DNA of 64,000 nucleotides. It comes from an uncultured Aquiluna sp. (GTDB lineage Bacteria; Actinomycetota; Actinomycetes; Actinomycetales; Microbacteriaceae). The notes under the pieces were generated by a model that worked only from the letters and a program-made list of their open reading frames with translations, did no database searches and was not told the origin of the DNA. Shown in pieces: positions 1 to 64,000 of the stretch; the first letter of the stretch is position 1; each line of letters starts with the position of its first letter. Location: NCBI GenBank assembly GCA_905182225.1, contig CAJJAJ010000029.1:1-64000 (forward strand). Reading direction: 5' to 3'. Both the position numbers and the translations under genes were made by a program.

Positions 1-53
1 TCTTCTGTGGCTTTGGCGTCGCTTGCGACGTCACTGAAATTTAGATCTGACAT
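1..53 (-). CDS. nusG: Transcription termination/antitermination protein NusG, N-terminal fragment (runs off window)
   Basis: Minus-strand ATG at 51-53 gives MSDLNFSDVASDAKATE...; lies directly downstream of secE as expected for secE-nusG. Confidence 0.75.
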   Translation of the reverse strand, partial: MSDLNFSDVASDAKATE

Positions 54-63
54 TTTGTACCTC

Positions 64-327
64 TTATCCTGCGAACATGAAGGTCACGACGTTTAGGAAA
101 ACCCAGTCAAGAGCGGAGATGATGACCATTACCACCGCTACGAAGCCAAGAACGACTCCGGTGTAATTGATCAACTCTTTGCGAGTAGGCGTTGTTACTT
201 TGCCTAGCTCAGAAAGTACCTGGCGAATAAACAGGGCCGCCTTTTGGATAGGGTTCTTTGCCTTGGCAGCGTCGGCTTGCGCCTTCTCTACTAAGTCCTC
301 TGAAGCCTTCTCGTTCTCTTCTGCCAA
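64..327 (-). CDS. secE: Preprotein translocase subunit SecE
   Basis: SecE-like C-terminal TM segment (QVLSELGKVTTPTRKELINYTGVVLGFVAVVMVIISALDWVF). The track ORF start (372) lies inside tRNA-Trp; TTG at 325-327 preceded by AGAAGG is more plausible. Confidence 0.88.
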   Translation of the reverse strand: MAEENEKASEDLVEKAQADAAKAKNPIQKAALFIRQVLSELGKVTTPTRKELINYTGVVLGFVAVVMVIISALDWVFLNVVTFMFAG

Positions 328-345
328 CTTAACCTTCTTTCTTCG

Positions 346-418
346 CAGGGCGGACAGGACTCGAACCTGCAACCTGCGGTTTTGGAGACCGCTGCTCTAC
401 CAATTGAGCCACCGCCCT
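346..418 (-). tRNA. tRNA-Trp (CCA)
   Basis: Cloverleaf with acceptor AGGGCGG/CCGCCCT, anticodon loop CTCCAAA, T-loop GGTTCGAGTCC; no encoded CCA tail. Confidence 0.95.
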
Positions 419-629
419 GTGTGTGACATCGCCACCAACCGTTACTTAGCACAAGGCTTGGTTTCAAGTGCCATCTGGAAAAGACACACTTATAGATTGA
501 TTCTATTTAAGTGAATTTCGCCAGAATAGTTATCGGCAGATGTCAACTCGAGTAAGTCTAGGGGGTTATTTCACGCATTGCAACGGGGAATCAACCACCG
601 TCGACACATTCCGCAACTATTCTTGAAGG

Positions 630-1829
630 ATGTCTGACTCTAGAATTTCAAAGCGAATTAGCGCCATTGCAGAATCTGCGACCCTGAAGGTCGACAGCAA
701 GGCCAAGGCCCTGATTGCCAACGGACGCCCGGTCATCTCATACGCCGCCGGCGAGCCGGATTTCCCGACTCCAGCACACATTGTCGAGGCCGCCGCGATT
801 GCGGTTCGAGACCCTAAAAATCATCGCTACACCCCGGCAGCAGGACTTCCGGAAATGAAAGAAGTAATTGTTCAAAAAACGCTTGAGGACAGTGGCACAA
901 AAATAACTCCGAGCCAGGTTATTGTCACTAACGGTGGCAAGCAGGCTGTCTACCAAGCATTTCAAGTCATCCTCGACGACGGCGACGAAGTATTGGTGCC
1001 TGCTCCCTACTGGACCACCTACCCAGAAGCAATCAAGCTTGCCGGAGGCAAGCAGGTCGATGTTTTCGCAGGATCCGACCAGGGTTACAAGGTAACCGTA
1101 GAGCAGCTGGAGGCCGCCTACACACCAAAGACCAAGGCGTTACTAATTTGCTCACCGTCAAACCCAACTGGCGCGGTGTTCTCCAAACAAGAGCTGACAG
1201 ACATTGGAAACTGGGTCGCGACCAAACCTAATCTTTGGGTAATAAGCGACGAGATTTATCAAAACGTGGTCTACGACGGTGTTCGCGCCTACTCAATAAC
1301 TGAGCTGGTGCCAGAGATCCAAGACCGAACCATCATGGTCAACGGTGTTGCCAAGAGCTACGCCATGACAGGCTGGAGACTCGGGTGGATGATCGCCCCG
1401 GACGATGCCGCTAAGGCCGCGGGCAACCTGCAGTCACATCTGACCTCGAATGTTTCAAACATCTCGCAGCGAGCAGCGATTGCCGCAATAATCGGTGATC
1501 AAGAGCCAATCCAAAAGATGCTGGCAGCCTTTGACCGCAGGCGAAAACTTGCCGTTGCCGAACTCAACAAAATACCGGGGATGACGACACCGAATCCTGA
1601 GGGCGCCTTCTATGTTTACCCAGATGTCAGTGGGTTACTTGGTAAGACTTGGGCTGGGAAACAAATCACAAGCTCTCTGGAGCTTGCAGACATGATTCTC
1701 GAGCAGGCCGAAGTCGCCCTAGTTCCAGGGGAGGCGTTTGGTCCGAGTGGTTATTTGCGAATGAGCTACGCGCTTAGTGACGATCAATTGCTCGAAGGTA
1801 TTCAGCGCATGCAAAAGCTTTTTAGTTAG
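630..1829 (+). CDS. PLP-dependent aspartate aminotransferase-like aminotransferase
   Basis: Class I aminotransferase motifs ([37 protein letters not shown]). Confidence 0.92.
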
Positions 1830-1831
1830 CT

Positions 1832-2881
1832 CTAAAAACCAACCAAATTGGGTTCTGGAATCAAGTTGATTCCCCACCTGGCAGCAACGCGCTCTTGAAT
1901 CAGCCTGGCTAATTCTAGAATTTCAGCACTACTTGCCCCACCGCGGTTGGTGATTGCCAGCGCATGCTTATTGGAGATTGCAGCCTTCGAGCCAGGAATC
2001 GAGTAACCCTTGGGGAAGCCGGCGTTCTCGATTAGCCAACCGGCGGAGATTTTCACCTGGTCTTCATTTGGCATTCTCCAGCGCTGCATCTCCTCGGGAA
2101 ACTCAAGGCTCTTTTCGACACTAATCACCGGGTTGGTAAAAAAGCTTCCGCATCCGACGCTGTCTGGGTCGCTTTCGCTTATGACCATCCCCTTGGAGGC
2201 GCGAAGCTCTAGAACTGTTTTTCGAACTTGCTCCAAGGGCAGTGCAGATCCGTATTCTGCGCCTAAGTGCTCGGTAATCTGACCGGACTTCATGGGGACA
2301 CTCATGCCAGCTAGTTTTTGCAATCTGAATTCGACCCAGCCCACTAAGCCCTCAAGCCCATGCTTCAAAGCGCTGTCTCGATAGGAAAATTCGAAATAGC
2401 TGGCTGGCCTTATTACGGACTCATCTGAGCCTTTTTCTAGAAATTCAACCTGGGTAATCACGTCGGATACTTCCTGGCCGTAACCGCCAACGTTTTGAAC
2501 AGGGGTGGCACCGACGCTGCCAGGTATTCCGCTCATGGCTTCAATCCCGGCATAGTCATTGGTTACCGACCAGGCCACGAACTCGTCCCAAGAGTGACCT
2601 GCCTGAACCTGAACCGTCACAAACTGTGCATCCTCGGAGACAATTTCCACACCTCGGTTAGTCACGTGAAGGATCGTTAGACCTTCTAGATCTTCCGCAA
2701 ATACTGTGTTCGAGCCGCCTGCAAGAACATGAAATTGCTCATCGCTACTCCAGAGCTCAATAGCTGCGTCGTATAACTGCTGGGTATTGCCGCAGCTAAT
2801 AATCCGACTTGGCACTCCACCAACCTGCATCGTGGTGAGCGTGGAAAGGCTGACCGGAGCGTTACTCAAAGCTGAACCCAA
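1832..2881 (-). CDS. murB: UDP-N-acetylmuramate dehydrogenase
   Basis: MurB motifs (LAGGSNTVFAED, GIPGSVGATPVQNVGGYGQEV, SVGCGSFFTNPV). Confidence 0.93.
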   Translation of the reverse strand: MGSALSNAPVSLSTLTTMQVGGVPSRIISCGNTQQLYDAAIELWSSDEQFHVLAGGSNTVFAEDLEGLTILHVTNRGVEIVSEDAQFVTVQVQAGHSWDEFVAWSVTNDYAGIEAMSGIPGSVGATPVQNVGGYGQEVSDVITQVEFLEKGSDESVIRPASYFEFSYRDSALKHGLEGLVGWVEFRLQKLAGMSVPMKSGQITEHLGAEYGSALPLEQVRKTVLELRASKGMVISESDPDSVGCGSFFTNPVISVEKSLEFPEEMQRWRMPNEDQVKISAGWLIENAGFPKGYSIPGSKAAISNKHALAITNRGGASSAEILELARLIQERVAARWGINLIPEPNLVGF

Positions 2882-3282
2882 ACTTGTGATTTCCCAAGAA
2901 CATTGTTGCCATCGAAGCTTGTTTGCAAATCGATTCTTACCTTTTTAGTCTCTGGATCCAGTTCGGCAACCTTGGCAACGACTGTAATTACGGCGCGCCC
3001 CTTTGCTGGAACCACGACCGGCTTGGTGAACCTCACGCCGTATTCAAGAATCTTTCCAGCATCTCCAAGCCAACTAACCACCGGGTCAATTGACAGTCCC
3101 ATGGTGAGCATTCCATGAGCCAGCACCCCGGGTAATCCGACGCTTGCTGCGATATCGTCGCGGTAGTGAATTGGGTTGAAATCGCCTGAGGCCCCCGCAT
3201 ATCGAACCAGGGAGTCTCGGTCCAGGTTGAAGTTTTTTTCAGCTATCACATCGCCAATAGTTAATTCACTGATTTCAGGCAT
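2866..3282 (-). CDS. MaoC-family dehydratase (HadB-like)
   Basis: Hydratase motif GDFNPIHYRDDIAASVGLPGVLAHGML; start reassigned to MPEISELTIGD. Confidence 0.88.
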   Translation of the reverse strand: MPEISELTIGDVIAEKNFNLDRDSLVRYAGASGDFNPIHYRDDIAASVGLPGVLAHGMLTMGLSIDPVVSWLGDAGKILEYGVRFTKPVVVPAKGRAVITVVAKVAELDPETKKVRIDLQTSFDGNNVLGKSQVWVQL

Positions 3283-3718
3283 CTTCACCCCTAACCACAA
3301 GCGTTGAAATCGCGGTGCAGACAAGAGAATTACCCTCATCAAAAATTTCAGTGTCGAAAACCACCATGTGGTTGCCACCAAGGGACTTGACGCTTGCAAC
3401 GGATAGTTCGCTAGTCAAAAGATCACCGGCAACGATTGGCCGCTGGAAAACAAACTTCTGTTCGCCGTGGACAACCCGAGAAAAATCAAGCCTGGCTTCC
3501 GGATCGGCAATTACAAGCTTCAAGCCAAACTCTTGCAGGACTATCGGAAAAGTTGGAGGAGCGACTAGGTCGCTGTGACCGGAGGCTTTGGCTGCGGCCA
3601 GATCGATTGACTCTTCGGAAGCGAAAGTTGCTCTTGCAAACTCGCGAATTTTTTCTCGGCCCACTAGGTAGGCGGCAGACCTGGGATATCGCTTGCCTTG
3701 AATGTTTGGGTTAACCAT
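3275..3718 (-). CDS. MaoC-family N-terminal dehydratase domain protein (HadA-like, UPF0336)
   Basis: VGREKIREFARA...PPTFPIVL...GEQKFVFQRPIVAGDLL; paired with the adjacent MaoC gene. Confidence 0.85.
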   Translation of the reverse strand: MVNPNIQGKRYPRSAAYLVGREKIREFARATFASEESIDLAAAKASGHSDLVAPPTFPIVLQEFGLKLVIADPEARLDFSRVVHGEQKFVFQRPIVAGDLLTSELSVASVKSLGGNHMVVFDTEIFDEGNSLVCTAISTLVVRGEDA

Positions 3719-3740
3719 GGACACAAGGGTAATGCCTTGG

Positions 3741-3814
3741 TAGCGGGAGCGGGACTCGAACCCGCGACCTCACGATTATGAGTCGTGCGCTCTAACCACC
3801 TGAGCTACCCCGCC
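3741..3814 (-). tRNA. tRNA-Met (CAT)
   Basis: Cloverleaf on minus strand, anticodon loop CTCATAA, T-arm GCGGGTTCGAGTCCCGC; CCA encoded immediately 3'. Confidence 0.95.
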
Positions 3815-3833
3815 GCGTTTGATCCGAAGACCG

Positions 3834-3905
<72 letters not shown>

Positions 3906-3937
3906 GCTGCCATAACTGCAACCGAAGAAGATTAGCA

Positions 3938-5782
3938 CTAGCGAACAGCGCTAGGCAAACGCCAAATCTGTAAATCCAATTCTGCGGCGTCGTAGCGTAT
4001 TTTTCCGCCCACTACGCGAAGCAAGCCGTTGCCAAAAAGATTGGTGGCCCCTTCAGCGCCACTGATGGCATCTCTCGAGAATTGGAGCTTGCGATCCCTG
4101 CCCCTGGAGGCAATTACCAGCACCGACTCGGTCTTTGATTCTCTAACGAAAGCGATTGCTTCATCCGATGAGTAAAGCCAACGCATTGAGCCTTCGGCCA
4201 AAGCTCGATGGTGCTTTCGTATTTGAGACAGCTTCGCGTAGGTTTCAATCATGTGGGGGTCGGTCTCCCGCTCGCCATTCCAAGGCATTGGAGTTCTTGA
4301 ACCCTCACCAGTTTCGGCGTCTAGTCCCAGTTCATCTCCTGCGTAAACATGCGGAATTCCAGGAAAAGTGAACTGCAGCCCTGCGGCAACCCGCTGCGAG
4401 CCAGAAATGGCGAAGGTCTTAAACCGTCCGGTCTCATAGGTATCAAGAGCGTTTAGAGCATGCATTCTCAAGTGCCAAGGGGTAGTTCCGGACTGGCAGT
4501 TATGGGCTTGACGAAACTGGTCTCCTGAAATCGCCTTGCGACCAAGCCCAATCTTGGCTTCTTCTTTATTCTGCTTGGTGTTCCAAAGCCAGCTCCAGGT
4601 CGGCCGGGTGAAGTTGGCATAGCTCAAGATCGCTGAAAAATTATCGCCCTGAGTCTGGGCTCCCGAGTCCGTTCCGAAATTACCTATCAACAAGTTGTCT
4701 GGATTTGAGCTGTTCATGGTTTCTCGAACAAGGTTTAGAACCTGATGGTTATGGTCATCGATTCGGTTTTTACCAATTGCTCCTGCCGCCGCCAGCATCC
4801 AGCCGTCAAGCTGAAACGGTGCCGAAAGGCTTTTGGCAATAATCGATGCCTTGCCCTCGACGAGGCGTTTTCTAATTTCCCCAGAGCCCCAGTTGAACTT
4901 GGGTTGAGCTTCGTTTGCTCGCGCGGATTCATAGCTGAAGTTGCCCTCGGAGAAATAATAAAATTCACTCTCTAGAGCAGCAGGCTTCTTGAACGCTGAC
5001 GCAAACCACTCGTGAGCCTCGCCCGAGTGGTTCAAATTCAAATCGCCAATTACCTTGATGCCTGCCTCGTGAGCCTTGGAAACCAGGCTGGCAAGAGCTC
5101 CATTTCCACCCAGCACTGGGTCAACTTGGTCGAAACTCGTCGCATCTAGCCGATGGCTGGAGCCAGCCGGGAAAAACGGTGTGAGCTGCAAAATCGTGAC
5201 GCCAACTTTTTTCAGGTGGCTCAAGCGATCTTCAATCCCCTTTAGGTCACCGCCAAAAAACTGCTCGTTTACTCCGCTGCCCCTGGTCTTCACTGCACTA
5301 TTCCAGGTCTTGGGCTCCGCCCATGCCGGCATCTCGCGGTCATCTGCTTTGGTCGAACGAGAAAATCGGTCTGGTATGACCTGATACAGAACGCCCCCGG
5401 TAGCCCACTTGGGGACACTGTTGTGAACATTGATTCTAAAATCATCGCGGTCTGGCTGATCTAGCTCATGTAGCCCCGTGGCATTTAGCCAAAAGCTCTC
5501 GCCGCTAGTGCCTTCTAGAAAAAACCTGTAGTTGACTTCCGGGTTCGGAATGGCAAGTATGCCCTCGTACCAATCCCAACCGTGACGATGAATAAGAGGC
5601 TTGAGCCCCGGAGTGAAGACCGATTGGCCTGATTCGCTTTGACGAATAAGTACCTGCTTCAATTTGCCAATTGAATTGTGTATCCGGATGCGAATCTTGA
5701 TTTTGTCGCCGAGCTTAGGGCGCTGATTCGCAACGTAAAGTGCCGAGCCATCGTGGTGCGGTTGCAAATCCAGTTCAGGCAT
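3938..5782 (-). CDS. Glycoside hydrolase family 13 (alpha-amylase superfamily) homolog; apparent pseudoenzyme
   Basis: GH13 fold motifs (GGVLYQVIPDRFSR, GDLNLNHSGEAHEW, FPGIPHVYAGDELGL, RTPMPW), but catalytic regions II-IV read DGWMLAAAG, LIGNFG, LDTYETGRF. Confidence 0.88.
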   Translation of the reverse strand: MPELDLQPHHDGSALYVANQRPKLGDKIKIRIRIHNSIGKLKQVLIRQSESGQSVFTPGLKPLIHRHGWDWYEGILAIPNPEVNYRFFLEGTSGESFWLNATGLHELDQPDRDDFRINVHNSVPKWATGGVLYQVIPDRFSRSTKADDREMPAWAEPKTWNSAVKTRGSGVNEQFFGGDLKGIEDRLSHLKKVGVTILQLTPFFPAGSSHRLDATSFDQVDPVLGGNGALASLVSKAHEAGIKVIGDLNLNHSGEAHEWFASAFKKPAALESEFYYFSEGNFSYESARANEAQPKFNWGSGEIRKRLVEGKASIIAKSLSAPFQLDGWMLAAAGAIGKNRIDDHNHQVLNLVRETMNSSNPDNLLIGNFGTDSGAQTQGDNFSAILSYANFTRPTWSWLWNTKQNKEEAKIGLGRKAISGDQFRQAHNCQSGTTPWHLRMHALNALDTYETGRFKTFAISGSQRVAAGLQFTFPGIPHVYAGDELGLDAETGEGSRTPMPWNGERETDPHMIETYAKLSQIRKHHRALAEGSMRWLYSSDEAIAFVRESKTESVLVIASRGRDRKLQFSRDAISGAEGATNLFGNGLLRVVGGKIRYDAAELDLQIWRLPSAVR

Positions 5783-5838
5783 GCTTACAAACTACCCTGC
5801 AAAATGCCCCACAGACGTGAGGATATGCACAATGAAAT

Positions 5839-5853
5839 CCCCATAATGTGGGG
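5839..5853 (-). terminator. Possible weak stem-loop downstream of the sugar-binding protein gene
   Basis: Minus-strand CCCCACATTATGGGG followed by ATTTCATT. Confidence 0.35.
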
Positions 5854-5877
5854 ACACTCCCACAAAACAATCAAGCT

Positions 5878-7092
5878 TTAGTCACCGGTGACTGACGCTA
5901 TTTCCTCGGACATCATTCTCCAGAGCTGGTTCGGATCATCGTCTTTGCGCAAAATTGCCATTTGAGCCTCTCCCAGCGGAAACCAAACGGAGTCTATTTT
6001 TGGCGACACCGGCCTCGGCACCGCATTCGAACCGCTCAAGCCGAATTGGTAGGGAATCTTGAAATCTTTGGCGCTTTCTAGGGCTTTCAGATTAGAAGGA
6101 GTGCGCCCGGTTGCCTGAAACAAGGCGATTTGACCGGGGTCGCTTCCTAAGTATTCGACAATGAATTTGGTCGCAGCACCCGGGTCAACGGCTCGAGCAC
6201 TCAGCATTGCTCCCCGAACCTCTAGAAATGGCCTTGATACTTGTCCACCGGCAGAAGGAACTTCATAGGCGTTCCAGCCCCCCTCGCCGAAGGCCTCTGA
6301 GAACCACAATCCACTCCAGGGACCGGTGATCCAACAGCCCTTTTCGCCATCGATCAGCTGCTGCTTAATAAGGGCGGTATTGCTCTCAAGATCAAAAAGA
6401 GCAACATTTTTGGACAGCCAATTTGCAAAGGCGAGGCCTTCTTCGTTGCCCAAAGCTAGATTCAAAATTTCAGGGTTGGTTTCATCAACGTCGAAAACAG
6501 TCGAACCAAAAGATGTTTGAATCGGGTAGAGGTGATACGGGTCCCCGGTTCCATCGTTTAGCGAAATTGCAAGCCCGACATCAATTACCTCTTGGAATGT
6601 TTCGGGTGCTTTGGGCATTGCGGCCTCGGTGCACACGAGCGCAATGCTTTCTTGGGCGTAGGGCAACCCATATTGCTGCCCGCCATGGCTGAAGGCTTGC
6701 ACCGCTCCGGAGTTGAACCTTGTCTCAGAACCGTCCAGGCTAAATGGGGAAATCAGACCTTCGGATAAAAACCCTCGCTGCAGGCCGTGAGGTCCGAGAA
6801 CGATGTCAGGGGCATTGTCACCAGCACCCAAAAACTCGTTGGCTATGTCTGTTTTTATTACAAGGTCGACCCGGGTGCCGGTATCCGACTCAAACTGCAG
6901 TGCTACTGATTCGAGACCAAGCGCCTCTGACTCGTCTAACCAAACGGTAAGAACCTCGCTTTGGGTTGTGACCTCTGAGTTCGCTTCAGCAACAACTGCA
7001 GCTGGCTCGTTAGATGAGCACCCTGCAAGAGCAAGTGCAGAAATAATGGTCGCTCCGATAAAGCCCAGTGCGCCGGTCCTAGTCGCTTTCAA
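5878..7092 (-). CDS. Extracellular sugar-binding lipoprotein (family 1, maltose/maltodextrin-type ABC substrate-binding protein)
   Basis: Lipobox LALAGCSS; MBP-like features (APDIVLGPHGLQRGFLSEGLISPF, QYGLPYAQESIALVC, GCWITGPWSG). Start taken at TTG (LKATRTG); the track ORF extends to 7137. Confidence 0.85.
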   Translation of the reverse strand: MKATRTGALGFIGATIISALALAGCSSNEPAAVVAEANSEVTTQSEVLTVWLDESEALGLESVALQFESDTGTRVDLVIKTDIANEFLGAGDNAPDIVLGPHGLQRGFLSEGLISPFSLDGSETRFNSGAVQAFSHGGQQYGLPYAQESIALVCTEAAMPKAPETFQEVIDVGLAISLNDGTGDPYHLYPIQTSFGSTVFDVDETNPEILNLALGNEEGLAFANWLSKNVALFDLESNTALIKQQLIDGEKGCWITGPWSGLWFSEAFGEGGWNAYEVPSAGGQVSRPFLEVRGAMLSARAVDPGAATKFIVEYLGSDPGQIALFQATGRTPSNLKALESAKDFKIPYQFGLSGSNAVPRPVSPKIDSVWFPLGEAQMAILRKDDDPNQLWRMMSEEIASVTGD

Positions 7093-7268
7093 TGGGACCC
7101 CTTTCGACACCGGAACGCGTGAAATGAACAATAACATCCACTAAAACTGGACGTGGTTTTTCAATCCACAGCCTCAATTAGATGAGCCTGGCGGTCTGCT
7201 AGATAGAGGCCAACTTGAACTTGGCATCGCAGGATTTATCGGACCTAAAGCTCGCTAGGAGAATGGCA

Positions 7269-7296
7269 AAGGCCCAGTCTTGAATGACTGGGCCTT
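7269..7296 (-). terminator. Rho-independent terminator-like hairpin downstream of tRNA-Tyr
   Basis: 11-bp perfect inverted repeat AAGGCCCAGTC / GACTGGGCCTT with 6-nt loop, abutting the tRNA 3' CCA. Confidence 0.65.
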
Positions 7297-7298
7297 GG

Positions 7299-7380
7299 TG
7301 GCAAGTGAGGGATTCGAACCCACGAAGTCGATGACAGCTGATTTACAGTCAGATCCCTTTGGCCGCTTGGGTAACTTGCC
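7299..7380 (-). tRNA. tRNA-Tyr (GTA)
   Basis: Class II tRNA with long variable arm; anticodon loop CTGTAAA; acceptor GGCAAGT/ACTTGCC; CCA encoded at 7296-7298. Confidence 0.93.
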
Positions 7381-7449
7381 AGTGCAACGCACTTGCGTGG
7401 AGGCAAATGCGTTGCGGGGAAAGTTTATAGGAAAATCCCCATCGGACAA

Positions 7450-7731
7450 ACCATGCGCTTTTGGCACTCGTTGCCGCAGCCGAACCGCGTGCCAAAAGAC
7501 CTTTCCCAAACTTGAAGAGCCAGCATTGGACTCGATGGCCACCCGCTCGGAGAGTTCTACGGGCTCTCAACGGTTCATCAATCCGTGCAGAAGCAGGGAG
7601 CAAAGGCGGCAGATGCACTGATTGACATTTTGGAGTCAAATAACCCACGAGACCAAGAGAATTTTGAAGAAATGACCATCTGGCCGATCGAGCTCGTTGT
7701 CCGAAGCTCCACAGCTAAGCGCGCTCCATAG
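7450..7731 (+). pseudogene. Degraded C-terminal remnant of a LacI-family transcriptional regulator
   Basis: After a TGA at 7513-7515 the frame reads RASIGLDGHPLGEFYGLSTVHQSVQKQGAKAADALIDILESNNPRDQENFEEMTIWPIELVVRSSTAKRAP*, a LacI/GalR C-terminal signature. Upstream pieces in other frames (ALLALVAAAEPRAK; NRVPKDLS) match the preceding family motifs, implying frameshifts. Confidence 0.7.
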
Positions 7732-7744
7732 TTAGAGTAGACAA

Positions 7745-8233
7745 ATGGCAGATTCCTCATTCGACGTAGTAAGCAAAGTTGACCACCAAGAAGCTGACAA
7801 CGCTCTAAATCAAGCGGCAAAGGAAGTCGAGCAGCGCTACGACTTTAAAAACACCGACGCCAGCGTTGCCTGGAGCGGAGAAATGATCTTGATTAAGGCT
7901 AACTCCGAAGAACGGGCCAAGGCAGTTCTCGATGTCCTCCACACCAAACTGATAAAGCGTGGCATTTCGATGAAGGCACTTGACTCTGGTGACCCTTTCC
8001 CGTCTGGCAAGGAGTACCGGATTGAATCCACGCTCAAGGCCGGGATTGATCAAGAAAATGCCAAGAAGATGACCAAGCTAATTCGCGACGAAGGACCTAA
8101 AAACGCCAAAGCTCAAATCCAAGGTGACGAGCTAAGGGTTAGCTCAAAATCTAGAGATGACCTTCAAGAAATAATTGCATTGCTACGAGGCGCGGACTTC
8201 CCACTTGATCTTCAGTTTGTGAATTACCGCTAA
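7745..8233 (+). CDS. YajQ-family nucleotide-binding protein
   Basis: [43 protein letters not shown]; full-length YajQ family. Confidence 0.93.
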
Positions 8234-8244
8234 AAAAGTTCTAG

Positions 8245-9324
8245 CTAACCCATGGCAAGGTAGCCGGTTCCGCTTCCGGTAATCGAAAAGAAGTTAGCCG
8301 CGCGCATAAATGCTGCTTCTCCAGGAGCCAGCTGGATGAACTCATCCAGCGAATTAGACAGCGTTATCTCACCGGCCACACAAACCAAAATTGCGGTTCC
8401 CTTGAGAGCCAAATCAACCAGCATGCGCTCACTACTTGGCGTGACTCGATAAAAACTAAAGTCCTCAACTGGGACCGGATACTCATCTAGGCCCTGTGAC
8501 AGCATCTTGGTCTGCAGAAGCGGATCTAGCAGGGGCTCAAATATGAGCACCTGCATGAGCTCCTCAAGATCAATTGGCTTTTTGGTTAGACCCCCGCGCA
8601 GCACATTGTCACTGGCTGCCATGACCTCGACCCCGAGCCCGGATAAGTAACTGTGGATGTTGCCAGCTGGCAAAAATAGCGCTTGACCCGGTTGCAAGGT
8701 GACCTGATTCATCAGAACCGAAACCAACAGCCCGTTGTCATTCGGAAACTCTGAATCAAGTTGAGCAATCAGCTGAGCGCGGTCTTGACCCAATACATCT
8801 TTCGATGAGGCAAGTTGGTTGACCGCAGTTTGGCTTCCATCGAAGGCCCACTTTGTTGCGCCCTTGAGCCCATCTTTTTCAAATGCTTGAAGCCAGCCTG
8901 AAAAAATCTCATTGCTGTTTGCTAACGAGGCAATATCCCGGGCAACTTCCAAGAGCGGCCTAAAGCCACAAAGTGCCGTGAACTCTGAAACCGCGACGAT
9001 TAGTTCAGGCTTGTGGTTGCCGTCCTGGTAACCGGGAGCGTCATCCGCGAATTGTTTCATAGCTCTCTGTTTCGATGGGTGTGCCTGAATTGACAGCGGC
9101 TTGGCTGCTGCCAATAGTTTCACCAAGTAGGGAAGCTCTCCGATTCGCTCCAGCAGGTTGCCGCCAATGTGATCATCGACTTCCGAAGGGTCTAGGCGAT
9201 GAGAGCCGAACCAAATCTCGGCTTGCGGCTGACCATTTGAATCGATTCGTTTCAGGGCTGGAATCAGTTCAAGTGAGCCCCAGGCATAGGTCTTAGGTTC
9301 ATTGGTCAACCGAAAGATAGTCAC
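8245..9324 (-). CDS. manA: Mannose-6-phosphate isomerase, class I
   Basis: KLLAAAKPLSIQAHPSK, GNHKPELIVA, LPAGNIHSYLSGLGVEVMAASDNVLRGGLT. Confidence 0.92.
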   Translation of the reverse strand: MTIFRLTNEPKTYAWGSLELIPALKRIDSNGQPQAEIWFGSHRLDPSEVDDHIGGNLLERIGELPYLVKLLAAAKPLSIQAHPSKQRAMKQFADDAPGYQDGNHKPELIVAVSEFTALCGFRPLLEVARDIASLANSNEIFSGWLQAFEKDGLKGATKWAFDGSQTAVNQLASSKDVLGQDRAQLIAQLDSEFPNDNGLLVSVLMNQVTLQPGQALFLPAGNIHSYLSGLGVEVMAASDNVLRGGLTKKPIDLEELMQVLIFEPLLDPLLQTKMLSQGLDEYPVPVEDFSFYRVTPSSERMLVDLALKGTAILVCVAGEITLSNSLDEFIQLAPGEAAFMRAANFFSITGSGTGYLAMG

Positions 9325-9333
9325 GTCGCAAGC

Positions 9334-10605
9334 CTACCTAGCACCATCTTCGGTAACGACAATTGAGATCGGACCAGTAGCAGGGTAAGCGGCATCAAGC
9401 TCGCTCCGGCGAGCTCGCTTCACAACGCTCGCCGCAATAAACCCGGACCCGACTGCCATAACAATCGGGAAGAAGAACGCCAGGGACAACCCGACGCCCT
9501 CTGACAGCGCACCCATAACTGTTTTGGCAGCGATTGAGATCACTGCGTTGAAAAGGCTCAGGCTGCTAACCGCCCAAGCGGTTGACACTCCTGGGATGTG
9601 GCCGGCGGCTGAATAAAAAGCAGGCGAAACCGGAGCAAGCCCAAGGCCAGCTAATCCCCAGAAAATTCCGGTCACTATCAAACCAATTTCGGGATCGAAT
9701 GACGCCAACTGACCCGCTGTCAGTGCTGAAATTGAAAGGGTAATCGCCGCCAAGAAGGCGCCGCGCGAAGCCATGGTGTGAGGGTGCATGACTCTTGCCA
9801 AGCGAGTCATCGACAGGCGCCCGATTATCATGCCGGTCATGAAGGCTGCAAATGGAATAGAGCGAAGCGCTACATCTGCATTCAAGACATCTTTGGCAAA
9901 AACTGCCGCCCAGTCGATGATCGCCACCTCCGGATAAATGCCGAAAAATAGACCGACTGCAAGCAATCTAAGCTCGGCCGGCATTTGATATATCCTGCGT
10001 TTGACCGTATTGGTCTTTTCTTCGAGGTGCCCATCCTCAGTTGGGGACAGTAACCAACGAAGATTGAACTCAAAGATTATGAGGGTCACCGCACCGACAA
10101 TCAGCAAGTAGATTTCGAGGCTGAGATAAACGGTTGCGAGGCCGCCGCTTATGGCCGCTGCCACAGCGCCCAGGCTCCAGCCGGCATGCATTCTGCCCAT
10201 GACGTTGATGCTTATCTGCTTTTGTAGCATGACCGCAGAAGCATTGACGCTCACGCCCATGAGTGAAATGAAGAAGCCAAAGCTGGCGTTCAGGAAGAAC
10301 CAAACCAGTGGGTCGCTGCTAAAAGCAAGAGTGACTAGAAAAACCATCGCTCCGTAGTTTGAAAATCTGATGATCGCCCTAGAGCCAAATCTCATGATCA
10401 ATCTCGACGCGAACAAAAGTGGTGTTATCGAACCGATGACGCCGAAGCCAATTATGGTTCCCCAGGTGGCGAAGGAGACATCCAGCCGAGCAATATATTC
10501 CGGCACCCAAGCCACAGAGGATAGGGCTGCGTGACCCATGGCGATGAAGGTTGCCAAGGTGGCGATCTGCGCTTTTCGTAGTCTGGCACCTGGCAGACGT
10601 ATCAC
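9334..10605 (-). CDS. MFS transporter
   Basis: About 12 hydrophobic segments, FucP/YbjJ-like MFS. Confidence 0.82.
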   Translation of the reverse strand: MIRLPGARLRKAQIATLATFIAMGHAALSSVAWVPEYIARLDVSFATWGTIIGFGVIGSITPLLFASRLIMRFGSRAIIRFSNYGAMVFLVTLAFSSDPLVWFFLNASFGFFISLMGVSVNASAVMLQKQISINVMGRMHAGWSLGAVAAAISGGLATVYLSLEIYLLIVGAVTLIIFEFNLRWLLSPTEDGHLEEKTNTVKRRIYQMPAELRLLAVGLFFGIYPEVAIIDWAAVFAKDVLNADVALRSIPFAAFMTGMIIGRLSMTRLARVMHPHTMASRGAFLAAITLSISALTAGQLASFDPEIGLIVTGIFWGLAGLGLAPVSPAFYSAAGHIPGVSTAWAVSSLSLFNAVISIAAKTVMGALSEGVGLSLAFFFPIVMAVGSGFIAASVVKRARRSELDAAYPATGPISIVVTEDGAR

Positions 10606-10609
10606 TTAG

Positions 10610-11959
10610 CTATCCTTTGGAGATTTTGAGTATCTCTTCGCGGTCGAAGAGCTTCATTCTCTCGCGTCCGAGGGCCTCTCCGATAGCTTTTTCCTTGGAA
10701 TTAATCTTCAACCATTTAGCCCAGTCCACAAAGTCGATATTTCGACTTTCTAGTGTCTTAACAACCTGGTCCTCGCCAGAGAATTCAGGCTGCCACCATC
10801 GATCCCGATCCTGAAGGACGTTACCGATAGTCTCTATGGCGTCGGCCTTGGTATGGCCAATAAGGCCTACTGGTCCACGCTTTATCCAGCCGGTGCAGTA
10901 GACACCCTGGAGACTCTCGCCATTCTCACCAATTACTCGACCGGCCTCGTTGGGAATCACCCCGGATTTAGCATCGAATGGAATCTTGTCAACGGGCGAT
11001 CCAAAGTAGCCGACCGCCCGATAAATGGCTTGGATTGGAAAGTTTGTTGTCTCTCCGGTTTTAACCACGCCTCCGGAGCCGTCAAGTTTGGTTTTTTCAA
11101 TGGTGAGGCCAGCAACTTTGCCGTCTTGGCCGACAACCTCAACGGGGCTTGCAAAAAAGTGCAGGTGGAGCCTGCGGTCCTGAGGCTCTTGAGGGTTTGC
11201 GCGCAACTGCTCAAGGGTTTTTACCATCACTCGAATCTGGTTGTTGCTATCAATGGCATCTTGAGAACCCTGGTCATACTGAAAATCCTCGTCATACACG
11301 ATTGCTTGAACACCGTTGATGTGGAGAGCCTCGCGCAGCTCCAAAGGGGAAAACTTAACCTGGGCTGGACCACGGCGACCAAAGACGTGCACATCGGTCA
11401 CTGGCGAGTCCCTAAGGCCTTGGTATACGTGATCTGGAATGTCTGTAGCAAGAAGGTCATCTGGGCGCTTTACGAGCATGCGAGCCACGTCAAGGGCAAC
11501 GTTTCCGTTACCGATTACTGCAACCTCTTTGGCGTTGAGTGGCCAAGTTCTAGCGACATCCGGATGGGCGTCGTACCAATTGACAAAGTCGGCTGCTCCG
11601 TAGGAGCCGTCAAGATCAATGCCGGGTATCGCTAGTGGCGCATCCTTGATGGCGCCGGTTGCAAATATGACCGCGTTGTAGTGCCTTTTTAGATCTTCTA
11701 GATCTATGTCTTGGCCATAACGGACGTTACCAAAAAACCGAATGTCTCCTCGGTCAAGAACCTCGTGAAGAGCATTGATGATGCCCTTAATTCTGGGGTG
11801 GTCCGGAGCAACTCCGTAACGAACGAGTCCATAGGGAGCGGGAAGGTGATCAAATAAGTCGATCGATACTTCAAAGTCACGCTCGGCCTTCAAGATCAGG
11901 TCCGCCGCATAGATACCGGCGGGACCTGCGCCAATGATTGCGAGCCTTAGCTTTGACAT
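10610..11959 (-). CDS. Ferredoxin/adrenodoxin-NADP reductase-like FAD protein (FprA-like)
   Basis: AIIGAGPAGIYAADLIL, YGLVRYGVAPDHPRIKG, VIGNGNVALDVARML, GWIKRGPVGLIGHTKADA. Confidence 0.9.
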   Translation of the reverse strand: MSKLRLAIIGAGPAGIYAADLILKAERDFEVSIDLFDHLPAPYGLVRYGVAPDHPRIKGIINALHEVLDRGDIRFFGNVRYGQDIDLEDLKRHYNAVIFATGAIKDAPLAIPGIDLDGSYGAADFVNWYDAHPDVARTWPLNAKEVAVIGNGNVALDVARMLVKRPDDLLATDIPDHVYQGLRDSPVTDVHVFGRRGPAQVKFSPLELREALHINGVQAIVYDEDFQYDQGSQDAIDSNNQIRVMVKTLEQLRANPQEPQDRRLHLHFFASPVEVVGQDGKVAGLTIEKTKLDGSGGVVKTGETTNFPIQAIYRAVGYFGSPVDKIPFDAKSGVIPNEAGRVIGENGESLQGVYCTGWIKRGPVGLIGHTKADAIETIGNVLQDRDRWWQPEFSGEDQVVKTLESRNIDFVDWAKWLKINSKEKAIGEALGRERMKLFDREEILKISKG

Positions 11960-12010
11960 TAGTTACTGTTCCTTTTCTAAACTGTTTTTCTAAGCCGTGT
12001 TTTCTGTAAC

Positions 12011-13009
12011 TTAGCCCTTGCGCTCGACAACTGCCAATGCAAATGCCTCTAGTGCTGTTCGAACTTTGCCCTTCGGAAGTGGCGCGATAGCGGCTATCGC
12101 CGCTTCCGCCCATCGCCTAGTTTCTAGTTTGGATTCTTCCATGACTGGGTGCGCTCGTAACCTCTCAAGAACCTCAGGGAGCGAAGCGGCATCTAGTCCC
12201 GATGTAATGTCAGCAAGCAACTTGACTGACTCGGTGTCATCGTGCTTGGCAAGTAGCAGCACTGGAAGAGTAGGAACTCCCGCGAGCAGGTCAGTCCCAG
12301 AAACTTTGCCGCTTTGCGACTTGGTGGATTCAATGTCGATGATGTCATCTATTAGCTGGAAGGCAACGCCAATGCTTTGCCCAAATTCCTCAAGTGGCTT
12401 TTGAAAAGAGGAGTCAGCTCCAGACAGCATTGCGCCAAGCTGAGCTGCAAGCGCGATCAGCGATCCAGTCTTGTCTCTCAACACCTGAATGTAGTGATCC
12501 ACAGGGTCTTCTTGATCAACTGGCCCGATTGTTTCGTGCAGTTGCCCAAGAACCAGTTGCTCAAAGATCTTTGCCTGCAGCTGCAGCGCCTCTCGGCCCA
12601 AGCCGGAAACCAGGTTCGAAGCCCGGGCAAACAACAAATCGCCGGTCAAGATTGCAATGTTATTGCCCCATACGATGTGGGCAGTGTCGATGCCTCGTCT
12701 GGTGGAGGCCTGATCCATAACATCGTCGTGATATAGGGTCGCTAAATGAGTAATCTCCATGACGACTGCGGCATCTAGGACATCTTCGCCGCCAGGGGTT
12801 CCCAGGTGCGAGGTTAGAAGCGTCAATACTGGACGCATCCTTTTGCCACCCGCTCTTGCCAAGTGACTCGTCATCGAATCGACGATTACTTCTGCGTGAG
12901 CGGTGGCTTCGATGAGTCTTGCCTCCACCTTTGCTAGGTCAGATTCGAGACTAGAAAGCAGCGCTTTGTCAGTTACCAACCGAAGTTGGCTAGGCAGTGC
13001 GATTTTCAT
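12011..13009 (-). CDS. Polyprenyl diphosphate synthase
   Basis: DDxxD-type motifs LYHDDVMD and QLIDDIID; start at MKIALPSQLRL rather than the longer track ORF. Confidence 0.9.
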   Translation of the reverse strand: MKIALPSQLRLVTDKALLSSLESDLAKVEARLIEATAHAEVIVDSMTSHLARAGGKRMRPVLTLLTSHLGTPGGEDVLDAAVVMEITHLATLYHDDVMDQASTRRGIDTAHIVWGNNIAILTGDLLFARASNLVSGLGREALQLQAKIFEQLVLGQLHETIGPVDQEDPVDHYIQVLRDKTGSLIALAAQLGAMLSGADSSFQKPLEEFGQSIGVAFQLIDDIIDIESTKSQSGKVSGTDLLAGVPTLPVLLLAKHDDTESVKLLADITSGLDAASLPEVLERLRAHPVMEESKLETRRWAEAAIAAIAPLPKGKVRTALEAFALAVVERKG

Positions 13010-13698
13010 TTCTCCCTTATGGCCGAATGAATAGCAACCACACCGAAACTCAAGTTCTTCCATTGAGTTTTAGAAAAGCCAGCTTTAGCGATGTCCTTGG
13101 CTAGTTCAGCCTGCCTTGGCCACGCAACAATTGACTCGGAGAGATAGCTGTAGGCGGCTGGAGTTTTGCTAGCCAATCGGCTCACAAGCGGCAAAATAAG
13201 GGTTAGGTAAGCGCGGTAGAAGACGCCCAACAATCCCGGCACGTGCGAGAACTCGCAAATCACCAATCGTCCGCCCGGCTTCAAAACCCTCAAAAACTCG
13301 TGGAGAGCTTTGTCTCGGTCTTGCACGTTTCGCAAGCCGAAGGACATTGTGACAACGTCAAATTCATTGTTTTTAAAGGGCAACTTCATTGCGTCTGCGA
13401 AGACGAACTCAAGCTCCGGATAGCGTTTCTTGCCCTCGGCAAGCATGCCTTTAGAAAAATCAGCTGCTACAACTTCTACCCCCGGAAGCTTTAGTGCCAT
13501 GGAGCTGGTGCCGGTGCCGGCTGCGATATCAAGAACCTTTTCGCCCGATTGCGGATCAACTTTTTCAAGTACTTTTTTGCGCCAAAGCTTGGCCTGACCG
13601 AAGGACAACAGATCATTGGTTTTGTCGTAGGCGTGGGCGACGTCGTCGAACATCTTTGAAACTTGCTCGGGTGATTTAGAAAGGTCGGCTTTAGACAC
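13006..13698 (-). CDS. ubiE: Demethylmenaquinone methyltransferase
   Basis: VLDIAAGTGTSSMAL, SFGLRNVQDRDKAL, PGGRLVICEFS. Confidence 0.92.
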   Translation of the reverse strand: MSKADLSKSPEQVSKMFDDVAHAYDKTNDLLSFGQAKLWRKKVLEKVDPQSGEKVLDIAAGTGTSSMALKLPGVEVVAADFSKGMLAEGKKRYPELEFVFADAMKLPFKNNEFDVVTMSFGLRNVQDRDKALHEFLRVLKPGGRLVICEFSHVPGLLGVFYRAYLTLILPLVSRLASKTPAAYSYLSESIVAWPRQAELAKDIAKAGFSKTQWKNLSFGVVAIHSAIREK

Positions 13699-13707
13699 GT
13701 CCCTAGT

Positions 13708-14025
13708 CTAATCGCGAGTCTTGGGGTTGCTTTGACTCACGAGGGTATAGACCACCAGCGAAACGGTCCCAAGCACCAGCCCAACCATCAGCGGCGTTGT
13801 TGCAGAAACATACTTGTCTGCCGGAGTCAAGGTTGTGATTTCAACATCGCTGAAATCCACCGGTTGACTATCAAAGGTCCCGACCTGATTGTCGACCATT
13901 GCCGGCGGTATTACCTGTTGAACATGGGAATCGGTTTCCAGCTCCAAGTCGTCGCCCTCAGCTGAAAAGCCGACCGCAGCAAAAGGCATCGCCAGCAGCG
14001 AAACCGCGACCACCTTTATTAACAC
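13708..14025 (-). CDS. Small exported/membrane protein of unknown function
   Basis: N-terminal hydrophobic segment (LIKVVAVSLLAMPFAAVGFSA) and C-terminal TM (PLMVGLVLGTVSLVVYTLV); GTG start at 14023-14025 preferred over track start 14127. Confidence 0.6.
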   Translation of the reverse strand: MLIKVVAVSLLAMPFAAVGFSAEGDDLELETDSHVQQVIPPAMVDNQVGTFDSQPVDFSDVEITTLTPADKYVSATTPLMVGLVLGTVSLVVYTLVSQSNPKTRD

Positions 14026-14125
14026 TTCATCACCTGACCTAAACTGACTAATAAGACTAAAGAGGAAATCTATTTCTCGCATTACTGGTTTGAATAATCT
14101 CAGTGAACTGTGAGCAAAGGGAACC

Positions 14126-15322
14126 ATGGCTTTGAAGGTATTAATCCGAAAGATAACTGTGTCGGATCAGTTAGAGCTAGACGGTTCATCGGTGTTTTTG
14201 CGAAATGATCAGCAAATTATTGGCACGGGCCGTGCCATCCAAATAGCCGCAAGGGGTAAAAACCGAGTTGCTGAGCTAGCAGCTGGCTGGAAAGAGATCC
14301 TTGCCACCGCTGAAATAGACAACCAATCAGGAATCAGCAGCGCTGGCCTGATTGCGCTGACCTCAATCACTTTTTCCGAAAACAGCTCCCAGGAAAGCGT
14401 GCTCTACGTCCCAATGGTTACAAAGGTTTACCGGGGCGAAGTTGGCTTTGAGGTAATCATCGAAGGTCCTAAGACCTTGGAGAATGACCTGCAGCCGGCG
14501 CTTGGGTCGTTTCAAGACGGCAGTTTCAGTTCGGATGCTTTCAAGGGAGCGGTGGCTAAATCTCTTGAGGCATTCAGTACAACGGACCTAGAAAAAGTAG
14601 TGATCGGCAGAGACCTACTAATGCCAATTGAATCCCGGCCCAACCTAGCGACGCCTCTAAAAAGACTGCACGAACGATACCCGGATTGCTGGACCTATGC
14701 GATTGGAGATGTCTTCGGGGCCTCTCCAGAGCTACTGCTGAGAGCACAAAGCGGCGAGGTCTCAGCCAGAGTGCTTGCCGGAACGGCCGGCCGAGGCACC
14801 GACCCGGATGTCGATCGCGCCATCGCCGAGGGCCTTGCCCACTCTCAGAAAAACAGGCACGAGCACGAATTTGCGGTGAACTCAATGGTCCAAGCGCTGC
14901 AGCCTTTTTGCGATTTTGTTCACGCACATTCAAAGCCGTTCTCACTTGCCCTACCCGACCTTTGGCACCTTGCCACCGATGTCAAGGGTGAGCTCCGAGA
15001 CGGGGTAACGCTCCTGGACGCCATAGCCAAGTTGCACCCAACCGCAGCGGTTGCCGGAACGCCGACTCAGTTAGCCGAGAAGCTAATAGATGAGCTGGAG
15101 CCTTTTGACAGAGCGGGTTATGCGGGACCGGTTGGTTGGCTAAGTTCAAACGGCGACGGGGAGTTGGCAATTGCGCTTCGTGGCGGAATCATCGAGCCAA
15201 ATCAAATTAGAGCTATCGCGGGTTGCGGAATAGTTTCTGAGTCAGACCCTGAAGCAGAGCTTGCCGAGACGGAGCTGAAGTTCAAAGCCGTTCGCTACGC
15301 CTTTGCGGCTGAGAGCTTGTAG
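14126..15322 (+). CDS. menF: Isochorismate synthase
   Basis: Chorismate-binding fold (ATPLKRLHERYPDCWTYAIGDVFGASPELLL, LAGTAGRGTD, LHPTAAVAGTPT); within men cluster. Confidence 0.88.
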   Translation: MALKVLIRKITVSDQLELDGSSVFLRNDQQIIGTGRAIQIAARGKNRVAELAAGWKEILATAEIDNQSGISSAGLIALTSITFSENSSQESVLYVPMVTKVYRGEVGFEVIIEGPKTLENDLQPALGSFQDGSFSSDAFKGAVAKSLEAFSTTDLEKVVIGRDLLMPIESRPNLATPLKRLHERYPDCWTYAIGDVFGASPELLLRAQSGEVSARVLAGTAGRGTDPDVDRAIAEGLAHSQKNRHEHEFAVNSMVQALQPFCDFVHAHSKPFSLALPDLWHLATDVKGELRDGVTLLDAIAKLHPTAAVAGTPTQLAEKLIDELEPFDRAGYAGPVGWLSSNGDGELAIALRGGIIEPNQIRAIAGCGIVSESDPEAELAETELKFKAVRYAFAAESL

Positions 15323-16830
15323 TCAATAATCACGAAACCCTCTGCTTTCATAGCCTTTTCAAGTTCCGCTATTGATTGAACTTCGAAATACTGCCAATCG
15401 AAAGCTCTTACTACGGCCTCTATTGATAAGTGTTGCGGGGTGATGAATAGCTGCTCAAATAGCTCATTTGGGATGTTCTTTGACACCTCAAGATTTCTAA
15501 AAATCTGGCCGCCCGAATCATTTCCAACAATTAGTTGAACATTCAGATTTCTAAGTCCAGATTTATTTAGCGACCCAACATCGTGAATGAGAGTCAGATC
15601 ACCTATCAGTGCGCGAACGCCGTTTCCAGCCTGAGCAATTCCAATTGCGGTTGCAACCGTACCGTCAATCCCAGATAGGCCTCGGTTAGCAAAGGTTGTC
15701 ACGGCGGCGGGTCTGACAACCCTGTCAGCGACCCGAATCAGGTTTGAAGCACCAAACAGCAAAGGTATTGAGCCGGTGGCGTTCCAAACTGCTCGTGCCA
15801 ACAGTGCTCGCTCGTCGGTTGGTGGCTCGAAGTTCTTCCAGCTGGCAATCCAGGCACTATCGGCTCGTCCGCCCGGCATCAGCTGCCAAGAAGTCGCAAT
15901 GGCGTTGTTACCAACGTCGAACTTGCCAAACTGTTTCGAATTGGCGACATAGACATTGCAGCGCTTGATTAGGGCAATGATTGGCCTCGAAAGAGTTGGC
16001 TTTCCAAAAATAACTACCCTGCGAACCTGATCCGCCAAATCAGAACCGAGAGCCTGCACATAATCAGTGATTGCGCTGGATCCATACCTGGCACCCGAGG
16101 ATGGCTCAGCGAAAAGTGGAAGATTCGCCCTTTCAGCAAAGCGAACCGCATCCGACCCCGCGCCTGCACCCGCGATAACAACCGTGTGGTTATCCACTTC
16201 AATTTCTAGTTCTTCTTGCACGACTGGCGCCACTGGCAGAGCTCTCGTAGTCAGTTTGGAAAGAACATTCAGAGCGCTGGGCTCGCTAGCACTCAACGGC
16301 TCAACAAACTGAAGATTTAGCTGGACTGGTCCTGGCTGCTTGGATACTCCCAGGCTTTGAGCAATTGCGGCATCGACTAATTCGCCCGCAGAAGGATTGC
16401 TACCTGGCCTTGGCGCTGGAACGTCGTGGAAGCCTCGAAGGACACCGGAGAAGATGCCGACTTGATCGGTGGTTTGATTCGCACCGACGCCCCTAAGTTC
16501 AGCGGGCCGGTCAGCGGTAAGCAAGATAAGTGGAACTCCACTGTGGTGGGCCTCTAGGACTGCAGGGTGCAGATTCGCAACGGCAGTTCCGGAGGTAGTA
16601 ATTATTACGCTTGGCTCTCCGGTCGCCATGGCTCTTCCGAGAGCCGTGAAAGCTAATGTCCGCTCATCGAGACGAATAGTTAGAGAAAGCTTGCCGGCCT
16701 GAGAAAGTTGACCAGCGGCAATTGCCAGCGCCTGAGATCTTGCGCCTGGGGCAAGGTAAAAGTTTTTGACGCCGCTTGCCACAAATTCAGCAATTAGCGA
16801 GGCAGCGAACTCTTGGGACGGGTTGGTCAC
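15295..16830 (-). CDS. menD: SEPHCHC synthase
   Basis: ThDP enzyme: LAPGARSQALA, TSGTAVANLHPAVLEAHHSGVPLILLTADRP, NRGLSGIDG. Confidence 0.92.
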   Translation of the reverse strand: MTNPSQEFAASLIAEFVASGVKNFYLAPGARSQALAIAAGQLSQAGKLSLTIRLDERTLAFTALGRAMATGEPSVIITTSGTAVANLHPAVLEAHHSGVPLILLTADRPAELRGVGANQTTDQVGIFSGVLRGFHDVPAPRPGSNPSAGELVDAAIAQSLGVSKQPGPVQLNLQFVEPLSASEPSALNVLSKLTTRALPVAPVVQEELEIEVDNHTVVIAGAGAGSDAVRFAERANLPLFAEPSSGARYGSSAITDYVQALGSDLADQVRRVVIFGKPTLSRPIIALIKRCNVYVANSKQFGKFDVGNNAIATSWQLMPGGRADSAWIASWKNFEPPTDERALLARAVWNATGSIPLLFGASNLIRVADRVVRPAAVTTFANRGLSGIDGTVATAIGIAQAGNGVRALIGDLTLIHDVGSLNKSGLRNLNVQLIVGNDSGGQIFRNLEVSKNIPNELFEQLFITPQHLSIEAVVRAFDWQYFEVQSIAELEKAMKAEGFVIIDYKLSAAKA

Positions 16831-17138
16831 TTCTTGTCTTTGTCGTCTTGATCTTTATTGCGCAAGAATTTTGAAATGTCCCTCAAGAAATTCGGGTCGT
16901 CATCCGGAGCAATTACTCGTCCTTTGCCGCCTGAAGATGGGCCCTGGTTATCTCGAAGTGGCCTTCCAACCATCAGGTAGAGAAGTCCGCCGAAAAATGG
17001 CAGTAGCGCGCAAAGCACCACCCAAGCCCACTTGGGCAGCAACCTGACTTCAGACTTGTCTGCGCTTGCTGCAAAAACCGTCGTGAAAATCGTCCAGATT
17101 AGTAAGAACCCTAAGGTTCCTATAGCCACTCTCGTCAT
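16827..17138 (-). CDS. PLDc_N-domain small membrane protein
   Basis: LPKWAWVVLCALLPFFGGLLYLMVGRP motif. Confidence 0.75.
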   Translation of the reverse strand: MTRVAIGTLGFLLIWTIFTTVFAASADKSEVRLLPKWAWVVLCALLPFFGGLLYLMVGRPLRDNQGPSSGGKGRVIAPDDDPNFLRDISKFLRNKDQDDKDKK

Positions 17139-17179
17139 AACTCCACCCTAGTTCACCAAGCTGAGCCTAAACTGAAGAG

Positions 17180-17491
17180 GTGAAAAACCCATGGCTCAGT
17201 TACGCACTCATTCGTCTCAGCTTATTTTTCGGCGTCTTTCTCGCCCTGATTGCATTGCAGTTCAACACATTTTTTGCCGCAATTATTGCAGCGGCGGTCT
17301 CTTTTGCAATTTCTCTGGTGTTTTTAGACAGGCAACGAAAAGCTATGAGTGAATCTGTGGCTGAAAAGTTGGCCCGAAATGCCTCCGGAACCTACGAGGA
17401 TAAAGAGAACGATCTCGAGAACGATCTAATGGATTCAGAAGCCGAAGCTGACAAAAAAGATCCCGGCGCCGACCAAGACCCCAAAGCCTAG
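17180..17491 (+). CDS. DUF4229-like membrane protein
   Basis: Two TM segments then a charged tail; YALIRLSLFFGVFLALIAL; GTG start. Confidence 0.7.
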   Translation: MKNPWLSYALIRLSLFFGVFLALIALQFNTFFAAIIAAAVSFAISLVFLDRQRKAMSESVAEKLARNASGTYEDKENDLENDLMDSEAEADKKDPGADQDPKA

Positions 17492-18319
17492 ACCCGCAAA
17501 GCTTGCAAGTTTCAGAGCAGTAATAAGCTCCTTTGCCCCTCTGCCATCAAGGGCAATCAGTGTTGCTGGAATGACGAGTAGCAGATTAAGCAGCCCCAGA
17601 AGTGTCGCCGGGTAAACCAACACCAGCATTAGGTTTATCAGCACTGGCAACCAAAGCATCCAGATAAACAGCCTGCGAGAGTTCTTTTCCCCCAACCTCA
17701 CGGCGACTGTGATTTTTCCAGATTCTTTGTCAGTTTTTATGTCTCGAATGTTGTTGACCATCAAAACAGCCGCTGCATAGAGGCCGTATGCGCCACCAAC
17801 CAGAACCGCAAGCGGGTCTACGAAGCCGGTCTGAATAAAGTTGGTTCCAACCGTTGCAACAAGTCCAAAGAAAATAAAAACGGCAATCTCACCGAGACCG
17901 GCATAGCCGTAAGGGTTTTTACCCCCGGTATAGAACCAGGCAGCCACGATGGCAGCAATGCCAATCAAAACCAAAAACCACTGACCGGTCAATAAAACAA
18001 CGGTCAGACCAACGAGACCTGCAAAACCAAAGCTTGCAAATGCCGCTATTTTTACTGATCTCGGCTTTGCCGAACCCGACCCAGTGAGCCTTAGTGGGCC
18101 AACTCTGTTTTCATCGGTACCGCGGATGCCATCGGAGTAATCGTTCGCGTAGTTCACGCCTACCTGCAAAGACAAGGCAACAAGTAGAGCCAGAATCGAA
18201 AGAAGCAGATCAAAAGAATCAAGCGATGCCGCAGTTGCGCTTCCAAGAATGATTGGTGCGATGGCCAGCGGGAGAGTCCTGAGCCGGGCGCCCTCAATCC
18301 AAAGTTTTACAGTTGACAT
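17435..18319 (-). CDS. menA: 1,4-dihydroxy-2-naphthoate polyprenyltransferase
   Basis: UbiA-family NYANDYSDGIRGTDENRVGPLRL, NNIRDIKTDKESGK; start at MSTVKLWIEGARLRTLP. Confidence 0.92.
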   Translation of the reverse strand: MSTVKLWIEGARLRTLPLAIAPIILGSATAASLDSFDLLLSILALLVALSLQVGVNYANDYSDGIRGTDENRVGPLRLTGSGSAKPRSVKIAAFASFGFAGLVGLTVVLLTGQWFLVLIGIAAIVAAWFYTGGKNPYGYAGLGEIAVFIFFGLVATVGTNFIQTGFVDPLAVLVGGAYGLYAAAVLMVNNIRDIKTDKESGKITVAVRLGEKNSRRLFIWMLWLPVLINLMLVLVYPATLLGLLNLLLVIPATLIALDGRGAKELITALKLASFAGLGFGVLVGAGIFFVSFGF

Positions 18320-18329
18320 TCGATAAAGA

Positions 18330-19421
18330 CTAATCTGCCAACATGGCACTGGCGGCCTGATAGTCAGGTTTGCCGCTCATCAGCCTCGGCACTTGATCGA
18401 CCTTTTGAACCGCAATCGGTTTTGCGGCGCCCAAAAGAATTCTCTGAAGGTTCGCCTCGTCAAAGCCCTCGCTCGCGGCCAAAACTAGACCCACCGATTG
18501 ACCCCACTTGGAGTCAAGTGCAACGGCAATAACCTCCGTGACGCCCTCGTGGGCTAAAACTTTGGCCTCAACATCATCGAGTGAAACTTTCTTGCCGCCG
18601 GAAACTATTACTCGATCTGCCCTACCAATAATTCTTAGACGCCCATTTACTATTTCGCCCAGATCAGAACTTAGAAACTTTTCGCCAATCCCGTTTGCAA
18701 GCATTGGGCCGGAAACTGCGACCTTACCGTCAATGATTTCAAGGTTCACGCCCTCAAGCGCCTTCCCGTCATAAACGCAACCACCACTTGTCTCAGCCAT
18801 CCCGTAGCTTTCAACCAGCTTCACACCGCGACTCTTAAGTGATTCAACGGTTGCAAGGTTTGGCAGCTGTCCACCAATCAAAATTGCATCAAAGCTTTGA
18901 AGCGCCAAGATAACGGCATTGTCTTTGGATTCGATATCGGCATGGGCTGCCAAGCGATCAAGCTGCGCTGGAACCAATGATGTGTAGCGCTTGCTTCCTC
19001 GCATCAAAGAAACCGAGTTTAGAAAACCCTCCGCGGAGAAAGGCACCCTTGTGTTTTGGATCACCGGCTGAGTGTCTGCGACAACGGACCTAAAAAGCAC
19101 GTTTGCTCCCGCAATGTAATTGGCGGGAAGCGCAAGGAGCCACTGACCGTGGCCACCTAGAAACTTTGCTGACGCATCAGCACTTGCAAGAAGCGCAGCC
19201 AACGAGATTTCAAGTCGCTTTGGTCTTCCCGTCGAACCAGACGATTCGACAATCAGGCCGACATCATCAGAAACCTCTGATGGGACCGGATCAAAGTCAA
19301 CACCAATTCCCGTTATCTCCGGAGGTGAAACAAAACCTGCGACTTGACCGTCAAATACATTGGTCATCATCTTCAGGACCACGAATGGATCACTCGCGCT
19401 AACAGTAAGGGTGGGCTTCAT
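18330..19421 (-). CDS. menE: o-succinylbenzoate-CoA ligase
   Basis: AMP-binding motifs VESSGSTGRPKRLEIS, ESYGMAETSGGCVYDG; start at MKPTLTV. Confidence 0.9.
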   Translation of the reverse strand: MKPTLTVSASDPFVVLKMMTNVFDGQVAGFVSPPEITGIGVDFDPVPSEVSDDVGLIVESSGSTGRPKRLEISLAALLASADASAKFLGGHGQWLLALPANYIAGANVLFRSVVADTQPVIQNTRVPFSAEGFLNSVSLMRGSKRYTSLVPAQLDRLAAHADIESKDNAVILALQSFDAILIGGQLPNLATVESLKSRGVKLVESYGMAETSGGCVYDGKALEGVNLEIIDGKVAVSGPMLANGIGEKFLSSDLGEIVNGRLRIIGRADRVIVSGGKKVSLDDVEAKVLAHEGVTEVIAVALDSKWGQSVGLVLAASEGFDEANLQRILLGAAKPIAVQKVDQVPRLMSGKPDYQAASAMLAD

Positions 19422-20305
19422 CAGTAGTGCCAGGGGAACGAGGACCAATCAGGTTTGCGCTTTTCCAAGAAGGCATTCTTGCCCTCATTTGCTTCGTCGG
19501 TTCCATAGGCAAGCCTGGTGGCTTCGCCGGCAAATAATTGCTGACCAACTAAGCCGTCATCGACGGCGTTCATTGCATACTTGAGCATTCGAATTGCCGT
19601 CGGCGACTTACCAAGGATTTCCTTGGCCCATTCCAAGCCTGCAGTCTCCAGATCAGCATGGGGAACCACCTTGTTGACAACGCCCATTTCATAGGCGCGG
19701 TCGGCATCGTAGGTGGCTCCAAGGAAGAAGATTTCCCGGGCAAATTTCTGGCCGGTTTGTTTTGCTAGGTAGGCCGATCCGTAGCCGGCATCAAAGCTGC
19801 CAACATCTGCGTCAGTCTGTTTGAACTTTGCATGCTCCTTAGATGCGATTGAAAGATCTGCAACCACGTTCAAAGAGTGCCCTCCACCGGCGGCCCAGCC
19901 GCTCACCAGCGCGATTACAACCTTGGGCATGAATCTAATCAACCGCTGCACTTCTAGAATGTGCAATCTGCCGGCAGAACCTTCGGCATGCTCATAGCCG
20001 GCTTTGCCTCGAACTGTCTGGTCGCCACCGGAGCAGAAAGCCCAGCCACCGTCTTTTTCACTCGGGCCATTACCGGTTAGTAGCACCACCCCAACATTTG
20101 ACTGGCAGCGCGCGTGATCCAGTGCTCGATAAAGCTCATCGACGGTTTGGGGTCTAAAAGCGTTTCTGACCTCGGGCCTAGAAAAGCCAACCCGGACAAC
20201 GCCAAGTTGCTTGTGCGCGTGGTAACTGATGTCGGTCAGGTCCTCAAACCCCGGCACCGTCATCCAGATTTCTGGATCAAACAGCTCTGAAACTGGTTTA
20301 GTCAT
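19421..20305 (-). CDS. menB: 1,4-dihydroxy-2-naphthoyl-CoA synthase
   Basis: Crotonase fold: SGGDQTVRGKAGY, SGWAAGGGHSLNVVADL. Confidence 0.95.
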   Translation of the reverse strand: MTKPVSELFDPEIWMTVPGFEDLTDISYHAHKQLGVVRVGFSRPEVRNAFRPQTVDELYRALDHARCQSNVGVVLLTGNGPSEKDGGWAFCSGGDQTVRGKAGYEHAEGSAGRLHILEVQRLIRFMPKVVIALVSGWAAGGGHSLNVVADLSIASKEHAKFKQTDADVGSFDAGYGSAYLAKQTGQKFAREIFFLGATYDADRAYEMGVVNKVVPHADLETAGLEWAKEILGKSPTAIRMLKYAMNAVDDGLVGQQLFAGEATRLAYGTDEANEGKNAFLEKRKPDWSSFPWHY

Positions 20306-20323
20306 AGACCTAGACTAATCCTC

Positions 20324-21292
20324 GTGGATAGCATTCAAATAACTCAAGTGTCAGTAGTCAGACTGCCGCTGCGCTCTAGGTTTCGAGGAATCGATTACCG
20401 AGAGGCGCTTATTTTTAAAGGCTCCCAGCGCTACAGCGAATTCTCGCCATTTTTAGAATACGAAGATTATGAGGCTGCGACCTGGTTGAGAGCGGCTCTG
20501 GAGTTTGCAAACAGTCCTCTTCCAAAGCCCAAAAGACAGCTGATACCAATAAACGCAACGCTTCCAGCAGTCAGACCCGATCAGGTTATCGAAACTTTGG
20601 AAGCATTCGGCCAGTTTCAAACCATAAAAATAAAAGTTGCCGAGGTCGGCCAAGACCTCGATCAGGATTTAGCCCGAATAGCCCAAGCCCACAAAAGCTT
20701 CCCGGATGCCAACCTCAGGCTTGATGCCAACGGAAATTACTCTGTTGCTCAGGCAATGAAAATTATTAGGGCAATCGCCGATTACCCGATCGAATACTTT
20801 GAGCAACCGGTGGCTAGCATCAGTGAGCTAGTTGAACTTCGCACGCAATTAGCTGCAGCCGAAATCCAAATGAAGATTGCCGCCGATGAGTCAATTCGCA
20901 AACAAAGTGACCCTTTAGAGGTGGCAGCAGCCGGCGCTGCCGACATAGCGGTCTTGAAGGTCCAACCGCTTGGGGGAATCACTAGATCGCTGGCAATCGC
21001 ATCGGAATCTGGCCTGGCTAGTGTCGTTAGCTCGGCTCTAGAAAGCAGCATCGGTATCTCGCATGGGTTACACCTGGCGGCCAGTTTGCCAAGCCTTGAC
21101 TACGACTGCGGGCTTGGAACCGCGTCACTGATTGCCAAAGACATAACACGCAATCCCCTGGTTGCAGTGAACGGCTACTTAGGACTTGACGAGCCAGAGG
21201 TCGATGCCGCTCTGGTTAGAGAGCTAGCGGTTGATAGTGAGCGCAAGATCTGGTGGCAACAACGACTAGATCGCTGCTTGAAGCTTTTATAG
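20324..21292 (+). CDS. menC: o-succinylbenzoate synthase
   Basis: Enolase superfamily: IKIKVAE, LRLDANGNYS, YFEQP, AADESI, LKVQPLGGI. Confidence 0.9.
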   Translation: MDSIQITQVSVVRLPLRSRFRGIDYREALIFKGSQRYSEFSPFLEYEDYEAATWLRAALEFANSPLPKPKRQLIPINATLPAVRPDQVIETLEAFGQFQTIKIKVAEVGQDLDQDLARIAQAHKSFPDANLRLDANGNYSVAQAMKIIRAIADYPIEYFEQPVASISELVELRTQLAAAEIQMKIAADESIRKQSDPLEVAAAGAADIAVLKVQPLGGITRSLAIASESGLASVVSSALESSIGISHGLHLAASLPSLDYDCGLGTASLIAKDITRNPLVAVNGYLGLDEPEVDAALVRELAVDSERKIWWQQRLDRCLKLL

Positions 21293-22219
21293 ACCCGAGT
21301 AGACGTGCAGTCCCTTGAAGAATAGATTCACAATCGTGAAGTTGAAAATCACAGACAAGAACGCCACTAATCCAAGCCATGCGGCTCGCTTGCCGTTCCA
21401 GCCCCTGGTTGCCATTGCGTGGAGGTAGCCGGCATAAAGCACCCAGATAATGAAGGTCCAAACCTCTTTGGTGTCCCAGCCCCAGTAGCGATGCCAAGCG
21501 CGCTCGGCCCAGACCGCACCGGCAATCAGAGTAAAGCTCCAGAGCACGAACCCAACAACATTAAACCGATAAGCGATGCGCTCGAGCTGAAGTAATTCTG
21601 GAAAGTGGCTAAATAGTTTCCTGGCCCGATCGGATGCCTTCAATAGATAAGCAATATGCATTCCAGCTGCAACCGCTAAGAAGCCGGTTGCCATAATCGC
21701 CACCACAACGTGGATTACCAGCCAGTAACTCTGAAGCGCAGGCATGATGGTTTGTACTTCAACGTAAAAGAGTGAAACGGCAGCAAAAACAGTGATGAGG
21801 GCAAAGCCCGTAATGAAGGTTGCGATGAAGCGCAGATCCTTGATTTTTAGAGCGGTTAGATAAACCAACAAAATCAAAAAAGCACCGCTGATGGAAAACT
21901 CATACATGTTTGCCCATGGCACTCGGCCAGCGGCAACTCCTCGAAGCACAACCCCAACGCCCAAGATGGCGGTTGAAACCCAAAGCAGAATAAAGCCCGC
22001 ACGCTCCGTGGCGGTCATTTTGTCAGTGGCGATTTTCTCATCGACCATGATTGACCCGCTACTGGCGGCCTTAGCTTCCGAACTGACTGCCTCCACAGTT
22101 GAAAGTTTTACTAGCTGAAAGGAAAAAAGCACGAGTGCGAGCGCCAAGAAAGCGAGCGCCGATGAGACAAACAGCAGTGAAACTTGCGATAACGGCTCGT
22201 TTAGGACTACTTCGGTCAT
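21287..22219 (-). CDS. ccsB: Cytochrome c biogenesis protein CcsB/ResC
   Basis: Heme-handling WWD-type segment (WAERAWHRYWGWDTKEVWTFIIWVLYAGYLHA). Confidence 0.92.
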   Translation of the reverse strand: MTEVVLNEPLSQVSLLFVSSALAFLALALVLFSFQLVKLSTVEAVSSEAKAASSGSIMVDEKIATDKMTATERAGFILLWVSTAILGVGVVLRGVAAGRVPWANMYEFSISGAFLILLVYLTALKIKDLRFIATFITGFALITVFAAVSLFYVEVQTIMPALQSYWLVIHVVVAIMATGFLAVAAGMHIAYLLKASDRARKLFSHFPELLQLERIAYRFNVVGFVLWSFTLIAGAVWAERAWHRYWGWDTKEVWTFIIWVLYAGYLHAMATRGWNGKRAAWLGLVAFLSVIFNFTIVNLFFKGLHVYSGL

Positions 22220-23724
22220 TTCTTGCTCCCTGATCTAATTTCTTGAACTATTTCTTCTAGCACTTGAGGCAAATTTGGATCATCCCGCCTTGATAACGCT
22301 GCAAACTCAATTTTGCCACCGGGTACTAGCCTCACCCACACTCTTCTTCTTGGCACCATCAGTGACATCGTTAGCGACACCAAGCTCAATGCTGCAAACA
22401 AGAGCACCCAGATTCCGCCCGGGTTGTGGGCAACATCCAGTGATGCAAATCGCAAGAGGCCATCGAATCTAACTGAACCCAGCCCGTCTGGTAGGTCTGC
22501 GGACTGTCCGACCTCAAGTTCGATAGCCGCCACTGGTCCGTCACGACCAGCAATCATTTCCATGTTTGTAGTATCCAACGCATATGCGTTTCTCGGGATT
22601 CCCGAATCCAGCCCCAAGTTTCCGGTGTAAACATTCATGGTCATCAAAGGCGAGATTGGGTCCGGGTAGATCGAGGTATAGGCACCGGTTGTTAGCTTCT
22701 CTGCGGTCGGGTAGAAAAACGCAATGATTCCGAGTTGCTCGGGAAGCGCGTCCGGCGCCTTGATAACACCCAGTGAGGTCATGTTTGAATCCTGTGGCAA
22801 AAACACAATTGGCCCCTGGTAAGAAATATTGCCATCACCGTCAAACACCGTCACAACCGGTGCAAACCCATTGCCGGTCAAGTACACGTTTGCTCCTGGA
22901 GCCGCTAGCGGGTAATTCACTCGAATGTCGCTCGTTGTTTGCGTCTGGCCAAAATCAGCTGACACCGAAGCAACGAAATCAATGGGTTGACCGATGTTCG
23001 CCCGATTAGCAAGGTCATAAACCACATCAAACTCGTCGAGAGTGAGGCTAAAAGGTTCCAACTGTCCCTCATTGAATAACGCACCCGGTGAAAATGAATC
23101 ATAGCTCGCGAGGTTATTCACGAAGGTGTCGCCCTCAACAAGCACTCGCTGGCCAGAGAAGCTAAATCCGCCGCCAAAACCAACTGCCAAAAGCACCCCT
23201 ACCAGCGAGTAGTGAAACACCAGGTTGCCGGTCTCTTTTGCGTAGCCCTTTTCGGAACTGATCGATTCTTGCTGGCGGTCGATTCGAAATCCGCGCTTTT
23301 TCAGAACCACCATGGCACTCTCAAGAACCGATGAATCCCCCGCCTCACTCAAATACTCCGGCATTCGCTCTAGGTTTTTAGGCGTCTGCACCGGACGAGC
23401 CCTGAGGGCCTCGAAGTGGATCTTGGTTCTTGGCAGCACACAGCCAGCGAGCGAGACAAACAGCAAAATATAAATAGCTGAGAACCAGACAGATGTGTAA
23501 ACATCAAACAACTGCAGCTGATCAAGTACGGCTGCAAGCTCCGGCTCGTTATCGTAAAAGAATTTCACGCCGTTTGGATCTGCACTTCGCTGCGGGTACA
23601 CACTTCCTGGCACTGCCGCGACCGCGAGCAAAAGCAGCAGTATTAGCGCGTTCCGCATCGATGTCAGCTGGCGCCAGAAGAATCGTGGCCAGAACCAGAG
23701 CTTAGAGAGGAAGCTGGAAGCCAC
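22216..23724 (-). CDS. resB: Cytochrome c biogenesis protein ResB
   Basis: ResB topology; FHYSLVGVLLAVGFGG; adjacent ccsB and ccdA. Confidence 0.9.
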   Translation of the reverse strand: MASSFLSKLWFWPRFFWRQLTSMRNALILLLLLAVAAVPGSVYPQRSADPNGVKFFYDNEPELAAVLDQLQLFDVYTSVWFSAIYILLFVSLAGCVLPRTKIHFEALRARPVQTPKNLERMPEYLSEAGDSSVLESAMVVLKKRGFRIDRQQESISSEKGYAKETGNLVFHYSLVGVLLAVGFGGGFSFSGQRVLVEGDTFVNNLASYDSFSPGALFNEGQLEPFSLTLDEFDVVYDLANRANIGQPIDFVASVSADFGQTQTTSDIRVNYPLAAPGANVYLTGNGFAPVVTVFDGDGNISYQGPIVFLPQDSNMTSLGVIKAPDALPEQLGIIAFFYPTAEKLTTGAYTSIYPDPISPLMTMNVYTGNLGLDSGIPRNAYALDTTNMEMIAGRDGPVAAIELEVGQSADLPDGLGSVRFDGLLRFASLDVAHNPGGIWVLLFAALSLVSLTMSLMVPRRRVWVRLVPGGKIEFAALSRRDDPNLPQVLEEIVQEIRSGSKK

Positions 23725-24424
23725 TTGTCACCACCTGAAGCCAGTTATTGAAACGCAACCAAAGACCTGTCATTAGCAGAATTCCAACCACAATTAGCAT
23801 CGCTCCACCAACAAGATTGAAAGTCCTGATGTGACGCTTTACGAATCCAACCGAAGTTTTAGCCCAATCAAACCCAGCTGCGATCAAAATAAACGGAATA
23901 CCAATACCCAACGAATAAACGGTGGCTAGGATTCCCCCGCGCAACGGGTCTGCCGTGTCAGAGGCTAGAACCAGCACCGCCGACAAGGTCGGGCCAATAC
24001 AAGGGGTCCAACCAAGAGCGAACACGACCCCAAGAAACGGAGCTCCAGCCAAACCCATTTTGGGGCTTAGTTTGAGCTTAAAGTTTCGCTGCAAGAACCC
24101 AAGCTGACCGATCATGGCAAAGCCAAAAACAACGACCATCAGACCCAAAACCACCTGTATCCAGGGGTTTCTGACCAGAACCAACAGGCCCGCCGTTCCC
24201 GCCAGCACACCGAGCGAAACAAAAACCGCACTGAAGCCCAAAACAAAGAGGATCGCCCCAGTCATAACCCGGGTCTTGGTGTTCGCGGAACCCGAGACGT
24301 AGCCAAGGTATCCGGGAACAAGGGGCAAAACGCAGGGCGAAATAAAAGTGACTATCCCAGCTAACAGCGCAACTGGAACGGCAATCAGCATCGAACCATT
24401 TAGCGCAATTTCACCTGGGTTCAC
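23702..24424 (-). CDS. ccdA: Cytochrome c biogenesis thiol transporter CcdA
   Basis: SPCVLPLVPGYLGYVSG and GWTPCIGPTL. Confidence 0.92.
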   Translation of the reverse strand: MNPGEIALNGSMLIAVPVALLAGIVTFISPCVLPLVPGYLGYVSGSANTKTRVMTGAILFVLGFSAVFVSLGVLAGTAGLLVLVRNPWIQVVLGLMVVVFGFAMIGQLGFLQRNFKLKLSPKMGLAGAPFLGVVFALGWTPCIGPTLSAVLVLASDTADPLRGGILATVYSLGIGIPFILIAAGFDWAKTSVGFVKRHIRTFNLVGGAMLIVVGILLMTGLWLRFNNWLQVVTSGFQLPL

Positions 24425-25008
24425 TGGTCAACCACCGTTTGAATAAGAGTTCTTAAGATCGAGGCTTCGATTCGGCCCAAGATGCGAGAGGCGACTTTGC
24501 CATCACGATCAATCACAATTGTCGTCGGAACAGCCTGCGGCGACACTACTCCTGTGAAAGCAAGAGACACCTGTCCGGATTGAGCATCAATCAATGACGG
24601 GTATTCAATCCCGAAGTTTCTATCGAAAGCCAACGCTGTTTCCGTGGTATCGCGAACATTCACGCCGACAAACTGAACACTGTCTTCAAATTCAACACTC
24701 AACATTGCTAGGTCGCTGGCCTCCGCCCGGCATGGAGCACAGGCTGCGTACCACCAGTTCATAACAATGACATTGCTCTCGAAAGCTGAGCTGTCTAAAA
24801 CTTGACCACTCTCGGTGGTGCCGACAAAAGCTTCAAAACCAGGCCGGGAACCTAGCGCGAACTCCGTTACTGTTCCATCGCCCGCAATGTAATTTTTATT
24901 GTCTCCGGCTCGAAACTGCTCGGCCAGCGGATCGCTGGCACAGCCCGCCAGCAGCGTTGCCACTAGGCCAAGCCCAATTGTTGTTCTAAGAATTGTTCTT
25001 AGCTTCAA
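24421..25008 (-). CDS. resA: TlpA/ResA-type thioredoxin-like lipoprotein
   Basis: Lipobox LLAGCAS; redox motif WYAACAPCRAE. Confidence 0.87.
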   Translation of the reverse strand: MKLRTILRTTIGLGLVATLLAGCASDPLAEQFRAGDNKNYIAGDGTVTEFALGSRPGFEAFVGTTESGQVLDSSAFESNVIVMNWWYAACAPCRAEASDLAMLSVEFEDSVQFVGVNVRDTTETALAFDRNFGIEYPSLIDAQSGQVSLAFTGVVSPQAVPTTIVIDRDGKVASRILGRIEASILRTLIQTVVDQ

Positions 25009-25646
25009 ACTGCACCGCCGTCAATTGCGTTGGCGGCATGAGCTAGGCCCGGCTCGGAGTACACAACTTCGGTTAGCTTCCCGTCAATGACTTCGAAGCT
25101 TGTGATGGAGGACAGCGAACACCTGCGGGATTTTGGGCTGTGAGGAAGAGCTAACCCGGCGCTTGAACGGTGAAGCATCCAAATCGGTAGTTGATGAGAA
25201 ACGATAACTACGTCTCCGCCATCGACTGAATCCCACGCATCTAGGGCCGCGGCCTGCATTCGGTCAGCGACCTGGTCGTAAGGCTCACCCCAACTTGGAA
25301 GCTTTGGGTTTGCAAGATTTAGAATCAAACTTGGTTGCTTCAGGAAAGCAGCCGGTGCAAGCTTTATCCCCTTGAACTTGTTCCACGGTTCGATAACCCG
25401 CTCGTCCAAATCAACAGCGACACCAAATTGCCTGGCAATTGGAACGGCTGACTGTTGGGTTCTGACTAGAGGTGAAGAGATAAGGCGCTCGATCTTTCGG
25501 TCCTCGGCCAAAAGCGCTTTTGCTGCTGCTCCGGCCATTTCATGGCCTAAATCTGAAAGCTCAAAACCCTCAATCCGCTCATACAAAACACCGGAGGGAT
25601 TGAATACCTCTCCGTGGCGAACTAGATGAAGGCGCGAGGCGGGCAT
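25005..25646 (-). CDS. Histidine phosphatase family protein
   Basis: LVRHGEVFNP; VIVSHQLPIW. Confidence 0.88.
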   Translation of the reverse strand: MPASRLHLVRHGEVFNPSGVLYERIEGFELSDLGHEMAGAAAKALLAEDRKIERLISSPLVRTQQSAVPIARQFGVAVDLDERVIEPWNKFKGIKLAPAAFLKQPSLILNLANPKLPSWGEPYDQVADRMQAAALDAWDSVDGGDVVIVSHQLPIWMLHRSSAGLALPHSPKSRRCSLSSITSFEVIDGKLTEVVYSEPGLAHAANAIDGGAV

Positions 25647-25717
25647 AGCAACAAGTTTACCCTCGCTAAACTGGGGTTAGTTAGTCCAGACTGCAGATAC
25701 CCAGAGGATTCTAAATA

Positions 25718-27028
25718 ATGCTAGACCGCACACTCGCAAGCGCACTCAGCCAAGGCCAAGACGGCCCAGTCACAATCGGCGGATGGGTCGAAACCCTCAG
25801 GGACCAAAAGCGAATTCAGTTCATCATCATTCGCGATGAGTCCGGTAGCGTCCAGGTGACCTACCCGCGACCGGCCGACGAAGATGCGCTGGCGGATCAA
25901 GTCAGTGCGCTAAGCCACGGCAGCTTTGTAATCATGAAGGGCCAGCTAAAGCACGATGAGCGCGTGAAGCTTGGCGGTGTAGAGATTTTGCTAGAAGAGC
26001 TAGAGGTTGTAGGGGCAGCATCGGCCGACAGCCCAATCGCGGATGACACCTCAATCGACAAGCGACTGGACTGGCGATTCCTGGACTACCGCAGGCCAGA
26101 AGTGGCATTGATGCTAAAGATTCAAACCACCATCGAGAAAAACTGGCGAGAGCACTGGCTTGAAAATGGATTTGTTGAGATTCACTCGCCAAAGCTAATG
26201 GGGCAACCATCTGAGTCTCATGCCGAGCTATTCAAGCTTGAGTACTTCGAAACTCACGCCTACCTAGCTCAGAGCCCCCAGTTCTATAAGCAGATGTCCA
26301 TGGCCGCAGGCCTTGGCAAAGTATTTGAAATTGGACCGGTGTTCCGTGCCGACCCATCTTTCACCTCACGCCACGCAACCGAGTTTGTTTCGATAGACAT
26401 GGAAATGAGCTGGGTTGACTCTCACGAAGACGTAATGAACTTCCAAGAGCAGCTAATGGTCAAGGCAATCCAAGCCGTCAAAGACGAGCACGGAGCCCAA
26501 ATCGAAGCCCTATACGGCTTTGAGGTAAAGGTGCCAAGCATCCCGTTCCCTAGAATTCCATTGGCGGAGGCTCACTCAATTCTTGAGGGACGCGGCTACA
26601 AGGTTCCTCGTCAAGATGGAGATCTAGACCCAGAGGGCGAACGTCAAATTTCTGCTCACGTGGAAGAAGCTCACGATCACGAGTTTGTGTTCCTAACTGA
26701 CTACCCAAAGAACATTCGCCCGTTTTATCACATGAGGCATGCTGACAACCCTGATCTGACCAAGAGCTATGACTTGATTTGGAAGGGAACCGAAATCACC
26801 ACCGGGGCGCAGCGTGAGCACCGCGTTGACGTTCTGACAGAACAAATCAAGGAAAAGGGTCTGGAGCCAGAGGGCCTGCAGTCTTACCTTGACTTCTTCC
26901 GCTTCGGCGTCCCGCCGCACGGTGGCTTCGGCATGGGCCTAACAAGAGTGGTCATGTTGCTGTTAAACCTGTCGAACATTCGCGAAGCAAGCTTCTTGTT
27001 CCGAGGCCCAAACCGACTAGAGCCATAG
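25718..27028 (+). CDS. aspS: Aspartate-tRNA ligase, short archaeal/eukaryotic-like form
   Basis: Class II motifs FRADPSFTSRHATEF and GGFGMGLTRVVMLLLNL; 436 aa, lacks the bacterial GAD insertion. Confidence 0.92.
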   Translation: MLDRTLASALSQGQDGPVTIGGWVETLRDQKRIQFIIIRDESGSVQVTYPRPADEDALADQVSALSHGSFVIMKGQLKHDERVKLGGVEILLEELEVVGAASADSPIADDTSIDKRLDWRFLDYRRPEVALMLKIQTTIEKNWREHWLENGFVEIHSPKLMGQPSESHAELFKLEYFETHAYLAQSPQFYKQMSMAAGLGKVFEIGPVFRADPSFTSRHATEFVSIDMEMSWVDSHEDVMNFQEQLMVKAIQAVKDEHGAQIEALYGFEVKVPSIPFPRIPLAEAHSILEGRGYKVPRQDGDLDPEGERQISAHVEEAHDHEFVFLTDYPKNIRPFYHMRHADNPDLTKSYDLIWKGTEITTGAQREHRVDVLTEQIKEKGLEPEGLQSYLDFFRFGVPPHGGFGMGLTRVVMLLLNLSNIREASFLFRGPNRLEP

Positions 27029-27047
27029 GCCATTCGCCAAAAGCCCG

Positions 27048-27521
27048 CTATTCGGATCTATAAAAACCGGAAATTTCATCCACGCCTGCCGCTACAAAAG
27101 CAAGGGCGATTAGTGCTGCCCACAAAATCGTCGCAGCAGTTATTGCAATCGATGCCTTTAGCGGCTTGACGCCTCCAGCCACTGCAACCAGAGCGCCGAA
27201 CTGAGTACCAATGAACAAGGGCCCAAGGATTGCCAGCCCATAAATACCCCAGCGGTCAAAGGAACGTTGGGCCTTAATGATTCTTGGTGACTCTTCGCTC
27301 TTGCCCTTGGCCGAGCGCCTTCGCCGCATCCAGCTGCGCAGCTTGCCGGCCCCAAAGGCAAACAAGAAGATTGTTATCGCATTTCCAGTAACCGCGAACA
27401 AGACTGTGAGAGCAGGATCCAGTCCAATTAGTATTCCGGCCGGAACAACACCGATTGCTTCTAGCCAGGGAATGGCCCCAGCAAGAAATACCCCGAATAA
27501 CCCGAGCTGTTCTAAGTTCAT
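27048..27521 (-). CDS. Putative small multidrug-export/integral membrane protein
   Basis: GAIPWLEAIGVVPAGILIGLDP; RWGIYGLAILGPLFIGTQFGALVAVAGG. Confidence 0.72.
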   Translation of the reverse strand: MNLEQLGLFGVFLAGAIPWLEAIGVVPAGILIGLDPALTVLFAVTGNAITIFLFAFGAGKLRSWMRRRRSAKGKSEESPRIIKAQRSFDRWGIYGLAILGPLFIGTQFGALVAVAGGVKPLKASIAITAATILWAALIALAFVAAGVDEISGFYRSE

Positions 27522-28672
27522 GCTTTTTTCCTAAATGGTTCTGTGGTCTTTTTCAAAACCCACTCAAGCGGGCCCGATGAGAAATACCTCGAGTTCAAAA
27601 GCGCAAGGCCAGCAAGCACCAGCCATGTGCCAAGAGCAATCAATGTGACCAAAGTTAGGTTGAGTGTCCCGAACAGGCCTAGGCCCCAGGCTGAAAAAAT
27701 AAAGGCGAGAATAACCGACTGACCGATATAAACACTAAGCGAATGTCGCCCGGCTGCGGACAGCAAACCAAAGCCGCGCTTATAGCGCTGCATTAGAAGC
27801 CAAAGCACCCCGATATACGCGGCGCTCAAGACAGGAGCGGATACGAAGGTGACCGTGAACCAACCAAGCTCTGCTCCAACGGAGTAATTGCTCGACTGTT
27901 GATTTACAAGTGAAAACCAAGCGGCAATCAATTGCAGTGGTAGGCCAATAGCAAAACCCCACACGGCGAGCTTCTTCATCGTTATGGCCTCACCTCCATC
28001 CGCCAAAAATTGTTTTCTGGCAGCCAGTACCCCGACCAAGAAAGCTGCAAAAGCGAAGGGTGCCTGCAGTGCGAAACTAGCCGGTAAACCGTTGAACCAC
28101 AGATCGAAGCGGGCTCCCGCGTTATCCAGAAATGAGCCGGATGCCAACGAGAAATCAAGCGAGCTCGAGGTTACTGTTTCGCCAAGACCCTCACCCAGCA
28201 TTTCTCCTACAAAAAGCAGCAAGGCCAGCAGCGAAAGTGTCACCGCGTTAGCAATATAGATAACCTTCACCGTGCGACGGACAGCCTTTTCTCTGCGGAA
28301 ATAAAGGGCGAGAAGCAAAATGGCAAGAACTCCATACATAAACAATATGTCTCCGTGCCAAAAAAAGATGGCGTGCAGTGCGCCAAAGAAAATCAAAACC
28401 ACTGCCCTTGCTATAAAGCGCGCCACGTTCGCCTTATCGCTCCTGAGAATGTACGCCGCGCTATAGCCAAACAGGAAAGAGAACAGCAAGTAGAACTTGC
28501 CTAGAGCCAGCGTTGTAATCAAAAAAACTGGGACCAAGTCCCAACTGTTGGAGACATCGGCCCCGCCGAGTCCCAGCACTGTATTCACGGACAAGAAAGG
28601 CGCATTGACAATCACGATGCCAATCAAAGCAAAGCCCCTCAGCGCATCGGGAAACCTGTCTCTATTGATCAA
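27518..28672 (-). CDS. DUF418-family membrane protein
   Basis: DALRGFALIGIVIVNAPF; C-terminal GRHSLSVYIGQSV and GPLEWVLKK. Confidence 0.85.
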   Translation of the reverse strand: MINRDRFPDALRGFALIGIVIVNAPFLSVNTVLGLGGADVSNSWDLVPVFLITTLALGKFYLLFSFLFGYSAAYILRSDKANVARFIARAVVLIFFGALHAIFFWHGDILFMYGVLAILLLALYFRREKAVRRTVKVIYIANAVTLSLLALLLFVGEMLGEGLGETVTSSSLDFSLASGSFLDNAGARFDLWFNGLPASFALQAPFAFAAFLVGVLAARKQFLADGGEAITMKKLAVWGFAIGLPLQLIAAWFSLVNQQSSNYSVGAELGWFTVTFVSAPVLSAAYIGVLWLLMQRYKRGFGLLSAAGRHSLSVYIGQSVILAFIFSAWGLGLFGTLNLTLVTLIALGTWLVLAGLALLNSRYFSSGPLEWVLKKTTEPFRKKA

Positions 28673-28947
28673 ACCAGTGCCTTGAGTTTCATAAGGACTC
28701 GGTCAGCATCGATTCGGAAAAATGAAATTTGCTCTTCGTTTAGTAGCAACACGGGAACCTCATCGGAGTACTTAGCTAAAAGCTTTGGGCTCCCATCGAT
28801 GTCAATGGTTTCAACCGTGTATGCGGCACTCGGGTGCTCATTACTAAACCTTGCTATTACCCCGGCCAGTGCATCCTGGGCCTCATCACATAGATGGCAA
28901 CCCTGCCTTGTAATTAGCTCAAGCCTGATTTTTGGGTTCACGCGCAA
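28669..28947 (-). CDS. Glutaredoxin-family protein (DUF836-like)
   Basis: LELITRQGCHLCDEAQDAL; DEVPVLLLN. Confidence 0.82.
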   Translation of the reverse strand: MRVNPKIRLELITRQGCHLCDEAQDALAGVIARFSNEHPSAAYTVETIDIDGSPKLLAKYSDEVPVLLLNEEQISFFRIDADRVLMKLKALV

Positions 28948-28978
28948 ACACTACTAGAAATGCGTAGACCAATAGACT

Positions 28979-29695
28979 GTGGCGGTGGCTCTAAACAAGA
29001 CGAATAACGAGAAAAAGGTTGCGGCATTCTTTGACGTCGATAACACCTTGGTCCGAGGCGCAGCCACCATATTATTTGGCAAAATTGCCTTTCGCGATGG
29101 CACCATAAAGCGTCGAGACATCTGGAGATTCGCCTTTGAGCAGATGATGTTTATTCGTCGAGGAGAGAAAAATAACACCTTGGCTGGGTTTAAGGAACGC
29201 GCACTCTCAGTCACCAAAGGTTACTCCGTCAGCTCGCTTGAACCGCTTATGCAGACCGTGTATGAATCTGAAATAAAGCCGAGGCTGTGGCCAAAAACGG
29301 TCGCCGCAGTCAAACACCATCTTGCTCAAGGCCACGAAGTCTGGTTGGTAACGGCCGCACCGGTCGAACTTGCAGAACTAATAGCCAAAGATTTGGGTGC
29401 CACCGGAGCGCTTGGAACCGTGGTTGGAAGACACAATGGAGTTCTAACTGGTGAACTTGTCGGTGAAGCACTTCATGGGCAAGCAAAACGCAAGGCGGCC
29501 AAGAAACTCGCCGTTGAGCGAGGAATTAGCCTCAGTAAGTCTTGGGCTTACTCGGACTCAGTAAATGATCTTCCACTTCTGACGCTTGTGAAAAATGCGG
29601 TAGCCGTGAACCCCGATAAGGCACTAACAAGATATGCCGAGGCAGCGAACTGGGACATTCTTAGATTCAAAAAACGAGACCTGAAAAGAAGTTAA
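28979..29695 (+). CDS. HAD-IB family phosphatase (SerB-like)
   Basis: FFDVDNTLVRGA; YSDSVNDLPLL. Confidence 0.88.
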   Translation: MAVALNKTNNEKKVAAFFDVDNTLVRGAATILFGKIAFRDGTIKRRDIWRFAFEQMMFIRRGEKNNTLAGFKERALSVTKGYSVSSLEPLMQTVYESEIKPRLWPKTVAAVKHHLAQGHEVWLVTAAPVELAELIAKDLGATGALGTVVGRHNGVLTGELVGEALHGQAKRKAAKKLAVERGISLSKSWAYSDSVNDLPLLTLVKNAVAVNPDKALTRYAEAANWDILRFKKRDLKRS

Positions 29696-29700
29696 AACAA

Positions 29701-29720
29701 AACCCGCCCGAAGGCGGGTT
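29701..29720. terminator. Hairpin terminator between convergent genes
   Basis: AACCCGCC-CGAA-GGCGGGTT; on the minus strand the stem has a TTCG loop and is followed by TTGTTTT. Confidence 0.75.
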
Positions 29721-29732
29721 CGTTACTAATAC

Positions 29733-29831
29733 TTACTTCTTATTGCGACGCTGGTGTCGAGTCTTGCGCAGAAGCTTACGGTGCTTCTTCTTCGACATGC
29801 GCTTGCGGCGCTTCTTTATAACTGAACCCAT
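29733..29831 (-). CDS. Small basic ribosomal protein, bS22-like (AURKAIP1/COX24 domain)
   Basis: [32 protein letters not shown], 32 aa; below the ORF-track size cutoff. Confidence 0.88.
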
Positions 29832-29879
29832 TAAAACCTCATAAAACTTGTGATTGCCCGAATGGTCAACCCAAGTAGT

Positions 29880-30167
29880 CTAGCCTCTACGGCCAAGACG
29901 CTCAACCTCTGCATCAACATCTGCTTCGGTGATCGGCTTTGACCAGCGTTTCCCATAAGCATCTAGACCGGTAGCAACTGCTCCGATTCCCATGCCGAAA
30001 ATAACCCAGATCGGCCAAAAATAATTACCCGGAGAAGTCAGAAACCAAATTGCAGTCACCAGACCGGTGACACCCACATAAACGGCAAGATAAGTCTTGA
30101 ACCCTTGCTTTTTCTTTAGCTGTTGCCTGGCGAAATCTCTCATGTCGTCGCTAGCACTCGGTGTCAT
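29880..30167 (-). CDS. 2TM-domain small membrane protein
   Basis: FKTYLAVYVGVTGLVTAIWFLTSPGNYFWPIWVIFGMGIGAVATGLDAYG. Confidence 0.75.
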   Translation of the reverse strand: MTPSASDDMRDFARQQLKKKQGFKTYLAVYVGVTGLVTAIWFLTSPGNYFWPIWVIFGMGIGAVATGLDAYGKRWSKPITEADVDAEVERLGRRG

Positions 30168-30171
30168 GAGG

Positions 30172-30774
30172 TCACTTCTTCGAAGTTCGGTTGCGAACCT
30201 CTTCGGCCAAGTGCTGAGTCTCTGATTTCACATCGTCGATTACTTCTTCAACTTTTTGCTTGGCAATGCGCTCAAAATCCTTCACGGACTTCTCGGCTTC
30301 CGACCTGGCATCGGCGAGCTTGCGACCAAGTCGGTGCCCCATCTCTGCTGCATTGAAGTCGATGTCAACCTCAGAGGCCCTGGATTTTAGCTGACCCGTT
30401 AGCCAACTTGACCGCTCGGTCAGCCAGTGGCCTAGCTGCTCTCCGGCGCCAGCAAGACTGTGAGCTAGATCATCGACCATCTCTTCTTCGCTTTCAAAAT
30501 CAAGCGAGAGGAAGTCGATCATCCAATCTTCTATTTCTTCAAGTGGTTCAGGGGTGACCGAGTAAAAACGTTTTTGTCCCTCCTCGCGCGCTGCAACCAG
30601 GCCAACCTCGCGAAGAGTCTTCAAGTGCTTAGAAACCGTAGGTTGTCCAAGTCCAGTGATTTCAACAAGCTGTGAAACCGTCAGTTCGCCGGAGCCGCCA
30701 ACGTTGGAATTCAGCAAGCTTTCTAGTAGCTTGCGACGGGTAGGGTCTGCAACTGCTTCAAAAATATCTGCCAT
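30172..30774 (-). CDS. ArsR-like winged-helix regulator with long charged C-terminal extension
   Basis: EAVADPTRRKLLESLL...VSQLVEITGLGQPTVSKHLKTLREVGLVAAREEGQKRFYSV, then about 110 charged residues. Confidence 0.85.
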   Translation of the reverse strand: MADIFEAVADPTRRKLLESLLNSNVGGSGELTVSQLVEITGLGQPTVSKHLKTLREVGLVAAREEGQKRFYSVTPEPLEEIEDWMIDFLSLDFESEEEMVDDLAHSLAGAGEQLGHWLTERSSWLTGQLKSRASEVDIDFNAAEMGHRLGRKLADARSEAEKSVKDFERIAKQKVEEVIDDVKSETQHLAEEVRNRTSKK

Positions 30775-30789
30775 AACTACAGCTTAGAG

Positions 30790-31620
30790 CTAGCTGGCGC
30801 CAATTTCTTTAGCCCTTTGAAGTGCCGCTTGAAGGCTGGATTCAAATATCGTCTGTAAGTCGGCTTTTTCCAAAGTGTCGATGATGCGCTCGGTTGTGCC
30901 ACCTGGGCTTGTTACATTTGAGCGCAGTGTTGCAAGCTCTTCGTCGCTTTGAGCCAGTAGGTCGATGGATCCGGCCAAAGTGCCGCGAACCATCACTGCA
31001 GCCTGCTCCTTGCTAAAGCCGTGGTTTCGGGCAATCTGTTCCCACTGTTCCATGATGTAAAACACCCAAGCTGGGCCCGAGCCGGAAATTGCACTCAAGG
31101 CATCAATCTGCTCTTCGCTAATCTCCAGAGCCGCGCCAACCGAGTCAAATAGCTCCATGGTTGCAGACACTGCATCGGCCGATGCGCTGAGCGCAGCTGC
31201 CACTCCAGTGACGCCCATGCCCACAAGAGCCGGGGTGTTGGGCATGGTGCGAATGAGATTGGGGTTTCCCGGTAAGGCCTCTGCCATTGAAGCGAGCTTG
31301 ATTCCTGCAGCCATAGAAATGACCACCGCATTTGGGGCAATTTCATCTCTTATTTCAGCCAGCACATCTTTGATTTGATAAGGCTTTACCCCCAAAACGA
31401 TCAAATCGGCATCGCCGGCGAGCAAAGCATTAGCGTCAGCTGCCTCCTCGATGGCCATCGCGCTGATTCCCCTGGCACGCAAAGCGTCGGCGGAGATTAT
31501 CGATTTAGTGGTTGCGGAAATTAGCTCTAGCGGGTGACCGCTGGCAATCAAGCCGGTGAGGACGGCCGAACCCATCGACCCTGTTCCTAAAAAACACACT
31601 CTTAGTTTTTCCATCTTCAA
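30790..31620 (-). CDS. proC: Pyrroline-5-carboxylate reductase
   Basis: FLGTGSMGSAVLTGL; AISGSGPAWVFYIME; TSPGGTTERII. Confidence 0.94.
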   Translation of the reverse strand: MKMEKLRVCFLGTGSMGSAVLTGLIASGHPLELISATTKSIISADALRARGISAMAIEEAADANALLAGDADLIVLGVKPYQIKDVLAEIRDEIAPNAVVISMAAGIKLASMAEALPGNPNLIRTMPNTPALVGMGVTGVAAALSASADAVSATMELFDSVGAALEISEEQIDALSAISGSGPAWVFYIMEQWEQIARNHGFSKEQAAVMVRGTLAGSIDLLAQSDEELATLRSNVTSPGGTTERIIDTLEKADLQTIFESSLQAALQRAKEIGAS

Positions 31621-31632
31621 AGCTTACGAGGG

Positions 31633-32349
31633 CTAGAGAACACCAGCTACCAGCGGGAAGCCGATGAAAACTGCAGTGTTCATAATCGTGTGGGCAATCA
31701 CCAGCGGAGCCACCCTCCCAGTTCTCATGAACAAGTAGCCAAAGACTAAGCCCATAACAAAGTTGCCAAGAAATGCCGAAAAGCCCTGATAAAGGTGATA
31801 ACTGGCCCTAAACAAACTGGAGATTACCACCACCGAAATGATCGTAATTTCCGGTCTGATAATTTTTAGTTTTTTCGCCAAGAATGCAACCGCGATGATT
31901 TCTTCCTGCAGGCCTGATCGCAGTGCAGCAAGCACCAGCACGACCGGCGTCCACCAGTAATCACCCAACGAGCTCGGCACAATCCTGGAGGTTAGACCAA
32001 GATTCAGGGCTACTACGTAAAGAGCGATGCCAGGAATGCCAATAATCAGTGGCAGCGAGATGCCTATAATCCAGTCTTTTTTCACAGGCACTAAGCCGAT
32101 TTTTATGTTGTCCATCCGCAAAAAATAAAGCGCCAATAGCACTGGCACCAATGCCAGTGAGATTGAGGCAAGTTGGCTGACTAAATCTAGCCAAGGAGTT
32201 TTTGCCAGCGGTTGGTTGATGGTCGTTACTGAACCAGCTAGGCCTTGGGTGCTTGTTAGCTTTCTAGCAAGACTAAGAACCGAATAGATCGCGCTTGCAC
32301 CGAGAGAAACCATCAGCACGAGCCACAGTTCTTGCGAGTGTTTACGCAT
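31633..32349 (-). CDS. CPBP-family intramembrane metalloprotease
   Basis: LRSGLQEEIIAVAFL; RASYHLYQGFSAFLGNFVMGLVFGYLFMRTGRVAPLVIAHTIMN. Confidence 0.85.
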   Translation of the reverse strand: MRKHSQELWLVLMVSLGASAIYSVLSLARKLTSTQGLAGSVTTINQPLAKTPWLDLVSQLASISLALVPVLLALYFLRMDNIKIGLVPVKKDWIIGISLPLIIGIPGIALYVVALNLGLTSRIVPSSLGDYWWTPVVLVLAALRSGLQEEIIAVAFLAKKLKIIRPEITIISVVVISSLFRASYHLYQGFSAFLGNFVMGLVFGYLFMRTGRVAPLVIAHTIMNTAVFIGFPLVAGVL

Positions 32350-32434
32350 CTAATACCTAACTGTTTGAACTCAAATTTTATGGCTTGTTCACTTAGGTTA
32401 TCTAGGTGGGGGTGACCCACGGTAGTTTGTTCTT

Positions 32435-33772
32435 GTGGCCAAGACAAAAATTGATTATCGATGCTCCGATTGCGGCTGGACGACTCTGAAGTGGTCGGGC
32501 CAGTGCGGTCAGTGCCAAGCCTGGGGAACAATCGCTGAGGCCACACAAACCACCAAGGCGAAGGCCGCCAGAATCGCTGTCGGGCACGAAGCTCGGCCGA
32601 TAACCGAAGTAGCTGTGGTGACCGATGGTTATCAAAAAACCATGGTTTCTGAATTTGATCGAGTTTTAGGTGGCGGCCTGGTTGCAGGTGCCGCGATACT
32701 GCTCTCCGGTGAACCAGGAGTTGGCAAGAGCACGTTGTTGCTAGAGGTTGCATCGAGGCTTGCAAAGAGCGGTAAAAGGGTTCTCTATGTTTCCGCAGAG
32801 GAATCCGCTAGCCAAGTAAGGCTGCGTGCTCAACGAACCAATGCCCTAAGCGAGAATCTTTACCTGGCGGCTGAAACTGATTTAGGTCACGTCCTTGGGC
32901 AGTTCGACCAGGTAAAGCCTGAATTGATGGTCGTGGACTCAGTTCAGACCATTAGCTCTGATGACATCGACGGTGCCGCCGGAATGCCGGCGCAAGTTAG
33001 AGAAGTTGCGTCCAACCTGATTCGGCTAGCAAAGCAGAATTCCACGCCGGTTATCTTGGTTGGCCACGTCACTAAAGACGGGTCAATTGCCGGCCCTAGA
33101 ACACTGGAGCACCTGGTTGATGTCGTTTGTCACTTCGAGGGTGACCGCCAAACAGCGCTTCGGTTCGTTAGGACCCTGAAAAATAGATTTGGCCCCACCG
33201 ACGAGGTTGGCTGTTTCGAAATGACCGGCGAGGGCATCGCGGAAGTTATTGACCCGAGTGCGCTGTTTGTTTCCAGCGGCAGCATTCCGGTTTCTGGAAC
33301 CTGCATAACCGTGGCAGTTGAAGGCAGGCGCCCACTGAGGGCCGAAATTCAGGCACTTGTTGTAAAGAGCAGCTCCCCGCAACCAAGACGCGTCACGAAC
33401 GGCGTGGACAGCTCCCGGGTGGCAATGTTGCTTGCCGTGCTGGAACGAAGAGCAGGGATCTCGCTCAGCGACAAGGATGTTTATGTCTCAACGGTTGGCG
33501 GCATGAGAATCATAGAGCCCGCTGCCGATCTGGCAATCGCAATTGCCATTGCTTCTGCAGTCAGCGACAAGCCTGTTTCAACCAAAGTCGCAGCCTTCGG
33601 TGAAATATCACTATCGGGAGAGGTTCGTGGAGTTGCTAATCTCTCGCAGCGAACCAATGAGGCCAGTCGACTCGGTCACAAGATAATTATTGATTCAACA
33701 AGTGGTCAGCTAAAAAATGCCCTCACGCAAGCACTGGCACAATCAGATCAGTCTCAACCAGAAGCTAATTGA
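32435..33772 (+). CDS. radA: DNA repair protein RadA
   Basis: Zinc finger YRCSDCGWTTLKWSGQCGQC; Walker A GEPGVGKST; KNRFG motif. Confidence 0.95.
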   Translation: MAKTKIDYRCSDCGWTTLKWSGQCGQCQAWGTIAEATQTTKAKAARIAVGHEARPITEVAVVTDGYQKTMVSEFDRVLGGGLVAGAAILLSGEPGVGKSTLLLEVASRLAKSGKRVLYVSAEESASQVRLRAQRTNALSENLYLAAETDLGHVLGQFDQVKPELMVVDSVQTISSDDIDGAAGMPAQVREVASNLIRLAKQNSTPVILVGHVTKDGSIAGPRTLEHLVDVVCHFEGDRQTALRFVRTLKNRFGPTDEVGCFEMTGEGIAEVIDPSALFVSSGSIPVSGTCITVAVEGRRPLRAEIQALVVKSSSPQPRRVTNGVDSSRVAMLLAVLERRAGISLSDKDVYVSTVGGMRIIEPAADLAIAIAIASAVSDKPVSTKVAAFGEISLSGEVRGVANLSQRTNEASRLGHKIIIDSTSGQLKNALTQALAQSDQSQPEAN

Positions 33773-34376
33773 GGATAAAGCGAACGTCCTCGGAGATAAC
33801 TCCGTTTAGCTCAACCTTTAGCTTGTAGGTAGCGCCGCCGCCAGGAACTGCCTGCATGCCTTGGGCTGCACTACAGCCTTCAGAAGATGAATAAACCCGA
33901 TCCCAGGCAGATGACTCGGCCTTCAGGGGGACGTTGGCCTGAAGCAAAACCGTCAGATCTTTACTGTCGGAGCGATCGCAGTCCCTTGACGAATAATAGG
34001 TTTGCTCGCCCGATGTGATGGTGAAGAAAGTCACTCTTGATCCGACATTAAACCGGCAGTCCACCAAGCCAGTGTTGGTTACTTCGTACCAAAGATACGG
34101 AATGGCATCGGATGAAAAATTATTTAGAGTTTCGCTGACTTGACTTGTCTCATCGAAGGTCCCGACCATTGCTGCCAATGAGACCACGCCTGGAGCACAA
34201 TCAGTGATTTCGGCCGAGACAGCGACTTCGGCTTCCTCGGGTGCGGAGTCAACTTGGGCCTGGCCTTGCCCAATTAAGAGCTGCGATGCTAACCAGATAA
34301 CGACGACTAAAATCGCCAGAATGCCCGAGGCTGCGACTCTTCTTCTTCTGATGATCACGGGGTCTAGATGGGCCAT
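33765..34376 (-). CDS. Hypothetical membrane-anchored protein
   Basis: Single N-terminal TM then extracellular domain with four Cys. Confidence 0.6.
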   Translation of the reverse strand: MAHLDPVIIRRRRVAASGILAILVVVIWLASQLLIGQGQAQVDSAPEEAEVAVSAEITDCAPGVVSLAAMVGTFDETSQVSETLNNFSSDAIPYLWYEVTNTGLVDCRFNVGSRVTFFTITSGEQTYYSSRDCDRSDSKDLTVLLQANVPLKAESSAWDRVYSSSEGCSAAQGMQAVPGGGATYKLKVELNGVISEDVRFILN

Positions 34377-34389
34377 GGGACAAATCTAG

Positions 34390-34884
34390 CTAGAGGTGCT
34401 TGAGCATGCGCGAGTTTCCAAGCGTGTTTTGCTTAACTCTTGCAAGATCCAAAAATTCTGCGACCCCGTTATCGTGAGAACGAACTAGCTCTGCGTGGGT
34501 GGCTGGGTCCACAGGAACATCGGATATCACCTGATAGCCATTAGCGGAGAAAAATTCTTTTTCGAATGTCAGACAAAATACCCTTGTCACGCCAAGAGCC
34601 TGTGCCCTGGCTTCAAGCTCGAACAATATAGCCTTACCAATGCCCTGGCGCTTCAATTGCTCGTCAACCGCTAAAGTCCTGACCTCAGCCAAGTCTTGCC
34701 ACATCACATGCAGCGCACCGAATCCCAGCAGCTTGGAATCTTGCTCGGCAACCACAAATTCTTGAATTGCCTCGTAGGTCTCGACCATTTCCTTGCCGAG
34801 CAGCACTCGGTTGTCGACCAAGGGCGCAGCAATTTTGCTTATGGCTGGGACATCAGTGGTTTTAGCTGATCGGATTCGGAACAT
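34390..34884 (-). CDS. GNAT N-acetyltransferase, amino-acid N-acetyltransferase (ArgA-like)
   Basis: AEVRTLAVDEQLKRQGIGKAILFELEARAQALGVTRVFCLTFEKEFFSANGY. Confidence 0.85.
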   Translation of the reverse strand: MFRIRSAKTTDVPAISKIAAPLVDNRVLLGKEMVETYEAIQEFVVAEQDSKLLGFGALHVMWQDLAEVRTLAVDEQLKRQGIGKAILFELEARAQALGVTRVFCLTFEKEFFSANGYQVISDVPVDPATHAELVRSHDNGVAEFLDLARVKQNTLGNSRMLKHL

Positions 34885-34902
34885 TAGGTAATTATGAACT
34901 AC

Positions 34903-35412
34903 TCAGGCCTTGAGAGAAAGCAAGACTTCGTTGCGCCTCAGGAAAAACGGAGTTGTTGGGGCGTTGTAGCGCGCATAAATCGGCGTCGGTTCAAACTCAA
35001 TTCCTTGGGCCAAGAGCAGATCCTTGAGTTTTCTTTCGTTATTTGGAAACGAGTTATTGCCCACCGTGCCAGAGAACCTGATGGCCGCCATTTTTACCGC
35101 CGGATGCTCGGAAATCTTTAGGTTTGCTCCAGCCGGGGTGGGCATGTCAGCCATCGTCATGTCATGAGGCATCACAAAAGAAACCTCAAATCCATCCTCC
35201 ACTGGAACTTCAGTGACAGGGGTAGTCATGGGAATTTGCCGTGACTCTTGATTGCCCCCAAAAATGAAATTCGCGAGCTTTCTAAAGGCCTGATTGCCAG
35301 CGGAAAGCATGTTTCCAGATTCGTGCGTAGAGACGGTGATGAAGGGCGCGTACGCGCGCACTTCAAATTCCTTATAGGACTTCACCACTTCGTACTTTTG
35401 GACCTCGGTCAT
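34903..35412 (-). CDS. SOUL-family heme-binding protein
   Basis: YEVVKSYKEFEVRAYAPF; IPMTTPVTE; SFVMP; YNAPTTPFFLRRNEVLL. Confidence 0.9.
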   Translation of the reverse strand: MTEVQKYEVVKSYKEFEVRAYAPFITVSTHESGNMLSAGNQAFRKLANFIFGGNQESRQIPMTTPVTEVPVEDGFEVSFVMPHDMTMADMPTPAGANLKISEHPAVKMAAIRFSGTVGNNSFPNNERKLKDLLLAQGIEFEPTPIYARYNAPTTPFFLRRNEVLLSLKA

Positions 35413-37871
35413 GCCTTGGCTACGGTCTCAGTCTCTCGGGAGTTTGCAACGAAACTGAACTCGCCCTCGAGGTAATCAACCAAAATATCCTGCGAATTGC
35501 CGATGTAGCCGGTGAGGATACGCTCGGAAATTGCATCTTCAATTTCGCGTTGCACGGCCCTTCGAAGCGGCCTGGCACCCATCGACGGCTCATAGCCAAG
35601 CTCGATTAGTTTCTCCTTGGCCGATGTGGTCAGAGTCAGCTTCAAATCGCGGTCGTCCAAACGAAGCTGAAGCCTCGAAATAAACAGGTCAACGATCTGC
35701 AAGAGCTCATCACGAGATAACTGTGGGAAGACGATTACGTCATCAACTCGGTTCAGGAACTCAGGCTTGAAATTCTTCTTCAGCTCCTCGTTTACCTTGC
35801 CCTTCATTTGGGTGTAGTCATTCTGACTGTCACCCTCGAGAGAGAAACCGAGCGTGCTGCCGGTGATTTCCCTGGTGCCCAAGTTTGTGGTCATGATGAT
35901 GATTGTGTTTTTGAAATCCACAACGCGTCCTTGGCCGTCGGTCAAACGGCCCTCTTCAAGAATCTGCAACAGCGAGTTGAAGATGTCCGGGTGCGCCTTC
36001 TCAATCTCATCGAACAGCACAACTGAGAATGGCTTACGACGAATCTTTTCGGTCAGCTGACCACCCTCCTCGTAGCCAACGAAGCCCGGAGGGGCTCCAA
36101 ACAGCCTGGAAACAGTGTGCTTCTCGCTGTACTCGCTCATGTCAAGCGCGATGAGTGCGTCCTCGTCCTCAAACAAGAACTCCGCCAGAGCCTTGGCCAA
36201 CTCGGTCTTACCAACACCGGTTGGTCCGGCAAAGATAAACGAACCAGATGGACGCTTCGGGTCTTTCAACCCTGCACGCTGGCGACGAATGGTCTTTGAA
36301 AGCGCGGCGATCGCCTGCTCCTGGCCAATGACTCGCTTGTGGAGACCGTCCTCCATGTAGATAAGCTTGGCGCCTTCGTCCTCGCCCAGCTTGAATAGTG
36401 GAATACCAGTTGCCTGAGCAATAACTTCGGCGATAAGTGCTTCGTCAACAACCCCTGGGGTGTCTAAGCTGCCATCGCGGAATTCCTTCTCCATGCGAAC
36501 CTTTTCGGCGGTGAGCTTTTTCTCCTCATCGCGCTTGGTTGCTGCGGCTTCGAAGTCCTGATCGGCAATCGCCTGCTCCTTGGCTTGACGCACGACAGCC
36601 ACTTTTTCTTCCATTGCCTTGAGCTCTGGAGGAGCTGACAGGAAGCTGAGCCTCAACCTGGCACCGGCCTCATCAATCAAGTCAATGGCCTTGTCCGGCA
36701 GGAACCTGTCGGTCACGTATCGATCGGACATTGAGACTGCTGAAACGATTGCACCGTCGGTGATCGAGACCTTGTGGTGAGCCTCATAGCGGTCGCGCAG
36801 TCCCTTAAGAATGTTGATTGCAAGAGCCGGGGATGGCTCTGCAACCTGAATGGACTGGAACCTCCGGGCCAACGCAGCATCTTTTTCAAAGTGCTTGCGA
36901 TATTCATCCAGGGTTGTCGCCCCGATGGTCTGAAGCTCGCCTCTTGCAAGCATCGGCTTCAAGATCGACGCGGCATCGATAGCGCCCTCTGCAGCTCCGG
37001 CACCAACCAGAGTGTGGATTTCATCGATAAAAGTAATGATGTCTCCGCGAGTGCGGATTTCCTTTGTTACTTTCTTTAGTCGCTCTTCAAAGTCACCGCG
37101 GTAACGCGACCCCGCGATAAGGCTTCCCATGTCTAGGGTGTAAAGCTGCTTGCCACGAAGAGTTTCCGGCACGTTTCCAGCAACGATTGCAAGAGCTAAC
37201 CCTTCGACAACGGCTGTCTTTCCGACTCCCGGCTCACCGATCAAAATTGGGTTGTTCTTGGTTCGGCGAGAAAGAATCTGCATGACGCGTTCGGTTTCTT
37301 TTTCACGACCCACTACTGGGTCAAGCTTTCCTTCTGCGGCAGCGTGCGTGAGGTTCCTGCCGTACTGGTCCAGAATCGTGGAACCCTTGGCCTGAGGCTG
37401 GGCTTCTCCGCCAACTGAAACGCTTTCCTTGCCCTGGTAACCAGATAGCAATTGAATAACCTGCTGACGAACCTTATTTGTGTCGGCTCCGAGCTTGGTT
37501 AGCACCTGAGCAGCAACACCCTCACCCTCGCGAATTAGTCCAAGAAGTAGGTGCTCGGTTCCGATGTAGCTGTGGCCCAGCTGAAGCGCCTCACGAAGGC
37601 TTAGCTCAAGAACCTTCTTGGCTCTCGGGGTAAATGGAATGTGCCCGGATGGCGATTGCTGGCCCTGACCGATAATGTCTTGGACTTGTTCTCTGACCTG
37701 CTCGAGGTTTATGCCGAGCGCCTCAAGCGCCTTCGCGGCAACGCCCTCACCCTCGTGAATCAGACCGAGCAAGATGTGCTCAGTTCCGATGTAGTTGTGG
37801 TTTAGAAGCTTGGCCTCTTCTTGAGCAAGCACAACGACTCTGCGAGCCTTGTCTGTAAATTTCTCGAACAA
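35409..37871 (-). CDS. clpC: ATP-dependent Clp protease ATP-binding subunit ClpC
   Basis: [19 protein letters not shown], two AAA+ domains ([30 protein letters not shown]); TTG start at LFEKFTD. Confidence 0.96.
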
Positions 37872-37926
37872 GTTAGCACCTTTCAAAATCCGTAATCAAA
37901 ATGCTACGGGGGTGCTTGACACAAAA

Positions 37927-38118
37927 CTAGCGCTGTTCGCCCAAGGCGTTAGCGCGTTTAGCCCGCTCTTCTGCTTCGATCTTCGCGTAGACATCGCGCT
38001 CACCTTTATCGGCGCGCAAGATAGAGCGCATCATGATCCAAAATATCACTCCGACCGCGGCTGGCGGAATCAGTGAAATTAACACGTCTAGCAAGGTCTC
38101 CCAAGCGGTCATTTCCAC
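37927..38118 (-). CDS. Small single-TM protein of unknown function
   Basis: 63 aa: MEMTAWETLLDVLISLIPPAAVGVIFWIMMRSILRADKGERDVYAKIEAEERAKR. Confidence 0.65.
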   Translation of the reverse strand: MEMTAWETLLDVLISLIPPAAVGVIFWIMMRSILRADKGERDVYAKIEAEERAKRANALGEQR

Positions 38119-39612
38119 CTACTTCACCAACGGGAACAAGATGGTTTCCCGAATACCGAGGCCAGTGAGCGACATTAGGAGTCGATCGATACCGAGCCCT
38201 AAGCCACCGGACGGGGGCATGCCAAACTCCAAGGCCTTCAAAAACTCTTCATCCAGCTTCATGGCCTCCGGATCTCCGGTTGCTGCCAATTGCATTTGAG
38301 CCACGAAACGCTCCCGCTGGACAACCGGGTCCACCAACTCGGAATAACCAGTGGCTTGCTCGTAGCCCATGATGTAGAGATCCCATTTTTCAACAACGCC
38401 AGCTTTACTGCGATGGTCTCTAGTCAAGGGCGAAGTGTCCACCGGAAAATCAATAACAAACGCAGGACCGGTTAGCCCCGGCTTCACAAAGTGCTCCCAA
38501 AGCTCCTCAACATACTTGCCGTGCAGTGGGTGGTCGATCTCAATGCCGACGGTGTCAGCAAGCTTCTTCAAATCCGAAACTGAAGTTTCCGGTGTGATTG
38601 TCACACCGCAGGCCTCTGACAAGGATTCATACATTGAAATCCTTGGCCAGGTGCCGCTTAGGTCGTTCACTGTGCCGTCCTCGAGCTGAACCACTTGAGT
38701 TCCGAGAACATCGGATGCTGCGTTTTGGATTAGGGCTTGAGTCAGATCCATCATGGTGTGGTAATCGCCGTATGCCTCATAAGCCTCGAGCATTGCAAAC
38801 TCGGGTGAGTGGGTTCTGTCCGCGCCTTCGTTTCTGAAATTTCGGTTTATTTCAAACACTCTTTCCAAACCGCCGACAACCGCGCGCTTCAGGAATAGTT
38901 CCGGTGCAATTCGAAGATACAAGTCAGTGTCAAAGGCATTCGAATGAGTCTTAAACGGCCTGGCAGATGCGCCGCCGTGCATGACCTGCAGCATCGGTGT
39001 CTCAACCTCAATAAAGGCCTGCTTGGCAAAGGTGTTGCGAATCGACTGCATCACTCCAGCGCGAATCTTCACCACCTCGCGAGCCCGGTCACGGACAATC
39101 AAATCGATGTAGCGGTGTCGAACTCGAAACTCTTCGCCCAGTTCGTTATGAAGGTTAGGCAATGGCCTGAGGGTCTTTGCTGCCATTAACCACTTGGTAG
39201 CCAAGACGCTTAGCTCGCCTCGCTTTGAAGTAATAACTTCACCCTCGACAAAAACATGATCGCCCAAATCGACAAGCTCTTTCCAGCTGTCAAGCTGCTC
39301 TTGCCCGGCCTTATCCAGACTTATCATTGCCTGGATTCGCTCCCCAGAGCCGGACTGCAAGGTGGCGAAGCAAAGCTTGCCGGTGTTTCTAAGAAACATG
39401 ATTCTTCCGGCTAGCCCTACCTGGTCTCCGGTGGCGATGTCTTCTTCAAGATTTGGGTAGTGAGCCTTGGTGGCCTCTATGGTGTGGGTGATTGGCAGCT
39501 TCACAGGATAGGCAGACCCCAGAGCGTTTAGCCGCTCACGCTTGTCCATCCGTACTGCAATTTGCTCGGGGAGGTCAATATCTTCGTACTCTTCGCCCAC
39601 TTTAGACACCAC
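38119..39612 (-). CDS. lysS: Lysine-tRNA ligase
   Basis: [47 protein letters not shown]. Confidence 0.95.
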
Positions 39613-40441
39613 CTACTAATAAATTATCGATTAGACGAACTTCTCCGACCCATCCGGCAATCACCATTCTGGCGCCTGCGACGCCTTCGGTGACCGCAAA
39701 AGTGTCCGGGTCAACTAGTTCTAGATAGTCAAGTCTAATAATTGGATCAAGCTGTGACATCGCAGCTTTAATGCAGTCAGCTTTTGTTTTCTTTTTTGAG
39801 CCCACAATCAAGGCCTTATGGAGCGTCCTTGCGGCCGGAATTAGGTCCTTGGGGATTCGCTGATTCCTGCTTGACAGAGCTAGGCCCTCTTCGTCACGCA
39901 CGGTTTCGCAGGCCACTACTTTTATTGGTTCGCGATCCCCATTGGCAACCTGTTGCTTAACCATTTGGGTGACCAACATCAACTGCTGCGCATCCTTGGA
40001 TCCAAAGAATGCAACATCAGGTTGAACCAAATTGAGCAAGCGATTGACAACTGTCAACATGCCGTCGAAGTGGCCAGGCCTAACTGTTCCCTCAAAAAGA
40101 GCCCCGAGCTCACCGGCAGATATTTCCCTGACGCCACTAGCCGGATAAACCTCATGACTGCTTGGGGCGAACAAAACATCAACCCCGGCGTCACTTAGCA
40201 CTCTGGCATCAACACCTAGGGTTCGGGGATAGTTTTCCAGGTCGTCGCCTTCACCGAATTGTCTTGGGTTCACGAAAACCGAAACCACAATAAACAAACC
40301 TTGGTCTTGAGCTTTTTTGACCAAAGACAAATGTCCTTTGTGGAGTGCTCCCATCGTTGGGATAAACCCGACGCGTTTTCCGTCGGTATCAGCGATCGCT
40401 AAAGCTTGTTCCAATTCCACAATCTTTTGAGCCAGTTGCAT
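39602..40441 (-). CDS. panC: Pantoate-beta-alanine ligase
   Basis: [47 protein letters not shown]. Confidence 0.94.
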
Positions 40442-41130
40442 CAGAGCGCATCCTTCGGGTCAATCTTGCTAACCGGCTGCGACAGTGCAGTCTCGACAGC
40501 ACTTCTAACTACCGGTGCTATTAGTCTGGCGGGGTTTTGGATTCCCGCGTCTTCCAAAATGCCAAGAGCTTGTCTGACAACTAAAGAAGAAAAACTATTC
40601 GCAACCTCAAAAGCCTCTGCGTAGGCCGCTCTTTGGTCCTCGGTTACCACCATTGGCTCAGCGCCTAGCTCAATGGCTAAGGCTTCGGCAATGGGTGTGA
40701 GCGGCTCTGGCGCGCTCACAGCAATAGAGGTGTTTTTTAGAACCGTTAGGTCCATTGAGGTGCCGGTAAAGTGCATCACCGGATGCATGGCGATCGGAAT
40801 TGCTCCAAATCTGGCAGCATCCGCCAATACCGAATACCCAACCAAAGGCGAGAGATGAACCACAATTTTCTTTGGTCCAAACAATCCAAGATCGGCCAGA
40901 CCTGCGCAAGTTATTTCCAAGTCACTCGAGGGGATTGCAAGCAAAACTAAATCAGCATCCTCAACAACCGCTGCCATATTGGCGATTGGCACATCGGGAA
41001 TTAGTGCTTCGATTCGATCGATGGCCTCAGGGCTTTCAACGAATACTCCGATTAGCTCATGCCCGGCTGCAGCCCAGGCTTTGGCAAGTACCGGGCCGGC
41101 TGGGTCATCCCCGACAACACCAATCTTCAT
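40441..41130 (-). CDS. Rossmann-like/DUF2520 domain protein
   Basis: MKIGVVGDDPAGPVLAKAWAAAGHELIG; HPVMHFTG. Confidence 0.85.
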   Translation of the reverse strand: MKIGVVGDDPAGPVLAKAWAAAGHELIGVFVESPEAIDRIEALIPDVPIANMAAVVEDADLVLLAIPSSDLEITCAGLADLGLFGPKKIVVHLSPLVGYSVLADAARFGAIPIAMHPVMHFTGTSMDLTVLKNTSIAVSAPEPLTPIAEALAIELGAEPMVVTEDQRAAYAEAFEVANSFSSLVVRQALGILEDAGIQNPARLIAPVVRSAVETALSQPVSKIDPKDAL

Positions 41131-41148
41131 CTAGCTAGCCTTCCAGTT

Positions 41149-41604
41149 TCAATCAGAATCAGAACTCGGTGGCGTTTTGCAGTTCCACTGCGAAACCAAT
41201 CCTCCGATTGTTAAGGCTACGGCGGCAACTAGACCAAACGAGCTGGTTAGCATCAAATTCTCCGGCGCAACGCTAAAACTTACGAGCCAAATAATCACGC
41301 CGACGTGCCAGCCGGCGAACAAAGCGCCAGCCAAAACCGAAGCTCTTGCAAGAATCAAGACTCGAACGGCGTAAAAGGGATTTGGCCTTTCTGGTCTTAT
41401 CCCTTCTTTGTAGCGTCCAAGTTGCTTTCGATATCGGTAAATCGGAAAACTGAATAGGTAGTTTGCAATCGCAAGCACCAGCAAACTAATTGGAAGGCTG
41501 GTGGGGCTGGTGGGGAAAGCGTAGCCAAACCCTGCCGAGAGCTGAGCCGCAATAAGCCCTAGGACTAAACCGACAACTGAAAATCCGGCGGCTGATTTAC
41601 TCAT
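41149..41604 (-). CDS. DUF3180 membrane protein
   Basis: Four TM segments; position between folK and the DUF2520 gene; start at MSKSAAGFSV. Confidence 0.82.
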   Translation of the reverse strand: MSKSAAGFSVVGLVLGLIAAQLSAGFGYAFPTSPTSLPISLLVLAIANYLFSFPIYRYRKQLGRYKEGIRPERPNPFYAVRVLILARASVLAGALFAGWHVGVIIWLVSFSVAPENLMLTSSFGLVAAVALTIGGLVSQWNCKTPPSSDSD

Positions 41605-41612
41605 CGATCCAT

Positions 41613-42104
41613 TCACTGGATTACCCAGACCATTGAATCCATGCCTTTTGCCAATTCCTTGGCTGAGCCAACCCCGGTGAGCGCAGCCTCTGGGTCTACT
41701 TCCAGCCAAGGAATCAGGACGAACGCTCTTTCTTGAGCTCGTGGATGTGGAATGACCAACGATTTGGTCTCAACGACGCTGGTCCCAAATGTGATTATGT
41801 CGAGATCCAGAGTGCGCGCTGCCCATTTGGTCGAGCGAATCCTGCCAAATTTATTCTCGATTTCGTTGAGCCTTGAAAGTAACTTTTTTGGAGAAAGAGA
41901 AGTGTCGATGATCGTCACGGCGTTTACATACTCGGGCTCATTTGGATCGACACCTTGCTCAGTGAGGGCCTGGGAACGGTATTTTTTTGAGTTCGCAACT
42001 AGTTCAACGCCGCGAAGTTTGCCGATTTGTTTTTGAGCCTTAGAGATAGTTTTTTCTTTATCGCCCAGGTTTGCTCCCAGAGCTATGACGGCCCTAGTTT
42101 TCAT
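41613..42104 (-). CDS. folK: 2-amino-4-hydroxy-6-hydroxymethyldihydropteridine diphosphokinase
   Basis: ALGANLGDKEKTI; RTLDLDIITFG; IPHPRAQERAFVLIPWLEV. Confidence 0.94.
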   Translation of the reverse strand: MKTRAVIALGANLGDKEKTISKAQKQIGKLRGVELVANSKKYRSQALTEQGVDPNEPEYVNAVTIIDTSLSPKKLLSRLNEIENKFGRIRSTKWAARTLDLDIITFGTSVVETKSLVIPHPRAQERAFVLIPWLEVDPEAALTGVGSAKELAKGMDSMVWVIQ

Positions 42105-42456
42105 CTCTTGATCCAGCCAGGGTTACTGACACATCTTGAAACTTTTGGCCGAGCGGGGCATTTGGTTTGTGAACAGTGACTGTTGAACGAAGAACCCGCG
42201 GATCATATTTCAAACACGCACTAACCAGAGCCCTCGCCAGTGACTCAATTAGATCAAATCGGGTTCTTGCCGATAACTCAGTTACCAAATCAGCGATAGC
42301 CGCGTACGAAACGGTGGAATCAATGGAATCCTCCAGTCCCGAATCAACATCCAGGTGAATATCAATCAGAAACTCTTGCCCGAAGTCCTTCTCATGCTGC
42401 TGGACGCCGTGATAGCCATAAACCGATAGGCCGTCGATTCTGATTTTATAAATCAC
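42094..42456 (-). CDS. folB: Dihydroneopterin aldolase
   Basis: IYKIRIDGLSVYGYHGVQQHEKDFGQEFLIDI; GTG start at 42454-42456 after trimming the track ORF. Confidence 0.9.
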   Translation of the reverse strand: MIYKIRIDGLSVYGYHGVQQHEKDFGQEFLIDIHLDVDSGLEDSIDSTVSYAAIADLVTELSARTRFDLIESLARALVSACLKYDPRVLRSTVTVHKPNAPLGQKFQDVSVTLAGSRDEN

Positions 42457-43289
42457 TTGGACTCCTGATGATTCTTCAAGGAAGAAACGATTGAGATTGC
42501 ATCGCTGGTGCTTTGAACGTCGTGAACCCTCACACCCCATAGTTTTCGCTGAAGCAACAAAGCTGTCAAGACCGCTGTGGCAACATCTCGTCTCGGCATA
42601 GAAACCGAAGCTGGATCTCGGGCGCTCAAGGCGTGAGCTAAAAAGCGTTTTCTGGAAGCCCCAATCAAAACCGGTAGCCCCAGTTGCTCCAGCTCATCCA
42701 GGCGATTCACTAGGTCCCAGTTTTGGTAAATGTCTTTTGCGAAACCTAGGCCCGGATCAACGATAATTCGACTTCTTGAGACCCCGGCAGCTACTGCCAT
42801 GGCGACCTGTTCCGCGAGTTCCGCAACGACCTCGCGTGCGACATCAGAGTACTGAGCCATGGAATCCATTTTGTCCGCGTGACCTCGCCAGTGGCCGAGC
42901 ACATACTTGCAATCTAGGTCCTGAATGGCAGCAAACATCTGAGGGTCCGAAAGTCCACCGGAGATGTCGTTGACGATGCTTGCACCTGCTTTGACAGCCT
43001 TTCTTGCCGAGGCAGCATTCATTGTGTCAACCGAGATAGTGATATCAAGATCACCCTTGATGGCCTCAATAACCGGAAGGATTCTTGCCTGCTCTTCGGC
43101 CGGAGTCACACGCACAGCTCCTGGCCTTGTCGACTCACCACCGACATCGATGATTTCTGCTCCTTGAGCGCTCAACATACTCGCCTGCTCAAGAGCTCTT
43201 GCTGGTTCTAAGAATTGCCCACCGTCACTGAAAGAGTCAGGGGTTACATTCAGCACGCCCATTAGTAGAGGCCTGGTCCAGCCCGTCAT
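42453..43289 (-). CDS. folP: Dihydropteroate synthase
   Basis: LMGVLNVTPDSFSDGG; IDVGGESTRPGA; DPGLGFAKD. Confidence 0.95.
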   Translation of the reverse strand: MTGWTRPLLMGVLNVTPDSFSDGGQFLEPARALEQASMLSAQGAEIIDVGGESTRPGAVRVTPAEEQARILPVIEAIKGDLDITISVDTMNAASARKAVKAGASIVNDISGGLSDPQMFAAIQDLDCKYVLGHWRGHADKMDSMAQYSDVAREVVAELAEQVAMAVAAGVSRSRIIVDPGLGFAKDIYQNWDLVNRLDELEQLGLPVLIGASRKRFLAHALSARDPASVSMPRRDVATAVLTALLLQRKLWGVRVHDVQSTSDAISIVSSLKNHQESK

Positions 43290-43873
43290 GACTTTTTATT
43301 TATTAGCCCCAGGACCTCAGCGCGATAGCTGGGTTCTGTGTATAGGCCCCTTGATGCCAGGGTCACGGTGTTTACATCTGGCTGGCGAGCACCCCTGGAT
43401 GCAACGCACTGATGCCTGGCTTCAATAACGACTAAAACACCCTTGGCGTCTAGGGCCTCTTCAAGAGCATCCGCCACCTCAGCGGTTAGGTTCTCTTGAA
43501 GTTGAGGCCTTGCCGCAAGAATTTCAATAACGCTCGCAAGCCTTCCAAGACCCGCCAGTTTTTTGTTCGGCAAATAAGCAATGTGGGCGACTCCGGTAAA
43601 AGGAAGTAGGTGATGCTCACAGATCGACACCAGCTCGATGTCCTTGAGGATTACCGCCTCGGCATTGACTGCATCAAACATGTCGCCGATAACGCTCTGA
43701 GGATCAACCCCAATGCCGCGAAAAAAGGATGTGTAGGCCTCGGCAACTTTGGTGGGAGTTTTTTTCAATGCAGGTCGATTGGGATCTTCGCCGATTGCCT
43801 CTAGAAGTTCGACTACGGCCGCCTTGATGCGATCAGTCTGCATTTTTGACTGCCGATTCTGTTTTGTCTTCAA
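43286..43873 (-). CDS. folE: GTP cyclohydrolase I
   Basis: CEHHLLPFTGVAHIAYLPN; EARHQCVASRG. Confidence 0.95.
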   Translation of the reverse strand: MKTKQNRQSKMQTDRIKAAVVELLEAIGEDPNRPALKKTPTKVAEAYTSFFRGIGVDPQSVIGDMFDAVNAEAVILKDIELVSICEHHLLPFTGVAHIAYLPNKKLAGLGRLASVIEILAARPQLQENLTAEVADALEEALDAKGVLVVIEARHQCVASRGARQPDVNTVTLASRGLYTEPSYRAEVLGLINKKS

Positions 43874-45935
43874 GAGCCTCTAGCTGAACAACCTTGCGCT
43901 TAGGAACTACAATCGGGCCCTTGTTGGTTCCGGTGCGCTTGGTTGAGGATCGCCATGCGGTTCTTGCCGGAACCTTCTTCACAGCCTTGAAAATCTTTGC
44001 TATCTCGTCTTGATTTAGGGTCTCCTGCTCAAGCAATGATTTAGCCAGCTTGTCCAGAACAGCTCTGTTCGTCGTTATGGCTTTATAGGCCTCATCTTGA
44101 GCTCGATCCAGAATTGCGCTTACTTCCGCGTCCACCTGCTGAGCCATCTCGTTTGAATAGTGCGCGTGAGTCGCGAGTTCGCGGCCCAAAAACGGCTCGT
44201 TGTTTCCGCTGCCAAGAGAGATGGCACCAATCTTTTGACTCATGCCGTACTTGGTAACCATCTGGCGGGCGATGCTCGTTGCCTTCTCAAAGTCATTAGA
44301 GGCTCCGGTAGTCGGATCCTTGAACACAACTTCTTCTGCGATACGGCCTCCCATTGCGTAGGCAATCTGATCCAGAAGCTGGTTGCGGCTGATTGAATAA
44401 CGATCTTCCATGGGCATAACCATGGTGTATCCAAGAGCTCGCCCTCTTGGCAAAATAGTGACCTTGGTAACCGGATCCGAGTAGTTTCCTGCGCCGGCAA
44501 CAAGTGCGTGACCAGCTTCGTGATATGCCGTCACCAGACGCTCTTGATCTTTCATGATCGAGGACTTCTTCTGAGGTCCACCGATCACGCGGTCAATAGC
44601 CTCATCGATAATCTCGTCGGTTATTTCGGTGCGGTTGAGTCTCGCGGCCAGGAGTGCAGATTCGTTCAGCACGTTTGCAAGATCAGCACCGGTGAAGCCA
44701 GGTGTGCGTCTTGCAATCAGGCTCAAATCCACGCCTTCGGCAATTGGCTTGGACTTTGAGTGAACCTTCAGAATCTTTGCGCGACCCTTTAGATCAGGAG
44801 CAGTCACGCCAACTTGGCGGTCGAATCTGCCCGGGCGCAACAGCGCCGGATCCAAAACATCCGGTCGGTTTGTTGCAGCAATCAAAATGACGCTGGCGCT
44901 GGTGTCAAAGCCATCCATCTCGACCAGCAACTGGTTTAGGGTCTGCTCACGCTCATCGTTGCCGCCGCCAATTCCAGTTCCGCGGTGACGGCCAACTGCG
45001 TCGATCTCATCGATGAAAATAATTGCGGGGGCAGCTTGCTTGGCCTGCTCGAACAAGTCTCTGACTCGAGAAGCTCCAACTCCCACGAACATCTCTACGA
45101 AATCAGAACCTGAAATCGAGAAAAAAGGAACTCCGGCTTCGCCTGCAACTGCCTTCGCGATCAGAGTCTTTCCGGTTCCCGGAGGGCCATAAAGCAGCAC
45201 GCCTCGAGGAATCTTTGCGCCCATGTCCAAAAACTTCTTTGGGTTCTTTAGGAAATCTTTCAACTCTGTGAGCTCTTCAATGGCTTCTTCGATCCCCGCG
45301 ACATCATCGAAGGTGACGTCGGAAGTCTCCTTTGTGACCATCTTCGCCTTGGATTTACCAAACTGCATGACCCCTCGGCCACCGCCAGACATAGAGCTCA
45401 TCAAGAACCAAAACAGTGCTCCAATGATGATGAATGGGAGCAACGAGCCCAGAATTGCTAGGTACCAAGGGGTAGAAGGAACTTCGTCTGTCCAGCCCTC
45501 TGAAATTTGAGAGTCAGCAACAATTTCAGCAACGGTTATAGCTCGACCTGACACAAAGTAGAACTGAACGCTCTTGCCGAACTCGGCATCTGGGTTCCTA
45601 AGCTCTACGTCGACTCGCTGGTTGCCATCAAAGATGGTGACCTTTTCAGCGTCACCAGATTTAATCATCTCCAGGCCAACTTGAGTGTCGACCTTGGTGA
45701 ACTGCTGGGCGCCGATAAGGCTTGTTCCGATCAGAAGAACCGACAACGCGAGCGCTATCCAAAGCCACGGACCACGCAAAAACTTCTTGAAAGTCATGGG
45801 TGTCTTTGCCTTGCTCTTGTCTTTAGGGGCCATGTCCCTCGAAGAGGCTTCGTCTTTTTTGGCTGTTTCTTTTTTGGTCAAGTCTTTCTTGGGTGCGGTG
45901 TCTTTTTTAGTTGCCATGTCTTTATTCGATGCCAT
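43833..45935 (-). CDS. ftsH: ATP-dependent zinc metalloprotease FtsH with lysine-rich N-terminal extension
   Basis: [28 protein letters not shown] zinc motif; start at [13 protein letters not shown]. Confidence 0.95.
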
Positions 45936-45939
45936 TCGT

Positions 45940-46530
45940 TTAAGAGTAGACCGCAGGTGACAGCACGCCAACTCCGTCTAATGATCGGTAACGCTCGTTG
46001 TAGTCGAGTCCGTAACCAACTACGAACTCATTGGGGATATCAAACCCCACCCACCTGACATTTATCTGAACCTTTGCAGCGTCTGGCTTGCGAAGCAAAG
46101 TGACCACCTCAACCGAGGCTGCACCTCGGTTGGCAAGGTTGGTGGTTAGCCAAGAAAGAGTCAGACCAGAATCGATGATGTCTTCCACGATCAACACGTG
46201 TCGGTCGGTAACGTCAGTGTCAAGATCCTTGAGGATTCTTACTACCCCTGAAGAAGTGGTTCCGGAACCGTAGGAAGAAACTGCCATCCAGTCTTGGGAG
46301 GTTGAAAGCTGCATTGCCCTGGAAAGGTCTGCCACGAATGGCACGGCACCCTTTAGCACTCCAACTAGAAGTGGGTCCTTGTCTTGGTAATAAGCATCAA
46401 TCTGTCCAGCAAGCTCTAAAATCTTCTCGGCAATTTGGTCTGCAGTGACTAGCACCGTCGTAATGTCTGGGTGATTTAGGTGCAATGCACGGCTCCCGTT
46501 TGATAGATGGTTAGACGCTTTTAAAGACAA
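45940..46530 (-). CDS. hpt: Hypoxanthine phosphoribosyltransferase
   Basis: [42 protein letters not shown]. Confidence 0.93.
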
Positions 46531-47518
46531 GCTCTTGGCTTACTCGCTCTACTGTAATGCCAGAAAGAACCAGCTTGTTTTGTCCGTGCCAATTAGTAAT
46601 AAGTTCATCGATTCCGATCACTTGAGATCGAGAAATAGTCTTCGCGCCGGCAGCAATTGCAGTTTCAAACAGCGCCCTTCGGCGAAGCCCGGGCAGCAGT
46701 CCTGCAAGGCTTGCAATCGATAACTTAGTTTCGTTACTCGAACTTGACACGGTTGCCTCTGCAACAAGCTCTTGAGCCACGGAAAGCAGAACATCATCTG
46801 ACTCGCTGGCAAGTTCGGCGGTTCTTGCAAGAGCGCTCGCGAATCCAGGACCAAGCTCGGCTTCAAGTGTGTCAAGTAGCTGTCGAATGCGCACTCGGGT
46901 GAACTTCGGGTCTTTGTTGTGAGGGTCCTGCCAGGCTTCGATATCTTGGTCAATACAGGCCTGCAAAAGAACTTCGCGCTTGATACCAAGCAAGGGCCTG
47001 ACTAGTTTTTTGTTCTCATCAAAATCTTGCATGCCCGCAATTGAGCGCAAGCCCGAGCCGCGCGTGAGTCCCAGCAAAACCGTCTCGGCTTGGTCTTCGA
47101 GGTTGTGGCCCAAGAATATAACTTCGGCGCTAGCTAGCTTTCGAGCACGCTCTAGGGCTTCATATCTGGCAGTTCTGGCGGCGGCTTCCGGGCCATTGCC
47201 GGCTTCGACCACGGTAATAGTTTCGATGACTACTGGATCAGCACCGAGTTCTTCCAGTTTTGCAGCGGTTGACTGAGCGACCTTGGTGGAGGCTTCTTGC
47301 AGACCATGATCAACCACCACTGCCGCTACCCGAAGGCCAAGTTTTGGGCCTTCGAAAATTAGCGCCGCGGCCAACGCCATGGAATCTGGACCACCTGAGC
47401 AGGCCACCAGAACTCTCGAGTTTGGTTCTAGATTTAGGGCCTCAAGGCTGTCCCGCACGGCTCGACGAACATCGGCAACTGCCGGAGTAAGTCGATTTCT
47501 AATAACCATCGCTCCCAA
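46511..47518 (-). CDS. tilS: tRNA(Ile)-lysidine synthase
   Basis: [43 protein letters not shown]. Confidence 0.93.
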
Positions 47519-47556
47519 TTCGCTAATCTTTTAGCTAAGCCTATTGAGGAGAAGCC

Positions 47557-48036
47557 TTGTCATACGACGTAGTTATTGAGATTCCACGCGGTTCCAGAAA
47601 CAAATATGAGGTCGACCACGAAACTGGTCGTGTCTATCTCGACCGAGTTTTGTTCACCCCGTTTGTCTATCCGACCGACTATGGCTTCTTTGAAAACACC
47701 CTTGGCGGCGACGGAGACCCTCTAGATGCATTGGTTTTGCTCGAGTTCCCGCTGTTTCCGGGTGTTGGTGTAAAGGTGCGTCCAGTCGCCATGCTGGTCA
47801 TGGAAGATGACGGTGGAGTTGACGAGAAGGTTCTTTGTGTTCAAGACACCGACCCTCGCTGGCAGCACATCCAAGACCTAAAAGACGTTCCGAAGCAAAC
47901 CCTCGATGAAATCGAGCACTTTTTCACCCGATACAAAGATCTAGAGCCCGGCAAGTGGGTAAAGATTCAAGGCTGGGAAGACAAGGCTGCGACCCAAAAA
48001 GTTATTGATAATGCGTTTGCCAACTTCAAGCATTAG
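47557..48036 (+). CDS. ppa: Inorganic pyrophosphatase
   Basis: [42 protein letters not shown]. Confidence 0.95.
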
Positions 48037-49780
48037 AAAACTCAAGCGTCTTGCAGCCGCCACGCTGGCGATCTGGCTGCTGCCACTTGGTGCCCATGCG
48101 TCAGTGGAAGATTTCCACTTCGACTCGTTTCAAGCCGAGTACCGGATAACGATCGATCGTGATGGACTGGCAACGCTAAATGTCCAGGAAACACTGGTGC
48201 CGGTGTTCCCTGATTTTGATCAAAATCGGGGTCTGATTCGTTATTTTCCTAGCTGGTACAACAGAATGCCGCTTGAAACAGAAGTACTCTCGCTCACCGA
48301 TGAGAATGGCGTGCCGAGACCTCTAGATGTTTTTTCAGATTCTGGTTATTTGGCAGTTGATTCCGTGGTTCCAGAGGGTCAGTACCTATACGGCCGGCAA
48401 AGTTTTGTACTGAGTTATCGTCAGCAGAACATAATCGGCGACTTCACTGACAGCTCCGGATACCAGGAGTTTTACTGGGACCTGAATGGCACTGGCTGGG
48501 CCCAGCGGTTCGACGTCGTTGGCGCTCAAGTTGTGTTGGAGGATAAAGCGGCTTCTGGCCTAGTGCCGGAGGCATCCGCATGCTATTTCGGTGGCGAAGG
48601 TGACACCAACCGATGCGAGCTCACTTTCACTGCTACTGGCAATTCGACTGTAGTGTCAGTTGAACAAAATAATCTTCAGCCAAATCAAACTGTGACGGTT
48701 GCTCTGGCTTTCGAGCCAGGTACCTTCACCGTGCTGACGAGGAACGCAAGCGATTACCTGCTGAACTGGTTACTGCTTCCACTGCTCGTTGCTTTAGTAG
48801 CCGTCGTCGCCCTGGCGCTTCGGTACAACCTGAAAGTTCTGTCCGGAGCACCCGGCCGCAAGGTGATTCTGACGGAATATTTGCCCCCTAAGACCGTCAG
48901 CCTGGAGCATGCCGCTCAGCTACTGAGCACTCCCGCTGCCTTGCCAGTTGCCGTACTTCTCGAGCTCGCAGTGGCCGGGAAAATCAAAATAACTGAAGGA
49001 ACTAAGTCCAAGTGGGGTAAATCCAAGTGGGCCATTATTTTAGTTTCTGAGGATTTGAGTGAGCAAAGCCAAGAAGTTTTGAAGGTGCTATTCGGGGACT
49101 TGCCGAGGGTTGGCGTGACAACCCTGATGCCAAAAAATGACAGCCATCTAAACAAGCGATTGACCGCTTTCTTAGGCAGCTCAAAAGCGGCGGCTCGTGA
49201 GCGCTTTTATGTCAAGACCTCAATCACCCCAAGAGTGTTTTTCACCCTGGCCGCACTTGTGTTGGGGGCCGCTGGCCTAACGCTTGCATTGATCTCGATC
49301 GCCAATAGGTATGGAAATGGCTTAGTGGTTACTGCCGTTGTCTTATTTTGCGTGTTGGGCCTTCTGGGTGCTGTTCTGGTATCGCGCTCGCCCTTGAACT
49401 CAGATGGCGCCGAAGCCCGAGATCATCTGAAGGGCCTGAAGGTATACATGAAGCTCGCCGAACAACACCGACTCGAATTCTTACAGTCTCCAACCGGAGC
49501 GCTAGTTGGTAAGGGCGGTTACCTCAAGCTCCACGAAAAACTTCTACCCTGGGCGATTGTGCTTGGGCTTGGCAAAACTTGGATGAAAGAGCTCAGCACT
49601 CTCTATGGAGGCCAAAACCCAGCATGGCTGGCGAGCAATAACCACTCGAACTTTTACGGCGCCATGAATTCGTTATCATCTGCCACGAGCGCATCCTTTG
49701 GGTCCAGCACTTCCGGCGGGGCTGGCGGTGCGGGCGGCGCGGGCGGTGGCGGTGGAGGTGGAGGTGGCGGAGGTCGCTAA
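48011..49780 (+). CDS. DUF2207-family membrane protein with Gly-rich C-terminus
   Basis: Signal peptide, DUF2207-like extracellular domain ([19 protein letters not shown]), TMs, cytoplasmic domain, Gly tail; ATG 48011 preferred. Confidence 0.85.
49714..49777 (+). repeat. In-frame GGN/GGC-type glycine repeat tract
   Basis: Encodes [21 protein letters not shown] at the C-terminus of the DUF2207 protein. Confidence 0.8.
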
Positions 49781-50991
49781 GCAGTTGGCCTTCCGGCATA
49801 TGGCCAAATTTCACCGTAGCGAACCGGAACAATTCTCACGGTTCTAGCTGGGTTTGGAGCTTCCAGCATCATGCCATCACCCAGGTAGATAGCCACGTGG
49901 TACTTGTCGCCGGAAAATGCAGTTTCCTTGCTCCACCAAATTAGATCTCCGCGCTGGACGTCCTGAAACGGAACCAGCCTCTTCGCACGTGCCAACACGT
50001 TGTATTGAGCGGTGGCTGAGTGCCAGCCGATATAAACGCCGGCTGCCGAATAAGCCTTCATCGTGATTCCGGAGCAGTCCCACACATTCGGACCAGAGCC
50101 TCCAAGGACGTATCTTTCACCTAGCTGTTCTTTGGCGAAGGAAATTGCGGTTTCAACCTTTGACCAATCTGGCTCAGCGACGCTGTAAAGCTCTGGGGCA
50201 GTTGGTGCGGACTTCACTAGGTTTTGCCTGCGCTCGGCCTCCAGGCCCTCGATGCGCTGGCGCTCAACATCGTCTGCGGTGTCTTTCAGGGTCGCTAGCT
50301 GGCGCATCATGTTGGCTCGCTCGCGCTCAGATTCTTTCACCTTGGCGATCACTGCGTCTGCCGCCGCTTTGGCTTCAGCAAATATCTTTTCGGCTTCGGC
50401 TTCGAAGCCCTGTAGTTCGTCCTTCGCGCTGGATAGCTCCTCAGCCAATGACTTGGCTTGAGTCTGCTTATCGATTGCTGCCTCGTAGATTGCGCCGGTC
50501 CGCTGAGCAAGCATGTCTTGCATTGTCAGCTGATAAAGCAAATCTTCTGCGTTGCCCGGATTGAAAAATAACTCCAGAGAAGTGTTTCCACTTGCTTGAT
50601 CGCGATACATCTTGCCGACTATTTGCGCCAGTTGAATCTTCGCTTCTTCGGCTTCTGTTGCTGCCAGCTCAACCTTGGACTGCAGTCCGTCAACCTTGGC
50701 TGACATTTGCGCGACTGCTTCCACCGCCTGGTTGTACTCCTCGTTTTTTTGAAGAGCGATTACTTCTAGAGCGTCTGCCTCAATCCGAATGGTTTCCAGA
50801 ATGACCTCGATGCGCTCGACCATTTTTTGTTTTTCTTGGACGTTAGCTTTTGCTGCTGCAACCTCGGCGGCAGTGGGATAGCTGGGCACAGCGTAGGCGG
50901 GCGCCAGCAGGACGCTGGTGAGCAAAATGCCCACTCCAGCAAGAGCTGCGACTACTTGTTTACGACCTAATTTCAAGATTCCTCCGGGCAA
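49777..50991 (-). CDS. NlpC/P60 (C40) peptidoglycan endopeptidase with coiled-coil N-terminus
   Basis: Signal peptide; long coiled coil; VWDCSGITMKAYSAAGV and YHVAIYLGDGMMLEAP. Confidence 0.92.
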   Translation of the reverse strand: MPGGILKLGRKQVVAALAGVGILLTSVLLAPAYAVPSYPTAAEVAAAKANVQEKQKMVERIEVILETIRIEADALEVIALQKNEEYNQAVEAVAQMSAKVDGLQSKVELAATEAEEAKIQLAQIVGKMYRDQASGNTSLELFFNPGNAEDLLYQLTMQDMLAQRTGAIYEAAIDKQTQAKSLAEELSSAKDELQGFEAEAEKIFAEAKAAADAVIAKVKESERERANMMRQLATLKDTADDVERQRIEGLEAERRQNLVKSAPTAPELYSVAEPDWSKVETAISFAKEQLGERYVLGGSGPNVWDCSGITMKAYSAAGVYIGWHSATAQYNVLARAKRLVPFQDVQRGDLIWWSKETAFSGDKYHVAIYLGDGMMLEAPNPARTVRIVPVRYGEIWPYAGRPTA

Positions 50992-51101
50992 TTAGGGTAA
51001 CTGAAAGGCTCAACTAATGACTGAAGGTTTTCTGTGTGTTGCCAACTGGCTATTTGACCAGTAATGTTTACCTCGGTGCTTTTGAAGTTGCCAACTTCAT
51101 G

Positions 51102-51173
51102 GCCCCATCGTTTAGCGGCCTAGGACGCTGCCCTTTCACGGCGGTAGCACGGGTTCGAATCCCGTTGGGGTCA
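51102..51173 (+). tRNA. tRNA-Glu (TTC)
   Basis: Acceptor GGCCCCA/TGGGGTC, anticodon loop CTTTCAC, T-arm GGTTCGAATCC; encoded CCA follows. Confidence 0.95.
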
Positions 51174-51198
51174 CCAGGCGATGTCATTAGCACCATTT

Positions 51199-51272
51199 GA
51201 CCCTGTAGCGCAGTTGGTTAGCGCGCCGCCCTGTCACGGCGGAGGTCGCGAGTTCAAGTCTCGTCAGGGTCG
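51199..51272 (+). tRNA. tRNA-Asp (GTC)
   Basis: Acceptor GACCCTG/CAGGGTC, anticodon loop CTGTCAC. Confidence 0.95.
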
Positions 51273-51307
51273 CTTCGCCTAGTGCGAATGGTGGGGTATT
51301 ACCCCAC

Positions 51308-51380
51308 GGCTCTGTAGCTCAGTTGGTAGAGCGAACGACTGAAAATCGTTAGGTCACCGGATCGACGCCGGTCGGAGCCA
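51308..51380 (+). tRNA. tRNA-Phe (GAA)
   Basis: Acceptor GGCTCTG/CGGAGCC, anticodon loop CTGAAAA. Confidence 0.95.
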
Positions 51381-51399
51381 CATTGGAAGAAGGCGGATA

Positions 51400-52257
51400 G
51401 TGACCATCATTTTTGGCCTACTATCCGCCTTTTCTTATGGCTACGCAGATTTCGTTGGTGCGTTAGCGGCAAAAAGAATTCGTGCTGTTGCTGCAACAAC
51501 CTATTCATTCAGTGTTGGTCTTGTTGTCGCTCTTATTTTGAGCATGTTCGTTGGAGCGGATTATTCTCCCCAAACAATTCAAACGGGAATCTATGCCGGC
51601 GTCTGTTCTGCGGTAGCAATCAGCTGCCTCTATGCAGCACTTGCGCTTGGCCCTATCTCAATCGTTAGTCCTCTAACAGCCGTTGTGTCGGCTGTGATCC
51701 CGGTGGTCTTCGATGTCATAGCTGGGCAAGAACTCTCGAGCTTTGCCGTAACTGCAGTTGTTCTGATTTTGGTGGCAGTGGTTCTGGTCGGGTTTGTTCC
51801 TGGGGACAAAGTCCGCTTGCCATCAATGCCAGCCTTTTTGTATTCCATTGGAGCAGGTCTTGGCTTCTCAGGAATCTTTGTTTTTCTTGACGCCACTGAT
51901 TCTGACTCTGGACTTGCGGCGCTGGTTGTGATGAGGGTTGTTGGACTAATTCTGCTTGTTGGAGGGCTGCTGATTCTGTGGCTAAGGACTCCAAAAAAGG
52001 AGTTCATCGAGAGGCTGACCGACTGGAAACTTGCGGGGCTCGTATTCTTGGCTGGTGTCGGCGATGTGCTGGGAAACGTTACCTTCTTGATTGCGACCAG
52101 GTCCGGTGCTCTAGCCATAGCCGCGGTGCTAACCGCGCTTTACCCAGTTGGAACGATATTGTTAGCCAGAGTCTTTCTGAAAGAGCGCATTGCGGTTTCG
52201 CAAGGTGCTGGAATTGCCTTAGCCCTCGGAGCTTGTGCTCTGTTGGCGGTTGGCTAA
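51400..52257 (+). CDS. EamA/DMT-superfamily transporter
   Basis: About 10 TM segments in two repeats; ALYPVGTILLARVFLKERI. Confidence 0.85.
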   Translation: MTIIFGLLSAFSYGYADFVGALAAKRIRAVAATTYSFSVGLVVALILSMFVGADYSPQTIQTGIYAGVCSAVAISCLYAALALGPISIVSPLTAVVSAVIPVVFDVIAGQELSSFAVTAVVLILVAVVLVGFVPGDKVRLPSMPAFLYSIGAGLGFSGIFVFLDATDSDSGLAALVVMRVVGLILLVGGLLILWLRTPKKEFIERLTDWKLAGLVFLAGVGDVLGNVTFLIATRSGALAIAAVLTALYPVGTILLARVFLKERIAVSQGAGIALALGACALLAVG

Positions 52258-52267
52258 TTAGATAGAA

Positions 52268-53884
52268 ATGAGCAACATGTCAGCACGCAGGCGTTGGATC
52301 GGACTGGTCTTCATCTCAATGGCCATTTCTCTGGTGATCATCGACGGAACCATCGTCAACACAATTTTCCCGGCCATCATTGAGGAACTTGATTTGTCAT
52401 CCACTGAGGTTCAGTGGGTTCAAGAAAGCTACATCTTGGTCTTTGCCTCCTTGCTGTTGGTCTTTGGCTCACTTGCCGACCGCTTCGGCAGAAAGCGAAT
52501 TCTAAACCTTGGAATCGTGGTCTTCATCATCGCTTCGGTTTGGGCTGGTCTGACCGAGTCTTCAACCGAGTTGATTTTGGCAAGGGTTGTTCAAGGCGTC
52601 GGTGGTGCGATGGTGCTCCCAACAACACTTTCTCTGGTCAATGCAAACTTCCAGGGCCGCGAACGCGGAATTGCATTTGGAATTTGGGGATCAACTATCG
52701 GTGGCATGGTGGCCGTTGGTCCGGTACTTGGCGGCTGGTTGGCAACAGACTTTACTTGGCGCTGGGCGTTCATGATCAACCTGCCGCTTGGAATCATTAT
52801 TTTGGCCGGGCTTCTTTGGCTAGTTCCAGAATCAAAGTCTCCGCAGCGTGCCGGTGGCATCGACTGGATCGGAGCAGTTATCTCCGTGGTCATGTTCTCG
52901 ACCTTGGTGTTTGGTCTTATTGAAGGACGCATCTACGGCTGGTGGGCACAAACTGACAAGCAGTTCAGTCTCGGTGACTTTGCGTGGCCGGCGGACTCAA
53001 TTTCGGTTATTCCAGTTGCCCTTGCTGTATCGATTATTGCGAGCGTTGCGTTTGTGCGCTGGGAAATCAGACAGGAAAAGGCTCACAAAAACGTGATCCT
53101 GGATCTCGGTCTATTTTCAATTACTTCATTTAGAAACGGCTCTATCGCAGCCGGAATCATCTCGATGGGTGAGTTTGGAATCTTGTTCGCACTGCCACTT
53201 TGGCTGCAAAACGTTCTCGGTCTTTCCCCGGTCAGCTCAGGCTTAGTTTTGCTTTGGCTTGCAGGAGGCGCCTTCTTGGCAAGTGCCATCGGTGGCGCAA
53301 TGAGCGGCAAATTGCCTCCGGCAAGAGCCGTCCAGGCTGGAGTGCTGCTTGAATTGGTAGCCGTGATCGGCATCGCGCTTCTGGCCAGCACCGAAAGCGG
53401 CTGGGTCGCGGTTGCTCCGCTGCTGTTCATTTATGGAATCGGTATTGGTTTGGCCACGGCCCAACTAACCGGAGTTGTGATGCAGGATGTGCCGATGGAG
53501 CAAAACGGCCAAGGCTCGGGATCACAATCTACTGTCCGTCAGGTTGGTTCGGCACTGGGTATCGCAGTCCTTGGATCGATGCTATTCACCGGGGTTCAAG
53601 GAAACTTGGAAACCAGGTTGCAGGACACCGGGTTAACTGCCCAGCAGCAGACGCAGGTTATTGAACTTGTTGTTGACTCTGCCGGAGGAGCAATCCCGGT
53701 ACTCGATGAAATACTTCTTCCTCAGCAGGTTTCCCAAGAGGTGGTTGACGAAGTCATCTACCAGTCCGGTGAGGCCTTCACAGAGGGTGTTCACTTGGCT
53801 GCTTGGGCGGCAAGTTTGTTCTTGTTCTTGGGCTTCCTGTCAACCTTCCAGCTTGGAAGAAAATCAAAGGTGCCGCTCGCATAA
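52268..53884 (+). CDS. MFS transporter, DHA2/EmrB-like
   Basis: IDGTIVNTIFPAIIEELDLSSTEVQWVQESYIL; GSLADRFGRKR; GGWLATDFTWRWAFMINLPLG. Confidence 0.9.
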   Translation: MSNMSARRRWIGLVFISMAISLVIIDGTIVNTIFPAIIEELDLSSTEVQWVQESYILVFASLLLVFGSLADRFGRKRILNLGIVVFIIASVWAGLTESSTELILARVVQGVGGAMVLPTTLSLVNANFQGRERGIAFGIWGSTIGGMVAVGPVLGGWLATDFTWRWAFMINLPLGIIILAGLLWLVPESKSPQRAGGIDWIGAVISVVMFSTLVFGLIEGRIYGWWAQTDKQFSLGDFAWPADSISVIPVALAVSIIASVAFVRWEIRQEKAHKNVILDLGLFSITSFRNGSIAAGIISMGEFGILFALPLWLQNVLGLSPVSSGLVLLWLAGGAFLASAIGGAMSGKLPPARAVQAGVLLELVAVIGIALLASTESGWVAVAPLLFIYGIGIGLATAQLTGVVMQDVPMEQNGQGSGSQSTVRQVGSALGIAVLGSMLFTGVQGNLETRLQDTGLTAQQQTQVIELVVDSAGGAIPVLDEILLPQQVSQEVVDEVIYQSGEAFTEGVHLAAWAASLFLFLGFLSTFQLGRKSKVPLA

Positions 53885-53916
53885 CTGGAGCGTTTTTCAT
53901 TGGCTAGGCTTGGGTT

Positions 53917-54300
53917 GTGTCTGAAAACTGGAGAATGGCAGGATACGTCTTTATTGGAGGCGCCCTAGGAACAATGCTTCGGTATTTTCTATCAGAAGCG
54001 ATTTCTGTTACCGCTGAATTTCCCACCGGTGAGTTGATAGCACTGACCACTATCAACCTTCTTGGCGCTCACTTTTTAGGTCTAACCGCAAGACTTCCCT
54101 ACTTCCAAACTTTGTGGTGCAAGTGGCTGTGGGCCTACGGCTTCGCCGGTGGCTTTACCACCATGAGCGCGGTGACGCTCTTTGCGGACATAAACGGGCT
54201 TACCTGGGAGATTTTCGCAATGATGTTTGGTGGCATTGCTAGCTACGGCGCGGGCTGGCACCTTGGCAGAAGGATTCAGCAAAGGGCTGACGCAAAATGA
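53917..54300 (+). CDS. crcB: Fluoride channel FluC/CrcB-like subunit
   Basis: GGALGTMLRYFLSE; NLLGAHFLG; GFAGGFTTMSA; GTG start. Confidence 0.85.
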   Translation: MSENWRMAGYVFIGGALGTMLRYFLSEAISVTAEFPTGELIALTTINLLGAHFLGLTARLPYFQTLWCKWLWAYGFAGGFTTMSAVTLFADINGLTWEIFAMMFGGIASYGAGWHLGRRIQQRADAK

Positions 54301-54644
54301 GTAACCCGATCTTGATGACGCTTTTGATTGGTGTTTTTGGTGGCTTAGGAAGCATCGCACGGGTATTCATGATTCGGTGGGCCGGAGTATTGCCCTTTGG
54401 CCTCTTCCTCACAAATGCCGTGGCAGCGGCTTTGGTTGGTTACATCCACGCGGGAAACTTCGCACAGGATTACCTGGTAATCGGCATTGTTGGACTAGCT
54501 GGCGGCCTATCTACCTTCTCAGGCATAGCTAGGGCTGGCTTTGATTTCTACCATCGCGGACGAATAGCCCAAATGCTCTTGACAGGGGCGATCAGCATAG
54601 TTGTTCCACTACTTACCCTCACACTGGCTTTGAGGTTCACTTAG
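54297..54644 (+). CDS. crcB: Fluoride channel FluC/CrcB-like subunit (second copy)
   Basis: GGLGSIARVFMIRW; TNAVAAALVGYI; GLAGGLSTFSGIARAG; 4-bp overlap with the first copy. Confidence 0.85.
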   Translation: MSNPILMTLLIGVFGGLGSIARVFMIRWAGVLPFGLFLTNAVAAALVGYIHAGNFAQDYLVIGIVGLAGGLSTFSGIARAGFDFYHRGRIAQMLLTGAISIVVPLLTLTLALRFT

Positions 54645-54729
54645 CCCTGTTAGACTTTGTAAGTAGATTCCCACAGGTTTCCTGGGTAGCGGTTTTACCC
54701 AGATTAGTTAGAGAAAAAGGGGGCTCGCC

Positions 54730-54915
54730 ATGGGGCGTGGCCGTCAAAAAGCTAAGAACACCAAGGTTGCCAGAGAGCTTAAGTACTACAGCCCGGCAAC
54801 CGATTACTCTGCGCTTGAAGCAGAACTCAGTCACGCACCAGAGGGTGAGCCTCAATATGAGGACAAATGGGCTGACCTGTATGACGACGAAGAGACCGAA
54901 GAAGAGCCTGCCTAG
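54730..54915 (+). CDS. DUF3073 domain protein
   Basis: MGRGRQKAKNTKVARELKYYSPATDYSALEAEL. Confidence 0.9.
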   Translation: MGRGRQKAKNTKVARELKYYSPATDYSALEAELSHAPEGEPQYEDKWADLYDDEETEEEPA

Positions 54916-55296
54916 CTACCAAGCAGTTGCAGCAACAACCAGCCCAACTAAAATCTCGAGATTGATTCTAGAATCCGAGTAGTCCTCGGTCATTGCGAAA
55001 CTTTCACCATCTTCAGAGGCAATTCGAACCGTTAAGTCCGCATTCTCAAGATAAGCAACTGCCTCTTGCTTGCTCATTCCAATAACCTGACATCCGGCCA
55101 ACTTGGTCTCGGCATGCTTTTCAGAGAATTGATCGGGACTGGTGTCAATGAAGCAAAGCTCGTTTGGAGAATCAAGAACACTTGAAACTGAAGCGTTGCT
55201 TGCCCCGGTTATCAGGCCAATCACGAATGCGGCCGAAGCCAGCAGCAAGCCAATTGCCGCGACAACGGCAGTTTGTTTATTTGGCATACTCCCCAA
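54916..55296 (-). CDS. Hypothetical membrane-anchored protein
   Basis: N-terminal TM plus small domain with CQVIGMSKQEAVAYLENADLTVRIASEDGESF. Confidence 0.6.
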   Translation of the reverse strand: MGSMPNKQTAVVAAIGLLLASAAFVIGLITGASNASVSSVLDSPNELCFIDTSPDQFSEKHAETKLAGCQVIGMSKQEAVAYLENADLTVRIASEDGESFAMTEDYSDSRINLEILVGLVVAATAW

Positions 55297-56383
55297 CTAG
55301 TCGGACCGAGCCGCCGTGCGTGCCCTTCGCGGAAGACAAATATCCTTTTGATTCTGCGTTTTCAGGCTTTGGCTCTATTGCACCTAGTTGCCAGCTTGAG
55401 ACGCCAAGCTCTCTAAGGCTTCCCATGATTGCGGAAGCACTGTCCTCACGAACGACAATTGCAAAGCCAAGACCTAGGTTCCAAGTTGATTCCAAGTCAA
55501 ATAGGTCGATGCCAGCTGACTCAGCAAGAACCTGGAAGACCGGTTGTGGCTGCCAGGTTGAGCGCTGAACATCCAAGGAAACATGAGCAGGTAAAACTCT
55601 AGAAAGGTTTGCCGCAATGCCACCCCCGGTGATGTGGCTCATGGTCGAGAACTTATTTTGGTAGCGAACATCTTGAAGCAGCTTGTTTAGAACTCCGGTA
55701 TAGAGGGCGGTTGGCTCCAAAAGTTCTTCGCCCAAAGTTCTTCCAAACTCCGCAATCAGATCGGTGTATTGCCAGTTGTTATCGGCAACAATCTTTCGAA
55801 CCAATGAGTAGCCATTTGAGTGCAAGCCCGATGATTGCAGCCCTAAAACGACATCGCCAACTTGGACTTTTTCGCTAGATAGAATCTTGTCCTTTTCAAC
55901 GACTCCGACTGCGGCCCCCGCCACGTCATACTCGTTGGGCTCTAGGAGTCCTGGGTGTTCGGCCGTTTCGCCACCAACTAGGGCTACATCCACAGCCTTA
56001 CAGGCCTTAGCGATCCCTCTGACAATGTCTGCTATTCGCGCCGGCTCCAATTGACCGCAGGCTATGTAATCGGTCATAAACAAACTGCGAGCGCCGGTTA
56101 CCACGATGTCGTCAACAACCATGCCCACTAAGTCTTGGCCAATGGTGTCGTGCTTATCCATCGCTTGAGCGATGGCAACCTTTGTGCCAACGCCGTCGGT
56201 AGAGGTTGCAAGAATTGGGTGGTCGTAGGATTTCAAGATGCTGGCGTCGATCATGCCGGCAAAGCCGCCAAATCCGCCGAGAACCAGATTGTTGTGGGTG
56301 GCCGAAACAGCCTGTTTCATAAGTTCTACGGCTTTGTCACCGGCTTCAGTGTCAACTCCAGAGGCTGCGTAGGGATTGGTCAT
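55277..56383 (-). CDS. purM: Phosphoribosylformylglycinamidine cyclo-ligase
   Basis: YAASGVDTEAGDKAVELMK; STDGVGTK; GGETAEHPG; HITGGGIAANLSRVLP. Confidence 0.94.
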   Translation of the reverse strand: MTNPYAASGVDTEAGDKAVELMKQAVSATHNNLVLGGFGGFAGMIDASILKSYDHPILATSTDGVGTKVAIAQAMDKHDTIGQDLVGMVVDDIVVTGARSLFMTDYIACGQLEPARIADIVRGIAKACKAVDVALVGGETAEHPGLLEPNEYDVAGAAVGVVEKDKILSSEKVQVGDVVLGLQSSGLHSNGYSLVRKIVADNNWQYTDLIAEFGRTLGEELLEPTALYTGVLNKLLQDVRYQNKFSTMSHITGGGIAANLSRVLPAHVSLDVQRSTWQPQPVFQVLAESAGIDLFDLESTWNLGLGFAIVVREDSASAIMGSLRELGVSSWQLGAIEPKPENAESKGYLSSAKGTHGGSVRLVGEYAK

Positions 56384-57879
56384 GAGTTGTGCACGTGCCC
56401 CTCTGCCTCGATGGTTGCCACTGAGCGTTCCAACAGGTTCTTGCCCAAACGATCTGCGGCGGGGAGCTCTATTGGATATTTACCGGTGAAACACGCGGTG
56501 CAGAGCTTTTCCTCTGGTTGGTTGGTCGCTTCGACCATCCCATCCTTGGAAAGGTAACCGAGAGAATCCGCTCCGATTGATTGCCTAATGTCATCCATGG
56601 CAAGACCAGAAGCTAACAATTCCGCTCTCGATGCAAAATCAATACCGTAGAAACATGGCCAGGTGATTGGCGGGCTAGAAATTCGAACGTGAACCTCGGC
56701 CGCTCCTGCTTCTTTCAGCATCTTTACCAGAGCGCGCTGAGTATTACCTCTAACGATCGAATCGTCCACCACAATTAGGCGCTTGCCCGCAATTACCGCC
56801 TTGAGCGGATTCAGTTTCAGCCTGATGCCCAATTGGCGAATTGTCTGGGAGGGCTCAATGAAGGTTCTTCCTACGTAAGCATTCTTTACCAGTCCGTGCC
56901 CAAAAGGAATACCGGACTGTTCGCTGTAGCCGATGGCAGCAGGTGTTCCAGACTCTGGAGTCGGCATGACCAAGTCGGCCTCGACTGGATGCTCTTTGGC
57001 TAAGGTTCGACCCATTTCAACTCTTGCCTCGTAAACCACGCGACCACTTATCGCCGTGTCGGGTCTGGCTAGATACACATACTCAAACACGCAGCCGGCT
57101 CGTTTTTCCTCAGCAAACTTAGAAGATCGAAGTCCATTTTCGTCAATAGCAATCAGTTCGCCTGGCTCAACCTCGCGAACGTAAGAAGCTCCAACAATAT
57201 CGAGTGCAGCCGACTCGGATGCAACCACCCAGCCGCGCTCTAATCGTCCAAGAACAAGCGGCCTGACGCCTTGAGGGTCTCTTGCCGCATACAAAGTTGA
57301 TTCATCCATGAACACCAGGCAGTAAGCACCCTTGACTTTTGGTAGTAGCTCAATCGCAGTTTGCTCCAGAGAGCTATCCGGGTTTCCAGTTAGAAGCGCG
57401 GTCAGCACAGCGGTGTCAGTGGTATTACCCCCGCGAAGTTCCGATTCGTGTTTCGGGTAGCGCACATCGAGCAGTTCTAGTAGCTCAGCGGTGTTAGTCA
57501 GGTTGCCGTTGTGGCCAAGTGCGACAGTGCCGTAGGCAGTCCTTCCAAGGGTTGGCTGAGCATTTCTCCAATGCGAAGCACCCGTGGTTGAGTAACGAGT
57601 GTGGCCGACGGCAATGTGGCCCTTCAGGGATTCCAGTGCCGCCTCGTTAAAAACCTGTGAAACCAGCCCCATGTCTTTATAAACCAAAATGTTTTCACCG
57701 GTGGAAGTCGCAATGCCGGCAGACTCTTGACCTCGGTGCTGAAGTGCGTAAAGACCAAAATAAGTAAGTTTAGAAACTTCTTCGCCAGGCGCCCAGACTC
57801 CAAAAACTCCGCACTGGTCCTGCGGACCTTTCTCGCCGGGGAGAATGTCGTGGTTTAGTTTTCCGTCACCGCGCATCAC
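56380..57879 (-). CDS. purF: Amidophosphoribosyltransferase
   Basis: CGVFGVWAPGEE; LQHRGQESAGIA; VVDDSIVRGNT. Confidence 0.95.
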   Translation of the reverse strand: MMRGDGKLNHDILPGEKGPQDQCGVFGVWAPGEEVSKLTYFGLYALQHRGQESAGIATSTGENILVYKDMGLVSQVFNEAALESLKGHIAVGHTRYSTTGASHWRNAQPTLGRTAYGTVALGHNGNLTNTAELLELLDVRYPKHESELRGGNTTDTAVLTALLTGNPDSSLEQTAIELLPKVKGAYCLVFMDESTLYAARDPQGVRPLVLGRLERGWVVASESAALDIVGASYVREVEPGELIAIDENGLRSSKFAEEKRAGCVFEYVYLARPDTAISGRVVYEARVEMGRTLAKEHPVEADLVMPTPESGTPAAIGYSEQSGIPFGHGLVKNAYVGRTFIEPSQTIRQLGIRLKLNPLKAVIAGKRLIVVDDSIVRGNTQRALVKMLKEAGAAEVHVRISSPPITWPCFYGIDFASRAELLASGLAMDDIRQSIGADSLGYLSKDGMVEATNQPEEKLCTACFTGKYPIELPAADRLGKNLLERSVATIEAEGHVHNS

Positions 57880-58157
57880 TGACTCACTCTGTTGACTACT
57901 GCTCGTTTGGTGCGACGCGAGGAAATTAGGTCAAAGGCAATTGCAAACACAACACCTAGACCAAGCCCGAGGCTTCCCAGAGCCACCAGCAACAAGCCAA
58001 GAACATTCGCATTAGATCTAGTGGCATCAGGAATAAGCAGGTTCAAACCAAAAGCCAGCAAAACCCCAAGCACTGCACCTGTTAGCGCGAAGGCTAGAAC
58101 CTTGGGCGCGCGACGGATTTCTACTTCCTCAGATTTGTCTTGATTTTTTTTGGCCAC
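57876..58157 (-). CDS. Hypothetical two-TM membrane protein
   Basis: Two TM helices between charged termini; 4-bp overlap with purF. Confidence 0.65.
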   Translation of the reverse strand: MAKKNQDKSEEVEIRRAPKVLAFALTGAVLGVLLAFGLNLLIPDATRSNANVLGLLLVALGSLGLGLGVVFAIAFDLISSRRTKRAVVNRVSQ

Positions 58158-58209
58158 GGCTCAATATAATCACGCAATTGCCGCTCGCTACCGAATCAGA
58201 ACGAAACGG

Positions 58210-58551
58210 CTAACTTTTGGATGGAAAAACCCTTGCCAGCTCACTAGTTTTTTCACCGGAGAAATGGCAGCCAGGCTTCGTTCTAGCCTCGTCAAAAGTC
58301 ATGTCACCCGAGCAAAGTGCGATAAACACCTCTGGACTAAGCTCCACAACATTTGGTGGGGTGCCCCTGCGGTGATTCATGCCCTCGATGCATTGAACTG
58401 CCCCAAATGGTGGCACTCGTAATTCAACCGTTCCACCGCGGTGGTTTTTTTCAATCTGCTGCAGCAAGTATCGAACTGCAGTTGGCAGTTGTTCCGCAAG
58501 ATCGGCCATGGCAGCTTGCCCATCCGATTCCGAAATCTGTTTTCCTGCCAT
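58210..58551 (-). CDS. Sterol carrier (SCP2-like) family protein
   Basis: VELRVPPFGAVQCIEGMNHRRGTPPNVVELSPEVFIALCSGDMTF; divergent from purD. Confidence 0.78.
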   Translation of the reverse strand: MAGKQISESDGQAAMADLAEQLPTAVRYLLQQIEKNHRGGTVELRVPPFGAVQCIEGMNHRRGTPPNVVELSPEVFIALCSGDMTFDEARTKPGCHFSGEKTSELARVFPSKS

Positions 58552-58605
58552 CTAACAATTATGGCGAGTGTGGCCGGACTTACTCGAATTGGTAAACTCT
58601 TGCAA

Positions 58606-59841
58606 ATGAAGATTTTGGTCGTAGGTTCCGGTGCAAGAGAGCACGCGATTATCAAGGCGCTTATCAGAACCGGCACCGATGCCAACGACATCGTTTGTGC
58701 TCCAGGAAACAAATACATAGCCAAACAGGTCGAGGTTCGAGCCCTTGATGATGCCTGTGACAAGCTTGCGGTCACCAGAATTGCCCTCGAAGAAGCAGTT
58801 GACTTGGCCGTTATCGGCCCGGAGGCACCGCTGGTTGCCGGAGTGGCAGACGCCCTTCGAACCCAAGGTATTCAAGTTTTTGGGCCGAATCAAAAGGCTG
58901 CTGCCCTAGAGGGAAGCAAGCAGTTTGCCAAAGAGGTAATGGCCGCTCAGGACATCCCAACCGGAATGTCCAGACGCTGCGACACAATCTCAGAAGTACA
59001 AGCAGCAATGGACCAGTTTGGCGCTCCCTATGTGATTAAGGCCGACGGACTTGCGGCAGGAAAGGGTGTTGTTGTCACTCGAGACAAACAAGAAGCCCTT
59101 GATCACGCAGCCAAGTTTTTGGACGAGGGCGTTTTAGTCGAGGAGTTTTTGGAGGGCGAAGAGGTAAGCCTGTTTTTCCTTTCTGACGGAACGAACGTCA
59201 TGCCACTTAGTCCTGCCCAGGATTACAAGCGGGCATTTGATAACAATGAGGGCCCAAACACCGGTGGCATGGGAGCCTACTCGCCACTTCCATGGCTTCC
59301 CGAGGGCTTCGTCGCGGAAGTCACAAAAAGAATTGCTCAGCCCACAATCAATGAACTAAAGAAGCTAGACGCTGAATTTATTGGTCTGCTCTACTGCGGA
59401 CTGATCATTACGGACCGCGGAATCAGGGTCATTGAATACAACGCTCGATTTGGTGACCCGGAGACTCAAGTTGTGTTGGCAAGGCTGACAACGAATCTTG
59501 CCGAGTTACTAATGAGTGCCGCCAGCGGCAAATTAGATGTTGGACCGGTAGCCGAGTTTTCAGACAAGGTTGCGGTGACCGTTGTCCTAGCATCTGAGGG
59601 GTACCCGGTAACAAGTGCGCCAGTTCGTGAAGTCAGCGGCATTGAAAGTGCCGAGAGTATGGACGATGTTGAAATCTGTAAGGCCGGTGACACCGGAAGA
59701 GTGCTTTCGGTTGTTGGCCTTGCCGATTCATTTCCAGAGGCTAGGGCACTTGCCTACGAGGGCATGTCCAGAATCAAGCTCGAAGGCTCGCACTTCCGCA
59801 CCGACATTGCGCTAAAGCTTCAAGAGAAAGCTGCCGGCTAA
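58606..59841 (+). CDS. purD: Phosphoribosylamine-glycine ligase
   Basis: MKILVVGSGAREHAI start; ATP-grasp YVIKADGLAAGKGVVV; EYNARFGDPETQ. Confidence 0.95.
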   Translation: MKILVVGSGAREHAIIKALIRTGTDANDIVCAPGNKYIAKQVEVRALDDACDKLAVTRIALEEAVDLAVIGPEAPLVAGVADALRTQGIQVFGPNQKAAALEGSKQFAKEVMAAQDIPTGMSRRCDTISEVQAAMDQFGAPYVIKADGLAAGKGVVVTRDKQEALDHAAKFLDEGVLVEEFLEGEEVSLFFLSDGTNVMPLSPAQDYKRAFDNNEGPNTGGMGAYSPLPWLPEGFVAEVTKRIAQPTINELKKLDAEFIGLLYCGLIITDRGIRVIEYNARFGDPETQVVLARLTTNLAELLMSAASGKLDVGPVAEFSDKVAVTVVLASEGYPVTSAPVREVSGIESAESMDDVEICKAGDTGRVLSVVGLADSFPEARALAYEGMSRIKLEGSHFRTDIALKLQEKAAG

Positions 59842-60690
59842 ATGGAGATTCCGGGCTTTAGTCATCTTTACTCGGGCAAAATTCGAGATCTTTACACCCC
59901 AGAGGCACCGGAGTTCCAACACCTGGTCTTAGTGGTTGCAAGTGATCGCATCAGCGCTTTTGACACTGTCCACTCGCCCGAGATCCCAGGCAAAGGCGAA
60001 AACCTAACCGGGCTCACCAACTTTTGGTTTGACCGGCTTGATGTCCCAAACCACAGAAGTGACGAACTACTAATTCCAGAGATCGTAAAAGACCGGGCGA
60101 TGATTGCCAAGCGCTTAGACATGTATCCGGTTGAGTGCGTCGTCCGGGGTTACATTTCTGGCTCTGGCTGGAGCGAGTATTTGGAGACCGGCGCAATTTG
60201 CGATGTCAAGCTCCCGGCCGGTCTCCAATTTGGTGACAAGCTGCCGGAGCCAATTTTTACACCCGCCTTCAAAGCCGAGCTCGGTGAAAAAGATCAGAAC
60301 ATAAACTTTGAAGCGACGGTCAAGCTCGTGGGCAAGGAAATCGCCGAAAAACTTCGCGAGACCAGCCTAAAAATCTTCGAAATAGCAAGCCATGTAGCTA
60401 GTGAGTCTGGGCTGATTCTTGCCGACACCAAGTTTGAATTTGGCAATGACCCGAAGACCAACGTTCTCACTCTCGGCGATGAGGTTCTGACACCTGACAG
60501 TTCTCGCTTTTGGGACCAGGAACTTTGGATTCAAGGAGTAAGGGACCAAAGCTTTGATAAGCAAGGAGTTAGAAACTGGCTCAAAGAAAACTGGGATCTA
60601 AAAACCGCTCCGCCGGTGTTGCCAAATCAAATAGTTAGTGAAACTTCCGCCAAGTATGAAGAGCTCTCTAACCGCCTGGGAGCTATCTAA
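59842..60690 (+). CDS. purC: Phosphoribosylaminoimidazole-succinocarboxamide synthase
   Basis: SGKIRDLY; VASDRISAFD; ECVVRGYISGSGWSEY; LADTKFEFG. Confidence 0.95.
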   Translation: MEIPGFSHLYSGKIRDLYTPEAPEFQHLVLVVASDRISAFDTVHSPEIPGKGENLTGLTNFWFDRLDVPNHRSDELLIPEIVKDRAMIAKRLDMYPVECVVRGYISGSGWSEYLETGAICDVKLPAGLQFGDKLPEPIFTPAFKAELGEKDQNINFEATVKLVGKEIAEKLRETSLKIFEIASHVASESGLILADTKFEFGNDPKTNVLTLGDEVLTPDSSRFWDQELWIQGVRDQSFDKQGVRNWLKENWDLKTAPPVLPNQIVSETSAKYEELSNRLGAI

Positions 60691-60762
60691 CGTAGACTGG
60701 CCGTTATTCGAGGCGCAGATTTACGCGCCCACCCCTGTCCGGCAACCAAAGAAGCCAAGAAT

Positions 60763-62304
60763 TTGAACTACTTAAAAACGAAACTACGCGCGCTTGTGTC
60801 GCGCACCGACCCTCGCTATCGTCCGCGTCCCACCGTCCGCGAAGCCCTAAGAAGCCCAAAGCTGCTGCTTAGAGAATCCCTGGCTGGTTTAGTGGTTGCT
60901 CTCGCGCTGATCCCAGAGGCAATTAGCTTCAGCATCTTGGCTGGCGTTGACCCAAGGGTCGGACTATTTTCTAGCTTCGTAATGGCAATCACAACTTCGA
61001 TTCTTGGTGGTAGGCCGGCAATGATTTCAGCTGCCACCGGCGCAATTGCGCTGGTGATTGCCCCGGTTGCAAGAGATTATGGCCTTGACTACTTGCTGGC
61101 AACCGTCATCTTGGGTGGGGTCTTCCAACTGGTTCTAGCCGCACTTGGAGCAGCGAAGCTCATGCGCTTTATCCCAAGAAGTGTGATGCTCGGGTTCGTT
61201 AATGCCCTTGCAATCTTGATTTTCATGGCTCAGCTACCGCACCTAATTGGTGTGCCGTTCGCGGTGTATTGGTTGGTGGCTCTTGGCCTGCTTGTAATGA
61301 TCGGCATGCCTCGTCTCACCAAGGTGATCCCAGCGCCACTGGTTGCAATTGTTCTTGTTAGCGCAATGGTTCTAATTATGGCCATCACGGTTCCTACCGT
61401 TGGTGACGAGGGTGAATTGCCGCAGTCACTGCCAGAGCTATTGACACCAAATGTGCCACTAACTCTTGAGACATTCAACATCATTGCTCCCTACGCGCTT
61501 GCCATGGCGTTGGTTGGTTTACTGGAGTCTTTGATGACTGCCAAGCTGGTAGATGAGATTACTGACACTCACAGCCAGAAGACCAGGGAGTCGCTTGCTC
61601 AGGGCGTTGGAAACATTCTCTCGGGCTTCTTGGGCGGCATGGGCGGTTGCGCAATGATCGGCCAAACGATGATCAACGTAAAGGCATCCGGGGCCAGAAC
61701 CAGAATTTCTACTTTCTTAGCTGGTGTGTTCCTGCTGATCTTGGTGGTTAGCCTCGGAGACATCGTGGCTCAGATTCCGATGGCGGCACTGGTGGCCGTC
61801 ATGTTGATGGTTGCCTTTGGAACCTTTAATTGGCACAGCATTCAACCAAGCACGCTCAAGCGAATGCCGGTGAGCGAAACAACAGTCATGCTGGCAACCG
61901 TTGCAGTTGTGGTCTGGACACACAACCTTGCAATAGGCGTGATAGTCGGAGTGGTTGTTGCCATGATTGCATTCGCGAGGCGAGTTGCCCACTTCGCCTC
62001 GGTTACCAGAACCGTTGGCGGAGATGATGAAGTGTCAGTGGCTTATTACACGGTTCAGGGCGAGCTGTTCTTTGCCTCGAGCAACGACCTAACTACTTTG
62101 TTTGAGTACTCCGATGACCCTGATGAGATTGTTATTGATGTCACAGATTCACATATCTGGGATGCATCGACAATTGCGGCCCTAGATTCGATCACAACAA
62201 AGTACGAAAACATGAATAAAAACGTTTACATCAAAGGCATGAACAAGGCCAGCGAACGCCTTCACGGCCAACTAACTGGAAACCTCGGTCAAGACGGAAT
62301 TTAG
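60763..62304 (+). CDS. SulP-family inorganic anion transporter with C-terminal STAS domain
   Basis: ESLAGLVVALALIPEAISFSILAGVDPRVGLFSSFVMAI; C-terminal VIDVTDSHIWDASTIAALDSI. Confidence 0.92.
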   Translation: MNYLKTKLRALVSRTDPRYRPRPTVREALRSPKLLLRESLAGLVVALALIPEAISFSILAGVDPRVGLFSSFVMAITTSILGGRPAMISAATGAIALVIAPVARDYGLDYLLATVILGGVFQLVLAALGAAKLMRFIPRSVMLGFVNALAILIFMAQLPHLIGVPFAVYWLVALGLLVMIGMPRLTKVIPAPLVAIVLVSAMVLIMAITVPTVGDEGELPQSLPELLTPNVPLTLETFNIIAPYALAMALVGLLESLMTAKLVDEITDTHSQKTRESLAQGVGNILSGFLGGMGGCAMIGQTMINVKASGARTRISTFLAGVFLLILVVSLGDIVAQIPMAALVAVMLMVAFGTFNWHSIQPSTLKRMPVSETTVMLATVAVVVWTHNLAIGVIVGVVVAMIAFARRVAHFASVTRTVGGDDEVSVAYYTVQGELFFASSNDLTTLFEYSDDPDEIVIDVTDSHIWDASTIAALDSITTKYENMNKNVYIKGMNKASERLHGQLTGNLGQDGI

Positions 62305-62331
62305 TTTCAAAAAAGTGACTAGTCTTTTTAG

Positions 62332-63411
62332 GTGCTGAATACACTTCTGAAACTAGAACACGACAAGCTGGGTGCCAGTTTCACCGAGTTCGGTGGCTGG
62401 GAAATGCCAGTGCGATACGGCTCAGACATTGACGAGCACCACAGTGTCAGAAATAGCTGTGGCCTCTTTGATATCAGCCACATGGCAGAAATCAGAGTGA
62501 CCGGCCAAGCCGAAGAGTTTCTTGATTACGCGCTGATTTCTAAGCTGTCAGAAATCGAAAACGGCCGCGCGAAATACACCATGATCTGTGACGATCAGGG
62601 CGGCATCATTGATGACCTGATTGTTTATCGCCTCGATGATGACGAGTTCATGATCGTTGCAAACGCAGGTAACCAGCACCAAGTGGTTGAGGCGCTCAAA
62701 ACCCGACTAGAAAACTTTCCAGACACCAGGGTCGTCGACGAATCTGGCCTCTGGTCACTGATTGCGATGCAAGGCCCAAAGACCAAAGAAGTACTCGGGA
62801 GCCTTGTTGATGTCGACCTGACGGTTCTGAAGTATTACTCGATTGCAACTGCGGTACTGGATGGCAAAGATGTCTTTCTAGCCCGCACTGGATACACCGG
62901 CGAAGACGGCTTTGAGATCTTTGTAGAAGGAGACCCAAGCGGTGTCTGGCAATTATTGCTTTCACAAGAAGGCGTATCGCCATGCGGTCTAGCTTGCAGG
63001 GACACTCTCAGGCTTGAAGCCGGCATGCCACTTTATGGTCACGAGCTAAATAAAGACCTCACGCCCTTTGCCGCAAATCTCGGCAAGGTCATACGTTTTG
63101 ATAAGCCAAGCTTCGTCGGCAAAGACGCCCTTGAGCAACAGAAACATCCAAAGCAAAAACTCTTTGGCCTTCAGGGTGATGGCCGGAGGGCTGCAAGAGC
63201 CGACTACGAGATCTTCTTGCCCGGCGAATCTGATTCAATCGGAATGGTTACTTCTGGAGTGTTGTCACCAACCTTGCAGGTGCCAATCGCGTTGGCGCTT
63301 CTAAACGCGGATGCCGGTCTGGAGATTGGCTCCGAAGTAGAGGCAGATGTTCGTGGAACGAGAATTTTTTACAAAGTAGTTGAGTTACCGTTTTATAAGC
63401 GCGGAAGGTAA
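62332..63411 (+). CDS. gcvT: Glycine cleavage system aminomethyltransferase
   Basis: GCGLFDISHMAEI-like start; RTGYTGEDGFEIF; LEAGMPLYGHEL. Confidence 0.95.
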   Translation: MLNTLLKLEHDKLGASFTEFGGWEMPVRYGSDIDEHHSVRNSCGLFDISHMAEIRVTGQAEEFLDYALISKLSEIENGRAKYTMICDDQGGIIDDLIVYRLDDDEFMIVANAGNQHQVVEALKTRLENFPDTRVVDESGLWSLIAMQGPKTKEVLGSLVDVDLTVLKYYSIATAVLDGKDVFLARTGYTGEDGFEIFVEGDPSGVWQLLLSQEGVSPCGLACRDTLRLEAGMPLYGHELNKDLTPFAANLGKVIRFDKPSFVGKDALEQQKHPKQKLFGLQGDGRRAARADYEIFLPGESDSIGMVTSGVLSPTLQVPIALALLNADAGLEIGSEVEADVRGTRIFYKVVELPFYKRGR

Positions 63412-63419
63412 ATAAATAA

Positions 63420-63791
63420 ATGGCCAATCCTGAGAACTTGAAATACACCAAGGAACACGAGTGGATTCTTATCGAAGACGATATCGCCACCGTCGGAATC
63501 ACCAAGTATGCAGCTGACGCGCTTGGAGAAATCGTCTACGTGGACCTTCCAAAGGTCGGTAGCGTCGCCGCCCACATGAAGATTTGTGGCGAGATTGAGT
63601 CGACCAAGTCAGTTGGCGAACTCTACGCACCAATGGATGGTGAGATTACCGGGGTCAACGGTGCACTTGACCAAGCACCCGATCAGGTAAATCAAGATCC
63701 ATTTGGGGATGGATGGTTGATAAAAATTCGTTATACCTCTTTGCCGGACCTTCTTTCATCGACCGAATACGACGCATTAGTTGGAGAGTAA
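63420..63791 (+). CDS. gcvH: Glycine cleavage system H protein
   Basis: YTKEHEWILIEDDIATVGIT; lipoyl site GEIESTKSVGELYAP. Confidence 0.96.
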   Translation: MANPENLKYTKEHEWILIEDDIATVGITKYAADALGEIVYVDLPKVGSVAAHMKICGEIESTKSVGELYAPMDGEITGVNGALDQAPDQVNQDPFGDGWLIKIRYTSLPDLLSSTEYDALVGE

Positions 63792-63794
63792 CTG

Positions 63795-64000
63795 TTGCTA
63801 GATCACCACAATTTTCGCAATCGCCACATCGGACCCAATGCCGCCCAGCAGCAACACATGCTGGATTACCTTGGGATCAAAGACCTAGCGGAGCTAATGG
63901 AAGCCGCGCTTCCAGAAGCAATTCACTACCGTGGAGGTAGCACCCTTCCGGACGCCATCAGCGAAGATGAAGCTCTTGATCGCCTGAAGGGCATAGCTTC
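63795..64000 (+). CDS. gcvP: Glycine dehydrogenase (decarboxylating), N-terminal fragment (runs off window)
   Basis: TTG start: LLDHHNFRNRHIGPNAAQQQHMLDYLGIKDLAELMEAALPEAI, GcvP N-terminus. Confidence 0.88.
   Translation, partial: MLDHHNFRNRHIGPNAAQQQHMLDYLGIKDLAELMEAALPEAIHYRGGSTLPDAISEDEALDRLKGIA

Follow-up and report, generated by a model that had tools for sequence, protein, structure and literature searches.

A GH13-family protein without its catalytic residues is very probably maintained as a pseudoenzyme in one clade of Aquiluna

INTRODUCTION

Enzymes of the GH13 family use a catalytic triad consisting of an Asp on strand beta4, a Glu on beta5 and an Asp on beta7 (PMC11239784). Several proteins with a GH13 fold are nevertheless not enzymes. 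The plant isoamylase ISA2 has substitutions at its catalytic residues, including the nucleophile, is kept by selection and binds its paralog ISA1 (PMC12510319). The heavy subunits of amino-acid transporters, 4F2hc and rBAT, have the GH13 fold as non-enzymatic protein partners, and the catalytic residues of 4F2hc are not conserved (PMC8537225; PMC11239784). In the openly licensed literature, we found no bacterial GH13 pseudoenzyme that is maintained by selection.

The main text of a published survey credits the genus Aquiluna with GH13-based capacity, gives GanPQ as present in 22% of saltwater versus 71% of freshwater Aquiluna, and describes aglE as highly transcribed (PMC12422013); no check of catalytic residues was found in the main-text sections consulted. 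Here, we analysed a 64,000-nt stretch of DNA (hereafter the window) from an uncultured Aquiluna sp. (contig CAJJAJ010000029.1). Its GH13 gene encodes a protein that shares domain order and fold with the neopullulanase/CMDase-like enzymes MalZ and Apg (TM 0.86–0.87; best sequence match 1e-65), of which Aquiluna also has active orthologs. Unlike these enzymes, the protein lacks all three catalytic carboxylates, and several of its cleft residues are replaced.

RESULTS

The open reading frame at positions 3938–5782 (minus strand) encodes 614 amino acids, and PF00128 is its sole Pfam match (118 bits against a cut-off of 22). The top NCBIfam match is MalZ PRK10785; with the curated MalZ model NF008051, the protein scores 319.6 bits against a cut-off of 568 and is thus related, although this model does not class it as MalZ. 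The closest PDB sequences are E. coli MalZ (1.3e-65), the Klebsiella grimontii acarbose hydrolase Apg and the Thermoactinomyces neopullulanases. An AF2 model from a 64-sequence alignment (pLDDT 91, pTM 0.92) was used in place of one based on only 15 close sequences (pLDDT 51). The protein comprises an N-terminal beta-domain (residues ~1–120), a (beta/alpha)8 barrel (~121–510) and a C-terminal domain (~511–614). The best PDB structure matches of the model are MalZ and Apg over the full length, and TM values against MalZ, Apg and TVA I range from 0.86 to 0.89. The fold is therefore predicted to be intact and, with the barrel and PF00128, places the protein in the GH13 family. Neither a signal peptide nor a membrane anchor was evident.

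The original prediction, that all three catalytic carboxylates are replaced within an open 614-codon frame, held in the window, and its coordinates were exact. In region II (beta4; 4790–4798, minus strand), the residues are Met329 (4796–4798; Arg in active enzymes), Leu330 and Ala331 (4790–4792; the nucleophile Asp in active enzymes). In region III (beta5; 4679–4681, minus strand), Asn368 occupies the position of the acid/base Glu, and in region IV (beta7; 4433–4438, minus strand), Tyr449 (4436–4438) and Glu450 (4433–4435) occupy those of the His-Asp pair that contains the transition-state stabiliser. A phmmer alignment to MalZ and Apg pairs A331, N368 and E450 with D336, E373 and D448 of Apg, and the alignment reveals no intact Asp/Glu/Asp at the active site. 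According to PDB titles, from which the Apg mutation positions were taken, entries exist for Apg D336A, D448A and D448N; the equivalents of both D336 and D448 are altered here, and Ala331 is naturally the same change as the engineered D336A.

Regions I and V and the overall fold had originally been described as well preserved, but the rest of the cleft proved less intact than this suggested. The cleft aromatic Tyr212 is replaced by Leu, the WWGV loop (287–290) is missing, Trp318 has become Gly or Ser, and region I reads DLNLNH rather than the DLTANH of active enzymes. Active homologs have 141 sites with at least 95% invariance; of these, 23 carry a different residue in each of the four altered sequences compared, and many of the 23 surround the cleft (Y199, N209, Y212, T249, W287, G289, L293, W318, D331, N334–T336, E368, H449 and D450). 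D247, H252, R453, Trp396 and Trp398 are unchanged, as are most of the glycines, prolines and tryptophans of the framework.

Full orthologs numbered 16 across 23 Aquiluna genomes. Five species with 90–98% identity form what we call the dead clade: G000 (the window), its nearest sister G020, and G002, G014 and G019, of which G002 is the cultured isolate Candidatus Aquiluna sp. IMCC13023. The changes of Asp to Ala in region II and of His-Asp to Tyr-Glu in region IV are common to all five. The Arg-to-Met and Glu-to-Asn changes noted originally stand for the window and its nearest sister only, as the other three species have Arg at position 329 and Asp at the acid/base position. This variation within the clade indicates that the catalytic residues were lost stepwise. 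The other 11 orthologs of the genus (60–68% identity) keep DGWRID, GE and HD, and the triad is intact at all covered positions in 68 more distant homologs and genus members and, again where covered, in 26 loci found among 200 genomes sampled across the family. Within what was searched, and as far as alignment can tell, catalytic loss is limited to one clade. Two near-complete Aquiluna genomes, G010 and G011, have MalE-like and MalF-like genes without an ortholog of this GH13 gene, perhaps through a separate gene loss.

Selection was analysed with a codon maximum-likelihood program written for this study (GY94-type, F3x4), which reproduced the log-likelihoods that IQ-TREE gave for identical input; ten active orthologs were included and G008 was left out (ambiguous first residue). 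Omega of the GH13 gene in the dead clade was 0.116 (likelihood-ratio test against omega = 1, p = 2.6e-90), compared with 0.244 for malE, 0.070 for murB, 0.027 for aspC and 0.087 for hadA. No stop or indel was found in the five species over 2.27 neutral substitutions per codon, while neutral simulation on the same tree gave 7–16 expected internal stops per gene and no intact gene in 500 replicates. The gene thus has neither the disrupted frame nor the omega near 1 of a pseudogene. On the terminal G000 branch alone, omega was 0.28 (p = 0.025 against 1), and selection may have relaxed very recently in the species to which the window belongs.

Branch models gave a whole-gene omega of 0.079 in active versus 0.105 in dead lineages (p = 0.02), with marked differences between regions. 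Values for active and dead lineages did not differ significantly in the N-terminal domain (0.059 and 0.097), residues 121–255 (0.065 and 0.086) or residues 441–510 (0.044 and 0.036). Residues 256–440, around the active site, were relaxed (0.073 versus 0.185, p = 4e-6). The C-terminal domain was tightened (0.095 versus 0.023, p = 0.002), which could partly reflect synonymous saturation, as several active relatives are distant and their synonymous sites close to saturation. The late barrel and C-terminal domain (residues 441–614; 3941–4462, minus strand) are the most constrained part, with omega of 0.02–0.04. In the C-terminal domain, 102 of 104 sites are identical within the dead clade. Of the sites invariant across the genus, this domain has lost only 1 of 51, compared with 26 of 94 in residues 256–440. 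Neutral tree lengths are alike between regions of the gene, so the conservation of its 3′ half is not due to constraint at the DNA level.

A full locus, as in G007, comprises malE-malF-malG-GH13 beside two alpha-glucosidase genes and a gene for an MMPL protein; lacI adjoins yajQ in several relatives, and tRNA-hadA-hadB-murB lie downstream of the locus. The nearest active relatives, G005 and G015, have malE and an active GH13 gene without malFG at the locus, and together with the dead clade they are set apart from the remaining genus members (bootstrap 100). As all members of this group are without malFG at the locus, loss of the permease genes parsimoniously came first, followed by loss of catalysis and later by loss of the alpha-glucosidases and lacI. 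Contig C78 of G020 still carries lacI and the alpha-glucosidases, whose catalytic motifs are intact. That contig ends in yajQ-manA, which are 93.6% identical to the window, and contamination as the origin of these alpha-glucosidases was thereby ruled out. The window retains just the 3′ end of this type of lacI (7525–7722, plus strand), a remnant that, by comparison with the complete gene in G020, marks where the alpha-glucosidase/lacI block was recently deleted.

PF00128 searches detected no other GH13 gene in G000, G002, G014 or G019, compared with 8–13 matches in G005, G007 and G015; G020 keeps its two alpha-glucosidases alongside the dead GH13. No MalF match was found in G002 (99% complete, six contigs), and a sugar-type ABC system on contig C22 of G000 has its own binding protein. 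Gene absence was judged from searches of genome collections and is never absolute in MAGs; completeness is 90.7% for the window assembly (38 contigs) and 97–99% for the other four dead-clade genomes. The GanPQ figures of the survey agree in trend with the loss of this locus (PMC12422013).

A gene for an orphan MalE-like solute-binding lipoprotein (5878–7137, minus strand; lipobox LAGC; PF13416/PF01547 and NF007011; 2.6e-33 against T. maritima MalE1) adjoins the GH13 gene, without malFG, in all five dead-clade species. Nothing relevant on orphan maltose-binding proteins was found in the openly licensed literature. The HDW motif of related MalE proteins reads HGL in the window and HAL in G015, which is also without malFG; the DPYH and GPW motifs of the window protein are unchanged. 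The malE-GH13 spacer (5783–5877) is 95 nt long in all five dead-clade species and contains a GTGGGA...TCCCCAC hairpin that is conserved for the most part, along with a conserved block ahead of the start codon; that of G005 is shorter and different. In the window, malE is preceded by tRNA-Tyr (7296–7380, minus strand), the lacI scar and yajQ. In G002, an ice-binding-like gene (L032 1–2223; PF11999, 449 bits) lies upstream of malE, and a gene resembling it occupies this place in G014 (L033 1–2099) and G019. Directly downstream of the GH13 gene (3738–3905, minus strand) are tRNA-Thr (3833–3905) and tRNA-Met (3738–3814). G001 and G008 share a like small ORF (MKAVFIDESKSK...) between GH13 and hadA (L041 3712–4236; L045 5465–5989), which may be a mobile or accessory element inserted close to the tRNA genes.

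DISCUSSION

In this study, we found a GH13 protein that appears to combine homology to an enzyme, loss of the catalytic residues and retention by selection, and that can therefore be called a pseudoenzyme, as originally suggested. We regard it as very probably a maintained non-catalytic protein. The explanation as a whole, a maintained single-copy GH13 pseudoenzyme whose role probably lies in protein interaction, is in our judgement likely, while protein binding as the specific mechanism is put forward more tentatively, at somewhat short of even chances.

The ancestral protein was an active cytoplasmic maltodextrin hydrolase of the MalZ/neopullulanase type, encoded in the malto-oligosaccharide locus of Aquiluna; the dead protein is its direct ortholog and did not arise from a spare duplicate. 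The common ancestor of the five species had already exchanged the nucleophile and the region IV His-Asp pair and given up much of the cleft that contacts sugar; the window's branch then went on to lose Arg and the acid/base residue. Strong purifying selection continued to act on the predicted fold, above all on its C-terminal half, while other GH13 and maltose genes were deleted. We infer that the protein keeps a second, non-catalytic role, one that was probably present in the ancestral enzyme as well. A relaxed cleft together with a constrained late barrel and C-terminal domain favours binding of another protein, perhaps a scaffold, assembly or regulatory partner, by way of this conserved part and not of the cleft.

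The co-retained MalE-like lipoprotein may share a pathway with the dead GH13 protein. Direct contact between them is unlikely because the GH13 protein has no evident signal peptide, whereas MalE bears a lipobox and a signal for export. The two could also be a repurposed two-part module, neither catalytic nor for transport, that remains from a sugar-uptake operon, such as an external ligand detector with a cytoplasmic scaffold or regulator in these genome-streamlined aquatic bacteria; we consider such a module unlikely.

The original prediction had left a choice between a repurposed carbohydrate-binding or sensing protein and a protein under relaxed selection before gene loss, to be separated by dN/dS across close relatives, and the omega obtained points to repurposing and not decay. 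A pseudogene decaying in step with the maltose locus, and caught before disruption, would fit the genuine loss of the neighbouring alpha-glucosidases, lacI and malFG, the fresh scar at 7525–7722 and the relaxation near the active site; however, the low omega, the undisrupted frames and a C-terminal domain at omega of about 0.023–0.026 refute it for the clade as a whole. It survives solely in the form of decay that set in very recently on the terminal G000 branch, and we give it only a very slim chance. A sequencing, assembly or binning artefact might be suspected from the fragmented and incomplete window assembly, but the same replacements recur in separate genome records, among them that of the cultured IMCC13023 and those of MAGs that other projects produced. 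Sequencing error, by which the motif changes might have been refuted, is excluded on this ground, and an artefact of any kind has next to no probability.

While repurposing stood, the carbohydrate role originally attached to it fared less well. A sugar sensor or lectin, in which the dead cleft binds a maltodextrin or other glycan uncut and the binding serves as a signal, would accord with Ala at the nucleophile position, the change in Apg D336A, which was solved with bound ligands, as well as with the retention of Asp247, His252, Trp396, Trp398 and the MalE-like binding protein. More cleft residues are gone, however, among them Tyr212 (now Leu), His449 (now Tyr), Trp287/288 and, in the window's branch, Arg329, and evolution is fastest in the cleft region, while the C-terminal domain, which lies away from the cleft, is the most constrained. 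Since neither a further GH13 nor a permease of the MalF type was detected in G002, a 99%-complete genome, maltodextrin is unlikely to be an internal ligand there, and we hold sensing to be improbable. The barrel might instead catalyse a different reaction through other residues, given the carboxylates that persist in or close to catalytic positions (Glu450 in every species, Asp368 in three) and the several replacement residues fixed in the dead clade. Asp368 became Asn within the clade, though, and residues 256–440 around the pocket are the least constrained, unlike a new active site, which leaves new chemistry with a small probability. Sensing through the old cleft thus seems less likely than protein binding, and new chemistry less likely still.

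A maintained pseudoenzyme of this kind resembles ISA2 in fold, substitutions and selection, but ISA2 coexists with its active paralog ISA1, whereas in Aquiluna the conversion affected the single-copy ortholog, and G000, G002, G014 and G019 yielded no GH13 that could be an active partner. It resembles 4F2hc and rBAT as a non-enzymatic GH13 fold, although those are animal, membrane-anchored, extracellular proteins. The difference lies in a bacterial, single-copy GH13 conversion in place, in carriers that mostly have no other detected GH13; the selected role therefore cannot simply be to help an active sister enzyme. By comparing close species, the succession of losses can be read (first permease, then catalysis, then alpha-glucosidases), and the existence of a cultured carrier, IMCC13023, makes the role of the dead enzyme testable. 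For Aquiluna, our study indicates that CAZyme counts can overstate alpha-glucan degradation.
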